A DNA stretch of 64,000 nt, from positions 1 through 64,000 of the forward strand of contig JAAVHZ010000068.1 in assembly GCA_014799465.1 (NCBI GenBank). Direction: 5' to 3'. The notes beneath the pieces are model-generated. The model ran no database searches, was not told the origin of the DNA, and saw nothing but the letters and a program-made list of their open reading frames with translations. Numbering within the stretch: position 1 is the stretch's first letter; every line of letters begins with the position of its first letter. A program made the translations under genes and the position numbers. The DNA comes from Lachnospiraceae bacterium (GTDB lineage Bacteria > Bacillota > Clostridia > Lachnospirales > Lachnospiraceae). This document shows, piece by piece, positions 1 through 64,000 of this stretch.

Positions 1-2
1 GT

Positions 3-614
3 ATTCCCCGCTCAGAAATATTTGTAACTACAAAATTATATCCAAATCAGTTTTCAGATGCGGAAAATGCCATTGATGAAGCACTGGAAAAATTGGATAT
101 TGGGTATATAGATTTGATGCTGCTGCATCATCCGGGAAGTTATGATGTACAGGCATACAAAGCAATGGAAAAAGCAGTCAAAGAAGGAAAGATACGTTCT
201 ATTGGGTTATCAAACTGGTACATTGATGAGCTGAAAGAATTTCTTCCACAGGTAACGATTACTCCAGCACTTGTTCAAAATGAAATCCATCCATATTATC
301 AGGAAAGTGATGTTATTGATTATATCCATAGTCTTGGAATTGTCGTAGAGGGCTGGTATCCTCTGGGCGGACGGGGACATACTGCAGAACTGTTAGGAGA
401 CAAGGTCATTTCTGATATTGCCAGTGCATATGGCAAATCTTCAGCACAGGTAATTCTTAGGTGGAACCTGCAAAAAGGTGTAGTAGTCATACCAGGTTCA
501 AGTAATCCGGCTCATATACAGGAGAATACAGAATTGTATGACTTTGAATTGACAGATGAGGAAATGGAAAAGATTAATGCACTTAACCGTGATGAAAAGC
601 ATGATTGGTATTAG
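3..614 (+). CDS. Aldo/keto reductase, 5'-truncated by window edge
   Basis: Frame open from base 3 (IPRSEIFVTTKLYPNQFSDAENAIDEALEKLDIGYIDLMLLHHPG...); AKR motifs IGLSNW, LVQNEIHP, VVIPGSSNPAHIQEN. Confidence 0.9.
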   Translation: MPRSEIFVTTKLYPNQFSDAENAIDEALEKLDIGYIDLMLLHHPGSYDVQAYKAMEKAVKEGKIRSIGLSNWYIDELKEFLPQVTITPALVQNEIHPYYQESDVIDYIHSLGIVVEGWYPLGGRGHTAELLGDKVISDIASAYGKSSAQVILRWNLQKGVVVIPGSSNPAHIQENTELYDFELTDEEMEKINALNRDEKHDWY

Positions 615-812
615 AATTTAATCATAATGAAAAGTTATGGTTGATAACCAGAAAGGTATGTGATAAACTAAATTTATATAAAGGTGTATCAGGATGTTAG
701 TCTGATTGCCATATGGCAGCTGTTATGGCTGCTTTTTTGAATTTAGTAGTTAGCTTGAATTGTTTAGAATATAGTGTAAGAAATATTTAATATAAGGAGG
801 CAATGAATAATT

Positions 813-1193
813 ATGATTAAAGACTTTAACAAATGGATTGATACAGTATTAGAAAAAGATTTACCGCCGGAGACGGTTGCAGTTGCATTTAACCTTTATG
901 AAGACGGAGACAATAACTGGTCGGTGGAACTTGTAGGAACAAGTATATTTGATGCAAATGATGAGGACTGGGTGTGTGACGAAGTATTTGATACAAGAGA
1001 CAATCCTTTTGAGTGGAATCAGGATATTTCATGGGAGGATGTATTAGAAGAAGTTACCGATATTTTAAAAAAATATCTGGAAGAAGGAAAGCATGCAGAT
1101 AAATTAAAAATGTACCAAGGTGTGGGAGTAGGATTTGTTGATGGAAATGTCTGGATATTGTACCAGAATGAGCAAAGTAAAAATGAAGAATAA
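813..1193 (+). CDS. Hypothetical acidic protein, possibly immunity-like
   Basis: 126-aa ORF with RBS aggagg upstream; no family confidently recognised. Confidence 0.6.
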   Translation: MIKDFNKWIDTVLEKDLPPETVAVAFNLYEDGDNNWSVELVGTSIFDANDEDWVCDEVFDTRDNPFEWNQDISWEDVLEEVTDILKKYLEEGKHADKLKMYQGVGVGFVDGNVWILYQNEQSKNEE

Positions 1194-1200
1194 TACAAAA

Positions 1201-1977
1201 ATGAGTATTGATTCAGGCAAAGCATTTGACTTTGGCCGGATTTCAGAAGATTATGCAGGTTACAGAGATATTTATCCCAAGAAGTTTTATGACAAAATAT
1301 TGGAGCGGAATCTGTGCATTAAAGGACAAAATGTACTTGATATTGGTACGGGAACAGGAGTACTTCCAAGAAATATGTATATATATGGTGCCAATTTTAC
1401 AGGAACGGATATTGCTGAAAATCAGATTGCTTATGCAAAGAAATTGTCAGAAGAATGTGGTATGAATATTAAATATATGACAGTTTCAACAGAGGACATT
1501 TATTTTCCTGACAAATCGTTTGATGTGATTACGGCATGTCAGTGTTTTTGGTATTTTAAGCATGAGAAAGTCATGCCAAGACTTGCTAAAATGTTAAAGC
1601 CGGATGGTAAACTATTGATACTATATATGGCATGGCTGCCTTACGAGGACAGGGTTGCCGGAGCAAGCGAAGAGCTTGTATTGAAATACAGTCCGGATTG
1701 GAGTGGAAAGGGAGAGACTAAACATCCGATTGAGATACCGGACTGTGTGTATGACATTTTTGAAATGGTTTATCATGATGAATATGATTTAAAAGTACCG
1801 TTTACCAGAGAATCATGGCATGGACGAATGAAGACATGCAGGGGCGTTGGTGCATCATTATCTGAGGAGGAGCTGACAGAGTGGGATACTGAACATAGGG
1901 ACTTACTGGAAAAGATTGCACCGGAAGAGTTTGAAGTATTACATTATGCAGCTTTAGCTGAATTGAAATTAAAATAA
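1201..1977 (+). CDS. Class I SAM-dependent methyltransferase
   Basis: VLDIGTGTGVLPR motif I; likely start ATG 1201 (MSIDSGKAFDFGRI) inside ORF 1135..1977. Confidence 0.85.
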   Translation: MSIDSGKAFDFGRISEDYAGYRDIYPKKFYDKILERNLCIKGQNVLDIGTGTGVLPRNMYIYGANFTGTDIAENQIAYAKKLSEECGMNIKYMTVSTEDIYFPDKSFDVITACQCFWYFKHEKVMPRLAKMLKPDGKLLILYMAWLPYEDRVAGASEELVLKYSPDWSGKGETKHPIEIPDCVYDIFEMVYHDEYDLKVPFTRESWHGRMKTCRGVGASLSEEELTEWDTEHRDLLEKIAPEEFEVLHYAALAELKLK

Positions 1978-1987
1978 GGAGAATTGA

Positions 1988-2371
1988 ATGAAGATTGAGC
2001 ATATAGCTTTATATGTAAATGATTTAGAAGGGGCAAAAGAATTTTTTATCAACTATTTTGATGCAAAAGCGGGTGACATGTATCACAATAAAAGAACAAA
2101 TTTTAAATCCTATTTTCTAAGTTTTGAGGATGGTGCACGTATTGAAATTATGAGCAGACCTGATACGAATGATATTGAAAAGATTTTGACAAGAACAGGA
2201 TTTGCACATATTGCATTTAGTGTCGGCAGCAAAGAAAAAGTTGACAAACTTACGGCAAGGTTAAAAGAAGACTGTTTTGAAGTTATAAGAGGTCCCAGAG
2301 TAACAGGAGACGGATATTATGAAAGCTGTATTTTGGCATTTGAGGGAAATCAGATAGAGATTACTATATAG
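1988..2371 (+). CDS. VOC (glyoxalase/bleomycin resistance) family protein
   Basis: [24 protein letters not shown]...[19 protein letters not shown]. Confidence 0.85.
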
Positions 2372-2461
2372 GATAATGGAGCATTATGAATGTTATGTTT
2401 TAATTCAGACTATGTTTGATAATAATGAAAAGATACATGATAAAAAAGGAGAAACTCAAAA

Positions 2462-2839
2462 ATGGGTATTATAAATCTGATTTCAAAATTATTTAAAAAG
2501 GAAAAGTCAGATATAGAAGTATATTGTGAAGAACGTAATAGCAATTCTCAAATTGTGGAAGCTAATAAGGAAACAGGTTTTCAAATGACTGTACAAGATG
2601 TTTTTTATATTACAGGCAGAGGAACGGTAGTAGTAGGAACGATAGAAAGCGGTTCTATATCAGTTGGGGAAGAAGTAATAATCCGAAGAAATGATGGAAC
2701 AGTTCAGAAGTCTGTTGTTGGTGGTATAGAGCTTTTTAGAAAAGTGGCAGACAAGGCATTTAAAGGTGATAATGTGGGGATATTGCTTAATGGAATTGAA
2801 AGGCATAGTATTGGTGCGGGAGATGTGATTCAAAAATAG
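2462..2839 (+). CDS. Stand-alone EF-Tu domain-2-like beta-barrel protein
   Basis: FQMTVQDVFYITGRGTVVVGTIESGSISVGEEVII...GDNVGILLNGIERHSIGAGDVI matches EF-Tu domain II without a G domain. Confidence 0.75.
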   Translation: MGIINLISKLFKKEKSDIEVYCEERNSNSQIVEANKETGFQMTVQDVFYITGRGTVVVGTIESGSISVGEEVIIRRNDGTVQKSVVGGIELFRKVADKAFKGDNVGILLNGIERHSIGAGDVIQK

Positions 2840-2869
2840 TAATCTCCGTTTTGTGAAAGAGGATGAAGA

Positions 2870-3340
2870 ATGAGAAGAAATGACAGAGAAATTAAGGAGT
2901 TCGAGAATATAGTCAGTGTAATGGAAAAATGTGATGTGTGCAGATTGGCATTTAATACAGAAGATTATCCGTACATATTGCCATTAAATTTTGGAATGGA
3001 AATAGAAGATGGGAAAGTTACTTTGTATTTTCATGGAGCAAACGAGGGCAGAAAATATGAATTGATGGCAAAGGATAACAGGGTTTGTTTTGAAATGGAC
3101 TGCTCCCACAGACTTGTGACAGATGAGGAAAGCGGAAATTGTACTATGGAGTATGAAAGTGTGATTGGACAAGGTTTGGTTGAAATAGTGCCGGATGAAG
3201 AAAAGTATAATGCCTTGTGTATCTTAATGAAACATTACCATAAAGAAGAATTTCCTTTTAATAAGAATATTATTCCACAGACTACATTATTTAAGGTTAC
3301 TGTTAATAAGGTTACAGGCAAAAGACGAATGAAGAATTAG
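2870..3340 (+). CDS. Pyridoxamine 5'-phosphate oxidase family (NimA-like) protein
   Basis: MRRNDREIKEFENIVSVMEKCDVCRLAFNTEDYPYILPLNFGM. Confidence 0.85.
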   Translation: MRRNDREIKEFENIVSVMEKCDVCRLAFNTEDYPYILPLNFGMEIEDGKVTLYFHGANEGRKYELMAKDNRVCFEMDCSHRLVTDEESGNCTMEYESVIGQGLVEIVPDEEKYNALCILMKHYHKEEFPFNKNIIPQTTLFKVTVNKVTGKRRMKN

Positions 3341-3427
3341 AAATCTGCTCAAATATATGGAGGAAATGATATGGGAACCGGGAAGTGGGCGGAAGAACCA
3401 CTCAAACAAAATAAGTTTAATAAAGTA

Positions 3428-3874
3428 ATGATTATTTTTATTGGGATACAGGCAAGTGGTAAGACCACATTTTATAAGAGATTTTTTAGACAGGATTACG
3501 AACATATCAGTCTTGATATATTAAATACAAGAAATAAAGAACGTCTTGCAATAGAGAGATGCATAGAACAGGGAGGCAACTTTGTAGTGGATAATACAAA
3601 TCCCACAAAAGCAGACAGAGAAAAGTATATTACTATTGCAAAAGAAAATGGCTATCATGTGGTAGGGTACTATTTTAAATCAAGCATTTCTGAATGTATA
3701 GAAAGGAATGAGCAAAGAAGTGGTAAAGCAAAGGTTCCAAGGTGTGCTATAGCAGGCACGTCAAATAAGTTGGAGCTTCCTGACCGGAAGGAAGGATTTG
3801 ATGAGCTTTATTATGTTTATATGGAAAATGATAAAACTATAGTTGAGGATTGGTGGGCAGAAGATGAAATTTGA
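3428..3874 (+). CDS. P-loop ATPase, polynucleotide-kinase-like
   Basis: MIIFIGIQASGKTTFYKRFF Walker A; VVDNTNPTKADREKYI as in T4 Pnkp-type kinases; likely start 3428 in ORF 3371..3874. Confidence 0.8.
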   Translation: MIIFIGIQASGKTTFYKRFFRQDYEHISLDILNTRNKERLAIERCIEQGGNFVVDNTNPTKADREKYITIAKENGYHVVGYYFKSSISECIERNEQRSGKAKVPRCAIAGTSNKLELPDRKEGFDELYYVYMENDKTIVEDWWAEDEI

Positions 3875-4637
3875 TGATTTTGATGCAAAAATGAGAATCT
3901 ATGAGCAGTCCCTTGACCAGACCATATTACCGGATATGTATATTGTTGCAAGGCTGGACGGCAGGTCATTCACCAGATTGACAAAGGAAATATGTAATTT
4001 TGAAGCACCTTTTGATATCAGATTCAGAGATTATATGGTAGAAACAGTTAAGTATCTTATGAATTGTGGATTTCGTATTGTATATGGATTTACAGAAAGT
4101 GATGAAATATCGTTGCTGTTTCATTCAAAAGACAATACATTTGGAAGAAAAGTAAGAAAGATAAATACCACATTGGCAGGAGAAGCCAGTGCTGCATTTT
4201 CACTGGCATTGGGGAAGATTGCCACTTTTGACTGCAGGGTGATACCACTTCCTAATATAGACAGGGTAAAGGACTATTTTATGTGGAGACAGGAAGATGC
4301 CCATAGAAATTCCTTAAATGCACATTGTTATTGGATGCTTAGAAAGGAAGGAATGAAAAAAGAAGAAGCCACAAAGCTGTTAGAAGGAAAATCAGTTTCA
4401 TTTAAGAATGAATTGCTTTTTGAGCGTGGAATTAACTATAATGAACTTCCGAATTGGCAGAAAAGGGGTATGGGAGTTTATTATCGTATAACTGTAAAGG
4501 ATGGATATAATCCGGTTACAAAGCAGAATGTCAAGACAGAACGCAGAGAATTATATACAGATTATGAATTGAAAATAGGAGAGGATTATGCAGACTGGGT
4601 GGCAGGATTGCTGAATGATGATGATTCGGTAATTTGA
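3864..4637 (+). CDS. tRNA(His) guanylyltransferase (Thg1)-like protein
   Basis: ARLDGRSFTRLTK and GFTESDEISLLF catalytic motifs; overlaps the kinase gene by 11 bp. Confidence 0.88.
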   Translation: MKFDDFDAKMRIYEQSLDQTILPDMYIVARLDGRSFTRLTKEICNFEAPFDIRFRDYMVETVKYLMNCGFRIVYGFTESDEISLLFHSKDNTFGRKVRKINTTLAGEASAAFSLALGKIATFDCRVIPLPNIDRVKDYFMWRQEDAHRNSLNAHCYWMLRKEGMKKEEATKLLEGKSVSFKNELLFERGINYNELPNWQKRGMGVYYRITVKDGYNPVTKQNVKTERRELYTDYELKIGEDYADWVAGLLNDDDSVI

Positions 4638-4757
4638 TAAATTAATATATTAATGATGTTTTCATACTGCCAGATATTTCTTGTAGAAAATCCAATTAAT
4701 ATATGTTATCTTGTGTATGTAACAAAAATGTAATAAATAAAAAATAGGAGGTTAGTA

Positions 4758-5579
4758 ATGAGAAAACAATCTATTTTAGCAACGATAACATCATTGGGTT
4801 TAGCAGTAAGCATGTCACTTTCAGTACAGGCGGCAAATATTAATGATATTAATGTTCAGATTAAAAATAAAAATTGTGTTGTAGTAACGGGTCAGGTCAA
4901 TGATTTACTGGAAGTTAATAACCTTATAGAAGATATACGAAATGAAATGTATAATGGCAGCTTAGGAAATTGCCAGATTATAACTTTTCCAAATTGTAAT
5001 AAGCCTGAGACAAATGAGCCGGAGACAAGCAATCCGGAAACAAACAAGCCAGAAACAAATCAACCGGAGACAAGTAAACCGGGAACAAATCAACCAGAAA
5101 CAAACGAACCAGAGACAAGTAAACCGGAAACAAACAAACCAGGAGTAAATCAGCCTGAAACAAATCAACCGGAAACAAGTAAACCGGAAACAGATAAAGA
5201 AGATAAATCTTTTGCGGAACAGGTAGCAGATTTGGTAAATGCAGAACGTGCAAAAGCAGGATTAAGTCCGCTTACTCTTGATAAGGAAATTTCATCAGCG
5301 GCGTTAATAAGAACAAAAGAGATTGAAAAATCTTTTTCTCATACAAGACCTGACGGAAGAAAGTTCACTACTGTATTAACAGATAATGGCATTAAATTCC
5401 GTGGGGCAGGAGAAAACATTGCATGGGGATATGTTTCACCTGAAAAGGTAATGGAAGCATGGATGAATAGTGAAGGTCACAGGGCAAACATTTTAGACCC
5501 GGATTATAAAAAAATAGGAGTGGGATATAATAAGAATTCGGCTGGAACCAGCTATTGGACACAGTTATTTACCTATTAA
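4758..5579 (+). CDS. Secreted CAP/SCP-domain protein with Pro-Glu-Thr repeats
   Basis: Signal peptide; NKPETNQPETSKPETN repeats; FAEQVADLVNAERAKAGLSPLTLD...GENIAWGYVSPEKVMEAWMNSEGHRANILDPDYKKIGVGY. Confidence 0.92.
   Translation: MRKQSILATITSLGLAVSMSLSVQAANINDINVQIKNKNCVVVTGQVNDLLEVNNLIEDIRNEMYNGSLGNCQIITFPNCNKPETNEPETSNPETNKPETNQPETSKPGTNQPETNEPETSKPETNKPGVNQPETNQPETSKPETDKEDKSFAEQVADLVNAERAKAGLSPLTLDKEISSAALIRTKEIEKSFSHTRPDGRKFTTVLTDNGIKFRGAGENIAWGYVSPEKVMEAWMNSEGHRANILDPDYKKIGVGYNKNSAGTSYWTQLFTY
5003..5187 (+). repeat. In-frame tandem repeats, about 15 bp ((N/S)(K/Q/E)PET)
   Basis: Repeated acaaaccggaaacaaa-like units within the CAP gene. Confidence 0.9.
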
Positions 5580-5620
5580 TAATATTAATAGTACTAATAT
5601 TAAATAGTATTAAAAATTTT

Positions 5621-5652
5621 CAGGGTAAGTGCATATGAATGTACTTACCCTG
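5621..5652. terminator. Strong hairpin, likely terminator
   Basis: cagggtaagtgcat-atga-atgtacttaccctg, 14-bp stem (one GT wobble). Confidence 0.65.
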
Positions 5653-5791
5653 TTCTATAGTATTCTTAAAAAACTGCTTGAAGTTATATCGTCAAGTTCA
5701 TCTGTAAATTAATTATTATAGCCATATTTATAAATCGGTTGTATAATTATGTGAGTAATATTATTAGAATAGGAAGAAGGATGATGCTTTT

Positions 5792-6517
5792 ATGGAAACA
5801 TATCAAGAATTTTTAGACAGAATTAATTTATTTGAAAAAAAGGAAATAAATTATGGAAACAAATATTTTAAGGGAAATCCATCGCTTTCACAAAAAATTA
5901 ATAAAGATAATACATTTAGAAATTTTTACGGAGATACTATAGTTTTTGCATTAGATGATATTATTAAAGAAAAATTAGGCGAATATGTGGAACTATTATA
6001 TCGGTCTGCACCGGAATGCTTTTGTGAAAGATTGGTTCCCAATACGTTTCATGTAACTTTACACGATCTCAGTAATTCACCGGATTTGCGAGATGTGGCA
6101 GAAGAGTTATTTGATAATGAACTTAAGGTAATAGAAAAAATAGGAGAAATACAAAAACACGAAAAATCAAAAATAAAAATGAAAAGTAAATACATATTTA
6201 ATATGGTTGACATCAGTTTGGTTTTGGGGTTGTATCCTGCTGATGAGGATGAATATCGCAGATTAATGGAATTATATTTCATTTTTGATAATGTAAAGAA
6301 ATTAAATTATCCTTTTACGCCACATATTACGTTGGCATATTATAATATTAATGGATTTGATTTACAGACTGCCAGAATTTTAGAAGATGCGGTCAATCAA
6401 CTTAATGATAATGAAATTGAAATAGAACTAAATGTTAATAATTTATACTATCAAAAATTTAAAAGTATGAATGATTATATTGATATAATTAATTTGGGCA
6501 TCATAAACAAATCTTAA
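5792..6517 (+). CDS. 2H phosphoesterase superfamily-like protein (2'-5' RNA ligase/CPDase fold)
   Basis: Two HxT motifs: NTFHVTLHDLSN and FTPHITLAYYNIN. Confidence 0.72.
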   Translation: METYQEFLDRINLFEKKEINYGNKYFKGNPSLSQKINKDNTFRNFYGDTIVFALDDIIKEKLGEYVELLYRSAPECFCERLVPNTFHVTLHDLSNSPDLRDVAEELFDNELKVIEKIGEIQKHEKSKIKMKSKYIFNMVDISLVLGLYPADEDEYRRLMELYFIFDNVKKLNYPFTPHITLAYYNINGFDLQTARILEDAVNQLNDNEIEIELNVNNLYYQKFKSMNDYIDIINLGIINKS

Positions 6518-6596
6518 AAAAGCAATATAAATGTTTAGGTATTAGTAATAGAAATTTTTATATGTTGTTTCCATATATTTATATAGGAGGATAACT

Positions 6597-7286
6597 GTGA
6601 CAAAAATATTAATCGCAGAAGATGATAAAGAAATAAACCGTTTATTAAGTGAATTTTTGAAAAATCAAGGATATGAAGTAATTTCGGTTTTTAATGGATT
6701 AGAGGCAAATTCTATTATACATGGACTGGAAGATGTTTCATTAATATTGTTAGATTTGATGCTGCCGTATAAAAGCGGTGACATGGTACTTGCAGAATTA
6801 CGGGAATCTTCAGATATACCGGTTATTATAATATCGGCGAAGGATGCAGTCAGGACTAAAATAGAGCTTATACATATGGGAGCAGATGATTATATAACAA
6901 AGCCATTTGATTTGGATGAGATTTCCGTTAGGATAGAGGCTGTACTTAGAAGAGTAGGCAGGGATTTAGAAGATAAGCAGAATCGTATTTTGAAATATAA
7001 GGATTTAACCATGGACTGTGAAAGTAAAACGGTGTCGGTAAACGGAAATATTCTCGTGCTTACAGGAAAAGAATATGCAATATTAAATCTTATGCTAAAA
7101 AATAAGTCAAAACTATTTTCAAAAGCAAATCTTTTCGAAAGTGTCTGGAGTGAACCTTACTATAATGAAGACAATACGCTGAAAGTACATATGAGTAATA
7201 TTCGCAGTAAGATAAAACAATATGCCCCTGATGATGAATATATAGAAACGGTCTGGGGGATGGGGTATAGGTTGAAAAAGCAGTAA
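6597..7286 (+). CDS. OmpR-family response regulator
   Basis: MTKILIAEDDKEINRLLSEFL...LILLDLMLP...GADDYITKPFD; winged-helix C-terminus. Confidence 0.95.
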   Translation: MTKILIAEDDKEINRLLSEFLKNQGYEVISVFNGLEANSIIHGLEDVSLILLDLMLPYKSGDMVLAELRESSDIPVIIISAKDAVRTKIELIHMGADDYITKPFDLDEISVRIEAVLRRVGRDLEDKQNRILKYKDLTMDCESKTVSVNGNILVLTGKEYAILNLMLKNKSKLFSKANLFESVWSEPYYNEDNTLKVHMSNIRSKIKQYAPDDEYIETVWGMGYRLKKQ

Positions 7287-7346
7287 TAACAAGCTGGAAA
7301 CGTATGGCGATAAAATGTTGAGATAGAGAAGGGAAATTAGAATTTT

Positions 7347-7952
7347 ATGCAAGGAATTGATTTGCTTGATAGTAGTAAATTGTTTGAATTTTTATTTGAA
7401 ATAACTGATTATTTTGTTGTGGTTTTTGATGATGAAGAATTTACTTTGAGTGAGAAAGAAGAAGCTGATGAGGAATATAAGAAAAATATTATGAATGGTA
7501 ACGAATGTGAAGAATTCAAGAGAATATTATTGGATAAGTTTTACTGTGGTGCAGAAGGAGAAGATAATTATAATGAAGAATATCAATTAGCGGTTAAATC
7601 ATATAATGATAGTTTATCAAAAAGACTGGTTAATGAGCAAAAGTTGAACCGACATATTGAATCAATAAATAGATATTATTCTATTCTAAATAGAAATGTT
7701 ACAAATAAAACTTTTTTTAGTGAGAGCTGGTATAGTTATGTCTGCTTTTTATTAAAAATTGATGATAAACTAAAGAAAGAATTAAGAAAAAAGGAAAGTA
7801 TTAATTTTGTCAGTTTAAGTGGATTTGAAAAATATATAAATGAATACTACTTTTTAAAAGGTGACAGAATAGTTTTTGCTGTTTCTGTAAATGAAGATAA
7901 ATACTTAGACCTAACAGATGATGAGAAAAAACATATAATGGAAAAGTATTAA
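7347..7952 (+). CDS. Hypothetical protein
   Basis: 201-aa ORF in coding orientation between response regulator and ABC genes. Confidence 0.6.
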   Translation: MQGIDLLDSSKLFEFLFEITDYFVVVFDDEEFTLSEKEEADEEYKKNIMNGNECEEFKRILLDKFYCGAEGEDNYNEEYQLAVKSYNDSLSKRLVNEQKLNRHIESINRYYSILNRNVTNKTFFSESWYSYVCFLLKIDDKLKKELRKKESINFVSLSGFEKYINEYYFLKGDRIVFAVSVNEDKYLDLTDDEKKHIMEKY

Positions 7953-7972
7953 TTTTGATACAGGCTGAAAAT

Positions 7973-8016
7973 TTAACCTTTCCTTAACCTTTCATTTTAC
8001 ACTTATTTAACCATAC
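7973..8016. promoter_or_regulatory. Candidate response-regulator boxes (TTAACC direct repeats)
   Basis: TTAACCTTTC at 7973 and 7984 (11-bp spacing), TTAACCATAC at 8007 (23 bp further), upstream of the ABC operon. Confidence 0.5.
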
Positions 8017-8065
8017 TGCCTTATAGTATTAATGGTTAGAATATATAGGAAAGGAAGGCTGCATT

Positions 8066-8977
8066 ATGGAATATGCTTTACAGTTGGAAAATATAACCAA
8101 GATATATGGAAAGGAAAAGGCAGTTGACGATTTCAGCCTGTCCATTGAGAAAGGACACATATACGGACTTATTGGTCAAAATGGTGCGGGAAAAACAACT
8201 ATAATGAAAATGATTGCAGGTCTTGCATTACAGGATAGCGGAAACATAAAGATTTTTGGTGACAGCAGGAATCTGAATGAGCATCGGGGCAGAATGAGTT
8301 TTATGTTAGAAGCACCATATCTTGAGGGCAGTATGACTGCATATGAAAATCTCCAATATATCAGATATGTCAGAGGTGTTGCAAGTCAGGACAGAATTAG
8401 TGAAGTTCTTGAAATCATAGGGCTTACTGATACGGGAAAGAAAACCGTAAGAGGGTTTTCACTTGGTATGCGGCAAAGGCTGGGGATTGGAATGGCACTG
8501 CTTTCAAGTCCGGAGATTATGGTGTTGGATGAGCCTGTTAATGGGCTTGACCCAGAAGGAATTGTAGAAATACGGTGTATATTAAAAAGGCTTTGTGAGG
8601 AGCAGGGAATTACAATATTGATTTCCAGCCATCTGTTATCAGAATTATCAGAGCTTTGTACAGATTTTGTTATTATAAATAAAGGAAAGCTTATAGAGAA
8701 GTTATCGGAAAGTGAACTTAAGATACGGTGCAGAAACCACCTTACCATAAAGACGGATAAAATCGAACAGACAGCGGCTGTACTGGAAAAATGTTTGAAT
8801 ATAAAAGAGTATAAAGTAGTCCATGAAGATGAGATACAATTATATGAAAGACTGGATGATATAGAATTGGTATCAAAAACAATTACATCAAATGGTATGA
8901 TAATTACTAAGTTTGTCATAGAGGGTGAAAACCTTGAAGAATACTATCTTTCGAAAGTAGGTGATATCAATGAATAG
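8066..8977 (+). CDS. ABC transporter ATP-binding protein
   Basis: GLIGQNGAGKTTIMKMIAGL, FSLGMRQRLGIGMAL, IMVLDEPVNGLDP. Confidence 0.95.
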   Translation: MEYALQLENITKIYGKEKAVDDFSLSIEKGHIYGLIGQNGAGKTTIMKMIAGLALQDSGNIKIFGDSRNLNEHRGRMSFMLEAPYLEGSMTAYENLQYIRYVRGVASQDRISEVLEIIGLTDTGKKTVRGFSLGMRQRLGIGMALLSSPEIMVLDEPVNGLDPEGIVEIRCILKRLCEEQGITILISSHLLSELSELCTDFVIINKGKLIEKLSESELKIRCRNHLTIKTDKIEQTAAVLEKCLNIKEYKVVHEDEIQLYERLDDIELVSKTITSNGMIITKFVIEGENLEEYYLSKVGDINE

Positions 8978-9716
8978 ACTTATAAAAGCAGAATGGTATC
9001 GAATCAGGCATTCAACAGGTTTAATGACATGGATTATAGTTATTTGTATTATTTTATTTATTATGCCTGCAATGACAGATATACATTTTTACGAAAAGAC
9101 AGTATCACAAAATCTTATAATATTAAGTGATGTTACAACAACGTTTGGAATGATATTTACCGTAGTACTTATAAGCATATGCATTGGAATCAGTTATCAA
9201 AATAAAATTGCCTATTATGAGGTTATGCATGGGCATGATATTTGTGATATTCTTTTTAGCAAGCTGATTGTGTATGTATCTATGATGATGGCAGGAGTGG
9301 CAGTTCCATATGGTATTTTCCTTATGGTTATAGCATGGAAGAATGGAATGGGTGAATTGGATAAGATACCGCTTCGTATTATATTGTTCCTTATTATTTA
9401 CATTCATGTATGTGTAACAGCGGTACTCTTAACAACAAGCCTGCGTCATATAGCTGCTGCCGGCGTGGTGTTTTTACGTTTTGAGCTGGAAGGATTATCT
9501 GCACTGATTCCGGTTATTATCAGTGAATTTACAGAAATTAAAAGCAAAACTGCTGACAGGATATTGGAATGGTTTGTGACATCCCAATATGCAAAAATAC
9601 TGGGAGGAAAGATAGACAACCACATAATAGTATCAGTTATTTTCAGCTTTCTGTTGGAATTCGTATTATGGTTCACACTGTCATACATAGGTATGAAAAA
9701 GAAGAAATACAGATAA
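8970..9716 (+). CDS. ABC transporter permease
   Basis: Multiple TM segments; overlaps ATPase gene; likely start ATG 8970. Confidence 0.85.
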   Translation: MNRLIKAEWYRIRHSTGLMTWIIVICIILFIMPAMTDIHFYEKTVSQNLIILSDVTTTFGMIFTVVLISICIGISYQNKIAYYEVMHGHDICDILFSKLIVYVSMMMAGVAVPYGIFLMVIAWKNGMGELDKIPLRIILFLIIYIHVCVTAVLLTTSLRHIAAAGVVFLRFELEGLSALIPVIISEFTEIKSKTADRILEWFVTSQYAKILGGKIDNHIIVSVIFSFLLEFVLWFTLSYIGMKKKKYR

Positions 9717-9732
9717 GGATTTAGGTATTGTT

Positions 9733-10644
9733 ATGATTATATTGAGCGTAAGTTTATTTTTAGCTTTTATTATTTGTACAATTAGGCTTATTCAATTAAA
9801 AAAGCAGATAAAGAAATTTGCTAAAACAGTCAGGGAACTGAATAAGCCTGATTATAATAAGCCCATAAGTGTGGAAAATTTTGATAAAGATATTATTGAA
9901 CTTGCAAATGCATTAAATGGGCAGGTTGAAATGCGAAAAGAACTTTCTGCTCAATATGAAAATAGCAAAAAGCAGATAAAATATGTGATTGCGGGAATAT
10001 CGCATGACTTTCGTACCCCTCTCACTGCAATAAAAGGATATATGCAGATGATAGAAAAAAGTGATAATTTGTCCGAAACAGACAGGGAATATCTTTCTAT
10101 AGCAATTGAAAAGACTTCGTATCTGAAATCTTTATCAGATGATTTTTTTGAAATATCTGCATTAGAAGTAAATGAAGATGAAGTGGAAATGTCTCCTGTT
10201 AATCTGAATAATGTTCTTTCTGAAATTATTTTGGAACAGTATGACTGGATAACTGCAGGAGATTATAAAAGTGAATTCCGGCTTCCTGATGAAGATATTA
10301 TTATTAATACAAATGAACATTATCTAAAGAGAATCATAAATAATCTTTTTTCGAATGCCCGCAAATATGCAGTATCGTATTTGGGGCTCAAAGTATTTCA
10401 AGACAAAAACAAAATAGTGATAACCGTTGAAAATGATATGGAAAGCATTGATGATATAAATATAGACAGGATATTTGAACCATTTTACCGTGGAAATGCA
10501 CGAAGTAATAATGGAAGCGGACTGGGGCTTTATGTGGTAAAATGCCTTGCCGGAAAATTAGGTTTTAAAGTTGAAACAGAATGCAGAAAAGGTATATTTT
10601 TGATTAAAATCATGTGTTTTTTTAATGTTAAAAAAAATAATTAA
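9733..10644 (+). CDS. Sensor histidine kinase
   Basis: ISHDFRTPLTAIKGYMQMIE H box; IINNLFSNARKYA N box; GSGLGLYVVK G box. Confidence 0.93.
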   Translation: MIILSVSLFLAFIICTIRLIQLKKQIKKFAKTVRELNKPDYNKPISVENFDKDIIELANALNGQVEMRKELSAQYENSKKQIKYVIAGISHDFRTPLTAIKGYMQMIEKSDNLSETDREYLSIAIEKTSYLKSLSDDFFEISALEVNEDEVEMSPVNLNNVLSEIILEQYDWITAGDYKSEFRLPDEDIIINTNEHYLKRIINNLFSNARKYAVSYLGLKVFQDKNKIVITVENDMESIDDINIDRIFEPFYRGNARSNNGSGLGLYVVKCLAGKLGFKVETECRKGIFLIKIMCFFNVKKNN

Positions 10645-10772
10645 AAAAATTTTTAATTTGTGCAACATTTTTTAAACCCGGAAAGTGTTACTTATGAGAT
10701 CTCGAATTAAAGACATTCTACAGGTTGATGTGGGATTTGACAGTTGGGAAGAAAAAAGGAGAAATATAACTT

Positions 10773-13220
10773 ATGAAATCAAAGAAGATAATGGTAAGAA
10801 TTGCAGCTATGGGACTGGCGGCAGTCATGCTTACAGGCTGTGCCGGGAAGAATGTGGGAAGTTCGGTAGAAAACCAATCAGTATCAGAAGAGAAAAGTAC
10901 TAAAGGAAGTAACAAAAAAAGTAAGAATTCATCTTCTGACAGTCTGGTTCAGCAGATTAAAACAAAATATGCGAAAGAAGATAATTATGAATATGCAGAG
11001 CCGCTATATAACCTGCCGACAGACTATGTTTTCAAATTTGATGATTTTTCGGAAAAATTTTGGGAACTGGAAGAGAGTGAATGTTTTAAAGTGTTTGCAG
11101 ACAGCGAATTACAACAGTATGTTGATATTGGGGTTGAGAAAGACTATGATGAAAAGACTATAACCATAACTCCGGAGCTTGTATTTGATTTAAGGGAAAA
11201 GCAGGGAAATGTTGTAGGTGACGGCACATGGGGCAGCAAAAGCAAATTCTGGCTGGTACAGTATTATGATATGGAAACTGGCAGTAAATTGGATAAACCT
11301 ATAGTCACAGTGTTTACGATTGCCCGTGAGTTAGGAACTCCGACACTTACCCAGTCAGTACAGAACGACGGATATTATGCACTTAACTGGACGGCAGTTG
11401 AAGGTGCAGACTACTATGAAGTATATGAATATGACCCGGGTATGGATTATGCAACCCTTCAGTATACTACAGAAGGTACATCATGCAATTATAATGACCT
11501 TGAGTCGGCAAAACATTATGAAAAGCATTGGGAGGAAACCTATGGGGGAACATCCGTAGATACAGATGATAAATGGATAATGAATGAAATGATGGACTGC
11601 GTATACAGTTATTTTGTTGTTGCGAAATCTAATGATGATAAGTTTTCAGGAATGAGCAATATGTGTGCAACAGAAGATATAGCAGGTCAGATACCATTTA
11701 CTCTTAGTGATGAGTTTCCAAGGGAATATGAAGGAGATGATATACTTTCACTTCCGGCATATGTGGATATACAGATGGTTGATGAATCTGTGGGTCAGTT
11801 CCTCATTGATTATGATGGAGCAAAAGTCACTCTGTTATCCGATTACAGTATATTTGTTGAGGCAAAAATGAAGAACCTTCCACTTTCAATGATGCAGATA
11901 ACATTGAAGGGAGTGGATTGGGATACATTTTTAGCTGAAACCGATAAGTTAAAGGAAAGACAGCAAAAACTGATGACACAGTCTGTAACTTCTGATAAGG
12001 ATATAGATATACCATATGTCCCTGATAATAAACCGGGTGATTCCAAAGAGGATGAAACAGAGACAGAGGACGAAACTGAGACAGAGGATGAAACTGAGAC
12101 AGAGGACGAAACTGAGACAGAAGATGAAACTGTGACAGAAGATGAAACTGAGACAGAGGACGAAACTGAGACAGAGAGTGAAACAGAAACAGAGGATGAA
12201 ACTAAAAAAAATCAGAACCCAGATGTTTCAACAGAGCTTTCGGATACAATATATGCAAATACAGCATTAAGTGAGTGGATAGCACTTAATATGCTTAACC
12301 ATGAATCCACAATATCTCTGGATGATTTTAATGAAGCATCAGATTCAGATTATCTTATGGATGCACTGTTAGAGGCGTATACACAAAATCCGCTTATAGG
12401 CATTATGGATGCAGCAAGGTATAATTATGATACTAATAGTCTTGAGATTACTTATGTGATGTCAGCAGATGATACGGAATCAATGCAGAAAGATTCTCTG
12501 GAAAAGGCAGCAGAGATTGCGGGAGAAATTATAAAGTCAGAAATGAGCGATTATGAAAAGGAAGCTGCCATAAATGACTATATTTGCAAAAACGCTTCAT
12601 ATAATGAGGAAATCATTGAATATATTAACGAAGACGGTACGATTGATAGAGATGCGGTAAATAAGTTTTCTGCCTCTTTTACACCATATGGTATACTTGT
12701 AGACAATTATGGTGTATGTGAATCATATGCCGAAGCATTTTTGTTAATAGCAAGGGAAGCAGGCATAGAAGCAGTTATTGAAACTGGAAAACTTGATAAT
12801 GTGAATCATGAGTGGAACAGAGTTAAAATAGATGATTCATGGTATACACTTGATGTAACTAACAATGACAATGAATATATGCCTAACTGCTATTTTAATA
12901 TTCCTGATGAGGTTGCATCACAGATATTAATTGAAGACAAAGATGGATTTATAGATTCATATATTAGCAATTATACTTCAGAGGGTATGGAACACGAATA
13001 TTATAATATGAATAAACGTTATACTGAGAATGGAGAAGAAGCAATAAGTATGTTGTCAGAGCAGCTTAAATCAGGAGACAAGGCTGCAGTCAGGATGGAT
13101 TTGAGCTATGGCGGGGCTGATATAGCGGAAATAGTGCAGATGACTCTTAATAATGCAGAAGTGGAAAAGGCAATGTACTATTATAATGCAGGAGTCATAT
13201 CAATACTGAAAAATAGTTAA
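10773..13220 (+). CDS. Lipoprotein with acidic ETED repeat and transglutaminase-like domain
   Basis: Lipobox MLTGC; (ETEDET)n repeat; YGVCESYAEAFLLIAREAGIEAVIETG...NHEWNRVKIDDSWYTLDVTNND. Confidence 0.85.
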   Translation: MKSKKIMVRIAAMGLAAVMLTGCAGKNVGSSVENQSVSEEKSTKGSNKKSKNSSSDSLVQQIKTKYAKEDNYEYAEPLYNLPTDYVFKFDDFSEKFWELEESECFKVFADSELQQYVDIGVEKDYDEKTITITPELVFDLREKQGNVVGDGTWGSKSKFWLVQYYDMETGSKLDKPIVTVFTIARELGTPTLTQSVQNDGYYALNWTAVEGADYYEVYEYDPGMDYATLQYTTEGTSCNYNDLESAKHYEKHWEETYGGTSVDTDDKWIMNEMMDCVYSYFVVAKSNDDKFSGMSNMCATEDIAGQIPFTLSDEFPREYEGDDILSLPAYVDIQMVDESVGQFLIDYDGAKVTLLSDYSIFVEAKMKNLPLSMMQITLKGVDWDTFLAETDKLKERQQKLMTQSVTSDKDIDIPYVPDNKPGDSKEDETETEDETETEDETETEDETETEDETVTEDETETEDETETESETETEDETKKNQNPDVSTELSDTIYANTALSEWIALNMLNHESTISLDDFNEASDSDYLMDALLEAYTQNPLIGIMDAARYNYDTNSLEITYVMSADDTESMQKDSLEKAAEIAGEIIKSEMSDYEKEAAINDYICKNASYNEEIIEYINEDGTIDRDAVNKFSASFTPYGILVDNYGVCESYAEAFLLIAREAGIEAVIETGKLDNVNHEWNRVKIDDSWYTLDVTNNDNEYMPNCYFNIPDEVASQILIEDKDGFIDSYISNYTSEGMEHEYYNMNKRYTENGEEAISMLSEQLKSGDKAAVRMDLSYGGADIAEIVQMTLNNAEVEKAMYYYNAGVISILKNS
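12047..12210 (+). repeat. In-frame 18-bp tandem repeats (ETEDET)
   Basis: gaaactgagacagaggac units repeated. Confidence 0.92.
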
Positions 13221-13293
13221 TATATTTGCTTGAAAAATATATAAATTTCATTTATTCTGTTAAGAGTTAATTTTAATAACAAGGTAGGATAAA

Positions 13294-13800
13294 ATGAAAA
13301 TTATATGTGGAAACAATCAATTTGAAATGGAAAATATAGTGGATATGTATTCGGGGATGCTATACCGTCTGGCTATGACGAGGATGGGCAATAAGGAAGA
13401 TGCGGAAGAGGTTGTTCAGGATACATTTTTAAGACTCTTATATTACATAAAAAAAGGTAAAGGTTTTAATGATGAAGAACACCTGAAAGCGTGGCTTTTG
13501 ACAGTTGCCATAAACAGAGGGAAGTCAATAGTCAATATGTCATGGAATAAACGGACAGAAGGAATGGATGGGATAGCAGAGATGGCAGCACCTGAGAATC
13601 AGGCAGGGTATGCATATGAGTATGTAATGCGTCTGCCTGAAAAGTACAGGGTTGCGATTCAACTGTTTTACTATGAGCAGTTTACTACCGAGCAGATAGC
13701 AGCATTTATGAAAACAAAGCCGGCAACGGTACGTTCTTATCTGCACAGAAGCCGGGAAAAGCTTAGGAAAATGATGGAGGCCGATGGATATGTGGGATGA
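13294..13800 (+). CDS. ECF-type RNA polymerase sigma factor
   Basis: MYSGMLYRLAMTRMGNKEDAEEVVQDTFLRLL; EQFTTEQIAAFMKTKPATVRSYLHRSREKLRKMM. Confidence 0.93.
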   Translation: MKIICGNNQFEMENIVDMYSGMLYRLAMTRMGNKEDAEEVVQDTFLRLLYYIKKGKGFNDEEHLKAWLLTVAINRGKSIVNMSWNKRTEGMDGIAEMAAPENQAGYAYEYVMRLPEKYRVAIQLFYYEQFTTEQIAAFMKTKPATVRSYLHRSREKLRKMMEADGYVG

Positions 13801-14347
13801 GAAAAAATTTTTTGAGGATTATGTAACAGAAACAGATAAAATTACACCGGATGAAGATTTTATAAATAACCTGAAAAAAGTGACATCAGAAGAATCACAT
13901 TCGAAGAGAAGTTCTACATGGGTGAAATATTGTGCTGCTGCGGCACTTGTAATGTTATGTGCAGGCTTAAGTTTTGTGACATGGAGACTTCAGTACAAAA
14001 ATAATGATTCGAAAACTGATTTGGGAAATGAAAAGCTTCATGCAGGTTCAAATAAAGAAGTACAATCAGGTGGAATGACAATCATTACTATTAAGACAAT
14101 ACTTAGTTACGTGGAAGACGGGACAATGAAAGTTGAAGATAAAGAGGGAAATGCAGTTGAGGAGAATATTCGTTCTGATTTAATAGAAATGTTGGAAAAG
14201 GCAGTTTCTACAGATGCCAAACCGACGGAGGATATGAAATATGATGAATATATATGCAAGGGAGCAACTAATATTAGTCTTAAAGTATATGAAGAGGGAT
14301 ATATAGTGGTTGAGGAGACTGGAATGGTATATAAAATAATCAATTAG
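13784..14347 (+). CDS. Putative membrane anti-sigma-like protein
   Basis: Overlaps the sigma gene by 17 bp; one N-terminal TM helix (WVKYCAAAALVMLCAGLSFVTW). Confidence 0.6.
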   Translation: MDMWDEKKFFEDYVTETDKITPDEDFINNLKKVTSEESHSKRSSTWVKYCAAAALVMLCAGLSFVTWRLQYKNNDSKTDLGNEKLHAGSNKEVQSGGMTIITIKTILSYVEDGTMKVEDKEGNAVEENIRSDLIEMLEKAVSTDAKPTEDMKYDEYICKGATNISLKVYEEGYIVVEETGMVYKIIN

Positions 14348-14374
14348 TGTAAGTTGTGAAAAAGGAGAAAAAAT

Positions 14375-16012
14375 ATGAAAAGACTTATGAGGAAAAGGAT
14401 TGGGGCGAGGATAGCGTCATTGGCATTAGCGGCAGCAGTTATTACCGGCGGGCAATTTATGCAGGAGGTGCAGGCTGCGGATAAAACGACATTAAATAAT
14501 CCGGTAATGGAGGAAGACAGCACTGTGGAAGGAGGTCAGAAAGTGACTTGGGACTGCATATATTTAGGCAGTTACCCGCAGACTGAAATAAAAGATACAG
14601 ATAGTGAATATGATTCATTGAAAAATGCAAAAAAATGGGATAGTAATGGAGAAGCTGTCATAGATGGCGTAAAGTACCGCAGAATGCTAAAAGGTGATGC
14701 GGTCTATGCTGAAGATAATAGTGGAGGTCTTCTTTGTTACGATTGGAAAGACAGTACGACTTATCATTATTTTAGATATGAGCCGATTAAATGGAGAGTA
14801 TTGAAAACAGATGGCAAGAGCGCAATGCTGCTATCGGATATTGCATTGGATACCAGGAATTATTCTGAAGGATATGAAGGATTTGATGATATTGTATGGG
14901 AAAACAGTACTATACGAAGCTGGCTTAACGGATATAGTGGAGATGCAAATATAAGCGGTATCAGCTATAGTGGCAGAAATTTCATTAACAGTGCGTTTAA
15001 CACCAAAGAACAGTCGGCAATAATGAGTTCAAAAGTAGTAAATAATATAGTAGAAGGTGATGACAGTATAGGGGGAAATGATACCACTGATAAAATATTC
15101 CTGCTGTCATATGAAGAGGTATGCAGTAAAAAAGCAGTTCCTTATGGATTTCTGGCAGGAAAAGATATTTATGATGGAGCAAAAATATGTTATAGCAGTG
15201 ATTATGCAAAGGCAATGGGAGCTTTTATATCTACAGTAGATGAAAGCTGTTATTGGGGACTTCGCACACCGTTTGGTGAAAATTTTAATGTAGTCGAAGT
15301 TGAACCATATGGAAATGTGGATGTATCGGGATTCGGTATATCATCTAGCAGTTCTGTACGTGTGGCATTAAATCTCAGTCTTAAAGAATCCGGGCTCTAT
15401 ACATATGCGGGAACAGTAACCAGTGATGGAATAGAACAGGATCCGGTAGAAAAGAAGACGCAGATATTAAAAGTTACAAAATCATTTAATAAAACATATG
15501 GAGATAAGGCATTTAAACTGAATGCAAAGTTAACAAAAGGAAACGGAGCGTTGAAATATAGTTCTTCTGATAAAAAAGTGGTATCTGTAGACAAAGTGGG
15601 AAATGTAATGATAAAAGGAACAGGTATTTGTACAATAACAGTTACTGCAGATGCTACTAATGATTACAAGCAGGCATCAGCAAATATAACAATAACTGTA
15701 AATCCAAAGAAAAATACTTTATCAGGAGTTAAGGCAGCAGGAAGCAGAAAACTTAGTGTATCATGGAAAAAAGATACAAGAGGTACAGGATATGAACTTC
15801 AGTATTCTACTGATAAAAAGTTCGCTAAGAAAAAAACAACAACAGTGGATATTAAAAACAATAAGACGACATCTTATAAAATATCTAAGTTGACAAAAGG
15901 TAAGAAATATTATGTCAGGGTAAGGACATATAAAGCTGTTAAAGTAACTGGAAAAACGAAAAAACTTTATGGTAACTGGAGTGCAGTTAAACAGAGTTCT
16001 AAAATAAAATAA
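14375..16012 (+). CDS. Exported DUF6273-like protein with Ig-like and fibronectin III domains
   Basis: Signal peptide; YFRYEPIKWRVLKTDGKSAMLLSDIALD...STIRSWLNGYSG; SVSWKKDTRGTGYELQYSTDKKF. Confidence 0.78.
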   Translation: MKRLMRKRIGARIASLALAAAVITGGQFMQEVQAADKTTLNNPVMEEDSTVEGGQKVTWDCIYLGSYPQTEIKDTDSEYDSLKNAKKWDSNGEAVIDGVKYRRMLKGDAVYAEDNSGGLLCYDWKDSTTYHYFRYEPIKWRVLKTDGKSAMLLSDIALDTRNYSEGYEGFDDIVWENSTIRSWLNGYSGDANISGISYSGRNFINSAFNTKEQSAIMSSKVVNNIVEGDDSIGGNDTTDKIFLLSYEEVCSKKAVPYGFLAGKDIYDGAKICYSSDYAKAMGAFISTVDESCYWGLRTPFGENFNVVEVEPYGNVDVSGFGISSSSSVRVALNLSLKESGLYTYAGTVTSDGIEQDPVEKKTQILKVTKSFNKTYGDKAFKLNAKLTKGNGALKYSSSDKKVVSVDKVGNVMIKGTGICTITVTADATNDYKQASANITITVNPKKNTLSGVKAAGSRKLSVSWKKDTRGTGYELQYSTDKKFAKKKTTTVDIKNNKTTSYKISKLTKGKKYYVRVRTYKAVKVTGKTKKLYGNWSAVKQSSKIK

Positions 16013-16023
16013 TGAATAGTAAT

Positions 16024-16062
16024 AGAGGACGTATATAGAAAAATATGCGTCTTCTTTTTTTG
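16024..16062 (+). terminator. Rho-independent terminator
   Basis: gaggacgtatat...atatgcgtcttcttttttt. Confidence 0.8.
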
Positions 16063-16165
16063 TATTAAGTAAAAATACAAAATTCTTTCATTTTTTTATT
16101 TTAATTATAAGATATAAGTGATACAATTAATTATAACTAAAAACCGGTCATGATAAGGAGAAGAT

Positions 16166-17887
16166 ATGAAAAGAAAAGTGAGGAAAATCAGCATTAACTT
16201 GAAGATATTGCTGACATCAGGAATATTAATAATGCTTTTCACATTAATTTTGGGAATTGATTTTTACAGGGTAATGGAAAAAGAAATGGTTAAAATGGGT
16301 GTGGAACAGGCAGGAATAGTAGTAAGTTCAGTTGCAAAGGGACTTGATGTAGATTCTATGGAAGATATTAAACCGGGGGATGAATCTACATCAGAATACA
16401 AAAGTATACTTGATATATTAAGAAAGGCTAAGCAGGAGTATAATATGGCATATCTTTATACACTGACTACAGACGGAGAAAAAGTATATTATTGTATAGA
16501 TACTGATGAAAGCGATAATCAGTCAATGGTTGGTGATGAATTCAGCGAGAAATACGAATTGCTTGCAGAAGTATTTGAGGGGGATGTATTTGTACAGGAT
16601 TACATAGACCATACGGAAGATGGGGATTTGATAACAGCATATTATCCGCTTACAAACAGCAGCGGAAAAGTAGTTATGGTTCTTGGCTGTGATTATAATG
16701 CATCAGGTGTAACCCGGCAGTTAAATAGTATGAGAAATCAGATTATTGTTATTGCTTTAATAGGGCTTGCAGTTATGCTGGTATTATTAAGTCTGATTAT
16801 AAGAGGTATATTGAAAGGACTGTGGAAGGTCAACTCTAAAATCAGTGAGATTGTGAATAATGAAGGGGATTTAACACAAAGGCTTCAGATAAAATCAGGA
16901 GATGAAGTAGAAGCAATAGCTGAAAATGTAAATTCTCTGCTTGAATATATAAGAAATATTATGGTAAATATATCAGGAAATTCAGAGCAGCTTAGTGATT
17001 CAGCACATATTGTTGTGGAAAATATTTCGTCTGCAGAGGATAATATATCAGATGTTTCTGCAACAATGCAGGAGATGAGTGCCGCAATGGAAGAAACATC
17101 AGCTTCTCTTAACCAGGTACAGGAAGCAATATTTGATATATATGGCAGAATTGAAAGTATGGCAGGTGATGCTGAAAACGGCAGAAATATGACAGCGGAG
17201 ATTCGGGAAAGGGCAGAAAAGATTAATATTGCTGCTGAATCAGAACAGCATAAGGCATATGAAGAATCAGACAAAATAGCAATTTCTGTAAATGAGAAGA
17301 TTGAAAAGTCAAAGGAAGTAGAGCAGATTAACATACTCACTGATAAAATTATTGATATAACCCAGCAGACAAATCTTCTTGCATTAAATGCAAGTATCGA
17401 AGCGGCTAAGGCAGGAGAAACAGGAAGAGGATTTGCAGTTGTGGCTGACGAAATCGGAAAGCTGGCGGCTGATTCAGAGGAGGCAGCAACACAGATTCAG
17501 CAGGTTAGTAAACAGGTAATAAGTGCGGTAGAGGGATTGGCACAGGAGTCAAAACGTATGGTGAGTTTTATGGAAGAGACTGCCATGGATGGATACAAGA
17601 ATCTGCTTGATACAAGTAAGGATTATGAAAAGGATGCTGAGCATATATATGATGATATGAAAAGGTTTGCAGATAATTCCGAGCAGCTTCATGAGAGTAT
17701 TGACAGCATAAAAGAATCAATAGAAACCATTAATATAGCTGTAGAGGAAAGTGCAAAGGGAGTCGTAAGTGTAACAGAGATGTCTGTTGACCTGACAGGC
17801 AGAATGAATGATATTGATAATAAGGCACTTGAAAACATGGATATTTCAGAAGGACTTAAAAATCAGGTAGGAAAATTCAAATTGTAA
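16166..17887 (+). CDS. Methyl-accepting chemotaxis protein
   Basis: HAMP region; [44 protein letters not shown]. Confidence 0.95.
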
Positions 17888-17947
17888 TTGTAAAATATAT
17901 TGTATTGTCTGAGTATATAATGGACAGCCTTTTCAACTTCCGCATAT

Positions 17948-18535
17948 GTGCTTAAAGGAAAGGGAATGAACTACATGATATTGGAAACACATGAAAATGT
18001 AAATGAATATTTCACAGTGGAACAAATGTCACCGTTAGGCAGGATTTATATGGCAAGTGACGGAATTAACCTTACCGGTCTTTGGATAGAAAATCAAAAA
18101 TATTTTGCATCATCAGTTTTGAAAGAAGCAGTGAAAAAAGAGGATTTACCAATATTTGAAGATACAAAGCGTTGGCTGGACAGATATTTTGCAGGAAAAA
18201 AGCCACAGGTTTCAGAACTTAATTTAGCACCGGCAGGTGGGAAATTCCGTCAGGAAGTATGGAGTATTTTGTGTAGTATACCTTACGGAGAAATTATAAC
18301 ATATGGAGAAATAGCAGAGAAGGTTGCCGTTAAAATGAACAAAGAAAAAATGTCAGCACAGGCTGTCGGAGGGGCAGTGGGGCATAATCCCATATCAATT
18401 ATTATTCCATGCCACCGTGTAATCGGCAAAAATGGGAATCTTACAGGATATGCAGGAGGAATAGATCTGAAAATTAAGCTGTTGGAGCATGAAGGTGTGG
18501 ATATGTCTTCGCTATTTGTACCACAATATCAGTAA
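17948..18535 (+). CDS. ogt: Methylated-DNA--protein-cysteine S-methyltransferase
   Basis: Active site NPISIIIPCHRVIGKNGNLTGYAGG. Confidence 0.93.
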   Translation: MLKGKGMNYMILETHENVNEYFTVEQMSPLGRIYMASDGINLTGLWIENQKYFASSVLKEAVKKEDLPIFEDTKRWLDRYFAGKKPQVSELNLAPAGGKFRQEVWSILCSIPYGEIITYGEIAEKVAVKMNKEKMSAQAVGGAVGHNPISIIIPCHRVIGKNGNLTGYAGGIDLKIKLLEHEGVDMSSLFVPQYQ

Positions 18536-18555
18536 ATGAGTAAAGGAGTAGTATT

Positions 18556-18912
18556 ATGACAATATTGTGTTATCCAAGATGTACAACTTGTAAAAAAGCA
18601 TTAAAATGGTTACAGGAAAATGAAATAGTTTACGAAGAAAGAGATATTAAGTCTGATAATCCTTCAAAGGAAGAGATAAAGAGCTGGTATGAAAAAAGTG
18701 GACTGCCATTAAAGAGATTCTTTAATACAAGCGGAAATCTTTATAAAGAAATGAAATTAAAGGACAAACTGGGTGATATGACAGAAGATGAACAGATAGA
18801 ACTTCTGTCAACAGACGGAATGCTTGTGAAAAGACCTGTTTTAGTGGGAGAGGATTTTGTGCTTACAGGTTTTAAGGAAACAGAGTGGGAAAAAGTTCTT
18901 AAATCAGAGTAG
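18556..18912 (+). CDS. ArsC/Spx family protein
   Basis: MTILCYPRCTTCKKALKWLQEN CxxC; KRPVLVGEDFVLTGFKE. Confidence 0.92.
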   Translation: MTILCYPRCTTCKKALKWLQENEIVYEERDIKSDNPSKEEIKSWYEKSGLPLKRFFNTSGNLYKEMKLKDKLGDMTEDEQIELLSTDGMLVKRPVLVGEDFVLTGFKETEWEKVLKSE

Positions 18913-18920
18913 TATATTTT

Positions 18921-18949
18921 AGGCACCATTTGTAAATGGTGTCTTTTTT
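18921..18949 (+). terminator. Rho-independent terminator
   Basis: aggcaccatttgtaaatggtgtctttttt. Confidence 0.88.
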
Positions 18950-18994
18950 ATATCATCTTACTATAATAAATTGAAGTAAATAATAAAATTTTTG

Positions 18995-19023
18995 TTGACT
19001 AAACAAGAAAGTAATGGTAATAT
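18995..19023 (+). promoter_or_regulatory. Candidate sigma-A promoter of metY-like gene
   Basis: TTGACT-N17-TAATAT. Confidence 0.6.
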
Positions 19024-19087
19024 ACTACTATTAAATCATACTAATTCAATATGAAATATAAGAAAAGAAAATAGGAGGACTAATTTT

Positions 19088-20395
19088 ATGAGTAATAAAA
19101 TAACAAGAGAGCAGAGAAAATTTAAATTTGAGACTTTACAGTTACACGTTGGACAGGAGAACCCTGATGCAGTAACGGATGCAAGGGCAGTACCGATTTA
19201 TCAGACATCTTCTTATGTCTTCCATAACAGTGAGCATGCTGCGGCACGTTTCGGATTGTCAGATGCAGGAAATATTTATGGCAGACTTACAAATCCTACA
19301 CAGGATGTATTTGAAAGCAGAATAGCAGCACTGGAAGGCGGAGTGGCAGCATTGGCAGTTGCTTCAGGTGCAGCAGCTATTACATATACATTCCAGAATC
19401 TTGCAAAACAGGGAGAACATATAGTAGCAGCAAAAAATATATATGGCGGTACATATAATCTTCTTGCACATACACTTCCAGAATATGGAATCACTACTAC
19501 ATTTGTAGATATATTTGAGGAGGGTGCCATTGAAAATGCCATTCAGGATAATACAAAGGCAGTATTTATAGAGACATTAGGCAATCCGAATTCAGATGTT
19601 TCAGATATAGAAGCGATTGCAAAGATTGCACATGCACACAAGATACCACTTGTAGTGGATAATACATTTGCCACACCTTATCTTGTTCGTCCTATTGAAT
19701 ATGGTGCAGACATAGTTGTTCACTCGGCAACAAAATTTATCGGAGGTCATGGTACTACCATTGGCGGAGTGATAGTTGACAGCGGTAAATTTGATTGGGA
19801 ATCATCAGGAAAATTTCCATCACTTACTGAACCTAATCCGAGCTATCATGGAATCAGCTTTACAAAGGCGGTAGGGGCAGCAGCATTTGTAACAAAGATT
19901 CGTGCTATTTTACTTAGGGATACAGGTGCAACACTTTCTCCATTCCATGCATTTTTCTTTCTTCAGGGATTGGAGACATTATCACTTCGCGTAGAGCGTC
20001 ATGTGGAAAATGCACTTAAGGTTGTAGAATATCTGAATAATCATCCACAGGTGGAGAATGTTAATCATCCGTCTGTAACTGATGATATTACACAGCAGGA
20101 GCTTTATAAGAAATATTTTCCTAATGGCGGAGGTTCTATATTTACATTTGAGATTAAGGGTGATGCACAGAAAGCAAAAGATTTTATTGATAATCTTGAG
20201 TTGTTCTCACTTTTGGCAAATGTTGCAGATGTGAAATCTTTAGTAATACATCCGGCATCTACAACTCATTCACAACTTAATGAAGAGGAACTGGCTGAGC
20301 AGGGAATAAGACCGAATACGGTAAGGCTTTCGATAGGTACGGAAAATATAGATGATATTATACAGGATCTTGATGAAGCGTTTAAGGCGGTTTAG
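19088..20395 (+). CDS. metY: O-acetylhomoserine aminocarboxypropyltransferase/cysteine synthase family
   Basis: FETLQLHVGQENPDAVTDARAVPIYQTSSYVF; PLP-lysine region VVHSATKFIGGHGTTIGGVIVD. Confidence 0.93.
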   Translation: MSNKITREQRKFKFETLQLHVGQENPDAVTDARAVPIYQTSSYVFHNSEHAAARFGLSDAGNIYGRLTNPTQDVFESRIAALEGGVAALAVASGAAAITYTFQNLAKQGEHIVAAKNIYGGTYNLLAHTLPEYGITTTFVDIFEEGAIENAIQDNTKAVFIETLGNPNSDVSDIEAIAKIAHAHKIPLVVDNTFATPYLVRPIEYGADIVVHSATKFIGGHGTTIGGVIVDSGKFDWESSGKFPSLTEPNPSYHGISFTKAVGAAAFVTKIRAILLRDTGATLSPFHAFFFLQGLETLSLRVERHVENALKVVEYLNNHPQVENVNHPSVTDDITQQELYKKYFPNGGGSIFTFEIKGDAQKAKDFIDNLELFSLLANVADVKSLVIHPASTTHSQLNEEELAEQGIRPNTVRLSIGTENIDDIIQDLDEAFKAV

Positions 20396-20447
20396 TGTTT
20401 ATGAGTATAGATGGTACTTAGTACAATTTAGTACAGAAACAACAGTA

Positions 20448-20479
20448 AAGACCATTGGGAATTTAACCGATGGTCTTTA
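20448..20479 (+). terminator. Hairpin/terminator downstream of metY
   Basis: aaagaccattgg...ccgatggtcttt, 12-bp stem. Confidence 0.7.
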
Positions 20480-20510
20480 TCATTGTGAATGGCAGAGGTG
20501 TATATTTTAT

Positions 20511-21143
20511 ATGATTATGTTTTTTATAAAAGATTTAGCTAATAATGATAATGAGGTGGTGGAAGTCAGACGAAACCATGATGAATATGAAATAGTAGTT
20601 AATTATTGGGATGGTTCAACTTTTTATATCCAGACATTAAATTGTACAGAAATTATGTATAATCCGCAGCTTGTTTCAGAGATTGGAGATATAGATATAA
20701 ATGATAGGGAATATAAGTTTAAGTCTGTATGTAGTGATGAAGTCTTTTTAAGAGTATGTGCGGATAGTTTTGTTCTTGTTGATAAAGAGAAAAAGAGGTT
20801 AGATAATGAAAAACGAGCAGAATCACTTATAAAAAAGTTGGGTTTTGATTTTGATAATATTTCGAAAAAAGAAATTCGCAGATTGCTTGAAGATGAAATT
20901 AATGATTTCCAAGAAGGTAGTTCTGAATATATCAGACTGTTATGCGGGTATCTGTTTTGTTTGGGAGATTACACGGATGCAGATTTAATAGAAAAGGCAA
21001 AAAATGATATTAATTTTGATGTTAGTTGTATGATAGATGGAGAATGGATTGACAACCTGAGAAATAGTGATGAGACAGGAGAGAGGTCTGGTATAATAAA
21101 AAGTTTTGTAGAGTATTATAAAAGTTATTTTGAAATTAAATAG
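20511..21143 (+). CDS. Hypothetical protein
   Basis: ORF 20352..21143; realistic start ATG 20511 after the terminator. Confidence 0.55.
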   Translation: MIMFFIKDLANNDNEVVEVRRNHDEYEIVVNYWDGSTFYIQTLNCTEIMYNPQLVSEIGDIDINDREYKFKSVCSDEVFLRVCADSFVLVDKEKKRLDNEKRAESLIKKLGFDFDNISKKEIRRLLEDEINDFQEGSSEYIRLLCGYLFCLGDYTDADLIEKAKNDINFDVSCMIDGEWIDNLRNSDETGERSGIIKSFVEYYKSYFEIK

Positions 21144-21224
21144 TATTGTTGGTATAATACTGAATATGACATATTTACGAAATTTATAAAAAATGAAACT
21201 CTATTAAATGAGGAGGTAATTTGT

Positions 21225-21626
21225 ATGAGTAATCTTGCTATTCAATTTCTTAATGATGAGGAACAGCCTGTTACACAAGAGGCGGTAGATGAATTGATTC
21301 TTCAGATTCGCAACGCTCAGATTAAATCTGCATTGCTGGCACTGGATGAATACGGCGAGGAGGATTTCCTATATGTGGAGATAGAGAATGGTTGTGCCGC
21401 TCTTGCATTTAACACCTGGGATGAGAAAGGGAATGCCCAAATGTATCAGCCCATCAATCCTAAATACGAGAAGTCTCAAGAGGATGCTCCTGTGAACATT
21501 GGTGGTCAGACTCCGGTTCTTAAGCGAAATATGCTGGATGATTTGAATTTAGCTGCGGAATGTGTTCTTCATTTTGCTAAGACCGGTGAGTTGTATTCTG
21601 GTTTGAAGTGGGTGGAAGCAGAGTAA
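21225..21626 (+). CDS. Putative Imm1-like immunity protein
   Basis: GGQTPVLKRNMLDDLNLAAECVLHFAKTGELYSGLKWVE resembles Imm1-type tails; RBS gaggagg. Confidence 0.5.
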   Translation: MSNLAIQFLNDEEQPVTQEAVDELILQIRNAQIKSALLALDEYGEEDFLYVEIENGCAALAFNTWDEKGNAQMYQPINPKYEKSQEDAPVNIGGQTPVLKRNMLDDLNLAAECVLHFAKTGELYSGLKWVEAE

Positions 21627-21716
21627 AGACTACTCTGAATACAACATGGTAATGAAATAAGCAAGTTATGGTTTGGTGGGAAATAGACAAATTGGTATTT
21701 GATGGAGGCTTTGTTA

Positions 21717-22345
21717 TGTTACCAGCAATTGAAGAAGCAGAAAGAGAATTAAAACTAGCAGGCGAATTAAATCCAGGTCCATGGGTAAAACATTCTATTA
21801 ATGTCGGAATTGCGGCAAGAAATATAGCTTATAAGATGCCAAATCTTGATGAGAATAAGGCATATATTATTGGGTTGTTACATGATATTGGTCGTAGAGT
21901 AGGAATTGTAAATATTCCTAAACATGTTTATGAGGGCTATAAGTATTCATTGTATAAAGGGTGGGATGAAGTGGCAAAAATTTGCATGACACATTCATAT
22001 CCTCTTATGAAAGATGAGTTTAATTATGAGCCCGCCACAGAAGAAGAAAGGGCAATAAAGGAATACATACTACAATGTGAAGAAGATGATTATGACAAGT
22101 TGATTCAGATATGTGATGCGTTAGCAACGGATTATGGATTCGTTATTTTGGAAAAAAGATTTGTTGATGTAACTCGTAGATACGGCATTATGGAAACATA
22201 CATCAAAGGATGGGATATTACATTCAAAAACAAAGAATATTTTGAGCAGATAATGGGATGTTCAATCTATGATGTGTTACCTGATATAGGCAGAACAACA
22301 TTGCTGTGTCCTCCACCCTGGAAGCCTCCTGTTAAAAGCAAGTAG
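21717..22345 (+). CDS. HD-domain phosphohydrolase
   Basis: PWVKHSINVGIAARNIA...YIIGLLHDIGRRVG. Confidence 0.85.
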
Positions 22346-22411
22346 ATGTACAACTTACAATTTGTTGGAAAGTTGCGAGAGAGAAAAATCGGTATTTGAG
22401 GAGGAAATGCA

Positions 22412-23029
22412 ATGGCTAATCCATGGGAAGAAATATCATTATCTGATTACGAAAATCACATGAAATTAGATTCTGTTATGCAATTACAAAACATGAACCA
22501 AATGATGAAAGGTCAGTTTAGTACATATCCTGTAAGTTCTGTTATGATTTTGGGAATTGCCGGTGGTAATGGTCTGGAACATATTGACAAGAATAAATTC
22601 CAAAAAGTATATGGTGTTGATATTAACGCAGAATATCTAACAGCAGTTGAAGAAAGATATTCCGATATTTCTGATATATTGGAATGTATACAATTAAATC
22701 TCATAGAAGAAACGGATAGACTTCCAAAAGCAGAATTATTAGTTGCCAATTTGTTAATTGAGTATATTGGATATGATTGTTTTCAAAAAGCAGTTGAACA
22801 AGTACAACCCCAATATGTTTCATGTATTATTCAGATAAATGTAAATGACAGTTGGGTGTCCGATTCGCCATATATCCATGTATTTGATGACCTGGATAAG
22901 GTTCATCATCAAATGGAAGAAGCTCCATTGATTCAGACTCTAAAGGGAATTGGATATAAACTGACAGCTAAGACAGAAAATCCATTACCGAATGGAAAGA
23001 AATTAGTTCAATTAGATTTTGAACACTAA
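22412..23029 (+). CDS. Class I SAM-dependent methyltransferase
   Basis: VMILGIAGGNGLEHIDKNKFQKVYGVDINAEYL. Confidence 0.8.
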   Translation: MANPWEEISLSDYENHMKLDSVMQLQNMNQMMKGQFSTYPVSSVMILGIAGGNGLEHIDKNKFQKVYGVDINAEYLTAVEERYSDISDILECIQLNLIEETDRLPKAELLVANLLIEYIGYDCFQKAVEQVQPQYVSCIIQINVNDSWVSDSPYIHVFDDLDKVHHQMEEAPLIQTLKGIGYKLTAKTENPLPNGKKLVQLDFEH

Positions 23030-23359
23030 ATTCCTGTCTGCTATCATATTAATCTGTTTATTGCATTTAAAATTAAAGAGTTTAAAATATTTATGGAGAG
23101 ATACTCATTCTTCAGTATTTCAGATTTACTATCTGAATTGTACCAGAGATGGGTTTCTTTTTCTGTGTGGCTTAACAGGTGAAATTCAATATTTGCAGCC
23201 AATTAATTTACTCACTTAACTAAATAACACTACCACATAATTAAACACCGGACATATAAGTTTAAATATAAAGTATTGGAAATCTTTTTAAATGTGTTAA
23301 AATAGTTTTACTAAGTCAAGGATTTGACCATAAACAGACTAACGTTTGGAGGCTATTTT

Positions 23360-24004
23360 ATGTATAGACAATCTTTAAAACAGGACTTACTTCTATATGG
23401 AATTACAGACAGGACATGGCTTAATGGAGCATCGTTATACAGTCAGGTTGAGTGTGCACTGAAAGGCGGTGTGACATTTTTACAGCTTAGAGAAAAGAAT
23501 ATGCCACGCAGTGAGATATTAAAAGAAGCACTAATAATAAAAGAATTGTGCCATAAATATAAAGTACCACTTATAATTAATGATGATGTGGAGTTAGCGG
23601 TGGAAGCAGATGCAGACGGGGTACATGTGGGACAGAAAGATATGGAGGCAGGTGCAGCAAGAGAGAAGCTGGGACCTGAAAAAATACTGGGTGTATCGGC
23701 ACGTACCGTAGAGCAGGCATTGACTGCTGAGAAGATGGGTGCAGATTATCTGGGAGTGGGAGCCATATTTGGAACTAATACCAAATCTGATGCAAGAAAG
23801 ATTGATAACACCATACTTAGTGGTATATGCAGTGCGGTAAATATTCCTGTAGTTGCCATAGGAGGCATAAAGAAGGAAAACATATCAGAACTTTCCGGAA
23901 GCGGAATAAGCGGTGTAGCGGTTATCAGCGGTATTTTTGGGAAGAATGATATAGAGAGTGCCGCTATAGAATTAAAAGAGCTGGCAAAGAAAATAGTTAA
24001 TTAG
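23360..24004 (+). CDS. thiE: Thiamine phosphate synthase
   Basis: LLLYGITDRTWLNG...VTFLQLREKNM...DADGVHVGQKDM...IPVVAIGGIKKENI. Confidence 0.95.
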   Translation: MYRQSLKQDLLLYGITDRTWLNGASLYSQVECALKGGVTFLQLREKNMPRSEILKEALIIKELCHKYKVPLIINDDVELAVEADADGVHVGQKDMEAGAAREKLGPEKILGVSARTVEQALTAEKMGADYLGVGAIFGTNTKSDARKIDNTILSGICSAVNIPVVAIGGIKKENISELSGSGISGVAVISGIFGKNDIESAAIELKELAKKIVN

Positions 24005-24016
24005 GAGAGATACGGA

Positions 24017-24952
24017 GTGTTTTATGAAATAAGGGATGATGCGGCTGATGAAGTGCAGTTTGAAGATATACAGGAAGACAGCATTAGTGCAGGGTGTATG
24101 ACTATGGATGAACTTCTTGATTTGTATCAGCAGTACAAACTGGACAGACAGGTTATTGAAGAATGTTATGCAGATAAATCACATTTCAGAACAGGGGTAG
24201 ACATATACGAAGACTATGCATTTGGCGTCATAGATATAGTAAAACAGCAGAATGTACTGGGAAACCGTGATAAAATTGCATTTATAATAAGAAAAAACCA
24301 GTTTTTGCTGATAAATATTTCAGGAGATAATGATAATCTGGAAGTAATTCTTGAGAATGGAATACATCGGTTCAAGCAGAATATTACACTTGAAAAAATA
24401 GTATTCAGTGTATTTGACAGCTTTGTGAGTGGTGGAAATGCTTTTTTGGAAAATACGGAAAATCGTATAATGGAGATGGAGAAGAATATAGTAGAAAGGC
24501 AGGTAAATGAACTGCTTAATAAAGAAATATATGATATGCGTAACAGATTGTCAGTTATGAGAAGCTATTATGAGCAGCTTGTGGAGATTGGAGAAGAACT
24601 TCTGGAAAATGAAAATGGAATATTTGCATCAAGAGAATTAAGATACTTTAAGATATATAAAGATAAGGTATCAAGGCTCAGCGAAAATACAATGGCATTA
24701 TCGGAGAGCCTTATACATTTAAGAGAAGCACTTGATGCCGCTTTGAATTACAGTATTAATAACACCATGAAAATGTTTACGGTGGTGACTACTGTGTTTC
24801 TGCCGCTGACACTTGTTGCCGGCTGGTATGGAATGAATTTTGAAGGTATGCCGGAGCTGAAATGGGAATATGGTTATGAGGCAGTTATAGGTGTTAGTAT
24901 AGTTGTGGTTATCTTATGTATAATATTTTTTAAGAAGAAAAAATTAATATGA
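24017..24952 (+). CDS. CorA-family magnesium transporter
   Basis: Two C-terminal TM helices with YGMN motif (AGWYGMNFEGMPEL). Confidence 0.93.
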   Translation: MFYEIRDDAADEVQFEDIQEDSISAGCMTMDELLDLYQQYKLDRQVIEECYADKSHFRTGVDIYEDYAFGVIDIVKQQNVLGNRDKIAFIIRKNQFLLINISGDNDNLEVILENGIHRFKQNITLEKIVFSVFDSFVSGGNAFLENTENRIMEMEKNIVERQVNELLNKEIYDMRNRLSVMRSYYEQLVEIGEELLENENGIFASRELRYFKIYKDKVSRLSENTMALSESLIHLREALDAALNYSINNTMKMFTVVTTVFLPLTLVAGWYGMNFEGMPELKWEYGYEAVIGVSIVVVILCIIFFKKKKLI

Positions 24953-24971
24953 GAAAGGAAATGATATAAAT

Positions 24972-25862
24972 ATGGCAGAGGATATTAATCAGATAGTAGA
25001 GTCCATAGTGGAAAGTTATGACAGACATCAGATTATAACAAAAATAGACAGGGAATCACAGCCGAATAAAAGTATAATAGTAGATGCTATTGATAAATTG
25101 CAGAAAATAATATTTCCCGGATTTTTCGAAGAGAAAAATCTTAAACGGGAATACATAAGGTTCTATGTGGGTGAACTTTGCGAAGATGTGGAGTATAATC
25201 TTAACAAACAGATTGCAAAAGCATTTCTTTGCTGCAAAAAATATCAGGAAGTTCCGTCAAAGGAATTAAAAAATAAGACGGAAACCATAACAAATGAATT
25301 TATGCAGAAGATTCCCAAGATAAGAGAATATTTAGAAACTGATGTGCAGGCAGCATATGAGGGTGATCCGGCAGCATACAGCATGGATGAGATTATTTAT
25401 TCTTATCCCGGCATTTATGCAATAATGGTAAGCCGTATAGCACATGAGCTGCACTTGCTAAATGTTCCACTTATACCACGTATAATGACTGAACATGCGC
25501 ATAGCATTACGGGTATCGACATACATCCGGGGGCATCTATTGGAAAATACTTTTTTATTGACCATGGAACAGGCATTGTAATAGGAGAAACTACGGTTAT
25601 AGGAGAACATGTAAAAATATATCAGGGCGTTACACTTGGAGGTCTGTCAACCAGTGGGGGACAGGGCTTGAAAGGCACAAAAAGGCATCCTAATATTGAA
25701 GATTATGTAACAATATATTCGGGAGCTTCTATATTGGGAGGAGAAACGACCATAGGTGAGGGAACTGTAATTGGAGGAAATGCATTTGTGACCAAATCAG
25801 TGTCGGCAAATACTAAGGTTATAGTGAAGAATCCCGAGCTAAAATTTAAACAGGAGGTTTAG
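24972..25862 (+). CDS. cysE: Serine O-acetyltransferase
   Basis: Left-handed beta helix: GIDIHPGASIGKYFFIDHGTGIVIGETTVIGEHVKIYQGVTLGG. Confidence 0.95.
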   Translation: MAEDINQIVESIVESYDRHQIITKIDRESQPNKSIIVDAIDKLQKIIFPGFFEEKNLKREYIRFYVGELCEDVEYNLNKQIAKAFLCCKKYQEVPSKELKNKTETITNEFMQKIPKIREYLETDVQAAYEGDPAAYSMDEIIYSYPGIYAIMVSRIAHELHLLNVPLIPRIMTEHAHSITGIDIHPGASIGKYFFIDHGTGIVIGETTVIGEHVKIYQGVTLGGLSTSGGQGLKGTKRHPNIEDYVTIYSGASILGGETTIGEGTVIGGNAFVTKSVSANTKVIVKNPELKFKQEV

Positions 25863-25863
25863 T

Positions 25864-27612
25864 ATGATAAAAACATTAGCAGCACAAATCAAAGAATTTA
25901 AAAAAGATTCAATATTGACACCTGTGTATATGCTGCTTGAAGTAATTATGGAGACGATTATTCCACTTATGATGGCGTCAATAATTGATGATGGAGTAAA
26001 TAAAGGAAATGTAAAGCATATTTATATTATGGGTGCAGCAATGACCGTAATAGCAGCAATAGGATTGTTTGCAGGCGTAATGGGCGGCAAATATGGAGCA
26101 AGGGCATCTGCAGGTTTTGCAAGAAATCTGAGGAAGGCAATGTATGAGAATATCCAGACATTTTCATTTTCTAATATAGACCATTACAGTACGGCAGGAC
26201 TTGTTACAAGGCTTACTACGGATGTAACTAATCTGCAGAATGCATACCAGATGATATTAAGGATGTGCATGAGGGCACCGGCAAGTATGATATGCGCAAT
26301 GACTATGGCATTTTTTATAAATGCAAGGCTTGCAAGTATTTATCTGATAGCAGTTATTATACTCGGAGTATTGTTAGCTATAATAATGTTAAATGCACAC
26401 AAATATTTTAATCAGGTATTCAGAAGGTATGATGATCTGAATGCCGGCGTACAGGAAAATGTGTCCGCCATAAGGGTGGTTAAGGCTTATGTAAGAGAGG
26501 ATTATGAGAAAAATATATTTGCAAAGGCGAGTACAAATGTATATAAAATGTTTGTGAAAGCAGAAAGTATCATTACATTTAATGCTCCGCTTATGCAACT
26601 TACAGTATATTCATGTATTCTCATAATAAGCTGGCTTGGTGCAAAATCCATAGTAGCAGGTAATCTGGAGACGGGAGAATTAATGAGTCTTCTTACATAT
26701 TGTATGAATATTTTAATGAGCCTTATGATGCTGTCATTTGTATTTGTTATGATTACTATGAGTATGGCAAGTGCGGAACGTATAACGGAAGTACTAAATG
26801 AAGTTCCTGATATCAAAAATTCTGAAAATCCTGTAACAGAAGTAAAGGATGGAGGTATAGTTTTTGAAGATGTGGAATTCAGTTATAATAAGAACAGTGA
26901 AGAAACGGTACTTAAAAATATTAACATTAATATTAAATCAGGAGAAACCATAGGTATAATAGGCGGAACAGGAAGTGCTAAGACAAGCCTTGTGAACCTG
27001 ATAAGCCGTCTGTATGATGTTCAAAAGGGAAGAGTACTGGTAGGTGGAATAGATGTGAAAGAATATGATTTGGAAACGCTTAGGAATTCCGTATCGGTTG
27101 TATTGCAGAAAAATGTATTATTCAGCGGTACAATTCTTGAAAACCTGAGATGGGGAAATAAAGATGCTTCAAAAGAGGAGTGCAAGGAGGCGTGCGTTCT
27201 TGCATGTGCAGATGAGTTCATAGAAAGATTTCCTCAAAAGTACGATACACATATTGAGCAGGGTGGAACGAATGTATCCGGCGGACAAAAGCAAAGGCTG
27301 TGTATAGCAAGGGCACTTCTTAAAAAGCCAAAGGTTCTTATTCTTGATGACAGCACAAGTGCGGTAGATACGGCAACAGATGCTAAGATAAAGGAAGCAT
27401 TTGCAAAAAGCATTCCGGGAACAACTAAGCTTATTATAGCCCAGAGAATCTCAAGTGTACAAAATGCAGACCGTATATTAGTAATGGATGACGGAATGAT
27501 AAACGGATTTGGAACGCATGAGGAACTTCTTAAGACTAATGAAATATACAGAGATGTATATGAATCCCAGACCGGAAGCAGCGGCGATTTTGACCAGAAC
27601 GGAGGTGAGTAA
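25864..27612 (+). CDS. ABC exporter, subunit 1 (TMD-NBD)
   Basis: GIIGGTGSAKTSLVNL, NVSGGQKQRLCIARALL, VLILDDSTSAVD. Confidence 0.95.
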   Translation: MIKTLAAQIKEFKKDSILTPVYMLLEVIMETIIPLMMASIIDDGVNKGNVKHIYIMGAAMTVIAAIGLFAGVMGGKYGARASAGFARNLRKAMYENIQTFSFSNIDHYSTAGLVTRLTTDVTNLQNAYQMILRMCMRAPASMICAMTMAFFINARLASIYLIAVIILGVLLAIIMLNAHKYFNQVFRRYDDLNAGVQENVSAIRVVKAYVREDYEKNIFAKASTNVYKMFVKAESIITFNAPLMQLTVYSCILIISWLGAKSIVAGNLETGELMSLLTYCMNILMSLMMLSFVFVMITMSMASAERITEVLNEVPDIKNSENPVTEVKDGGIVFEDVEFSYNKNSEETVLKNININIKSGETIGIIGGTGSAKTSLVNLISRLYDVQKGRVLVGGIDVKEYDLETLRNSVSVVLQKNVLFSGTILENLRWGNKDASKEECKEACVLACADEFIERFPQKYDTHIEQGGTNVSGGQKQRLCIARALLKKPKVLILDDSTSAVDTATDAKIKEAFAKSIPGTTKLIIAQRISSVQNADRILVMDDGMINGFGTHEELLKTNEIYRDVYESQTGSSGDFDQNGGE

Positions 27613-27613
27613 A

Positions 27614-29509
27614 GTGAAAGACAGAAATGTAAGATTCCAAGGGAAAAAGACAAAAGATTCAGGAAAAATATTTAAAAGGCTGATGAAGTACATATTAAAG
27701 AATTATAAATGGCACATTGCCATAGTTGTTATATGTATATTTATAAGTGTACTTGCAAATGTTCAGGGTACATTATTCTTAAAGACACTGGTAGACGTTT
27801 ATATATTACCACTTATAGGCAGTGACAATCCTGATTATGGAAACCTTCTGGCAGCTATATTAAAGGTGGCGGCATTTTATGGAATTGGAGTATTGGCTAC
27901 ATATACATATAACAGAATTATGGTAAATGTCAGCCAGGGCACATTAAAGAATTTAAGAACAGATATGTTTGTCCATATGGAAAGTCTTCCGATTAAGTAT
28001 TTTGATACTCATGCACATGGAGATATTATGTCCACATATACTAATGATATAGATACGTTAAGGCAGATGGTAAGCCAGAGTATGCCGCAGCTTTTATCAA
28101 GTGTTATAACTGTTGTAAGTGTATTTGTAAGTATGTTAAGACTTAATATACCACTGACATTTGTTACATTATTCATGGTGGCAGTCATGCTTAGCGTAAC
28201 AAAGAAACTGGCAGGTTTGAGCGGAAAATATTTTATTGCACAGCAAAAAGATTTAGGCATGTTAAACGGATATATAGAGGAAATGATGGATGGCCAGAAG
28301 GTAGTTAAAGTATTCTGCCATGAAGAAGAAAGCATTGAAAAATTTGACAGCCTGAATGATAAGCTGTTTGAAAGTGCTGATGCGGCAAACAGATTTGCAA
28401 ATATACTGATGCCTATAAATGCACAGCTTGGAAATATCAGTTATGTGTTGTGTACAATGGTGGGAGGAGTCCTTGCACTGAATACGGTGGGAGGATTTAC
28501 GTTAGGCGGACTTGCAAGCTTCCTGACATTTAATAAGAGCTTTAATATGCCTATAAATCAGGTGAGTCAGCAGCTTAACAGTATAGTAATGGCAATGGCG
28601 GGAGCAGCCAGAATATTTAATTTGCTTGATGAAACACCGGAGACTGATGAGGGTTATGTAAGCCTTGTAAATGTATATGAGGAAAATGGCACATTTAAAG
28701 AAACTGAAGAATACACAGGAAAATGGGCATGGAAACATGTTCACAAAGCAGATGGTACAGTGGACTACAAAGAACTGAAAGGTGATGTTGTATTTGATGA
28801 TGTGGATTTTGGATATAATGATGATAAAATAGTACTTCATAATATAAAATTGTATGCAAAACCCGGACAGAAGATAGCATTTGTAGGTTCTACAGGTGCC
28901 GGAAAGACTACAATAACAAACCTTATAAACAGATTTTATGATATACAGGATGGAAAAATAAGGTATGACGGCATAAATATTAATAAAATAAAGAAAGCAG
29001 ATTTAAGACATTCACTTGGCATAGTTCTTCAGGATACACACCTTTTTACCAATACGGTAATGGAGAATATAAGATATGGAAAGCTTGATGCAACAGATGA
29101 TGAGGTCATAGCAGCGGCAAAGCTTGCAAATGCCCACGGTTTTATAAAGCATCTTCCGAATGGATATGATACAATGCTTACCGGTGATGGTGCAAATTTA
29201 AGTCAGGGACAAAGGCAGCTTCTTGCCATTGCAAGGGCGGCAGTGGCAAATCCGCCTGTATTGATTCTGGATGAGGCAACAAGTTCCATAGATACCAGAA
29301 CAGAGAAGATTGTGCAGGATGGGATGGATAAGCTGATGGCAGGCAGAACAACATTTGTAATTGCACATAGGCTGTCTACGGTAAGGAACAGTGACTGCAT
29401 TGTGGTACTTGAGCAGGGAAGGATAATAGAAAAGGGTACACATGAAGAACTTATAGAATGTAAAGGAAAATATTATCAGTTGTATACGGGGAATGTACAA
29501 AATTCTTAG
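27614..29509 (+). CDS. ABC exporter, subunit 2 (TMD-NBD)
   Basis: AFVGSTGAGKTTITNLINRF, NLSQGQRQLLAIARA, VLILDEATSSID; likely GTG start 27614 after RBS ggaggtg. Confidence 0.95.
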   Translation: MKDRNVRFQGKKTKDSGKIFKRLMKYILKNYKWHIAIVVICIFISVLANVQGTLFLKTLVDVYILPLIGSDNPDYGNLLAAILKVAAFYGIGVLATYTYNRIMVNVSQGTLKNLRTDMFVHMESLPIKYFDTHAHGDIMSTYTNDIDTLRQMVSQSMPQLLSSVITVVSVFVSMLRLNIPLTFVTLFMVAVMLSVTKKLAGLSGKYFIAQQKDLGMLNGYIEEMMDGQKVVKVFCHEEESIEKFDSLNDKLFESADAANRFANILMPINAQLGNISYVLCTMVGGVLALNTVGGFTLGGLASFLTFNKSFNMPINQVSQQLNSIVMAMAGAARIFNLLDETPETDEGYVSLVNVYEENGTFKETEEYTGKWAWKHVHKADGTVDYKELKGDVVFDDVDFGYNDDKIVLHNIKLYAKPGQKIAFVGSTGAGKTTITNLINRFYDIQDGKIRYDGININKIKKADLRHSLGIVLQDTHLFTNTVMENIRYGKLDATDDEVIAAAKLANAHGFIKHLPNGYDTMLTGDGANLSQGQRQLLAIARAAVANPPVLILDEATSSIDTRTEKIVQDGMDKLMAGRTTFVIAHRLSTVRNSDCIVVLEQGRIIEKGTHEELIECKGKYYQLYTGNVQNS

Positions 29510-29527
29510 TATTTATGTTCAAAACGG

Positions 29528-29557
29528 TTGATTTTATAAGCAATTCTGTTATATAAT
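29528..29557 (+). promoter_or_regulatory. Candidate promoter
   Basis: TTGATT-N18-TATAAT. Confidence 0.55.
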
Positions 29558-29595
29558 CGAAATACAATTATATAATATAAGATTGGAGGAATTGT

Positions 29596-30441
29596 ATGAA
29601 AAGAATACAAAAGATACTTATTCTTATTGCATCGGTACTATTTATAATGGTAATGGTGCCAACAAGCACAGAGGCAGCATCATCAACAGTAAAGCTCAAT
29701 AAAAAGACTTTGACGATGTATGCCGGAGGAAGTACAACACTAAAGATGACAGGCACTGCAAAGAAACTTAAATGGAGCAGCAGCAATAAGTCAGTTGCCA
29801 CAGTATCAGCTAAAGGTGTGGTTACTGCAAAAAAATCAGGAAAAACAATTATTACAGTTAAGTCAGGAAGCAAAAAGGCTACTTGTAAAGTTACCGTAAA
29901 GAAGAGATTGTCAGCAAAGCAGGCTGTTGCAAAATATAACAGTCAGATGAAGAAAGTAAGGAATATTACTCTGAAGGTATATGCAGGTTCGGTTAAGCCG
30001 GCTAATTACTTTTTAACAATAGCTACAAACGTTGATACAAAGGTTACATATATGGATATGTCGGCAATGGATTTACCTAAAATGTACTACAAAGGTAATA
30101 AGGTTTACTGGTATGACGCATCAGCTAAAAAGTGGTATTATTACACAAGCAGCGACGGTAATAGTGATATACAAGTTAACCCGGCAGGTATTCTGATAAC
30201 AGGAGACATGAAGTATAAAAATGCCGGAGTCAAGACCTTTAATGGTAAGAAATGTCAGGCACTTCAGGTTACTATAGAAGGCAGTCCTGCAATTTTCTAT
30301 CTTGACCTTGCGGATTATAGCTTAGTCGGTGTTTCAGAAGGACAAGGTAAGGAAAAAATGGTAATATTATTTGATACGAAAACAAAAGTATCAATACCTT
30401 CTTCCGTTACAAAAAATGCAACATATAAAAATTATTCATAA
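29596..30441 (+). CDS. Exported Ig-like (BIG2) domain protein
   Basis: Signal peptide; VKLNKKTLTMYAGGSTTLKMTGTAKKLKWSSSNKSVATVSAKGVVTAKKSGKTIITVKSG. Confidence 0.9.
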   Translation: MKRIQKILILIASVLFIMVMVPTSTEAASSTVKLNKKTLTMYAGGSTTLKMTGTAKKLKWSSSNKSVATVSAKGVVTAKKSGKTIITVKSGSKKATCKVTVKKRLSAKQAVAKYNSQMKKVRNITLKVYAGSVKPANYFLTIATNVDTKVTYMDMSAMDLPKMYYKGNKVYWYDASAKKWYYYTSSDGNSDIQVNPAGILITGDMKYKNAGVKTFNGKKCQALQVTIEGSPAIFYLDLADYSLVGVSEGQGKEKMVILFDTKTKVSIPSSVTKNATYKNYS

Positions 30442-30456
30442 TGATTTTTAAATCAA

Positions 30457-30485
30457 ATCAGGAGGACAATGTTCTCCTGATTTTT
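30457..30485 (+). terminator. Rho-independent terminator
   Basis: aatcaggaggacaatgttctcctgattttt. Confidence 0.85.
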
Positions 30486-30608
30486 ATTATATAGGGCTTT
30501 AAATATTATTATTTTAATAAAACCCACGCATTTTATAGTAGTAAAATTCACCACCAAATGTTATAATGAAATCATATATTAATGTTGGTGAGAGAGAGGT
30601 GAAGTACT

Positions 30609-31682
30609 ATGCACAGGGTGAGTTTATCAGAATTGAAATCAGGCATGGTTACTGCAAAAGATATTATTGTTGACGAGCAGTTAATAGTTTCAAAAGGAGC
30701 AGTACTATCTGACAGTGCTATAGAAAAGTTAAAAAAATATGTTATTCTGGGCATAGAGGTTGAGGATGAAGACACCGAGACATTTACTAAAGAGGTAGAG
30801 CAGGATAAATCATATTCTGAAAGGGTGAAAAACAGTCAGGAGTTTTCAAGATTTAAAAATAAGTTCAATGATGCAGCAGAAGACCTTCAGCGTACAATTA
30901 ATGATGTAGTGGAAAAGAATAAGCCGTTGGATATAGATGTTATGCTGCATCCGGTGCTGGAGACATTAGATTCACTGGACAACAAAATAAGTGTATTTGC
31001 CATGATGCAGAATATGCGGGATTATGATGATGCTACATATGTGCATTGTGTCAATGTGGCACTTATATGTAATATATTTTCAAAATGGCTGGATTTTACT
31101 GAAGAGGAGACTAAAATTGCAACTGCATGCGGACTGCTTCACGATATTGGAAAACTGACTATTGAAAAAGATATTATTCAGAAACCGGGTCGTCTGACAG
31201 ATGATGAATATGAAATTATTAAGCAGCATACTATAGCAGGTTATAATCTTTTAAAGAATTATCATATAGACCTGCATATAAAGAATGCGGCATTGCTCCA
31301 CCATGAAAGATGTGACGGTTCGGGATATCCATACGGATTAACCAGAAATCAGATAGATTCATATGCCAAAATGGTAGCCATAGCAGATGTATATGATGCA
31401 ATGACAGCCACCAGAGTATACAGGGATGCACTTTGTCCTTTTGAAGCTGTATCTGAATTTGAGGAAGATGGACTTCAAAAGTATGATACAAAATATCTTA
31501 TGACATTTTTGGAAAATATGGAAAATACATATCTTTTGAATAGAGTAAGGCTTAGTGACGGCAGAGAAGGCGAAATAATATTTATGCGTAGAGATATGTT
31601 GGATAAGCCGACTGTAAAATGTGGTATGGACTTTATAGATTTAGCAATACAAAAGGATTTATATATAGAAAAAATTATTTAA
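30609..31682 (+). CDS. HD-GYP domain protein (putative c-di-GMP phosphodiesterase)
   Basis: ACGLLHDIGKL...HHERCDGSGYPYGL...IADVYDAMTATRVYRDA. Confidence 0.93.
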   Translation: MHRVSLSELKSGMVTAKDIIVDEQLIVSKGAVLSDSAIEKLKKYVILGIEVEDEDTETFTKEVEQDKSYSERVKNSQEFSRFKNKFNDAAEDLQRTINDVVEKNKPLDIDVMLHPVLETLDSLDNKISVFAMMQNMRDYDDATYVHCVNVALICNIFSKWLDFTEEETKIATACGLLHDIGKLTIEKDIIQKPGRLTDDEYEIIKQHTIAGYNLLKNYHIDLHIKNAALLHHERCDGSGYPYGLTRNQIDSYAKMVAIADVYDAMTATRVYRDALCPFEAVSEFEEDGLQKYDTKYLMTFLENMENTYLLNRVRLSDGREGEIIFMRRDMLDKPTVKCGMDFIDLAIQKDLYIEKII

Positions 31683-31700
31683 ACCGGAAGGATTTATCTT

Positions 31701-33473
31701 ATGGACATCAGTGTTTACTTAAAAGAAAATAAGTTATTGTGCGATGGTGCATTTGGAACATATTATACCAATACAGGCGGAAAGTGTAAAATAGTAGAGA
31801 TGGCAAATGAAGATGAGCCGGAACTTGTATTGAATATACATAAAAAATATATAGATGCCGGGGCAAAACTGATAAGAACAAATACATTTGCATCTAATCG
31901 GACAATGCTTGAATGTGGAATGGAAAAAGTGCTGGCAAATGTAAGAGCAGGATACAGGATTGCAAAAAAAGCAGCAGAAGGGCATGAAGATGTATTTGTT
32001 GCGGGAGATATCGGGCCGATTGCGGTAACAGATGAATTTAGTGCTGATGAAGTCAGGAAAGAGTATTGGGATATATGCAGTACATTTATAGATGAGGGAG
32101 CAGATATTATTACTTTTGAGACTATGCCATCCATGGATTATATAGCTGATGCCATAAAAGAAATAAAACGCAGGAAAGATATATTTATCATGGTACAGTT
32201 TTGTGTCAATCAATATGGTTACAGCAATGCCGGCAGGAGTGCTGGGAGTCTTTTGAGTGAGGCATCCGGTATGGAAGAGATAGATGCGGTAGGATTTAAC
32301 TGTGGTGTAGGACCTGTTCATCTTTATAATCTGATGAAAAAAGTGGAGCTTCCAAAAAACAAATATATTACGGCGTTGCCTAATGCAGGATATCCAAAGC
32401 TTATGCAGAACAGAGTAATATTTATGAATAACGAGGAATATTTCGTAAATAAAGAATGTGAGATAGCAGAGCTTGGGGCAGATATAATAGGAGGATGCTG
32501 CGGAACAACACCGGAATATATAAGACGGCTGTCAGCAAAGTTGGATAATTTGCATGATAATTACTGTGTTGAAATTGAAATACAGGAGACAAAAAGAGAT
32601 AATATAAAGGATGATAAATCGTTTTTTGCCAATGTATCTGAGGATAAAAAGTTAATTGCCGTAGAATTGGCACCTCCTCTTGGTGCGGATGATGAGAAAA
32701 TTATGGATGCAGCAAACCTTCTAAAAGATTCAGGAGTGGATGTGGTTACTTTTCCTGATTCTCCTTCAGGAAGGACAAGGGCAGATTCAGTATTGATGGC
32801 AGTAAAAATCCATGATGCAACAGGAATGCAGGTTATGCCTCATATATGCTGCAGAGACAAAAATGCTATAGCAATACGCTCACAAATTCTTGGAGCTTAT
32901 ATGAATAATATATATAATCTTCTTATATTGACCGGAGATCCGGTGCCTACAATGATAAGACAGAATGTCAAAAGTGTATTTAACTTTGATTCTGTAGGTC
33001 TTATGAAGATTGTAAGTGATATGAATGGAGAACATTTTTCAAATATGCCTGTAACATATGGAGGAGTTATTAATTATGACCGCCTAAATCTGGATGTAGA
33101 AATTAGAAGGGTAAAGGCAAAGATGGATGCCGGAGCAAGATTTTTCTTTACGCAGCCTATATTTTCGAGTGAAGATGTACTGAAAGTAAAAAGGATAAAG
33201 GATAACACTAATGCAAAGATACTTTGTGGAATAATGCCGCTTGTCAGCAGAAATAATGCTGTATTTATTAAAAATGAAATGACAGGCATTAGAGTTACTG
33301 ACGAGATTGTAGACAGATTTAGTGCGGATATGTCAAGAGAAGAGAGTGAGGCAGAAGGTGTAAAGATTGCAGTGGAGATAATGGATGAAGTCAGTAGTTT
33401 TACTGACGGTTACTATTTTACATTTCCGTTTAACAGAGTTTATCTTTTAGATAGGATTATACATAGGCGTTAA
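31701..33473 (+). CDS. Bifunctional homocysteine S-methyltransferase/methylenetetrahydrofolate reductase
   Basis: LCDGAFGTYYTN...GGCCGTTPEYI (zinc site) fused to MTHFR-like LTGDPVP...FFTQPIF. Confidence 0.92.
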   Translation: MDISVYLKENKLLCDGAFGTYYTNTGGKCKIVEMANEDEPELVLNIHKKYIDAGAKLIRTNTFASNRTMLECGMEKVLANVRAGYRIAKKAAEGHEDVFVAGDIGPIAVTDEFSADEVRKEYWDICSTFIDEGADIITFETMPSMDYIADAIKEIKRRKDIFIMVQFCVNQYGYSNAGRSAGSLLSEASGMEEIDAVGFNCGVGPVHLYNLMKKVELPKNKYITALPNAGYPKLMQNRVIFMNNEEYFVNKECEIAELGADIIGGCCGTTPEYIRRLSAKLDNLHDNYCVEIEIQETKRDNIKDDKSFFANVSEDKKLIAVELAPPLGADDEKIMDAANLLKDSGVDVVTFPDSPSGRTRADSVLMAVKIHDATGMQVMPHICCRDKNAIAIRSQILGAYMNNIYNLLILTGDPVPTMIRQNVKSVFNFDSVGLMKIVSDMNGEHFSNMPVTYGGVINYDRLNLDVEIRRVKAKMDAGARFFFTQPIFSSEDVLKVKRIKDNTNAKILCGIMPLVSRNNAVFIKNEMTGIRVTDEIVDRFSADMSREESEAEGVKIAVEIMDEVSSFTDGYYFTFPFNRVYLLDRIIHRR

Positions 33474-33517
33474 TGTGTGGATGATGTGATATATAAAATA
33501 ATATTAGTAAATAACAA

Positions 33518-33572
33518 AAAAAAGTGTCTGCTTCAAATAGCTGTTTTTTAATTTTGAAGCAGACACTTTTTT
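33518..33572. terminator. Bidirectional terminator between convergent genes
   Basis: aaaaaagtgtctgcttcaaa...tttgaagcagacactttttt, near-perfect 20-bp stem. Confidence 0.93.
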
Positions 33573-34464
33573 ATTGATTTTTTTTGCGGTAAACCTTTGG
33601 AGTGACTTTAAAGTACTTTTTAAAGATACGGTTAAAGTAAGAAACATTTGGTATTCCGCATTTTTCGGCTATAATCCCGATAGGATAATCAGTCTCTGTA
33701 AGGAGATGGGTTGCAATGTTTAACCTGTATTCGTTCATATACTCTACACATGTAATACCCATATTGGACTTAAAGTACCGCATAAGGTAATGTTCACTTA
33801 GTCCGGCTGCATCCGCCAGTTCAGATATGGATATTTGATGCATATAGTTCATTTGAATGTATTCAATGATTATTTTAATGGTATTGGTTTCGTCATTTGC
33901 CTTTGAAGTAATGTTGTATTCACTGCAGAAGTCATCTAACAGGTGATAAAACATTTTAAAAAGCTCTGACTTAATATTCAATTCAAAAAAATTACTGTTT
34001 TCATGATAGATTTCATGCATATTTATAATACATTTATATATATTTTCATAACCTGAATCTTCAGGATGTATTATTGAGGGAACATCCAGCTTTCTGTCTA
34101 ATATAGGTGAAAAGTATTTAATTGAGCAGGCATCTGTAATCTGGGCATTCATCATGGTTAAGCTGAATAAAAGTGTAATAGTTTCAACAGACTCATTTTC
34201 ATATTGACCAAATCCATGCAGGGACTTTGGCTTTATAAGTATGATGTCGCCTGTGCAAGCTACATAACTTTTTAAATCAAGGTTGATATTCATTTTACCT
34301 TTCTTGACGTATATTATTTCAAATTCATCATGCCAGTGCATAGGGTAATTTGTATAATATTCAGGTATCAGAGTATGATACCATACATATGGCAGAAGAA
34401 AATTACCATGCTGGCGGTCTTCTTTTAATTTTAAAAATTCTTCATGCAGCATAAATATCTCCAA
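33571..34464 (-). CDS. AraC-family transcriptional regulator
   Basis: Cupin-like N-terminus; SISELADAAGLSEHYLMRYFKSNMGITCVEYMNEYRL...CGIPNVSYFNRIFKKYFKVTPKVYRK. Confidence 0.95.
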   Translation of the reverse strand: MEIFMLHEEFLKLKEDRQHGNFLLPYVWYHTLIPEYYTNYPMHWHDEFEIIYVKKGKMNINLDLKSYVACTGDIILIKPKSLHGFGQYENESVETITLLFSLTMMNAQITDACSIKYFSPILDRKLDVPSIIHPEDSGYENIYKCIINMHEIYHENSNFFELNIKSELFKMFYHLLDDFCSEYNITSKANDETNTIKIIIEYIQMNYMHQISISELADAAGLSEHYLMRYFKSNMGITCVEYMNEYRLNIATHLLTETDYPIGIIAEKCGIPNVSYFNRIFKKYFKVTPKVYRKKNQ

Positions 34465-34476
34465 TCTAAAATTGTG

Positions 34477-36270
34477 TTATTGCAGAAAAATAAGTGTACC
34501 GTCAGGTGACAGTATATTTTCACTAAATAAATTCGAAAATAAGACATCACCACAGTTTTCTACAGTAATTGGTTCTTTTGAACAGTTTAGTATAACAGTA
34601 ATGGCAGCATTGCCGGAAGAAGACATATCTCCATATATTTCTTTTAATGGTATATCATATTTTTCATAATGTATTATACGCTCATTTTCATATTTATTTA
34701 TAAAAGCATATGCATTACTTCTGGCAGCAGGAATGGTTTTACGAATATCTATAAGTTTTTTCATTTTATTTATGCGGTCATCATAATATCCATTGTCAAT
34801 CAGTTCCCACGGCATACAGCGTCTGCAGTCCGGGTCATGCATTCCTTCCAGTACTATTTCAGTTCCATAATATATACACGCACTGCCGGGCATAGTAAAT
34901 AATACTGCCAATTCCTGATAAAATTTATCTATATTATTTAAACCGGATATAAGCCGGATTGTATCATGCGAATCTAAAAGATTGAACAGTACGGAATTAG
35001 TCTGCTGCATATATAGATTATAACATCTGTTTACGGCATGTATAAATGTATCTTTTGTAGAATCAGGATTAAGCCAGAATTCATTCATACTGTCTTTTAG
35101 GGAATAATTCATAACAGAGTCAAGTTCGTTACCCCTGAGCCACGGCATTGAATCATGCCATAATTCTCCTAACATGAAAAAGTCAGGTTTAATCTTTTTC
35201 AGATTCTTTCTCAAAATATGGTAAAATTCATGGCTTACCTCATTTGCAACATCAAATCGTATACCGTCAATATCAAATTTTTTAATCCAGCTTGTGCACA
35301 CATGTACAAAATATTTTATGACTTCTTTATTGTTTGTATTTAACTTTGGCATCACATCAAAGAATGCAAATGAGTAATAGTATCCCTTCTTTGAATTATT
35401 AAATCCCAGTTTTTGGAAAGGCCATTTATTTATCATAAACCAATCATAATATTTGGATTCGGGACCATGTTTGCAGACATCTTTCCATGGAGGAAAAAAT
35501 ATACTGCAGTGGTTGAATACACCATCCATCATGACTTTCATGCCCAGTGAATGGGCTTTATCTACAAGTTCACGCATTTGTTCATCCGTACCAAAATGTG
35601 GGTCAATATGTAAATAGTCAGTAGTATCATATTTATGATTACTTTTTGCCTTGCATACAGGATTAAGGTATAATCCCGTAATGCCTAAGTCTTTGAGATA
35701 ATCAAGACGGCTGATAATTCCGGGTATATCCCCTCCGTAAAAGTCGAATGAAGATACAGATTCATCAGGACCTTTCCATTTTTTAGTTATAATGGGATTG
35801 AGCTTTTTGTCACCATTGCAAAACCTGTCCGGAAATATCTGATACCATACAGTGCTGTTTACCCATTCCGGCACCTGGTTAATATCGATAGGATTCATCC
35901 ATGGAAATAGAAAATACTGTGCCCTGCCGTTTGGCAGTGGTTCAGGAGAAGTATGAAAACCATCTTCAAAATAATAGAGAATCTCTTCGCCGCAGGATAT
36001 TTTAAAAAAGTATGAACACCGTTTGAATTCAGGTGTTATACATATGGACCACAGCAGATTGTCTTCAAGTTCAACATGGTAAGGCATTTGTTTTATATCA
36101 TATATCCATTTACTGTTGCCACCCATTATTCCGGTAGTGTAAGGGTCACCGAAACAAATGGATACATCAGTAATATCAAGTCCTGTGCGTATCGTTATGA
36201 CCAGATTGTCTTTATCAAGGGCATAGCAGAAATTATCTGATGTCCGGTGAAAAACTGCACTTTTAATCAT
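34477..36270 (-). CDS. GH13 alpha-glycosidase (neopullulanase/maltogenic amylase-like)
   Basis: MMDGVFNHCS, DGIRFDVANEV, LGELWHDSM, LLDSHDT. Confidence 0.94.
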   Translation of the reverse strand: MIKSAVFHRTSDNFCYALDKDNLVITIRTGLDITDVSICFGDPYTTGIMGGNSKWIYDIKQMPYHVELEDNLLWSICITPEFKRCSYFFKISCGEEILYYFEDGFHTSPEPLPNGRAQYFLFPWMNPIDINQVPEWVNSTVWYQIFPDRFCNGDKKLNPIITKKWKGPDESVSSFDFYGGDIPGIISRLDYLKDLGITGLYLNPVCKAKSNHKYDTTDYLHIDPHFGTDEQMRELVDKAHSLGMKVMMDGVFNHCSIFFPPWKDVCKHGPESKYYDWFMINKWPFQKLGFNNSKKGYYYSFAFFDVMPKLNTNNKEVIKYFVHVCTSWIKKFDIDGIRFDVANEVSHEFYHILRKNLKKIKPDFFMLGELWHDSMPWLRGNELDSVMNYSLKDSMNEFWLNPDSTKDTFIHAVNRCYNLYMQQTNSVLFNLLDSHDTIRLISGLNNIDKFYQELAVLFTMPGSACIYYGTEIVLEGMHDPDCRRCMPWELIDNGYYDDRINKMKKLIDIRKTIPAARSNAYAFINKYENERIIHYEKYDIPLKEIYGDMSSSGNAAITVILNCSKEPITVENCGDVLFSNLFSENILSPDGTLIFLQ

Positions 36271-36557
36271 ATAGTACCTCCGTAGCTGTATAGTGTTATT
36301 ATTGTACTTCTATATGTGTAAAAATTAGCATAATTATACTTACAATATCATTATAATACAACTATATTAGAATGACAATGGTTCGAAGACAATTTTGGCA
36401 GCATATAATAGAACGAATGTTTGATTTATCTGTACTTTTTTGTGTAAAGTGTTATACTCTGAAAATGGTATTTCCAGAATTTTATTTTCATTTGTATAAT
36501 GGTTGAGGTAACATTAGTATAAAAGGATCAGGTGATAGATAAATACAGATTCAGCAA

Positions 36558-36863
36558 TGTATGATGTAAGGAAAAAATCCTATCTTATGCTTGAAAGGAA
36601 AAATGGAGAACTACAGACTGCCATGCAGGAGGTGGAGAAGGCGAATCAGGCAAAGACCGAATTTCTGTCTCATATATCACATGATATATGTACACCGATT
36701 AATGGAATTTAATATTGCAGAGGATAATCAAAAAGATTTGGGGAGACAGGCAGAGTGCAGGAAAAAGATTAAGACATTGGCAGAAGATGCAGGGATGAAT
36801 GAGCATATTGCAAAACCTCTTGATTTAAAAATCCTGGATAGTGTGCTAAAGCGATTGATGTGA
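36558..36863 (+). pseudogene. Remnant of hybrid sensor histidine kinase
   Basis: AMQEVEKANQAKTEFLSHISHDICTPINGI then, in another frame, receiver C-terminus DAGMNEHIAKPLDLKILDSVLKRL. Confidence 0.8.
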
Positions 36864-37060
36864 GAAAAATATAATGATTCATATGGAAATATCACTTTGC
36901 TACTTGTGAATGGGATTTGTACAGAGAGGGCAGTGGACCATCTCAAAGGGCATGCTTGCCGACAGGGAAAAAGTAAATTGTTAGTGTAAACTGGCGTATT
37001 TTCTGCTATAATATTTATGAGAGCAATGGGTAAGGAACGTTTTGAAAGGTGGTATGGAAG

Positions 37061-37336
37061 ATGTCTACATGGGAAACGCAGGTGCTTAAATCTGTGTCTG
37101 GGATAGGTGAAGAATATAGAGAGCCGCTATTGGAGATTATCAGGGCGTATGTTCGGTCTGTGAAGATAGGAAATCCTGATGTCGGCAGAATGGATTCGCA
37201 GGAATCATTATCTGACAAGAAGAAAGCACTTATGAGAATGGAAGAATTGAGGGCAGAGTTTACCTTCCCTGCGGATTTTGATCTTGACAGAGAACTGGAA
37301 GAAGCGAGGGATGCAAAATATGGTAGTATTGGTTGA
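37061..37336 (+). CDS. Putative antitoxin partner of PIN protein
   Basis: 91-aa acidic/helical ORF overlapping the PIN gene by 17 bp. Confidence 0.65.
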   Translation: MSTWETQVLKSVSGIGEEYREPLLEIIRAYVRSVKIGNPDVGRMDSQESLSDKKKALMRMEELRAEFTFPADFDLDRELEEARDAKYGSIG

Positions 37337-37739
37337 TACAAATGTAATTGTTGATTATTACTGTGAAAGAGAAGAATTTTATAAAGCTTCTAAGGCTGTA
37401 ATGACATGGTGCAGTGAGGACAGTGTAAATGGATATGTGGCATTCCATTCACTTCCGAACATCTGGTTTATATTGAGGAAATCGCCTGAAAAAATTCGTA
37501 GGGATATTTTATTGAATATTTGCAAGGTACTTACCGTTGCAGGTGCAGATCAGGAAGAAGTGGTTAAGGCAATAGAAAATTCTGATTTTAAGGACTTTGA
37601 AGACTGTCTGCAAGACAGATGTGCTGTCAGCGTAGCGGCAGACTATATTGTCACAAGAAATGAGAAGGATTTTGCCGTAGCAGAAACAAAGGCAATCACG
37701 CCGGAAGAGTTTTGTGAATTGATGGAAAAAAGCAAATAG
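37320..37739 (+). CDS. PIN-domain protein (VapC-like toxin)
   Basis: MVVLVDTNVIVDYYCER...FKDFEDCLQDRCAVSVAADYIVTRNEKDF; likely start 37320. Confidence 0.85.
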   Translation: MVVLVDTNVIVDYYCEREEFYKASKAVMTWCSEDSVNGYVAFHSLPNIWFILRKSPEKIRRDILLNICKVLTVAGADQEEVVKAIENSDFKDFEDCLQDRCAVSVAADYIVTRNEKDFAVAETKAITPEEFCELMEKSK

Positions 37740-37827
37740 ATGTGGAAGGGAACATTTTTATTGTTTTCTCAAAGATAAAAGAGACATATTGTAAAATAAT
37801 CATAAAGCAAGTTTTAATGAAAAGCAG

Positions 37828-37856
37828 AGACTAACCGGTGTGTTGGTCTTTTTTTT
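37828..37856 (+). terminator. Rho-independent terminator
   Basis: agactaac-cggtgt-gttggtcttttttttt. Confidence 0.75.
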
Positions 37857-38606
37857 GCGATATAGACGGTTAATGTCGTTTATGATGTTTATAATGGTTA
37901 TCAGAAAGTTATGTGTCTTACGACAACATATTATTTATTTGAATAAGCCCATAGGGGAGATTGGAGGAAATGATATAAGGAAAGCTGTTTATTCCTATCG
38001 GCAGTGAATCAAAGTTAGGATTGCTTGATTGGAGTCTGCCATGTGATAGTTGGTTGTGGGCATTTGTAAGGCTGTCTACAGCAATGGAAAATGTGGAGGT
38101 GGTAGAATGTGGGGAAATTAAAATCAGAAGTCTGTAGCAAAAGAAACGTTTTTATCTAACAAACGAAGGGAGAAATTTATTTATGGTAATTCTTATTGCT
38201 TTATATATCTTGTTGGGTTATTGGGCGACGGGAAAGACGTCACATGCTATTCAAAATCTGACAGTTTAACTTTGTAGAATTTAAAGAAGGATAAAGTCCA
38301 AAAACAAATATCCGATGGTTTTGCGTTAAATGCAATTCCGTCGGATATTTACACACAAGGAGGAGTTTGAGAATGGAAAGAAAAATGGGGTGTCGCCGCA
38401 AATGATTGTTCTTATTAATCAACAGGCACGAAGTGCCACATTTTTTGATACTTTTGTAAAGTTTTTTTGGTAAAAAAGTGTGGGATTTTATAAAAATAGG
38501 AATCTAAAAGCATTATAAATAAAGGCTTAGAGATTCCAAGAGACTATTACTCTGCCATGGAGGATAATTGAGAGTCTGGCAGAGAAATACGGAGGATATG
38601 GAGCAG

Positions 38607-38648
38607 TAAAAAGTACAAATGAGAAAAATCGAACATTTGTACTTTTTA
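38607..38648. terminator. Hairpin terminator
   Basis: aaaagtacaaatg...catttgtacttttt. Confidence 0.65.
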
Positions 38649-38815
38649 TTGCTTCAAACTATATACTTTTGAAAAGTTTTTTGCTATAATGTTCAGGATG
38701 GTAGCGATATATGTCAGAATAGTTTTGGAAAAGAAGAAGGATAAGTTGAAACAGTGGATAGAAGAGGCAGATGAGAAACAGGAGAGTAGATATAAATGGT
38801 AAATTGTTGTATTAA

Positions 38816-38935
38816 GAAACATCAATATTGAGAATCTGATAATATCGAAAAGTGTATGGGAAAATAAGTTCATTGACAATTTAGCACGGGATATTAAAAT
38901 GGAATTTGTGACTTTTTGTAGTAAAAATTTGTAGT
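38816..38935 (+). pseudogene. DUF1016-like fragment (first copy)
   Basis: Frame gives RNINIENLIISKSVWENKFIDNLARDIKMEF, resembling the NLARDL(K/R)xEF region. Confidence 0.45.
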
Positions 38936-38976
38936 GGGAAAATGACGTTATATAGTTGGAAAGGTTGTTAAAAGTA

Positions 38977-39002
38977 AATTCGCTACACATGTGTAGCGAA
39001 TT
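38977..39002. repeat. Perfect palindrome AATTCGCTACACATGTGTAGCGAATT
   Basis: Self-reverse-complementary by inspection. Confidence 0.9.
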
Positions 39003-39370
39003 TATTGGAGGGTATACGAAGAAAAATGAAAAGGTAATAAAGCCCAAGAGAACTATGACAAAGAAGGAGGCTAATGTGAAGAATGAATTGATTTTGCCAG
39101 AAAATTATAAACAAACATACGATAATATTGTTAAATTGATTGAGGCTGCTAAACGTAAAGTCTTTGAAACGGCTAATTTTCAAACAGTATATTTATTTTG
39201 GCATATAGGGCAAGAACTTAAAGATAATATTTTAAATGGACAAAAAGCGGAGTATGGGAAATCAATTGTAAAAAATCTGAGTAAAGAATTAGAATTTCGA
39301 TATGGACGTTCATATGAGAAAAGTTCTATTTTTCGTATGATACAATTTTATGAGGAATTTCCCGACTTTG

Positions 39371-39396
39371 AAAAAGTTGCTACATGTAGCAACTTT
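39371..39396. repeat. Perfect palindrome AAAAGTTGCTACATGTAGCAACTTTT
   Basis: Self-reverse-complementary by inspection. Confidence 0.9.
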
Positions 39397-39433
39397 TGTT
39401 CGAACGAGGTGTTTTAAAATATGTTGGTATATA

Positions 39434-39458
39434 ATTGTGCAAGGTACTTGCACAATTA
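39434..39458. repeat. Hairpin AATTGTGCAAG-GTA-CTTGCACAATT
   Basis: 11-bp perfect arms with 3-nt centre. Confidence 0.88.
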
Positions 39459-39521
39459 AGCAGAAGAACTTATAAGGAGCGAATTATTCCCAAAATGGAA
39501 ATAGTTCATAAGGAGATTATA

Positions 39522-41504
39522 ATGGAACATTTTGAATTAGTATCACAATACGCCCCCACAGGCGATCAGCCTCAGGCAATCGAAGAATTAGTAAAAGGCT
39601 TCAAAGAAGGTAACCAGTTCCAGACACTTCTTGGTGTCACCGGTTCCGGTAAGACCTTTACGATGGCAAACGTCATCCAACAATTAAATAAACCAACTCT
39701 TGTCATAGCACATAACAAGACATTAGCTGCCCAGCTATATGGCGAATTTAAAGAATTTTTCCCTAATAACGCAGTGGAGTACTTTGTGTCCTACTATGAC
39801 TACTATCAGCCAGAAGCATATGTGCCTTCCACAGACACATATATAGAGAAAGACTCAGCTATTAATGATGAAATAGATAAACTAAGACATTCAGCTACAG
39901 CCGCACTGTCGGAGCGGAATGATGTCATTATTATTTCAAGTGTCTCATGCATATACGGTTTGGGAAGCCCTATAGATTATCAGGAAATGGTGGTTTCATT
40001 AAGACCCGGAATGATAAAAGACAGGGATGATGTCATAAGAAAGCTGATAGACATACAGTATACGAGAAACGATATGGACTTTAAACGAGGAAGTTTCAGG
40101 GTACGTGGGGACACTGTTGAAATATTTCCTGCTTCATCAGGAGAAAATGCAATAAGAGTTGAGTTTTTTGGCGATGAGGTAGACAGAATAACGGAGGTTG
40201 ACCCACTTACAGGTCATGTTAAATGCAGTCTTGAGCATATTGCCATATTTCCGGCTTCCCATTATGTGGTCTCTAAGGAAAAGATGGAAAAGGCAATAAT
40301 AAATATAGAGGAAGAACTTAGGGAAAGAGTGGAATATTTTAAAAGTGAGGACAAGCTGCTAGAGGCACAAAGGATATCAGAGAGAACTAATTTTGATATA
40401 GAGATGATGCGGGAGACCGGATTTTGCTCAGGGATAGAGAATTATTCAAGGCATCTTGCAGGAATGGAACCGGGTGCATCACCACATACACTTTTAGACT
40501 ATTTTCCTGATGATTTTCTAATAATAGTAGATGAATCACATATTACTATTCCACAGGTAAGAGGAATGTATTCAGGTGACCAGTCAAGGAAAACCACATT
40601 GGTAGAATATGGATTCAGACTTCCTTCGGCTAAAGATAACAGACCGCTTAATTTTGAAGAGTTTGAGAGCAAGATTGACCAGATGATGTTCGTGTCTGCA
40701 ACACCTAATGTATATGAGGGTGAGCATGAGCTTGCCAGAGTGGAGCAGATTATCAGACCTACCGGATTACTTGACCCGAAGGTTGAGGTCAGACCGGTGA
40801 CAGGTCAGGTGGATGACCTTATAGGTGAGGTCAATAAGGAAGTGGAAAAGAAAAATAAGATACTTGTAACTACTCTTACTAAAAAAATGGCGGAAGATTT
40901 AACGGATTACATGAAAGAGAATGGCATAAGGGTAAAATATCTGCATTCTGATATAGATACCTTGGAGCGTACCGAGATTATAAGAAATATGAGACTGGAT
41001 GTATTCGATGTGCTGGTAGGTATAAATCTCCTGCGTGAAGGACTTGATATTCCGGAGATAACATTAGTGGCAATACTTGATGCAGATAAGGAAGGCTTTT
41101 TACGTTCAGAAACATCCCTGATACAGACCATAGGCAGGGCAGCAAGGAATTCGGATGGGCATGTTATAATGTATGCAGACAGCATGACTGATTCCATGAA
41201 AAATGCAATAGATGAAACTAACAGGCGTCGTGAAATTCAGGAGAAATATAATAAGGAAAACGGTATAACACCTACTACAATAAAGAAGGCAGTACGTGAC
41301 CTCATAAGTATTTCAAAGGAAGCGGCTGAAACGAGTAAATTATTAGAGAAAGATCCTGAGTCAATGAGTCCAAAAGAATTAGACAGGCTTATTGCGAAGA
41401 TGGAAAAACAGATGAAGAAAGCAGCGGCAGAACTTGATTTTGAAACAGCAGCAGAATTAAGGGACAATATGATGGAGCTTAAGAAGTATAAGAATGAAAG
41501 ATGA
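39522..41504 (+). CDS. uvrB: Excinuclease ABC subunit B
   Basis: [42 protein letters not shown]-terminal UVR motif; likely start 39522. Confidence 0.97.
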
Positions 41505-41514
41505 GGTAAACCGG

Positions 41515-44358
41515 ATGGCATCAGATAAATCAATAAAAAAGTATATTAAAATAAGAGGGGCAAATGAGCATAATTTAAAAAAAATAGATGTAGATATACC
41601 ACGTAATAAGTTTGTTGTACTGACCGGATTAAGTGGTTCAGGAAAATCATCACTGGCATTTGATACTATTTACGCAGAAGGACAGAGACGATATATGGAA
41701 TCCTTATCGTCTTACGCAAGACAGTTCTTAGGACAGATGGAAAAACCGGAGGTAGAGAGTATAGAGGGACTGCCTCCTGCAATATCCATTGACCAGAAGT
41801 CAACGAACAGAAATCCACGTTCTACAGTTGGAACGGTGACAGAAATATATGATTATTTTAGACTTTTGTATGCAAGAGTAGGTATACCACACTGCCCGAA
41901 ATGCGGCAAGGAGATAAAGAAACAGACTGTAGATCAGATGACGGACCAGATTATGTCATTACCGGAGAGAAGTAAAATCCAGCTTCTTGCCCCGGTAGTA
42001 CGAGGTAGAAAAGGTGAGCATGTAAAAGTATTGCAGCAGGCTAAAAAGAGCGGATTTGTTCGTGTGAGAATAGATGGAAATATGTATGAGCTTACAGAAG
42101 AAATTAAGCTGGAAAAAAATAAAAAGCACAATATTGAGATAGTTGTGGATCGATTATCTATAAGAGAAGGAATAGAAAAAAGACTAACAGATTCTATTGA
42201 AACTGTTTTGAAATTGTCAGAAGGACTTATGATAGTGGATGTAATAGATGGTGAGCCAATAAATTTCAGCCAGAGCTTTTCATGCCCCGACTGTGGTATC
42301 AGTATTGACGAAATCCAGCCGCGAAGTTTTTCGTTTAACAATCCTTTTGGTGCATGTCCTGTATGTTCAGGTCTTGGATACAAAATGGAGTTCGATCTGG
42401 AGCTTATGATACCTGATAAAAGCATCAGCATAAATGATGGTGCAATAGTTGCAATGGGATGGCAGTCATCAGGAAAGGAAGGCAGTTTTACCCATGCTAT
42501 ATTGGAAGCACTGGCAAAAGAATATGATTTTTCACTTGATACACCATTTGATGAGTTATCCGATACGGCAAAAGACATTATTATAAATGGAACAAGAGGT
42601 AAGGAAGTAAAGGTGTATTATAAGGGTCAGCGTGGTGAAGGTGTTTATGATGTGGCATTTGAAGGACTGATAGCAAATGAGCAGCGTCGATACAGGGAAA
42701 CTTATTCTGAGAACCAAAAACAGGAGTATGAGCAGTTTATGAAGATTACTCCATGCAGTGAGTGTAAGGGACACCGACTTAAGAAAGAATCATTGGCAGT
42801 GACGGTATCTGATAAAAATATATATGAAATTACGTCAATGCCTATATTGGATTTAAATAAGTATCTGGAAGAGATAAGCATTTCCGAATATCAGCATAGA
42901 ATAGGTGACACGATTTTAAAGGAAATAAAGTCGAGAATAAGCTTTTTGGTAGATGTAGGTCTGGATTACCTTACTCTTTCAAGAGGAACTGCCACTTTGT
43001 CAGGAGGGGAAGCACAAAGAATACGTCTTGCTACACAGATAGGTTCAGGTCTGGTCGGTGTTGCATATATTCTTGATGAACCAAGTATAGGACTTCACCA
43101 GAAGGATAATGATAAATTGCTTAAAGCAATGCTCCATTTGCGTGACTTGGGTAATTCTCTTATAGTGGTGGAGCATGATGAGGACACTATGTTGGCAGCC
43201 GATTATATAGTAGATATAGGACCGGGAGCAGGGGACCATGGCGGCGAAGTAGTTGCAGAAGGTAATGCAAAGGAAATAATGAAAAATGAGAATTCAATAA
43301 CCGGAGCTTATCTTAGTGGTAACAAATTTATTCCTGTTCCATCGGAACGGAGAAAACCGACAGGATATTTAAAGATTACAGGTGCAAGGCAGAATAATCT
43401 TAAGAATATAGATGTTGAAATACCACTGGGCATAATGACTTGTGTAACGGGTGTGTCAGGCTCAGGAAAAAGTTCATTAATAAATGAGATATTGTACAAG
43501 TCTCTGGCAAAACGTTTAAACAGAGCAAGAACTATTCCGGGCGACCATGACAAAATTGAAGGCTGGGAACAGTTGGATAAAATTATAGATATAGACCAGT
43601 CACCTATTGGAAGAACACCAAGATCCAATCCCGCCACATATACAGGTGTCTTTGAGCTTATAAGAGATTTGTTTGCCTCCACTGCGGATGCAAAGGCAAA
43701 GGGCTACAAAAAAGGACGGTTCAGTTTTAATGTGAAAGGAGGAAGATGTGAGGCATGTAATGGCGACGGAATAATAAAGATAGAGATGCATTTTCTTCCA
43801 GATGTGTATGTTCCATGTGAAGTATGTGATGGAAAGCGTTATAACCGCGAAACACTTGAAGTCAAATATAAAGGAAAAAGCATTTACGATGTTCTTGATA
43901 TGACTGTAGAAGATGCTGTTAAGTTTTTTGAAAATGTTCCGATGATTCACAGAAAAATAAAAACGCTGCAGGAAGTAGGACTGGGCTACATTAAACTGGG
44001 CCAGCCATCCACCACCTTATCCGGCGGGGAGGCACAGCGTATCAAGCTTGCTACGGAACTCAGCAGACGCAGCACAGGCAAGACAATATATGTTCTTGAT
44101 GAGCCTACCACAGGACTTCATTTTGAGGACGTAAATAAACTGGTAGAGATATTAAGGCGGCTTTCGGATACAGGAAATACAGTAGTTGTAATTGAGCATA
44201 ATCTTGATGTTATAAAAACAGCAGATTATATTATTGACATAGGACCTGACGGCGGAGATAAGGGAGGAACCATTATAGCCAAAGGAACACCTGAAGCTAT
44301 TGCAAAATCCAAGAAGTCATATACAGGAAAGTTCCTAAAAAAATATTTATCAAAGTAG
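41515..44358 (+). CDS. uvrA: Excinuclease ABC subunit A
   Basis: [60 protein letters not shown]; two ABC signatures LSGGEAQRI. Confidence 0.98.
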
Positions 44359-44365
44359 AAGTCAG

Positions 44366-44394
44366 TTGACAATAACAAATCATTTATCTATAAT
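44366..44394 (+). promoter_or_regulatory. Consensus sigma-A promoter upstream of guaA
   Basis: TTGACA-N17-TATAAT, perfect consensus. Confidence 0.8.
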
Positions 44395-44492
44395 TTGTTT
44401 ATAAACCATAGTTCTGAGAAATGAATTGTTATATTAAAACTAATTTAAAGTACTAATCAGTAAAAATACAATATTTAGATGGAGGTACTATT

Positions 44493-46034
44493 TTGAAAAG
44501 GGAAATGATAATTGTTCTTGACTTTGGCGGTCAGTACAATCAATTAATTGCAAGACGCGTAAGAGAATGTAACGTATACTGCGAAGTTCACCCATATACT
44601 ATGAGCCTTGATAAGATTAGGGAAATGAATCCTAAAGGAATTATATTTACAGGTGGTCCCAACAGTGTGTATGGCGATGATGCACCAAGATGTTCGAAGG
44701 AAATATTTGATATGGGAATCCCTATTCTGGGAATATGCTATGGTTCACAGCTTATGGCATACCTGCTGGGAGGAAGCGTTACTTCCGCTCCTGTCAGCGA
44801 GTATGGTAAAACAGAGGTAAATGTGGAAAATTCATCAAAGTTGTTTACAAATGTGAGCGACACAACTATATGCTGGATGAGTCATACTGACTATATAGAG
44901 AAAGCACCTGAAGGCTTTACTATTACCGCCCACACTTCTGTTTGTCCTGTAGCGGGAATGGAGTGTGCCGAGAGAAACCTGTATGCAGTACAGTTCCATC
45001 CGGAGGTAATGCATACACCAGAGGGCATGAAAATGCTATCAGGATTCGTGTATGATGTTTGTAAATGCTCAGGAGATTGGAAAATGGATTCCTTTGTAGA
45101 TACAACCATTAATGAAATTCGTCACAAAGTCGGCAATGGCAAGGTTTTGTGTGCACTTTCAGGTGGTGTGGATTCATCGGTAGCAGCAGTACTTCTGGCA
45201 AGAGCAGTCGGAAAACAGCTTACATGTGTATTTGTAGACCATGGTCTTCTTCGTAAAAACGAAGGTGATGAGGTGGAGGCCGTATTTGGACCGGATGGTC
45301 ACTATGACCTTAATTTTATCCGTGTAAATGCACAGGAGAGGTTTTACAATAAATTAAAAGGTATAGAAGAACCTGAAGAGAAACGTAAAATTATTGGTGA
45401 GGAGTTCATTAGGGTATTTGAAGAGGAAGCCAAAAAGATAGGTGCCGTAGATTATCTCGTTCAAGGTACAATATATCCTGATGTAATAGAGAGTGGACTT
45501 GGCAAGTCAGACGTAATCAAGTCTCATCATAATGTAGGTGGTCTGCCTGAGTGTGTTGATTTTAAGGAAATTATAGAACCGTTAAGACTTCTGTTTAAAG
45601 ATGAGGTCCGCAAGGCAGGACTTGAGCTTGGTATCCCAGATTATCTTGTATTCCGTCAGCCTTTCCCAGGTCCGGGACTTGGCATAAGAATTATTGGGGA
45701 AGTAACTAAAGACAAGGTGCGTATTGTGCAGGATGCAGATGCCATCTACCGCGAAGAGATAGCAAAAGCCGGAGTTGATAAAGGTCTTGGACAGTATTTT
45801 GCTGCTCTTACTAATATGCGTTCAGTGGGTGTAATGGGTGATGAAAGAACTTATGATTATGCAATTGCATTGAGGGCAGTGTGTACAAGTGATTTTATGA
45901 CTGCGGAGGCAGCACAGATTCCGTGGGAAGTTCTGCAGGTGGTGATGAATAGGATAATTAATGAGGTTAAAGGGGTTAATCGGGTAATGTATGATTTGAC
46001 TAGTAAGCCGCCGGGGACGATTGAGTTCGAATAA
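44493..46034 (+). CDS. guaA: GMP synthase (glutamine-hydrolysing)
   Basis: GATase [31 protein letters not shown]-terminus [17 protein letters not shown]. Confidence 0.98.
46023..46033 (+). other. Putative att core copy 1 (guaA 3' end): GAGTTCGAATA
   Basis: Identical 11-mer recurs at 47228 and 54028. Confidence 0.75.
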
Positions 46035-46151
46035 TACAAGGGTGTATAGTTTATTATATATGGCAGGTGGTCTATATGAACGCCTACTGTATTTGATAAA
46101 TATTATATATACATTTTGAGATAAGTATTGTTGCCAAATAGGAGAGGTGTA

Positions 46152-47099
46152 ATGAGTAAAAGGTATAAGATTATTTTGGTTGGAATTATTGTTGTCTTTT
46201 TTGCTTGTTTGATATATAGTTTTATTGATAGAGATTTTGATTTTATTACATATATAGCTGGACTATCCAGTTTCTTTGTTGCATTACTTACAGTTGTATA
46301 TGTATACACGACTAATGAACAATTGAAAATGATGAATAAACAATTAAAACAAATGGAAAAGGAACAAAAGCAACAACGACAGCCATTTCCACATATGAAT
46401 AAGGTTGAGTTAGAAATCGAGAAACCTAGGTTTTTCTATACACCACCAACAGATGAGTATTCATGTCAATCAAGGTATCGCATAATAGCAAATATCGATA
46501 ACCTTACAAATGAGCCGGCAGTGTTATTAGATGTGGTTGCAACAATTAATATACCACAAGATAACAATATAATTGTGCTTGATACAACTACAGAACGAAT
46601 CAATGTATTGTCAAAAGAATATAATGATAAGATAGAAGTCAGTTTCCTTTTTTCAGGAGATGAAAAAGCAAAATTATTTGAGGCATTAAGAAACAAAAAG
46701 GCAAGTGAATTCCCAAGATTAAATATTTGCATTTATTATAGGAACCTTGTGGGAGGTTGTTTTAAACAAAAGAATTCATTTTATATTTTGCCAGAAGACC
46801 TAGATGTAATAAATAATTGGCATATAATAGTGAATTCGTTTGAGGTAGAATATTATGAAAAATTAAAAAAATTAAGAAACTTGGAAAAAGGTGATAAATT
46901 GCGAGAAATTCTTTTTGATGAAATTAAGCAAGATATTATAAAAAGATTAGAAGATGACTCAACAATTAAACTTGAAACTATGGCAATAAGTATAGCTTTT
47001 TCTATAGATTTTTTAGCAGAAAAAGAATATGTAAACGAAATTGACAAAATTAGTTATTATAGTCGATTTATTGGGGTTGAACCTGAATGCAAAGAGTAG
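46152..47099 (+). CDS. Hypothetical membrane protein, sole cargo of first att-bounded segment
   Basis: Two N-terminal TM helices, coiled coil (NEQLKMMNKQLKQMEKEQKQQ), then soluble domain. Confidence 0.75.
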   Translation: MSKRYKIILVGIIVVFFACLIYSFIDRDFDFITYIAGLSSFFVALLTVVYVYTTNEQLKMMNKQLKQMEKEQKQQRQPFPHMNKVELEIEKPRFFYTPPTDEYSCQSRYRIIANIDNLTNEPAVLLDVVATINIPQDNNIIVLDTTTERINVLSKEYNDKIEVSFLFSGDEKAKLFEALRNKKASEFPRLNICIYYRNLVGGCFKQKNSFYILPEDLDVINNWHIIVNSFEVEYYEKLKKLRNLEKGDKLREILFDEIKQDIIKRLEDDSTIKLETMAISIAFSIDFLAEKEYVNEIDKISYYSRFIGVEPECKE

Positions 47100-47110
47100 A
47101 ATTACATGGC

Positions 47111-47239
47111 AACATTTTGGCAACAGAAAATCAGTAAGCCAGAATAAATGATGTAATTGAAGTAAAAAGCAGTGTGTATTTGCATAAAACTTAAACAAAT
47201 ATAGTTAAGAGCAACAAAGGACACTTCGAGTTCGAATAG
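47111..47239 (+). repeat. Element right-end repeat copy 1, with att core copy 2 (47228..47238)
   Basis: Gapless alignment to 53911..54039, about 18 mismatches in 129 by hand count. Confidence 0.85.
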
Positions 47240-47246
47240 TAAACAG

Positions 47247-47290
47247 AGAGCCGGGAAGCCGCACATAAACAGCGGACTTTCCGGCTTTTA
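47247..47290. terminator. GC-rich hairpin terminator after att copy 2
   Basis: agccgggaagccgc-acataaaca-gcggactttccggctttt. Confidence 0.7.
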
Positions 47291-47335
47291 GCTTGTGGCG
47301 AGATACCTTTTTGATACCTATTTTTTCAAATAAAC

Positions 47336-47700
47336 TTATTTAGTATATTTCCTAAATAAAGTTGCAGTAAATAATGTCATGATTATAGAACCGCATAATA
47401 GTTCAACAGACATGGCTATTTGTGTAATGCCGGATGTGGGAGCAGTGCTGCCTTGTCCCACTGTTAATAAGTGTAATAAAGCTGTAATATAGACTTTGGA
47501 GCCAATCAAATATTGTCTGACGATTAATAGCAAAAGTACAATTTTTAAAATAGTTGATTGAACAAGTAGAGGAATTAGGAGTAAATCCAGTAAACATATA
47601 AATAAAGCTGAATAGTAGTATTAAGAAGATTATACTTATAAACGCTTTGAAAGGTTTTTCTCCATATCCTATTATTGCTTCTAATAAATAATAAGGTAAA
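47336..47700 (-). pseudogene. Frameshifted two-TM potassium-channel-like gene
   Basis: Minus-strand frames read IGYGEKPFKAFISIIF...LQSLYYSFITL then, shifted, TVGQGSTAPTSGITQIAMSVELLCGSIIMTLFTATLFRK (selectivity-filter-like); 5' limit uncertain. Confidence 0.5.
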
Positions 47701-48052
47701 GCAGATATGACTTTTTTGCTTCTAGTTTCTGCTTTCTTGCGTTGATAATAAAAATTAGCTATATGATTATCATCTTCTCGTATATGATTGGAGATTGATA
47801 GGATATGACGGATATGGAAAAGAAAGTCATGGTGCGGCTGTGTGCAAAGATTCTGACAAAAACAGAATTGTATGATGCAGATATGGAAGTACTGAACTTG
47901 ATTGACTGGATATGTGTGTAGGAGCAGATTAAGACAAACAACAATGCAATTCGCAATCTGACTGGAGAATATAAGAAGATAGAGCCAGATTGCCGGGAGG
48001 GAGTGAGGCGCAGTTGGAGCGGATGAAAGAACTCTGTAAAGAGCGGAATAAT

Positions 48053-48190
48053 CTGTATGAGAAACGGAATAACTTGAAAGGGCAGAAACAAAAGATTGAG
48101 AAGTCGTTGGTGCGATAAAAAATGTAGAGTGTGGGTGATATGCCCTATATTTTTGTGGTAAATGTAAAGAGAAAGTAGTATAATAAAATC
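48053..48190 (+). repeat. Diverged repeat copy A upstream of acetyltransferase
   Basis: ctgtatgagaa...aagattgagaagtcgtt...tatatttttgtggtaaatg; matches 53513..53645. Confidence 0.75.
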
Positions 48191-48285
48191 TGAAAATTAT
48201 GGTTGATGGAGGTAAAAAGTGAAACGCTGCATTGTAGTAACCGATATAGTCGCATAATAACTATCAGAACATGTAGGATTTTAAA

Positions 48286-48915
48286 ATGACTATATCGGAG
48301 AACAAAATTTATCCCCGGACAGGTGATACCCAAACAGTTTATTTAAAAAATGTGATTACCAATGACAGAATTAAAATTGGTGATTATACAATTTACAACG
48401 ATTTTGTACATGATCCACGAAAATTTGAAAAGAATAATGTATTGTATCATTACCCAGTTAATGGAGATCAGTTACAAATCGGTAAGTTCTGTTCTATTGC
48501 TTGTGGAGCAAGGTTTCTGTTTACCAGTGCAAATCATGCAATGTCTTCACTTTCAACATATCCATTTCCAATATTTTTTGAGGAATGGGAATTGGACGTA
48601 AAAGAGATTACAAGCGCATGGGACAACAAAGGCGATATTGTAATTGGTAATGATGTTTGGATTGGCTTTGAAGCGGTTATTTTATCTGGTGTAACGATTG
48701 GCGATGGAGCGGTTATTGGTACACGAGCAGTTGTTACAAAAGATGTACCGCCTTATACGATCGTTGGAGGTGTTCCTGCAAAACCGATACGAAAACGGTT
48801 TTCGGACGATGTGATTTCTGAATTATTGAAACTTCAATGGTGGAACTGGTCTGAAAACAGGATTAAGAAAAACATTGTGGCGATTCAATCAGGTCGAATT
48901 GAGAATTTGGAATAA
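48286..48915 (+). CDS. CatB/Vat-type xenobiotic O-acetyltransferase (left-handed beta helix)
   Basis: [31 protein letters not shown]...[57 protein letters not shown]. Confidence 0.88.
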
Positions 48916-49048
48916 TTGGTAACAGTTGTGTGGAAATACAGTTTTCTTCAACTTCTTGTCTGTAAGAAAGACGGAATAATTTTCCTTAGTAATGATTTGA
49001 ACACGGTGCTAGCACCATGTAAGTTAATACAGATAAGGGAAAGGTAGT

Positions 49049-49090
49049 AATGTGGCAGTTCGCAGTATCAAGCGGATTGCCACATTTTTA
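49049..49090 (+). terminator. Hairpin terminator
   Basis: aatgtggcagttcgc...gcggattgccacattttt. Confidence 0.75.
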
Positions 49091-49123
49091 TGGAAAAATA
49101 GGCGGTTATGTGGTAATATATAG

Positions 49124-49235
49124 GAACAAAGATAAAAACACAACTCAAGGCAATCTTGCAGAACTGGTAGGTAGTCCAGTCGCACCATTTTGGTGTAAGT
49201 AACCCTCCCTCCTTAGGGTCGTCTGTTCTTTGTTC
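49124..49235 (+). ncRNA. yjdF-motif (azaaromatic) riboswitch
   Basis: aaacacaactcaaggcaa...ctggtaggtagtccagtcgcaccattttggtgtaagtaaccctccctcc core; 9-bp closing stem GAACAAAGA/TCTTTGTTC; directly upstream of YjdF ORF. Confidence 0.85.
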
Positions 49236-49263
49236 ATTACAATTATTTTAAGGAGGAATTGTC

Positions 49264-49680
49264 ATGGACAAAGTTTCGGGAAAGCTGACAGTATTTTTTG
49301 AAGAGTCCTTTTGGGTGGGAGTGTTTGAACGTATATCGGATGGAAAGTTATCTGTGTGTAAGGTTACGTTTGGCGCAGAACCAAAAGACTATGAGGTTTA
49401 TGATTTTGTTCTGAAAAATTATTATCGGTTACTATTTTGTCCAGCTGTGGCATCTGATGTAAAAGAAACTGGTCGCAATCCTAAACGGGTACAGCGCGAA
49501 GTGCGGAAACAAGTACAGAGTACAGGGATAGGTACAAAATCGCAACAGGCTTTGAAATTATAGCAGGAGCAGTTGAAAACTGAACGCAGGATTGTGAGCC
49601 GGGAACAGCGGGAAACGGAGAAACAGCGGCAGTTTGAACTGAAACAGCAGAAAAAGAAGGAGAAGCATAGGGGCAGGTAA
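49264..49680 (+). pseudogene. yjdF: YjdF family protein interrupted by in-frame TAG near the C-terminus
   Basis: MDKVSGKLTVFFEESFWVGVFERISDGKLSVCKVTFGAEPKDYEVYDFVLKNYYRLLF...; TAG at 49561..49563, same frame continues QEQLKTERRIVSREQRETEKQRQFELKQQKKKEKHRGR*. Confidence 0.8.
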
Positions 49681-49730
49681 TATTGCCCCAATTGCACTGA
49701 ATTTGTAATTGGAAAGTGAGGAAAGTGGAA

Positions 49731-49940
49731 ATGCCATATATTATGGTCGAAAGTGGAGCATTATCAGACGAGTAAAAAGAGCTGCTAATTAAGCGATTAA
49801 AAGAAGTGTCTTTTGAGATTATGAAAGTACCACAGGAGTTTTTTGTTACCACAATTAAAGAGGTATCTGATAAAAATTTTGGTATTGGTGGCAAAACGAT
49901 TGATAAGGTTAAAGAAGAATATATAAAGAATCATCAATAG
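49731..49940 (+). pseudogene. 4-oxalocrotonate tautomerase-like gene with in-frame TAA
   Basis: MPYIMVESGALSDE*KELLIKRLKEVSFEIMKVPQEFFVTTIKEVSDKNFGIGGKTIDKVKEEYIKNHQ; stop at 49773..49775. Confidence 0.75.
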
Positions 49941-50059
49941 TTTTTCGCAAATATGTGAATAAAAGTTTAGGGTAGTGGATAATTCTTTCCGTGGTTATGT
50001 TGTATAGGCTATAATAAAAAGATAAAAAGAAGTTTTGTTATTGGAGGAGGAATATAATA

Positions 50060-50857
50060 TTGGATAATCTAAAAAAATTGGAATTAGAATATGAAGGAAT
50101 AAGGAAAACTATTTTAGATTATACTTCGGAGGGTAATATAGTTAATTTTTTAGATGGACTAAAAAAACAAATTGACAAAAAAAACATAGAAGCAATAGAC
50201 TATTATATTAATGAAATATGTGTTTGGTATGAGAAGAATATAAATCAAATATATGAGAATGAGTTTGTTGTGGATCTGTCAGCACATGATAGAAATAAAA
50301 AGATATTAGAAGAAATTCAAACCGGATTTCAAGCGAAGAGAGGAATAGGAAAAGAGGAAAAGAAAATGTATTCAAAAATTTTTTTGAGTCATAATTCATA
50401 TGATAAAAAATACGGTGATGCTATAAGAAATCTTTTAATGAGTTTAGGGTTAAGAAAAGAACAATTGATATATACTTCACATCCTTTACATAAGATTCCG
50501 ACAGGTAATAACATCTTTGAGTATTTAAAACAAAATATACAAAAAGATATTTATGTTATATTTCTTTGGTCGAATGCGTACTTAAAAAGTGCAGCATGCT
50601 TAAATGAAATGGGAGCAGCATGGATAATAGAAAGTGATTATATAAATATGTATACTCCAGATTTTGATTTTAATAACCCACAATATCATAATTGTGCGGT
50701 CGATATAAGGAAAATGGGTGTAGTGTTAAAGAATGATGAACATTGTAAAATGGGAATGGTGGAATTGAAACAGAAACTTATACAAAATTTGGGATTAGCA
50801 ATAGATGAGCAGGAATGGATATATAGCTTAGATGAATTTATGAAAAACATTGTATAG
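50060..50857 (+). CDS. TIR-domain protein with N-terminal helical domain
   Basis: SKIFLSHNSYDKKYGDAIRNLL...IPTGNNIFEYLKQNIQKDIYVIFLWSNAYLKSAACLNEMGAAWI; conserved E in LNEMGAAW; TTG start after ggaggagg. Confidence 0.85.
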   Translation: MDNLKKLELEYEGIRKTILDYTSEGNIVNFLDGLKKQIDKKNIEAIDYYINEICVWYEKNINQIYENEFVVDLSAHDRNKKILEEIQTGFQAKRGIGKEEKKMYSKIFLSHNSYDKKYGDAIRNLLMSLGLRKEQLIYTSHPLHKIPTGNNIFEYLKQNIQKDIYVIFLWSNAYLKSAACLNEMGAAWIIESDYINMYTPDFDFNNPQYHNCAVDIRKMGVVLKNDEHCKMGMVELKQKLIQNLGLAIDEQEWIYSLDEFMKNIV

Positions 50858-50870
50858 AGGGAGAACAGTT

Positions 50871-51353
50871 ATGGAACAGAGAGAAATTCAAGCATTAGAG
50901 GAGTTGGCAAAGAACTTATCTTTATTATCTACAAAAGGAACGGTTACGGCTACTGAAGCCAAAATAAAAGCTATTCAGGTAGAAAAGGACATTGAAAAAA
51001 TTAAAAATCAGTATGATGAGATTGTTAACGTATTAATAGCAGAACGTGCAGAGGCGATTCGTATTGCGCAGGTTTATAAAAACGAAATGGAACGTTATGT
51101 AATTAGTGATAGCGATATTGAACATTTACATAATACTGTAGAATTAGTATTAGATATTATTAAAGAGATGAGCCCAAATATAGATGTAGCAATGTATCAG
51201 AAATTAAAAGAGCTGATTTGTGTTGATGTTTTAAAAGCAATTCAACTTTTAGGATTTAATTATAAGGAGGCTATTGGTGAACCATTAACACAATTATGTG
51301 CAAATGCTATATTAAATAAAACTCAAAAGGTTAGTCAAAATAGAAAGAGATAA
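50871..51353 (+). CDS. Small helical partner protein of the TIR gene
   Basis: Starts 13 bp after TIR stop (MEQREIQALEELAKNLSLLSTKGTVTATEAKI...); no family recognised. Confidence 0.7.
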   Translation: MEQREIQALEELAKNLSLLSTKGTVTATEAKIKAIQVEKDIEKIKNQYDEIVNVLIAERAEAIRIAQVYKNEMERYVISDSDIEHLHNTVELVLDIIKEMSPNIDVAMYQKLKELICVDVLKAIQLLGFNYKEAIGEPLTQLCANAILNKTQKVSQNRKR

Positions 51354-51404
51354 AGAGACTTTGTGATACCTGTTTGCTCTGAAGCTGCAAATAAGGCGTA
51401 AAAT

Positions 51405-51995
51405 ATGGATATTATTGCTAAGAAAAGCCTTAAAGGACAATCAAATGTTTATGCAATTCCATCTGACAAATTGATGGAGGTATTGGAAGAAAATACGGAT
51501 GCACTGTATATGTATCTCAATTGTCTGCCGGGTAGTATTTTTGAATACAAAAAAGCAACTGTAGAAGATATAGAAGAACTGGTAAGAACAAGGATTATTG
51601 TTCTTCGTGCCGCTAATAAATTGTCTGATGATGTAGATATGTATGTGCTGGAACAGGAATCTTTCGCATATTATAAGCGGGCATTGGAATCTGATGAACA
51701 TATCGCATACCTGGTGTACGATAATGATAAGTTTATCGGTTCAGGTGGAGTTAGTTTTTATCAGGTTATGCCAACTTATCACAATCCTACAGGTGAAAAA
51801 GCGTATATTATGAATATGTATACTGCACCGGAATATAGAAGACGGGAAACCACATTACATACATTGGATTTACTGGTAAAGGATGCGTTGGAACGGGGCG
51901 TGTCACAGATTGCGTTAGAGACAACGGATATGGGACGATCATTGTATGAGAAATATGGATTTGTAAAAATGGAAGATGAAATGGAGCTGATATAG
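51405..51995 (+). CDS. GNAT acetyltransferase
   Basis: IYKKATVEDIEELVRTR-type start; GSGGVSFYQVMP...AYIMNMYTAPEYRRRETTLHTLDLLVKDALERG...SLYEKYGFVK. Confidence 0.85.
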   Translation: MDIIAKKSLKGQSNVYAIPSDKLMEVLEENTDALYMYLNCLPGSIFEYKKATVEDIEELVRTRIIVLRAANKLSDDVDMYVLEQESFAYYKRALESDEHIAYLVYDNDKFIGSGGVSFYQVMPTYHNPTGEKAYIMNMYTAPEYRRRETTLHTLDLLVKDALERGVSQIALETTDMGRSLYEKYGFVKMEDEMELI

Positions 51996-52550
51996 TGAGT
52001 AGAAAACTGACCGATTTACAACCATGGGAATGCTTGATGAAGCGAATTGTATGGAAACAATTAGGAGACATTCGGGATAAGAAGATACTTGATTTTGGCA
52101 GTGGTATTGGGGTAACAGCAAATTATCTGGCAGAGCATAACCATGTAGTAGCCATTGAACCAGATGAAGATAGTGTTAAGAAAAGATGGGCAGACAATCA
52201 ATATACGCAAATTGTCGGAAGTACTGAAGAATTGCGTAAATTTGCAGATGGTTGTACTTTTAAATGATTTTGGGCATGCCAATAGTTTGCTTGATGGTAA
52301 TGACGGAATGGCTTCCAAGTATGGAGCGATTCGTTACTATGAGGATGTTGATATTGAAAAATGGTGTCCTGAACTTTCAATTAGGAAGGAACTTGGCATG
52401 AGAACTTTCTGGGATATGCAACAGAATCAGGATATTCATAAGGACACCGATTGGCAGGATAACATGGTGGAAATAGAAAGGCGGGTGTCTGACATAGATG
52501 TATATAAGGATATTGCGTTTTTTAATCATTTGATACTTGGGAAGAGATAG
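51995..52550 (+). pseudogene. SAM-dependent methyltransferase with internal deletion/frameshift
   Basis: ILDFGSGIGVTANYLAEHNHVVAIEPDEDSV in frame 1; VVLLNDFGHANSLLDGNDGMASKYGAIRYYEDVDIEKWCPEL in another frame; central part missing. Confidence 0.8.
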
Positions 52551-52560
52551 GAGACCTATT

Positions 52561-52617
52561 ATGACAAGAGTATATTTTGTGCGTCATGCACAATCGATGC
52601 ATAATTGGAAAGAGTAG
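52561..52617 (+). pseudogene. N-terminal fragment of histidine phosphatase family gene
   Basis: MTRVYFVRHAQSMHNWKE* (RHG-type active site) then stop. Confidence 0.7.
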
Positions 52618-52669
52618 AGTAATCCATGTAAGCAAATAATACGCTCTATCATACGCATTGCCCCTCGTT

Positions 52670-53105
52670 TGTACCGCCTCTTACGTTATTGGGGCGGAAA
52701 TAAAGCGTTTAGTTCCTGTCTTTATCACAAAATCAAAAAGAGGGTGTTTTGTATACACAAAGAACGTCCTCGCTGACAAGATAATATGCACATATGTCAA
52801 TATGCATTCCCGGTCATCAGGAAAAACAGTTTTCAGCGGAGCGGTCAGTTTCAAATCTGCAACCGCCTTATCAAGAAACTGTTCAATACCGGTTTCTGCA
52901 ACCGTACAGTTCTCCTGTGGATTTGAAATCTGTTCTTTATTTTTTGCGTCATCGTCCTTTTTTCGATTCAGGGCAATTTCACCAATAACAGAATCAAGAT
53001 GCCCGACACTTCTGCGATGGTCTTTATATGTTTTAGAATCCTTGTCCCAATATATAGTATTTTCATAAACATAAGTTTTTCCGTTTGGATTTTTGACACA
53101 AACAA
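52670..53105 (-). pseudogene. Transposase N-terminal fragment (IS1634/IS4-like)
   Basis: Minus strand reads CVKNPNGKTYVYENTIYWDKDSKTYKDHRRSVGHLDSVIGEIALNRKK...; truncated. Confidence 0.6.
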
Positions 53106-53512
53106 TTTATGAGAAATTGTTGCAAATACAGGTTGGCTACGAAATTATGATAGCAGTAAGAGTAAATTTTGTATTAAGTGGGACACTGATAATAAAGGCA
53201 GAAAGGACTGATTTTATGGCTGCAGTATTGAAAAAAGATTACCAACTAGCTTTGGACAAACAGAAAAAAGAAGTTAGAGAGCTTGTAATGGCTGGACTGG
53301 AGCAGATAAAAGAGGGAAAGACAAAAGACTTTAATACTGTGTGTGACAGATTGGAGAAGAAATACAGAGATGAGGGAATATCAAATACAAGATTTTTAAA
53401 ATAATTATGGAAAATATGCGAAATAAATGGTATGAAATAGTAGAAAATACGCCTAAAATATTAACAAATAAGTTAATTATTAGGGAGTTCGAGTGATGAA
53501 ATAGGATTTGTT

Positions 53513-53645
53513 CTGTATGAGAAGCAGAGTGACTTGAAAGAGAAGATTGAGAAGTCGTTAAAACGATAAGAAATGTGGGGCATGGCGGTTGCTGTGCCTT
53601 ATATTTTTATGGTAAATGGATAATGAAAGAGGTATAATCAAGAAA
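53513..53645 (+). repeat. Diverged repeat copy B upstream of phosphatase fragment
   Basis: ctgtatgagaagcagagtgacttgaaagagaagattgagaagtcgtt...ttatatttttatggtaaatgg; matches 48053..48190. Confidence 0.75.
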
Positions 53646-53676
53646 GTAAATTTAGATTGAACAGAAAGAGGTATTT

Positions 53677-53898
53677 ATGAAATTATTTGTTGCTCGTCAT
53701 GGTCAAACAACTTGTAATGCTCAAAATAAAGTATGTGGTATTACTGATGTAGAATTAACAGAAAAAGGAATAGAACAAGCAAAGAAATTGGCTGATATAG
53801 TACAGAATTACAATATTGATATAGTTATATCTTCACTATTAAAAAGAGCCGCAGAAACAAGTCAAATTGAATTGCGAATTTGCAGGGATTTGTTATAA
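53677..53898 (+). pseudogene. Histidine phosphatase family, C-terminally truncated at element end
   Basis: MKLFVARHGQTTCNAQNKVCGITDVELTEKGIEQAKKLADIVQNYNIDIVISSLLKRAAET; sequence then becomes the right-end repeat. Confidence 0.75.
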
Positions 53899-53910
53899 TA
53901 AATGCGTGAC

Positions 53911-54039
53911 AACATTTTGGCAACAGAAAATCAGCAAGCCATAATAAATAATGTAATTTAAGCAAAAATGGGCGTGTATTTACACAGAATTTAAACTAAT
54001 ATAGTTAAGAACAACAAAGAACACGCCGAGTTCGAATAG
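53911..54039 (+). repeat. Element right-end repeat copy 2, with att core copy 3 (54028..54038)
   Basis: Gapless alignment to 47111..47239; GGCAACA repeats at the same offset from the core. Confidence 0.85.
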
Positions 54040-54041
54040 CA

Positions 54042-54606
54042 AAGAATAATGAAAAAATATCAATTGGTTGCAGTCAGTTGTTTGATTCAGAAGGAAATGG
54101 TATGGAATTGTACTTGCGTTCGTTAAAAGATCCACAGATTATACAGAAAAATCCGTATATGAGAAGTGGAGATGCCTGCCGCCTTATGAACAATTTGAAA
54201 AGAATTTATGATGAATCGGTTCCTTTGCATAAACTAAATCGAATTGTAATACATAAGACAACACATTTTACAAAGGAAGAAATGGAAGGAATAACAAAAG
54301 GGCTTGCAAGTGTGGATAATATTGAATTGCTGCAAATTTAAGAGTTTTCTGCATGGAGTGCTATAAGATTTCATAATGATACTGCAACAACATTTCCGAT
54401 TCAAAGAGGAACTGTTATTACGCTTGACAAAGATACATTTTTAATCTGGACACATGGAAGTGTTCAGTATAATGAATTGAAATAGTTGTGACGGATTATA
54501 CAAAATATGGCCTGTAACGCTGGATTTTGCTAAGGCATTATCCCGTGTTGCTAAGCAAGACTTAGTGGTCTGTGATAGACCGTATAATTTTATATATTTT
54601 ATGTAA
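54042..54606 (+). pseudogene. C-terminal PIWI-domain remnant of a prokaryotic Argonaute
   Basis: KISIGCSQLFDSEGNGMELYLRSL...LNRIVIHKTTHFTKEEMEGITKGLASVDNIELLQI*EFSAWSAIRF...FPIQRGTVITLDKDTFLIWTHGSVQ...YKIWPVTLDFAKALSRVAKQDLVVCDRPYNFIYFM*; in-frame TAA, internal deletion, frame change. Confidence 0.7.
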
Positions 54607-54654
54607 GGATTATCAATAATCAAGAATGTAATCTGTTTAAAGGAGTGACACCGA

Positions 54655-55107
54655 ATGATAGATATATATACAGAGAAAAAAGATTCAAAAGATTGGATAC
54701 TTAAAAATGACTTGTATTTCAATTTGAATACAGGTAATGAAGAAATGTCCCAAAAAGAAATAAATCTTATTCAGCAGGTGGATGAGGCTAAGCTGACCCC
54801 GGATAAGCACATTGAAACAAAATATGGATTAGGCACAATTCGTAATTTGTCATCCGGTTGTAAGACATTACTTAATATTGTAAAACATCCTGATAAAGTG
54901 GTGTGTGTAGAGGAATGTGGTCCAAATGTGCTTAAAATTATATTTACAATGGATAATATAAAGATTTATATGTCAAGACCAACGCTTGTAGATATTCCGG
55001 ATGATGCGAAAATCAGATTCAATGATTCAGATATAGTGACTGGAAGTAAAGGATATAATGCTTGGTGGAGTGAGGAGTATGAAAGGAGAGAAGCAGATGA
55101 TTTATAA
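54655..55107 (+). CDS. DUF4869-like protein
   Basis: TKYGLGTIRNLSSGCKTLLNIVKHPDKVVCVEECGPNVLKIIF. Confidence 0.65.
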   Translation: MIDIYTEKKDSKDWILKNDLYFNLNTGNEEMSQKEINLIQQVDEAKLTPDKHIETKYGLGTIRNLSSGCKTLLNIVKHPDKVVCVEECGPNVLKIIFTMDNIKIYMSRPTLVDIPDDAKIRFNDSDIVTGSKGYNAWWSEEYERREADDL

Positions 55108-55498
55108 GAATATTATATTTAAAGCAGATCCGTTTTCATACGATTTGGTGTTCAAGGATAGAATAACTCTCGTTGGTGGAGATAGTGGTACAGGTAAAAC
55201 CGTTCTTTATGAAATGCTGGAAGACTTAAGATTAACTGACGAATATAAGGCTATAAAATTGTTTAATTATAGATCAGATAATTTTTTAGAAGCTATAAAG
55301 CAGTGCAGAGATAGTTTAATTGTAATTGATAATGCAGATATTTTGATTAATGATGATGTCAGAAGATTCATTAATTTTGAATTTTCAAATCAATATATGC
55401 TTTTCTTAAGAAATTGTGATGGACTCAATGTATCTGATAAGAGTTTTAAGGTGTTGAAGCTTGATAATAACAGGATAACACTGGAAGAGGAGTTGTGA
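55097..55498 (+). CDS. Minimal P-loop NTPase
   Basis: ITLVGGDSGTGKTVLYEMLEDL Walker A; SLIVIDNADILI Walker B; start 55097 overlaps upstream gene by 11 bp. Confidence 0.8.
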   Translation: MIYKNIIFKADPFSYDLVFKDRITLVGGDSGTGKTVLYEMLEDLRLTDEYKAIKLFNYRSDNFLEAIKQCRDSLIVIDNADILINDDVRRFINFEFSNQYMLFLRNCDGLNVSDKSFKVLKLDNNRITLEEEL

Positions 55499-55499
55499 T

Positions 55500-56177
55500 A
55501 TGAAATATTTATGGACAGAAGATACGGGTGCAGGACTTCACTTCTGGAAATTGGTTAGCCAACTTTTCTTTGATAATGAACTTGTAATCGAAAGTAAAGA
55601 AAGCAATCAGGGCATATTGGATGCATTGTCAGATTTAAACATTAAAGAGGACAATGAGTATTATATTGCATTTGATTATGTTGTTGACAATCAGGATATT
55701 CGTAACAAGTATCGTATTCTGAAATCAATAGCAGAAAAGTCAGAAGGAAAGATTATAGTTCTGAATATGATTTGTTTTGAATACTTGATTCTTGCATTTG
55801 ACAAGATAGTAGCATGGACTGGCACTGGAAATACAGATAAAATCAAGATTCGTGAAGAAGTTTTGTCCGCAATTGAAAATCATAGAATCAACCTGTCAAA
55901 GATTAAAGACGAGAATACATTACAGTTTTTAGCTGGTTTTAAGAGATATTCTACAGAACGAGTGATGAAATCATTGGTAGGTGAATTTACGCAAAACGAG
56001 AAGTGGTCAGTTAAAGGTTCGCTTATGGGTGAGTGTTGGTACAAGGATTGTTGTGTATCTGAACATCCGGATAGTCTTAGGTGTGGTAAGCCGGAGGTTG
56101 AAGGTGGAAGTGAGAAGATGCGGATGTTGATACAGTCAGAGAAGGTACAAAAAGTAATTGGAGAAATCATTATTTAA
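55500..56177 (+). CDS. TOPRIM/RloB-like protein (tentative)
   Basis: LWTEDTGAGLHFWKLV; YIAFDYVVDNQD (D-x3-D); VLNMICFEYLILAFDKIV resembles RloB-type S/N-x-CFE-x-WxL motif. Confidence 0.5.
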   Translation: MKYLWTEDTGAGLHFWKLVSQLFFDNELVIESKESNQGILDALSDLNIKEDNEYYIAFDYVVDNQDIRNKYRILKSIAEKSEGKIIVLNMICFEYLILAFDKIVAWTGTGNTDKIKIREEVLSAIENHRINLSKIKDENTLQFLAGFKRYSTERVMKSLVGEFTQNEKWSVKGSLMGECWYKDCCVSEHPDSLRCGKPEVEGGSEKMRMLIQSEKVQKVIGEIII

Positions 56178-56328
56178 AAACAATAGTGGTAAAAGTAATT
56201 TTTGAAAGCAATCACACTTCCTTTTTTAACTGATGATAATACACATACAGGTAAAAAATTATCATGGGCTGATATAAATAATGAAACTAAAAAATATTAT
56301 TGTTTGATTTGAAAATAATGATATATTT

Positions 56329-56543
56329 ATGGCAAGTATATTATCGGTATCAGATTTAAGAAACTATAATGAGGTTTAAAAAAATGTCAGATTGGAGAGC
56401 CTGTGTTCCTGACTGAAAACGGCAGAGGCAGATTCGTGGTAATGGATATAGAAGATTACGAGCGTGATAAAGCATTAGAAATGGTTCGGGAGATTTATCG
56501 TGTGATGAATCGGTATTGGGATATTACGAGGATATTTGATTAA
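56329..56543 (+). pseudogene. Deleted, fused copy of RelB/YefM-RelE pair
   Basis: Colinear with 61975..62529 but antitoxin middle and toxin middle removed. Confidence 0.85.
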
Positions 56544-56611
56544 TAATTGTTGAGTTAATACACAATCAGAACGATGATTTATATATCATTAACCTGATGA
56601 AAGGATAAAAG

Positions 56612-56869
56612 ATGAAAGTAAAATTAGAAGAAATAATTGAGGCAATCGAATTTGCCGGTATGGAAACGGAATATTATTACGACACCAAAAATGAAAAAAT
56701 TCTGATGCTGTTTGATGGAATGGTGGATGGTGAGGACAATCAGGAACTCTTCGAAGATATCAGAGAGGGATTTGCCGAGGATTATATACCATTACTGGGA
56801 CAATACGCTATCAATGAGCATAGAATAATGGAAGAGTTCATATATGAACTTCCGGTGGGAAAGACATAA
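56612..56869 (+). CDS. UPF0158-like protein
   Basis: MKVKLEEIIEAIEFAGMETEYYYDTKNEKILMLFDG. Confidence 0.65.
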   Translation: MKVKLEEIIEAIEFAGMETEYYYDTKNEKILMLFDGMVDGEDNQELFEDIREGFAEDYIPLLGQYAINEHRIMEEFIYELPVGKT

Positions 56870-56887
56870 GATTAGTATTGTTGAATA

Positions 56888-57123
56888 ATGGAAAAAGGTA
56901 TTGTAGGTTTAGCAATACAGATGTGGAAGTCGCATACTATTGAAGAATTAACAGAGGAGTGGCTGGAGATATGCTGGAGGCTTGTCAGGAATGGGCAAAA
57001 GAACAGGGATGTACAGAATTTGCCAGTGATTGCGGACTGGTTAATGAAGGTAGTTTGAAATTTTATTTAAAGATGGCGTTTGAAGAAACAAATAGGATTA
57101 TTTGTTTTACAAAGAAGTTATAG
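56888..57123 (+). pseudogene. Internally deleted copy of GNAT gene 61155..61607
   Basis: Shares ttagcaatacagatgtggaa.tcgcatactattga and the C-terminal third with the intact copy. Confidence 0.88.
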
Positions 57124-57319
57124 GTTTATGGATACCGGTGTTTATTTCTGGTTACCAACTAATGCATAAAGTTCTTGCCTGAAAATTATGAGGATCAAGT
57201 ACTCAGCTTATATGATGAAATTGTAAAAAAGAGAAATGGTTTAAGCTAAGCTGATTATTGAAAAAGACCGGTTAAAAATAGAAAATTGGTGCATTCTGAG
57301 ATGAAAGGGGCGTCATCGC

Positions 57320-58087
57320 ATGAATCAAATAGAGCAGTACGAAGAAAAATATACAAGTGTATACTGCAGGTTATCATACGAAGTCTGGTATCAAGGCTGC
57401 AAAGATGATATTTCTAAGTATTTAAAACAAAATAATAGTCTGGATAAAGCTTTAAGACAGTTTGTCACAGATAAAAAAGAACTCAAAGTGATAAAGATTG
57501 ACGGAGTAGCATGCATGAATAAGTATGACTTGAAAGAATGCATGGAAGCAATGATTCATTTTCTATATATGAATGAAGAGTATTCGATTATATGTGCACT
57601 TCCATATGAACAACAGAAGAACGCTGACAGGTGTGCTTATGATTATATCTCGAATACTATTGATGTGTTGAGATTTATTGAGGAAATGCATGAACAGAAT
57701 TATATGTTAATGATTAGGAGCATTTCACCAAAATCAGAAAGGTATTTGAAAATATTACCTGGCGGGGAAGGGGCATATGCCATTCATTATCGAAATAAAG
57801 AAGTAGAAATAGGAAAGATTCAGCTTAATACAGAGCTGTACAGGGAACTGATTGACTGGGCAAAGAAATATGTTTCTGACAATAAGTTTAAAGAATTTTT
57901 CGAAGGACTGTCATATGCAGGAAGGGAAAGATTTTCGGTTAGTTTTGATATGGATAAGTTGGGATATGAAAAAAATGAGTGGAATATATCGGATTTTGAA
58001 TTTGAAAAGATAGATGGTAATGGAGCTATAACGAAACTTCTGCAAATGCCTGAACTATCAAGGTTTATAAAAGAAGAGGTAGAATGA
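57320..58087 (+). CDS. Hypothetical protein coupled to radical SAM gene
   Basis: 255-aa ORF; ATGA overlap with next gene. Confidence 0.75.
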   Translation: MNQIEQYEEKYTSVYCRLSYEVWYQGCKDDISKYLKQNNSLDKALRQFVTDKKELKVIKIDGVACMNKYDLKECMEAMIHFLYMNEEYSIICALPYEQQKNADRCAYDYISNTIDVLRFIEEMHEQNYMLMIRSISPKSERYLKILPGGEGAYAIHYRNKEVEIGKIQLNTELYRELIDWAKKYVSDNKFKEFFEGLSYAGRERFSVSFDMDKLGYEKNEWNISDFEFEKIDGNGAITKLLQMPELSRFIKEEVE

Positions 58088-59697
58088 TGTCCAAAGATAT
58101 ATTAATTACAGATACAGGTATGTATGTTAATCATCATCTGCCATGTCTTAAGAAGTATAAGAATAGCTTGCATATTGTAAAACTGGAGCCGACAACGAAT
58201 GATGTTGAATCAGATATCAAAATGGTTGATGTGTCTGCTGATAAGGCTTATTTGAATTTATCAAAGACGAGGTATGATAGTTGGCAGTATCAGTGTGTCA
58301 ATAATCATGCAAAGGAAATAATAGATTTATTTTCAACTCATGCAAATACAAATACATGGTATCAGGAAGTTATAATTCTGGGAGATTTGAACACTGATGC
58401 ATTATATGTGATGGATGTGCTTCAAAAATCAGAATATACGGCGGATATTCATTTGATACTGCCAATTCCATTTGGTAGAACTGTAAAAGGAACAATACAG
58501 CATGAATTGTTGAGTGATTTGAGTAAAGTAAGAACTCTTGCTGTTTATGATCCTTATAAGTTATCTGCAGAAAAATATGGAAATACAGAAGTTGAAAATG
58601 TGGGAAAAATTATTAATGAGCAGACAGAATATCTGCTAAAAAGGTTTCATGAATTATCGCATAAGATGGTATATCAATCAGCTTCTAAGAAGTATTTCTT
58701 CGATTTTAATAAGGATAGTTATGTTGATACTGAATCGTTGTATCTGCTTGATGATTATGAAATTACTCATACGTTAGGGTTTATGATGGATTCATACCTT
58801 TTGGATGAGGATAAAGAAGAAATTGATTACTTCATTGAGTGTATGCAGACTCCGGTTCCACGACTGGATGGAAAACAGATTTGTAAACAATTACGTTCTT
58901 TGCGAAAAGAATTTGCAAAGCTTAATGGTATAGAAATTAAATTCAAGGAATGTACTTATAATGGCCCGTGCGCCGGTACATGTAAGGCATGTGATAATGA
59001 AGCAAGGAAACTTAATAAATTGGCAAAGAAACTGGGTGATATTAAATATTCCAAAGTAGTATTTGGAAGAACTGTTATGAGTAAACATGTAATGGCAGAA
59101 ATAATGGGAATCAACAGGCTTAGAATGGGAACAGATGGAGAAGGGATATCTACGCTTGTTACATTTTATGGTTGTCATCTTAGTTGCAGATATTGTTTAA
59201 ATCCGCAGTGCAAAAGAGAAGATACTCGTCATACTAATATCACTCCTGAGCATTTGGTTGATATTCTTTCTGTTGATGATATATATTTCAGAACTACAGG
59301 TGGTGGAGTTGTATTTGGGGGCGGAGAACCACTTCTTCAGGCTGAATACATAAAAGAAGCCTGTAAAAAAATGCCGGAAGAATGGCAGAAGCGAATAGAG
59401 ACAAGTATTAATGTGTCGTGGGATAGGATTGAATTGTTGATTCCATATATTAATCAGTGGATTATTGATATAAAGGATAGCCATCAGGATATTTACAAGA
59501 ATTATACTGGTATCGACGGTTCTCTTGTATATGAGAATGTGCAAAAGCTTAGCGAAAAAGTAGGAAAGGATAAACTTGTAATCAGAATTCCGGAGATACC
59601 AGAATACAACACTGAGGAAAATGTTTTATCAAGTATGAAAGTATATTCAGAACTTGGTACATTGGATGTATTTAAGTATAGAAAGTTGAATGGGTAG
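58084..59697 (+). CDS. Radical SAM protein, glycyl-radical-activase-like core with long N-terminal extension
   Basis: TFYGCHLSCRYCLNPQC (CxxxCxxC), GGGVVFGGGEPLLQ, WIIDIKDSHQDIYKNYTG; extra Cys cluster CTYNGPCAGTCKAC. Confidence 0.88.
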   Translation: MMSKDILITDTGMYVNHHLPCLKKYKNSLHIVKLEPTTNDVESDIKMVDVSADKAYLNLSKTRYDSWQYQCVNNHAKEIIDLFSTHANTNTWYQEVIILGDLNTDALYVMDVLQKSEYTADIHLILPIPFGRTVKGTIQHELLSDLSKVRTLAVYDPYKLSAEKYGNTEVENVGKIINEQTEYLLKRFHELSHKMVYQSASKKYFFDFNKDSYVDTESLYLLDDYEITHTLGFMMDSYLLDEDKEEIDYFIECMQTPVPRLDGKQICKQLRSLRKEFAKLNGIEIKFKECTYNGPCAGTCKACDNEARKLNKLAKKLGDIKYSKVVFGRTVMSKHVMAEIMGINRLRMGTDGEGISTLVTFYGCHLSCRYCLNPQCKREDTRHTNITPEHLVDILSVDDIYFRTTGGGVVFGGGEPLLQAEYIKEACKKMPEEWQKRIETSINVSWDRIELLIPYINQWIIDIKDSHQDIYKNYTGIDGSLVYENVQKLSEKVGKDKLVIRIPEIPEYNTEENVLSSMKVYSELGTLDVFKYRKLNG

Positions 59698-59739
59698 AAC
59701 TAGTACGGCATTTTGTAAATATTCATATACTTTAAAGAC

Positions 59740-60071
59740 GATTTTTAACTGGTATATTTCCAGAACGATTGAAAAAGGCGTTAGATAATAGTGAGACAGT
59801 ATTTATGACTTGGGATAATGAGAAATTAGTTAGTCTTGTTAATGCAATTGATGATAGTGAATTGACTGCATATGTTCACTGTTTATGTGTTAATCCTGCA
59901 TATCATGGACAAGGTATAGAGAAGTGATTGCTACAGAGAATTAAAGAAAAGTATAAGTATTATCTGTATATTATTTTGATTGCAGAAAACGAAACATTAG
60001 TTAAATATTATAGTCAGAACGGCTTTGAATATATTGATGGAAGATATGTGTTTGTTGTACAGAACCAGTAG
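59740..60071 (+). pseudogene. GNAT acetyltransferase with in-frame TGA
   Basis: FPERLKKALDNSETVFMTWDNEKLVSLVNAIDDSELTAYVHCLCVNPAYHGQGIEK*LLQRIKEKYKYYLYIILIAENETLVKYYSQNGFEYIDGRYVFVVQ; stop at 59925. Confidence 0.78.
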
Positions 60072-60093
60072 GCGGATTTAAGAGGTATCAGTA

Positions 60094-61028
60094 ATGAAAG
60101 AATTTATGTCAAAAAAGACAATTGAGGTATTTGGTCAAGAGTATGAGTTGGAATCTATGGAACGTATATTAGGTGGTGCACAAAAATATACATACATCGC
60201 AAAATGTGCAAATGGATTTGAGTTTGTAATTTATCGGTGAGACAAGAGTACAACTTATTTGAAAATAATAATGAGAGTGCTGTGTTTTGCTCCAACAGTG
60301 CAAACTTGTTTCAAAGTAACAATGAATTGATGAGAAAGCATGGTGTATTAACGCCGGAATTATTTTATATTGATAAAAGCAGATGTGAGTGTGACTATGA
60401 ATATGCTTTTGTGGAGTATATAAATGGTCAGGATATGGATTACATCATGGAAAATGAACCAGAAAGATTAGAGGAGGTTCTGAAATCATTAAGCAATAGT
60501 ATTGATAGATTGCATGGTATAAAAAGCGATGTTGCGGGACAAGTAGGTCGAATGCAAGGTGCTGATTTTAACATAATTGCTTTTGAGTTAGAGGATATAC
60601 ATCAAAACAGTATGTATTTGCAGGAAAATGATAGCCAGTACGCTGATATATATATTCAAGTGGAAGCGAAGGCAATAGAATGTGTACAAAAACTAGAAAT
60701 AAGAAATGAATATAAATTTATACATGGTGAGTTAGGTCCTAATCATGTGATTGTTGACAAAAATAATCATGCTTACCTGATAGATATTGAAGGTGCAAAG
60801 TTTTATGATGTGGAAGAAGAATTAAGTTTCTTAGATATGCGTTTTAATAAAAGGCTAAGGAAATCAGAAGATATAGTTGATGAACAAAGGATGTATTTTT
60901 ATTATATCGGACATTGCCTGGGAAATCTGCGTGGTGCTGTAGAATTGAAACATAAGGGTTATTATGATATGGATGATGTGAATGGAATGATAGATTTTTT
61001 TCATACGCAGGTGACTAAAATTATTTGA
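60094..61028 (+). pseudogene. Aminoglycoside-phosphotransferase-family gene, frameshifted near 60236
   Basis: N-lobe MKEFMSKKTIEVFGQEYELESMERILGGAQKYTYIAKC... in one frame; C-lobe EYKFIHGELGPNHVIVDKNNHAYLIDIEGAKFYDVEEELSFL in ORF 60237..61028. Confidence 0.7.
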
Positions 61029-61154
61029 TTGGAGTAAAAAGATATGTGGAAGATGGATTTAGCTGGACATATGGTAGTGAAGAAAAGGCTGTAAATTCAG
61101 AAATTGCAGAACGGATAAGAAATCATTTAGAAAGTGATTTGTGAGAGTAAAACA

Positions 61155-61607
61155 GGAGGTATAATGAAAGTGATAATTAAAAAAGCGGCTGTTGAAGATG
61201 CAAAAGCAGTTGCAAGTTTAGCAATACAGATGTGGAAATCGCATACTATTGATGAATTAACAGAGGAGTTTTGTGATTACATAAACAAGGAAAGTTGTGT
61301 AGTGTTTCTTGCCTTTTTGGATGATTTTGCTATGGGTTTTGCACAATGTGGATTGAGGAATGATTATGTAGAAGGAACAGATACAAGTCCGGTGGGATAT
61401 TTGGAAGGTATTTTTGTGGCAGAAGAATATAGAAACAGAGGGTTGGCTAGAGATATGCTAGAGGCTTGTCAGGAATGGGCAAAGGAACAAGGATGTACAG
61501 AATTTGCCAGTGATTGTGAACTGATTAATGAAGGTAGTTTGAAATTTCATTTAAAGATGGGGTTTGAAGAAGCAAATAGGATCATTTGTTTTACAAAGAA
61601 ATTATAG
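61155..61607 (+). CDS. GNAT acetyltransferase (aminoglycoside 6'-N-acetyltransferase-like)
   Basis: AVASLAIQMWKSHTIDELTEEF...GYLEGIFVAEEYRNRGLARDMLEACQEWAKEQGCTEFASDCELINEGSLKFHLKMGFEE. Confidence 0.88.
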   Translation, partial: GGIMKVIIKKAAVEDAKAVASLAIQMWKSHTIDELTEEFCDYINKESCVVFLAFLDDFAMGFAQCGLRNDYVEGTDTSPVGYLEGIFVAEEYRNRGLARDMLEACQEWAKEQGCTEFASDCELINEGSLKFHLKMGFEEANRIICFTKKL

Positions 61608-61629
61608 GGATGAAAATGAAGATATTTAT

Positions 61630-61823
61630 GGGGCTGTGGCAAAATAACTAATTTTTAGTTATGGAGCGATGCTCCTTTTTTGTATAAAGAAAAATCAATG
61701 AAAACTTTGACTTTCTAACCATTTCCCTGAATGGAAGGTTCTTTGGAGCCTGCTTTTCTATTTTTAGGACACAAAAAGGGAGCCGTTGATCCATAGATTT
61801 CTCATCTATTTTGCAACAGTCCC
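61630..61823. mobile_element. IS-derived MITE or deleted IS remnant
   Basis: Imperfect terminal inverted repeats GGGGCTGTGGCAAAATA / TATTTTGCAACAGTCCC (15/17); flanks TTTAT / TTTTAT. Confidence 0.7.
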
Positions 61824-61976
61824 TTTTATCTTATATGGCAGCCTGGTCAATTAGGAAATTTGCAGCGATTAGTATATTAATAATGTGCTGTAAAATATTT
61901 CGTTGATTATTACAGCGTTTTTGAGTATAATATAAAAAGGAATATTATAGTTTGATTTGAAAGGAATGGTATATCT

Positions 61977-62225
61977 ATGGCAAGTATATTACCAGTATCA
62001 GATTTAAGAAATTATAATGAGGTTTTAAAAAACTGTCAGATCGGAGAACCTGTGTTCCTGACTAAAAATGGCAGAGGTAGATTCGTGGTAATGGATATAG
62101 AGGATTACGAGCGTGATAAAGCAGAAAAAAAGCTGTTGGAGAAACTGCATGAAGCAGAGGAAACTGTTAAAGATGGAAATGGCTGGCTGACAATGGATGA
62201 ATTGAGAGCTGAGGTTGGAGAGTAA
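61977..62225 (+). CDS. Phd/YefM (RelB-like) antitoxin
   Basis: MASILPVSDLRNYNEVLKNCQIGEPVFLTKNGRGRFVVMDIEDYER. Confidence 0.9.
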   Translation: MASILPVSDLRNYNEVLKNCQIGEPVFLTKNGRGRFVVMDIEDYERDKAEKKLLEKLHEAEETVKDGNGWLTMDELRAEVGE

Positions 62226-62229
62226 ATTT

Positions 62230-62529
62230 ATGATGAAATTGCGAATCAATCCAGTAGTGGCAGAGGATTTAAAAACAATAAAGAACTTTATTGCGGAGGA
62301 TAATGCCAATAAAGCATTAGAAACGGTTCAGGAGATTTATAGGCAGTTTGAGAATATACAACAGTTTCCTTATATTGGTGCGGATTTGTCTAAACGTGTG
62401 AGTTTTAAGACGGATTATAAATATGTGGTGTGGAATGATTATGTTGTGTTGTATAAGGTTGCTAAAGAGGTAGTTGATATTTATCGAGTGGTGAATCGGT
62501 ATCGGGATATTACAAAGATTTTTAGTTAG
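62230..62529 (+). CDS. ParE/RelE-family toxin
   Basis: MMKLRINPVVAEDLKTIKNFIAEDNANKALETVQEIYRQFENIQQFPYIGADLSKRV...YVVWNDYVVLYKV...IYRVVNRYRDITKIF. Confidence 0.9.
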   Translation: MMKLRINPVVAEDLKTIKNFIAEDNANKALETVQEIYRQFENIQQFPYIGADLSKRVSFKTDYKYVVWNDYVVLYKVAKEVVDIYRVVNRYRDITKIFS

Positions 62530-62665
62530 GTATTAGGAGAACTGGCTGTATACAGCTATTTTGAATTTTAAGAATGTCAAGTGATAGTATTCTGTCTTAA
62601 TATAAGACGAGACAGGCAATTTATAAATGTTATATGTAAAATGAAATAGAAAGAATTAATAAAAT

Positions 62666-63136
62666 ATGAAAATAAAACAATTTGAAAATACTTTGCTAAG
62701 TATAAAGATTCCATCTGATATAAAAAATGAGCAGAAAGCACAATTAAGTGAGTCAACAAATAAGATTGTTGAGGCTTTGATGCCATCAAGGTTATATCGT
62801 TTTCGACAGCACTTAGAATGAAATTTTGCTGCTTTTTATTACGAGCAGGGAAGAATAATTCGTGATCCTCAGGCGGATAAAGAAGCCGAATTTATTGACC
62901 TAATAACAGGATTAAAATGGGATGTTAAGAGTTTTGAATCATATCCAAATGGTCATGCAACTCCTAGAAAAGGAGCATTTACTGTAGAAAATGCTATGAA
63001 AACGATTAATAAAGAATTTAGCAATGGTCATAACATTATTATTGATACAAGAAATTTAGTACCAGAACATGTAGCTCAATTAAGACAAGCAATAGATGCT
63101 GCTGGTATAGGTAATCGAATTATTTGGTATCAATAA
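62666..63136 (+). pseudogene. Toxin-like ORF interrupted by in-frame TGA; C-terminal domain resembles CdiA-CT/polymorphic nuclease toxin
   Basis: MKIKQFENTLLSIKIPSDIKNEQKAQ...RLYRFRQHLE*NFAAFYYEQGRIIRDPQADKEAEFIDLITGLKWDVKSFESYPNGHATPRKGAFTVENAMKTINKEFSNGHNIIIDTRNLVPEHVAQLRQAI...IIWYQ; stop at 62819. Confidence 0.65.
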
Positions 63137-63146
63137 ATTTGAATGA

Positions 63147-63168
63147 GGGCATGGGAAATTCCATGCCC
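63147..63168. promoter_or_regulatory. Intercistronic hairpin just before pentapeptide gene RBS
   Basis: GGGCATGG-GAAATT-CCATGCCC, 15 bp before ATG 63183. Confidence 0.6.
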
Positions 63169-63182
63169 ATTGTGAGGTAAAT

Positions 63183-63785
63183 ATGGGTGAAGAAATTATT
63201 ACAGTTATTCAAAATCATAAATTATGGATTGATTCCTTGGGAAAAGATGGAGAAAGGGCATATTTTGAGAATGTTTTGTTTGAAAAAATGAAGGAAATAA
63301 ATCTAGATTTGTCTCAGGGGAGTTTTGTTGAATGCACATTTAGAAAAGTTTTTATTAATTGTTGGGACTTTTATGCAACGAAATTATTTTCTATTGTTTT
63401 TGATGATTCACTAATAGAATCCAGTGTATTTGTAAAGGCAGATTTATTTTATGCAGAGTTTTCCAATACAAAAATAAATATGACTAATTTTAGTAAAGCA
63501 GATTTGTCAAATATAACGTTTAGAAACTTAAAAATAGAAAATAGTAAATTTATTAATGCTCTCTTAGATAATATAATTTTTAAGGATGTACATATAAAAA
63601 ATGTTGATTTTACAGGAGCATTAATTGAAAATATGTTATTTGATAGGAATACTACAATTAGCGATATAGTAGGAATTGATAATGCACAAGTAAAAAGTAT
63701 TAATATTGGAACACTAGATAGACCAATTTATTTGAAAAATGAAGAAGCCTTGCGATGGATAAAAAATAAAGCGGGTTTAAAATAG
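63183..63785 (+). CDS. Pentapeptide-repeat protein, putative immunity protein
   Basis: Repeats such as FVKADLFYAEFSNTKINMTNFSKADLSNITFRNLKIENSKFINALLDNIIF. Confidence 0.8.
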   Translation: MGEEIITVIQNHKLWIDSLGKDGERAYFENVLFEKMKEINLDLSQGSFVECTFRKVFINCWDFYATKLFSIVFDDSLIESSVFVKADLFYAEFSNTKINMTNFSKADLSNITFRNLKIENSKFINALLDNIIFKDVHIKNVDFTGALIENMLFDRNTTISDIVGIDNAQVKSINIGTLDRPIYLKNEEALRWIKNKAGLK

Positions 63786-63814
63786 TAATTTTATTGACAA
63801 TATTTTTGCTTTGA

Positions 63815-64000
63815 TGGGCTGAATCGCCGGATAGCCTAGTATTTCATCCTTTAATTATCTCGACTTTTTGACAGGCAGTGTATCAACAATAATTTCTTCT
63901 GATACATCAATGTCATCAAGATTATACTTCCAAAAGTTGCGTTTCTGTATTCATATATTTATGAACTGTTAAGCTACTTATACCGTACCATTTACGGCAA
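63815..64000 (-). pseudogene. Degraded minus-strand CDS fragment extending off the window
   Basis: Reverse strand reads CRKWYGISSLTVHKYMNTETQLLEV, then frameshift to YNLDDIDVSEEIIVDTLPVKKSR*. Confidence 0.4.

Follow-up and report, generated by a model that had tools for sequence, protein, structure and literature searches.

The window analysed here is the whole stretch of 64,000 nucleotides from a Lachnospiraceae bacterium, and it holds an array of segments at the 3′ end of guaA with the following features.

44493..46034, plus strand: guaA (GMP synthase), an open reading frame aligned with guaA of relatives; its 3′ end is the integration target.
46023..46033, plus strand: core copy 1, GAGTTCGAATA, the last guaA codons and the left boundary; it restores the guaA end.
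46034..46151, plus strand: LE-A, the conserved left end of integrase-less cassettes, from nhmmer and covariance models.
46061..46091, plus strand: hairpin ATGGCAGGTG ... CGCCTACTGT, within LE-A.
46128..46137, minus strand: inverted arm-type site TTGTTGCCAA, which on the opposite strand reads TTGGCAACAA; the inverted TGTTGCCAAA stands at 46129-46138.
46152..47099, plus strand: cargo gene of 315 aa, with N-terminal helices/TM and then a coiled region.
47107..47238, plus strand: RE, the conserved right end, with an arm doublet at 47107-47125 and ending in the core; common to autonomous elements.
47228..47238, plus strand: core copy 2, GAGTTCGAATA, the right boundary of the cassette.
47239..54038, plus strand: second array segment, its left end with another arm type, GATACCTTTTTGATACC, its right end of RE type; it contains an SpbK homologue.
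53907..54038, plus strand: second RE copy, closing on core copy 3.
54028-54038, plus strand: core copy 3, GAGTTCGAATA, the end of the second RE copy.

The core GAGTTCGAATA occurs in three exact copies in the window, against an average of 0.01 exact forward matches after Markov shuffling of the sequence. One convincing gene and no recombinase lie between copies 1 and 2, just as the first-pass annotation had it when it described a single-gene, integrase-less cassette between att-core copies. It had also read direct repeats at the right end, with an inverted copy at the left, as a layout of integrase arm sites, and both are present: the doublet TGGCAACATTTTGGCAACA stands at 47107-47125 (with a second copy, differing by one mismatch, at 53907-53925; 0.07 matches expected in shuffles at up to 3 mismatches) and the inverted site falls within LE-A. 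The two RE copies of the window are 84–86% identical over about 131 bp each, and this extent of the repeated right end and the conserved hairpin of the left end were absent from that earlier account.

The second segment (47239-54038) appears chimeric, with GATACCTTTTTGATACC arms on the left and a right end of the TGGCAACA type. Besides the SpbK homologue (PADLOC 2.5e-114) its cargo includes a hexapeptide acetyltransferase, DUF2992 and GNAT genes, and apparent gene remnants. A core-like GAGTTCGAGTG is found at 53485-53495, 5′ of the second RE, and a truncated histidine-phosphatase gene lies in the interval between them; this is possibly a further decayed cassette, or chance. Elsewhere in the window, a ParE-type toxin gene (62230-62526) resembles the toxins that precede RE in locus L047; no RE was detected behind the window copy.

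The cargo gene of the first segment likely starts at the ATG at 46152, which follows AGGAGAGG, and stops at 47099, a longer reading being available from an upstream TTG at 46128. It has no Pfam match above cut-off, and no function was obtained from Pfam, PADLOC, NCBIfam, PHROGs or PDB. The AlphaFold2 model of the protein has a mean pLDDT of 40.8, with values of 70–90 reached only in parts of the N-terminal helices, which is too low to bear out the novel soluble domain of the first-pass annotation. Homologues were sought in viral contigs, 149 other genomes of the family, 395 genomes of the order, plasmids and phages, and the one real relative, 92% identical in protein, came from locus L162, which had come to light via its RE. 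A weak match in another genome (G004) was confined to the N-terminal helices and was rejected as a homologue.

The L162 locus belongs to an uncultured Lachnospiraceae MAG, and window positions 46005-47235 give a gap-free alignment of 1,231 bp with it at 91.8% identity, beginning in the last guaA bases and reaching the right core, beyond which it does not continue. Upstream, guaA of the two hosts matches at 66.7% in one 321-bp patch of nucleotide sequence and at about 55% in protein. The cassette in L162 likewise sits exactly between guaA and a core copy, without an integrase; it is thus what the first-pass annotation proposed to look for in other genomes, and the opposite finding, homologues lying away from att-like sequence, did not turn up, the only close homologue being at a guaA core. 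Cassettes with HicAB, YoeB/YefM and a 284-aa membrane-coil protein recur in the same manner in different hosts with different flanks. The sequence that follows the window cassette on its right shares 91% identity with the one that follows a HicAB cassette in L088: the neighbour is the same at the two loci and the cassette differs. In the two same-genus genomes in which an empty guaA site was looked for, none was seen, one contig stopping at guaA and the other holding a different guaA element. At the level of sequence, the match with L162 and the recurring cassettes show what we take to be transfer among distant hosts, the cores marking the limits of what was transferred.

The right end is found widely. 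A 139-bp right end matches 33 of 150 genomes of the family, and a pattern scan of named genomes returned at least 119 RE stretches, mostly from Lachnospiraceae. Upstream of RE stands varied cargo unaccompanied by an integrase, such as toxin-antitoxin pairs, TIR-type and other defence-like genes, and acetyltransferases, names that were read from the sequences and are partly borne out by Pfam/PADLOC. A tree of 54 right ends (131 columns, weak support) fully intermixes those of cassettes with those of integrase-bearing elements: the labels change 18 times along it, and 17.5 times when shuffled. One integrase-bearing element has an RE that shares 95% identity with the window RE.

The left end LE-A begins after the core with about 30 bp, followed by a hairpin with a stem of about 10 bp, a further 35–50 bp or so, and then often TTGTTGCCA. 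Its covariance model finds matches in 32 of 397 genomes of the family, spread over 31 genera, and the match in the window itself (R1, G000:C68:46023-46103) has an E-value of 1.9e-8. LE-A sits after guaA or after RE: among 62 distinct copies over all loci, 14 lie directly after guaA and 23 directly after RE, and the core is present at 18 of the remaining 25 (chance 0.8% per search window). The hairpin covaries, in that both partners vary at six of its ten pairs, none of 500 shuffles reaches any of the measures used, and sliding the partners out of register destroys the signal; this is support rather than proof, as related sequences can exceed shuffles. Because G-U is far commoner than A-C in the stem (43 cells against 7), the hairpin is probably read as RNA in the guaA sense. 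Our guess is that it protects or ends the guaA transcript once guaA's own terminator is displaced. The inverted site GTTGCCA is found in 30 of the 62 copies, mostly 106–111 bp from the core (0.04 in shuffles), about half of all LE-A copies being without an exact site. LE-A has no match in Rfam, and its exact string is absent from viral contigs. The hairpin was not called by a terminator scan.

The window cassette is one member of a widespread guaA cassette family in gut Lachnospiraceae, and this family carries mainly toxin-antitoxin and anti-phage genes. An RE lies downstream of 34 LE-A copies, and the resulting units measure 0.6 to 6.1 kb, with a median of 1.2 kb; for the other 28 of 62 no RE could be recognised in the available sequence, in part because of contig ends. 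Not one of the 34 units contains a relative of the guaA integrase (int35-like), which disposes of the suspicion that an integrase had been lost in the window strain only. Likewise, a Pfam integrase search of ten LE-A genomes gave no integrase within 9 kb of LE-A among the matches listed. In 29 of 33 units the longest open reading frame points the same way as guaA, and the other four are taken as toxin-antitoxin units in which the reverse frame is a slightly longer shadow of the toxin gene. Cargo recognised by Pfam/PADLOC comprises YoeB/RelB-type (YoeB/YefM), YafQ and HicB (HicAB) genes, a DRT8 reverse transcriptase, an LmuA-like protein, an HD protein with a weak dGTPase match, DUF4062 and TPR proteins. 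By analogy with this cargo of sister cassettes, the anti-phage role raised in the first-pass annotation seems plausible for the window gene, while naming its role as anti-phage or toxin would be a guess. In one further genome (L217, G333:C7), a second guaA-like stretch with 51% identity follows an array at 6503-7568 and is itself followed by LE-A.

Candidate helper elements are found at the same site. In L035, L039 and L051 the order after guaA is a left end bearing the same doublet, an HTH gene on the opposite strand, then genes for a tyrosine integrase, a NikA/MobC-like protein, an AAA ATPase and, in L035 and L039, a relaxase, and finally cargo and RE. Pfam recognises Arm-DNA-bind_4, Phage_integrase, NikA-like and Mob_Pre in L035, whose relaxase is named MobV by NCBIfam at a score below cut-off; the NCBIfam integron-integrase score of the helper integrase is far below cut-off. 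Integrase relatives (about 67–100%) lie 4.6–12.9 kb upstream of RE in 14 of 15 loci, and the fifteenth, L099, has a partial integrase 1.4 kb from RE. In all six integrase-bearing elements having guaA in view, the left end has a direct arm doublet and differs from LE-A; helpers carry the doublet at both ends and have the core and RE, but not the left end, in common with the cassettes. The presence of the same doublet at both ends of integrase-bearing guaA elements, together with the inverted site in 30 of 62 LE-A copies, strengthens the arm-site layout first proposed for the window.

Helper and cassette stand in tandem in L089 and L216. The int35-like integrase is commoner in genomes with LE-A (17 of 32) than in the rest (122 of 365; p = 0.03), and 15 of the 32 have none at E 1e-60. 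The window genome has no close relative of the helper integrase, the best matches being 24% over 250 residues and 43% over 47, and the window cassette is for this reason probably stranded. Other arm doublets with an 11-bp period (GGTACT, GCATTTT, GGTTCT, GATGTT, GGGTAC and GATTCT) are seen at the guaA site behind a hairpin, after guaA or RE, in L035, L039, L042, L044, L051, L057, L060 and L233, suggesting that several integrase families may use one common guaA core. On one contig, a stretch of about 40 kb (L208 and L225, G263:C54 84100-123900) with no fewer than four integrase genes related to one another, an LE-A and an RE is apparently a long tandem array.

We regard it as likely that the cassettes form a non-autonomous integrative lineage that uses guaA integrases in trans or moves by accretion with a tandem integrative mobilizable element (IME). 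Each unit begins with the core and LE-A, which bears the hairpin and the inverted arm site; one or two cargo genes follow, oriented like guaA, and RE and a second core close the unit, which encodes neither recombinase nor relaxase. Its ends would most likely be recombined in trans by the tyrosine integrase of a larger IME that has the same core and RE and a putative gene set of integrase, NikA/MobC-like protein, AAA ATPase and MobV relaxase. A cassette in tandem with such an IME may leave with it as one circle and so reach other cells; the action in trans, the circular form and the route between cells are what we infer from the layout.

CIMEs are cis-mobilizable elements, decay products of ICEs or IMEs that retain attL and attR (PMC5704250), and the integrase-less ssrA islands of Dehalococcoides have been suggested to be CIMEs (PMC3146451). 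The cassette resembles them in being a single open reading frame with no integration or transfer domains, in keeping cores and arm sites at both ends and in standing in tandem with elements at the same site. One alternative is that each segment arose independently by decay of an ordinary guaA IME, through loss of the integrase and retention of the ends. Integrase-less segments of tandem arrays are usually explained in this way (PMC5704250), the cassette RE equals that of the IMEs, and the second segment of the window resembles such a remnant. Independent decay, however, predicts the left ends of the IMEs, whereas the left end of the cassettes differs from all six IME left ends seen and is LE-A over 31 genera, and intact cassettes recur in distant hosts; we hold this explanation to be unlikely. 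A single decay event long ago, whose product then spread non-autonomously, is compatible with the lineage we favour, merges with it and could be its origin.

A still weaker contender, which we think very improbable, is that the array arose by homologous recombination, with the repeated right ends and the 3′ ends of guaA as partners and no integrase acting on the cassette. The 131-bp length of RE would suffice for exchange, and the mixing of cassette and IME right ends on the tree would fit, but the left boundary in L162 has only about 20–30 bp in common, guaA beyond it being distant, and the arm sites and core are left unexplained. Such exchange may add to the shuffling; it hardly explains a first entry at guaA. 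That LE-A is merely native sequence downstream of guaA, as its position directly after guaA in 14 of 62 copies might suggest, is scarcely credible for a sequence with up to three copies per genome, also in tandem, 23 of them overall directly after RE, and present in only 32 of 397 genomes.

The non-autonomous cassette lineage at guaA can be set beside several known systems. CIMEs are described as separate decay products, while the guaA units are about 1 kb long and have one distinct left end with a putative RNA hairpin and exchangeable cargo. IMEs encode integrase and mobilization functions, and the cassette has neither. Compared with a non-autonomous element mobilized in trans, it has the core and RE in common with the autonomous element, but not the left end.

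The dif/pdif modules are small, recombinase-less, often carry toxin-antitoxin genes, are flanked by short sites and are moved in trans. They use the host XerC/D and 28-bp sites and lie mostly on plasmids. The dif/pdif modules of Acinetobacter (PMC7885321, PMC13141974) are the nearest functional analogue of the guaA cassettes. The latter differ in having an 11-bp guaA core together with arm sites for an integrase that an element encodes. Integron gene cassettes are defined by an attC site and an integron integrase platform; they have one or two genes in uniform orientation, form arrays, carry toxin-antitoxin and defence cargo and have their site at the 3′ end of the gene. The guaA units are like them in gene number, uniform orientation, arrays and type of cargo, but their target is the end of guaA, and the helper integrase contains a domain for arm binding. 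We know of no conserved hairpin end in staphylococcal pseudo-SCC elements. Those without ccr are likewise recombinase-less segments that att copies flank at a housekeeping gene's end, but they are much larger and associated with serine recombinases (PMC3637587, PMC3900703). The guaA IMEs or genomic islands ATE-1 and GIsul2 are inserted at the guaA 3′ end by tyrosine integrases (PMC5704250, PMC9376610); they encode their own integrase, and the guaA cassettes none. Nothing was found on guaA together with Lachnospiraceae in a literature search that left out most subscription papers, and the novelty of the guaA cassette family is provisional for that reason.

A wider picture, offered tentatively as somewhat short of an even chance, is that one-gene cassettes for defence or toxin-antitoxin functions form a pool with standard ends, for which guaA is the fixed chromosomal landing site, integron-like without an integron. 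Integrases of IMEs that visit the site would shuffle these cassettes among gut Lachnospiraceae, and the LE-A RNA hairpin would adapt each of them to its position directly behind an essential gene. Anti-phage and toxin-antitoxin genes turn over fast, and the route by which single genes travel is often unclear. If they are mobilized in trans, these cassettes would be among the smallest integrative units carrying such genes and would parasitise mobilizable elements of common gut bacteria, and their standard ends would offer a simple route to new defence candidates, including the orphan gene of the window.

Follow-up and report, generated by a model that had tools for sequence, protein, structure and literature searches.

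Is the small helical protein encoded directly behind a TIR-domain gene the sensor or regulator of that TIR protein, or does it belong to something else? The question arises from a 64,000-nucleotide stretch of a Lachnospiraceae bacterium genome (contig JAAVHZ010000068.1; the whole stretch is called the window here). A preliminary description had read the two genes as a TIR module in which the second protein, which we call the partner, might be a new sensor or regulator. The open reading frames place the genes as it had described them, on the same strand with a gap of 13 bp from the TIR stop to the partner ATG (Table 1); an alternative partner start, TTG at 50850, would overlap the TIR gene's stop. 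Both genes are rich in A+T: the G+C content is 27% in the TIR gene and 30% in the partner gene, compared with 35% across the window and 42% for guaA.

Table 1. Features of the TIR-partner locus and of the islet that carries it (window coordinates).
Feature	Position	Strand	Remarks
spbK-family (TIR) gene	50060..50857	+	265 aa; TTG start 50060, stop 50857
Parts of the spbK-family gene	N-terminal domain ~50060-50371; TIR ~50375-50854	+	
Catalytic Glu E183	50606-50608	+	aligned with SpbK 9phb
Partner gene (PAR)	50871..51353	+	160 aa; ATG start 50871, stop 51353; all-helical in low-confidence models
Conserved partner block Q125-T140 (QLLGFNYKEAIGEPLT)	51243..51290	+	from 20-sequence alignment
Left direct repeat, att-like	47107..47243	+	core GAGTTCGAATA 47228-47238
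Right direct repeat, att-like	53907..54043	+	core GAGTTCGAATA 54028-54038
att core GAGTTCGAATA at guaA 3' end	46023..46033	+	presumed original integration site

Judged by its sequence, the TIR protein adds a member to the SpbK family and has an architecture that is already known. Both marks of membership are present: a full-length profile match that takes in the N-terminal portal-binding domain, and a TIR domain with its catalytic Glu. The PADLOC spbK profile (PDLC03825) covers residues 1-264 (E 2.5e-114), and solved SpbK (PDB 9phb), the only PDB sequence match, aligns by phmmer with residues 1-253 (2.8e-38). TIR_2 scores above the Pfam cut-off at residues 107-189 (3.7e-08), and E183 in CLNEMGAAW, earlier named as the candidate catalytic residue, aligns with the Glu of LNEMGA in solved SpbK. 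Because the PADLOC and 9phb matches run through the N-terminal part of the protein, the helical domain previously described as unrecognised can be assigned as the SpbK N-terminal domain.

SpbK of Bacillus subtilis ICEBs1 is a portal-activated NADase that is necessary and sufficient without a partner (PMC8880864, PMC11984713, PMC12847820). Its N-terminal 115 residues are enough for binding the SPbeta portal YonE (PMC11984713), and portal dodecamers are proposed to cluster its TIR domains, with consumption of NAD+ (PMC12847820). By analogy, the window protein would also be a portal-triggered NADase. It resembles ICEBs1 SpbK in its full-length match, domain order, length (265 vs 267 aa), conserved catalytic Glu and carriage on a mobile islet, but a second gene follows it, and its islet lies at guaA and contains no conjugation module that we recognised. 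The proposal of an abortive-infection TIR NADase is thus upheld by homology, while that of a dedicated two-gene TIR module is not. A scan of viral contigs with the TIR protein gave no match.

The pair lies, as had been proposed, in an att-bounded element. The flanking direct repeats are 137 bp each and 85% identical, and GAGTTCGAATA occurs in both and again at the 3' end of guaA. In the genome, a 26-base segment of the repeat that includes the core has exactly two copies, and a whole-genome search allowing up to three mismatches found no further site. The 3' ends of guaA are a known integration site for streptococcal ICEs (PMC4701971). With GAGTTCGAATA at 46023, 47228 and 54028, the region from 46023 to 54043 has a tandem att-like structure, which delimits islets of 1.2 kb and 6.8 kb. 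At 49264-49950 lie what appear to be broken remnants of two genes; these are intact in one relative (L003, 4405-5082), where we named them by eye as DUF2992-like and tautomerase-like.

The partner represents a family that has not been described before and whose distribution is associated with defence. In agreement with the preliminary description, searches of Pfam, PADLOC, NCBIfam and PHROGs gave it no accepted match. The best sub-threshold scores were 0.046 (Imm51 and Spectrin_Anc-1), 0.021 (ZorB) and 0.00085 (phrog_26809), with none in NCBIfam, and the best PHROG score of phage-type members was 0.0049. We found no laboratory study of any member in the literature searched. Two AlphaFold2 models are consistent with the helical character noted earlier: both are all-helical at low confidence (pLDDT 67-68, pTM 0.36-0.37), with predicted helices at residues 3-37, 41-74, 80-100, 106-115, 118-126 and 131-159. 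Fold searches with these two low-confidence models returned nothing significant (best E 0.88 in PDB and 1.6 in BFVD). The recognition mark of the family is the conserved block QLLGFNYKEAIGEPLT, in which Q125, L126, G128, F129, N130, I135, G136, P138, L139 and T140 are invariant across a 20-sequence alignment. When the window is compared with two close relatives, whose partner copies are 94-96% identical, dN/dS is ~0.07 for the partner, below the 0.23-0.33 of SpbK; the partner is therefore a functional protein. Homologues occur in Bacillota, in Actinomycetota and in one MAG labelled Neisseriaceae, and a second subfamily of ~190-200 aa with a C-terminal extension is common in prophages.

Several candidate identities were rejected. 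A UBA/RuvA-like C-terminal domain at the LLGFNYKEAIG motif, an idea that arose from a weak match to a RuvA gene (L059), received an hhalign probability of 1% against 19 RuvA proteins. A match to IpaB in a PDB sequence search (4.8e-05) covered only a helical stretch and was judged to be coiled-coil similarity, and weak matches that would have indicated fusions to known domains (L026, L058, L059, L087) were judged to be chance. Nip, the phage inhibitor of SpbK, has a published SH3-like and HU-like architecture that does not fit the partner (PMC11984713).

The partner is not tied to TIR proteins. SpbK and the partner occur as a pair only in the window and in two near-identical cassettes (L002 and L003; partner 94-96% identical at the amino acid level). 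The att repeat of the window also lies 5' of the pair in L002, and GAGTTCGAATA follows the partner by ~135 bp in both L002 and L003, so that in this lineage the two genes may move together as a cassette. We ran the neighbourhood comparison that the preliminary description had proposed, and the partner is not conserved next to TIR homologues. It stands beside one of five full-length SpbK homologues in the sampled relatives, a limited sample in which the one is the window's own, and is absent beside the other four (L035, L036, L038 and L157, found among genomes sampled from the same class and family). These four have other surroundings: one neighbours a KAP NTPase (L065), one an nSTAND3/Mrr protein (L066), one lies in a DUF4391-Mod-Res operon (L168), and one is located within a BREX operon, in the pglZ-brxL interval (L067, G207:C18, 5672-15130).

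What, then, accompanies the partner? Grouped at 75% identity, its members form 34 clusters, and we took as neighbour the nearest same-strand gene within 300 bp. This neighbour is a defence gene in 9 of the 34 clusters (8 of 33 without the window), whereas none of the 33 random small genes that served as anchors in partner-bearing genomes had a comparable one (Fisher p 0.0012 with the window and 0.0024 without it). In this comparison the anchor set is small, part of the defence classification was manual, and genes carried as mobile-element cargo would make stricter controls than random small genes. Five strong PADLOC hits among the anchors (GlgB, BrxH, PsyrT, DpdF, mad2) were discounted as housekeeping-like by their names and single weak hits only, the genes themselves being unread. 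The enrichment may partly reflect life in mobile islands.

Besides SpbK in the window, the nine neighbours comprise type I HsdM (L027, L091), C5 MTases (L028, and L005, which also has a HaeIII-type endonuclease), the Mod (L019) and Res (L096) genes of type III systems, an Eco57I/IIG enzyme (L089, with an AbiGi gene on the opposite side) and a type ISP enzyme (L029, where four plasmid records form one cluster). Spacing to the defence gene is often operon-like, at 4, 6, 12, 13, 23 or 26 bp. The remaining 25 clusters lack a recognised defence gene as immediate same-strand neighbour, though several of them have one nearby; the more distant neighbours include AbiD (L094), GmrSD (L097) and a caspase/TIR/ThsB cluster (L064). 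In the last of these (G110:C10, 7969-11784), which is possibly a type IV Thoeris-like cluster, a partner-family gene precedes a 156-aa unrecognised gene, a caspase-like gene and two TIR genes, the second of ThsB type.

Other members stand alone (L060, L061 and a streptococcal cassette). In streptococci (L006-L014, L098) the partner gene and a Fic gene are divergent and form a ~1.5-kb block that occurs in several locations on the chromosome. One streptococcal copy beside guaA is split by ~1.9 kb of inserted DNA (L022, 3955-6342). LAB plasmids carry long versions of ~265-285 aa with an unrecognised C-terminal extension (L031, L033, L099), two of which (L031, L099) adjoin plasmid replication genes. 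In most of the viral contigs that we read, the partner lies upstream of HNH, terminase (TerS-TerL) and portal genes; we assigned these names by eye, apart from L072, in which Pfam confirmed a terminase. Profile scans of viral contigs with the family gave 5 and 13 loci in overlapping sets; a scan of viral contigs with a single partner sequence gave no match, nor did three family members against 50,697 deposited phage records.

These neighbours are exchanged. A tree of 34 partner members contains a well-supported clade of 14 in which SpbK, type II, type III, IIG, TIR/caspase, Fic and solitary contexts are mixed, and the partner's neighbours therefore change over time. Our main argument comes from an operon of the form helicase-DUF4391-X-Mod-Res, in which X is the partner in L019 (1432-11414) and SpbK in L168 (3858-13504); the two operons are homologous, with identities of 43% for the helicase, 36% for Mod and 34% for Res. 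Because SpbK is an autonomous effector, slot X seems to hold autonomous cargo, and the swap argues for independent action of the partner as well. We propose, with moderate confidence, that the partner is a modular add-on to defence, separate from the TIR protein and working independently rather than as its sensor.

We favour an autonomous add-on over a general regulator or guard, which would bind each co-encoded defence enzyme, whether SpbK or a restriction-modification enzyme, and tune it or shield it from phage inhibitors. The tight operon spacing beside unrelated enzymes, which could instead mean that the partner is linked to each enzyme physically or through regulation, and the location of the partner within the DUF4391-Mod operon are compatible with such a guard, and BrxR regulators provide a precedent of one family serving many defence systems (PMC9122601). 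Nevertheless, we find this reading rather doubtful: the enzymes have no common domain that a 160-aa protein would obviously bind, some partner copies are solitary, and an autonomous effector, SpbK, can fill the same slot. Tentatively, the family might be seen as plug-in add-ons that serve the majority of bacterial defence classes (type I, II, IIG, ISP and III restriction, TIR NADases and Abi genes), that prophages and plasmids carry as well, and that share one mechanism, such as protection of the co-encoded system or detection of an infection event common to them.

A dedicated sensor or regulator of the window's TIR protein, as first suggested, is unlikely. The 13-bp spacing and the retention of a near-identical pair in three genomes, in a cassette-like arrangement, are what such a role would predict, but the partner is missing beside the four other full-length SpbK homologues and its family mostly accompanies non-TIR genes; moreover, the SpbK N-terminal domain is already a portal sensor, and B. 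subtilis SpbK senses portals unaided. Somewhat less likely still is that the partner is mobile-element cargo, such as a gene for maintenance or phage assembly, hitchhiking alongside defence genes and having no role in defence. Prophage copies just upstream of HNH-TerS-TerL-portal genes and long versions beside plasmid replication genes would fit cargo of this kind, whereas distances of 4-26 bp to defence genes in several unrelated systems, the position within a restriction operon and strong purifying selection do not. It would also be very surprising if the partner were the receptor for N1-cADPR made by SpbK, a receptor that has been discussed as unidentified (PMC12847820). The partner is co-encoded with a TIR NADase here and lies near the TIR/caspase cluster of L064, but most of its defence-adjacent copies adjoin restriction genes, which make no nucleotide signal, and it lacks a recognisable nucleotide-binding domain.

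The locus has partial parallels among known systems. With Thoeris ThsB it shares a TIR domain and a two-gene neighbourhood, but the ThsB match is weak (PADLOC 9e-05) and no recognised nucleotide-sensing effector is adjacent; assignment to Thoeris (a ThsB TIR protein plus a ThsA-type effector) was rejected on that weak match and on a partner without an effector or nucleotide-binding domain. PrrC-type suicide 'guard' genes, like the partner, are extra genes nested in restriction operons. Unlike PrrC, a tRNA nuclease that carries an ATPase domain, the partner has no recognised catalytic domain. Like BrxR/CapW-type WYL regulators, the partner is one small family that co-localises with many defence systems; BrxR, however, is a WYL-domain DNA-binding repressor, and the partner shows neither a DNA-binding nor a WYL domain (PMC9122601).

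Beyond the observed family identities, gene order, purifying selection and partner exchange, we infer the activities of the autonomous add-on and its neighbour as follows. One small islet at guaA would pack two separate anti-phage cargo genes, which are probably co-transcribed in this lineage and possibly translationally coupled. By homology, the N-terminal domain of SpbK would bind the assembled phage portal, its TIR domains would cluster there, and the clustered protein would destroy NAD+, such that the infected cell dies or arrests. The partner belongs to a widespread family of small helical proteins repeatedly inserted into very different defence operons, mobile islets and prophages, and would supply an additional defence or defence-protecting factor, most likely an independent one.

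Of the two genes, the TIR gene extends a known defence gene, and the partner matters more. Its family is missing from the defence and domain libraries that we searched, yet it recurs beside mechanistically unrelated anti-phage systems. If the partner guards or boosts many of these systems, it would represent a shared layer of immunity that has been missed by searches keyed on large enzymes.
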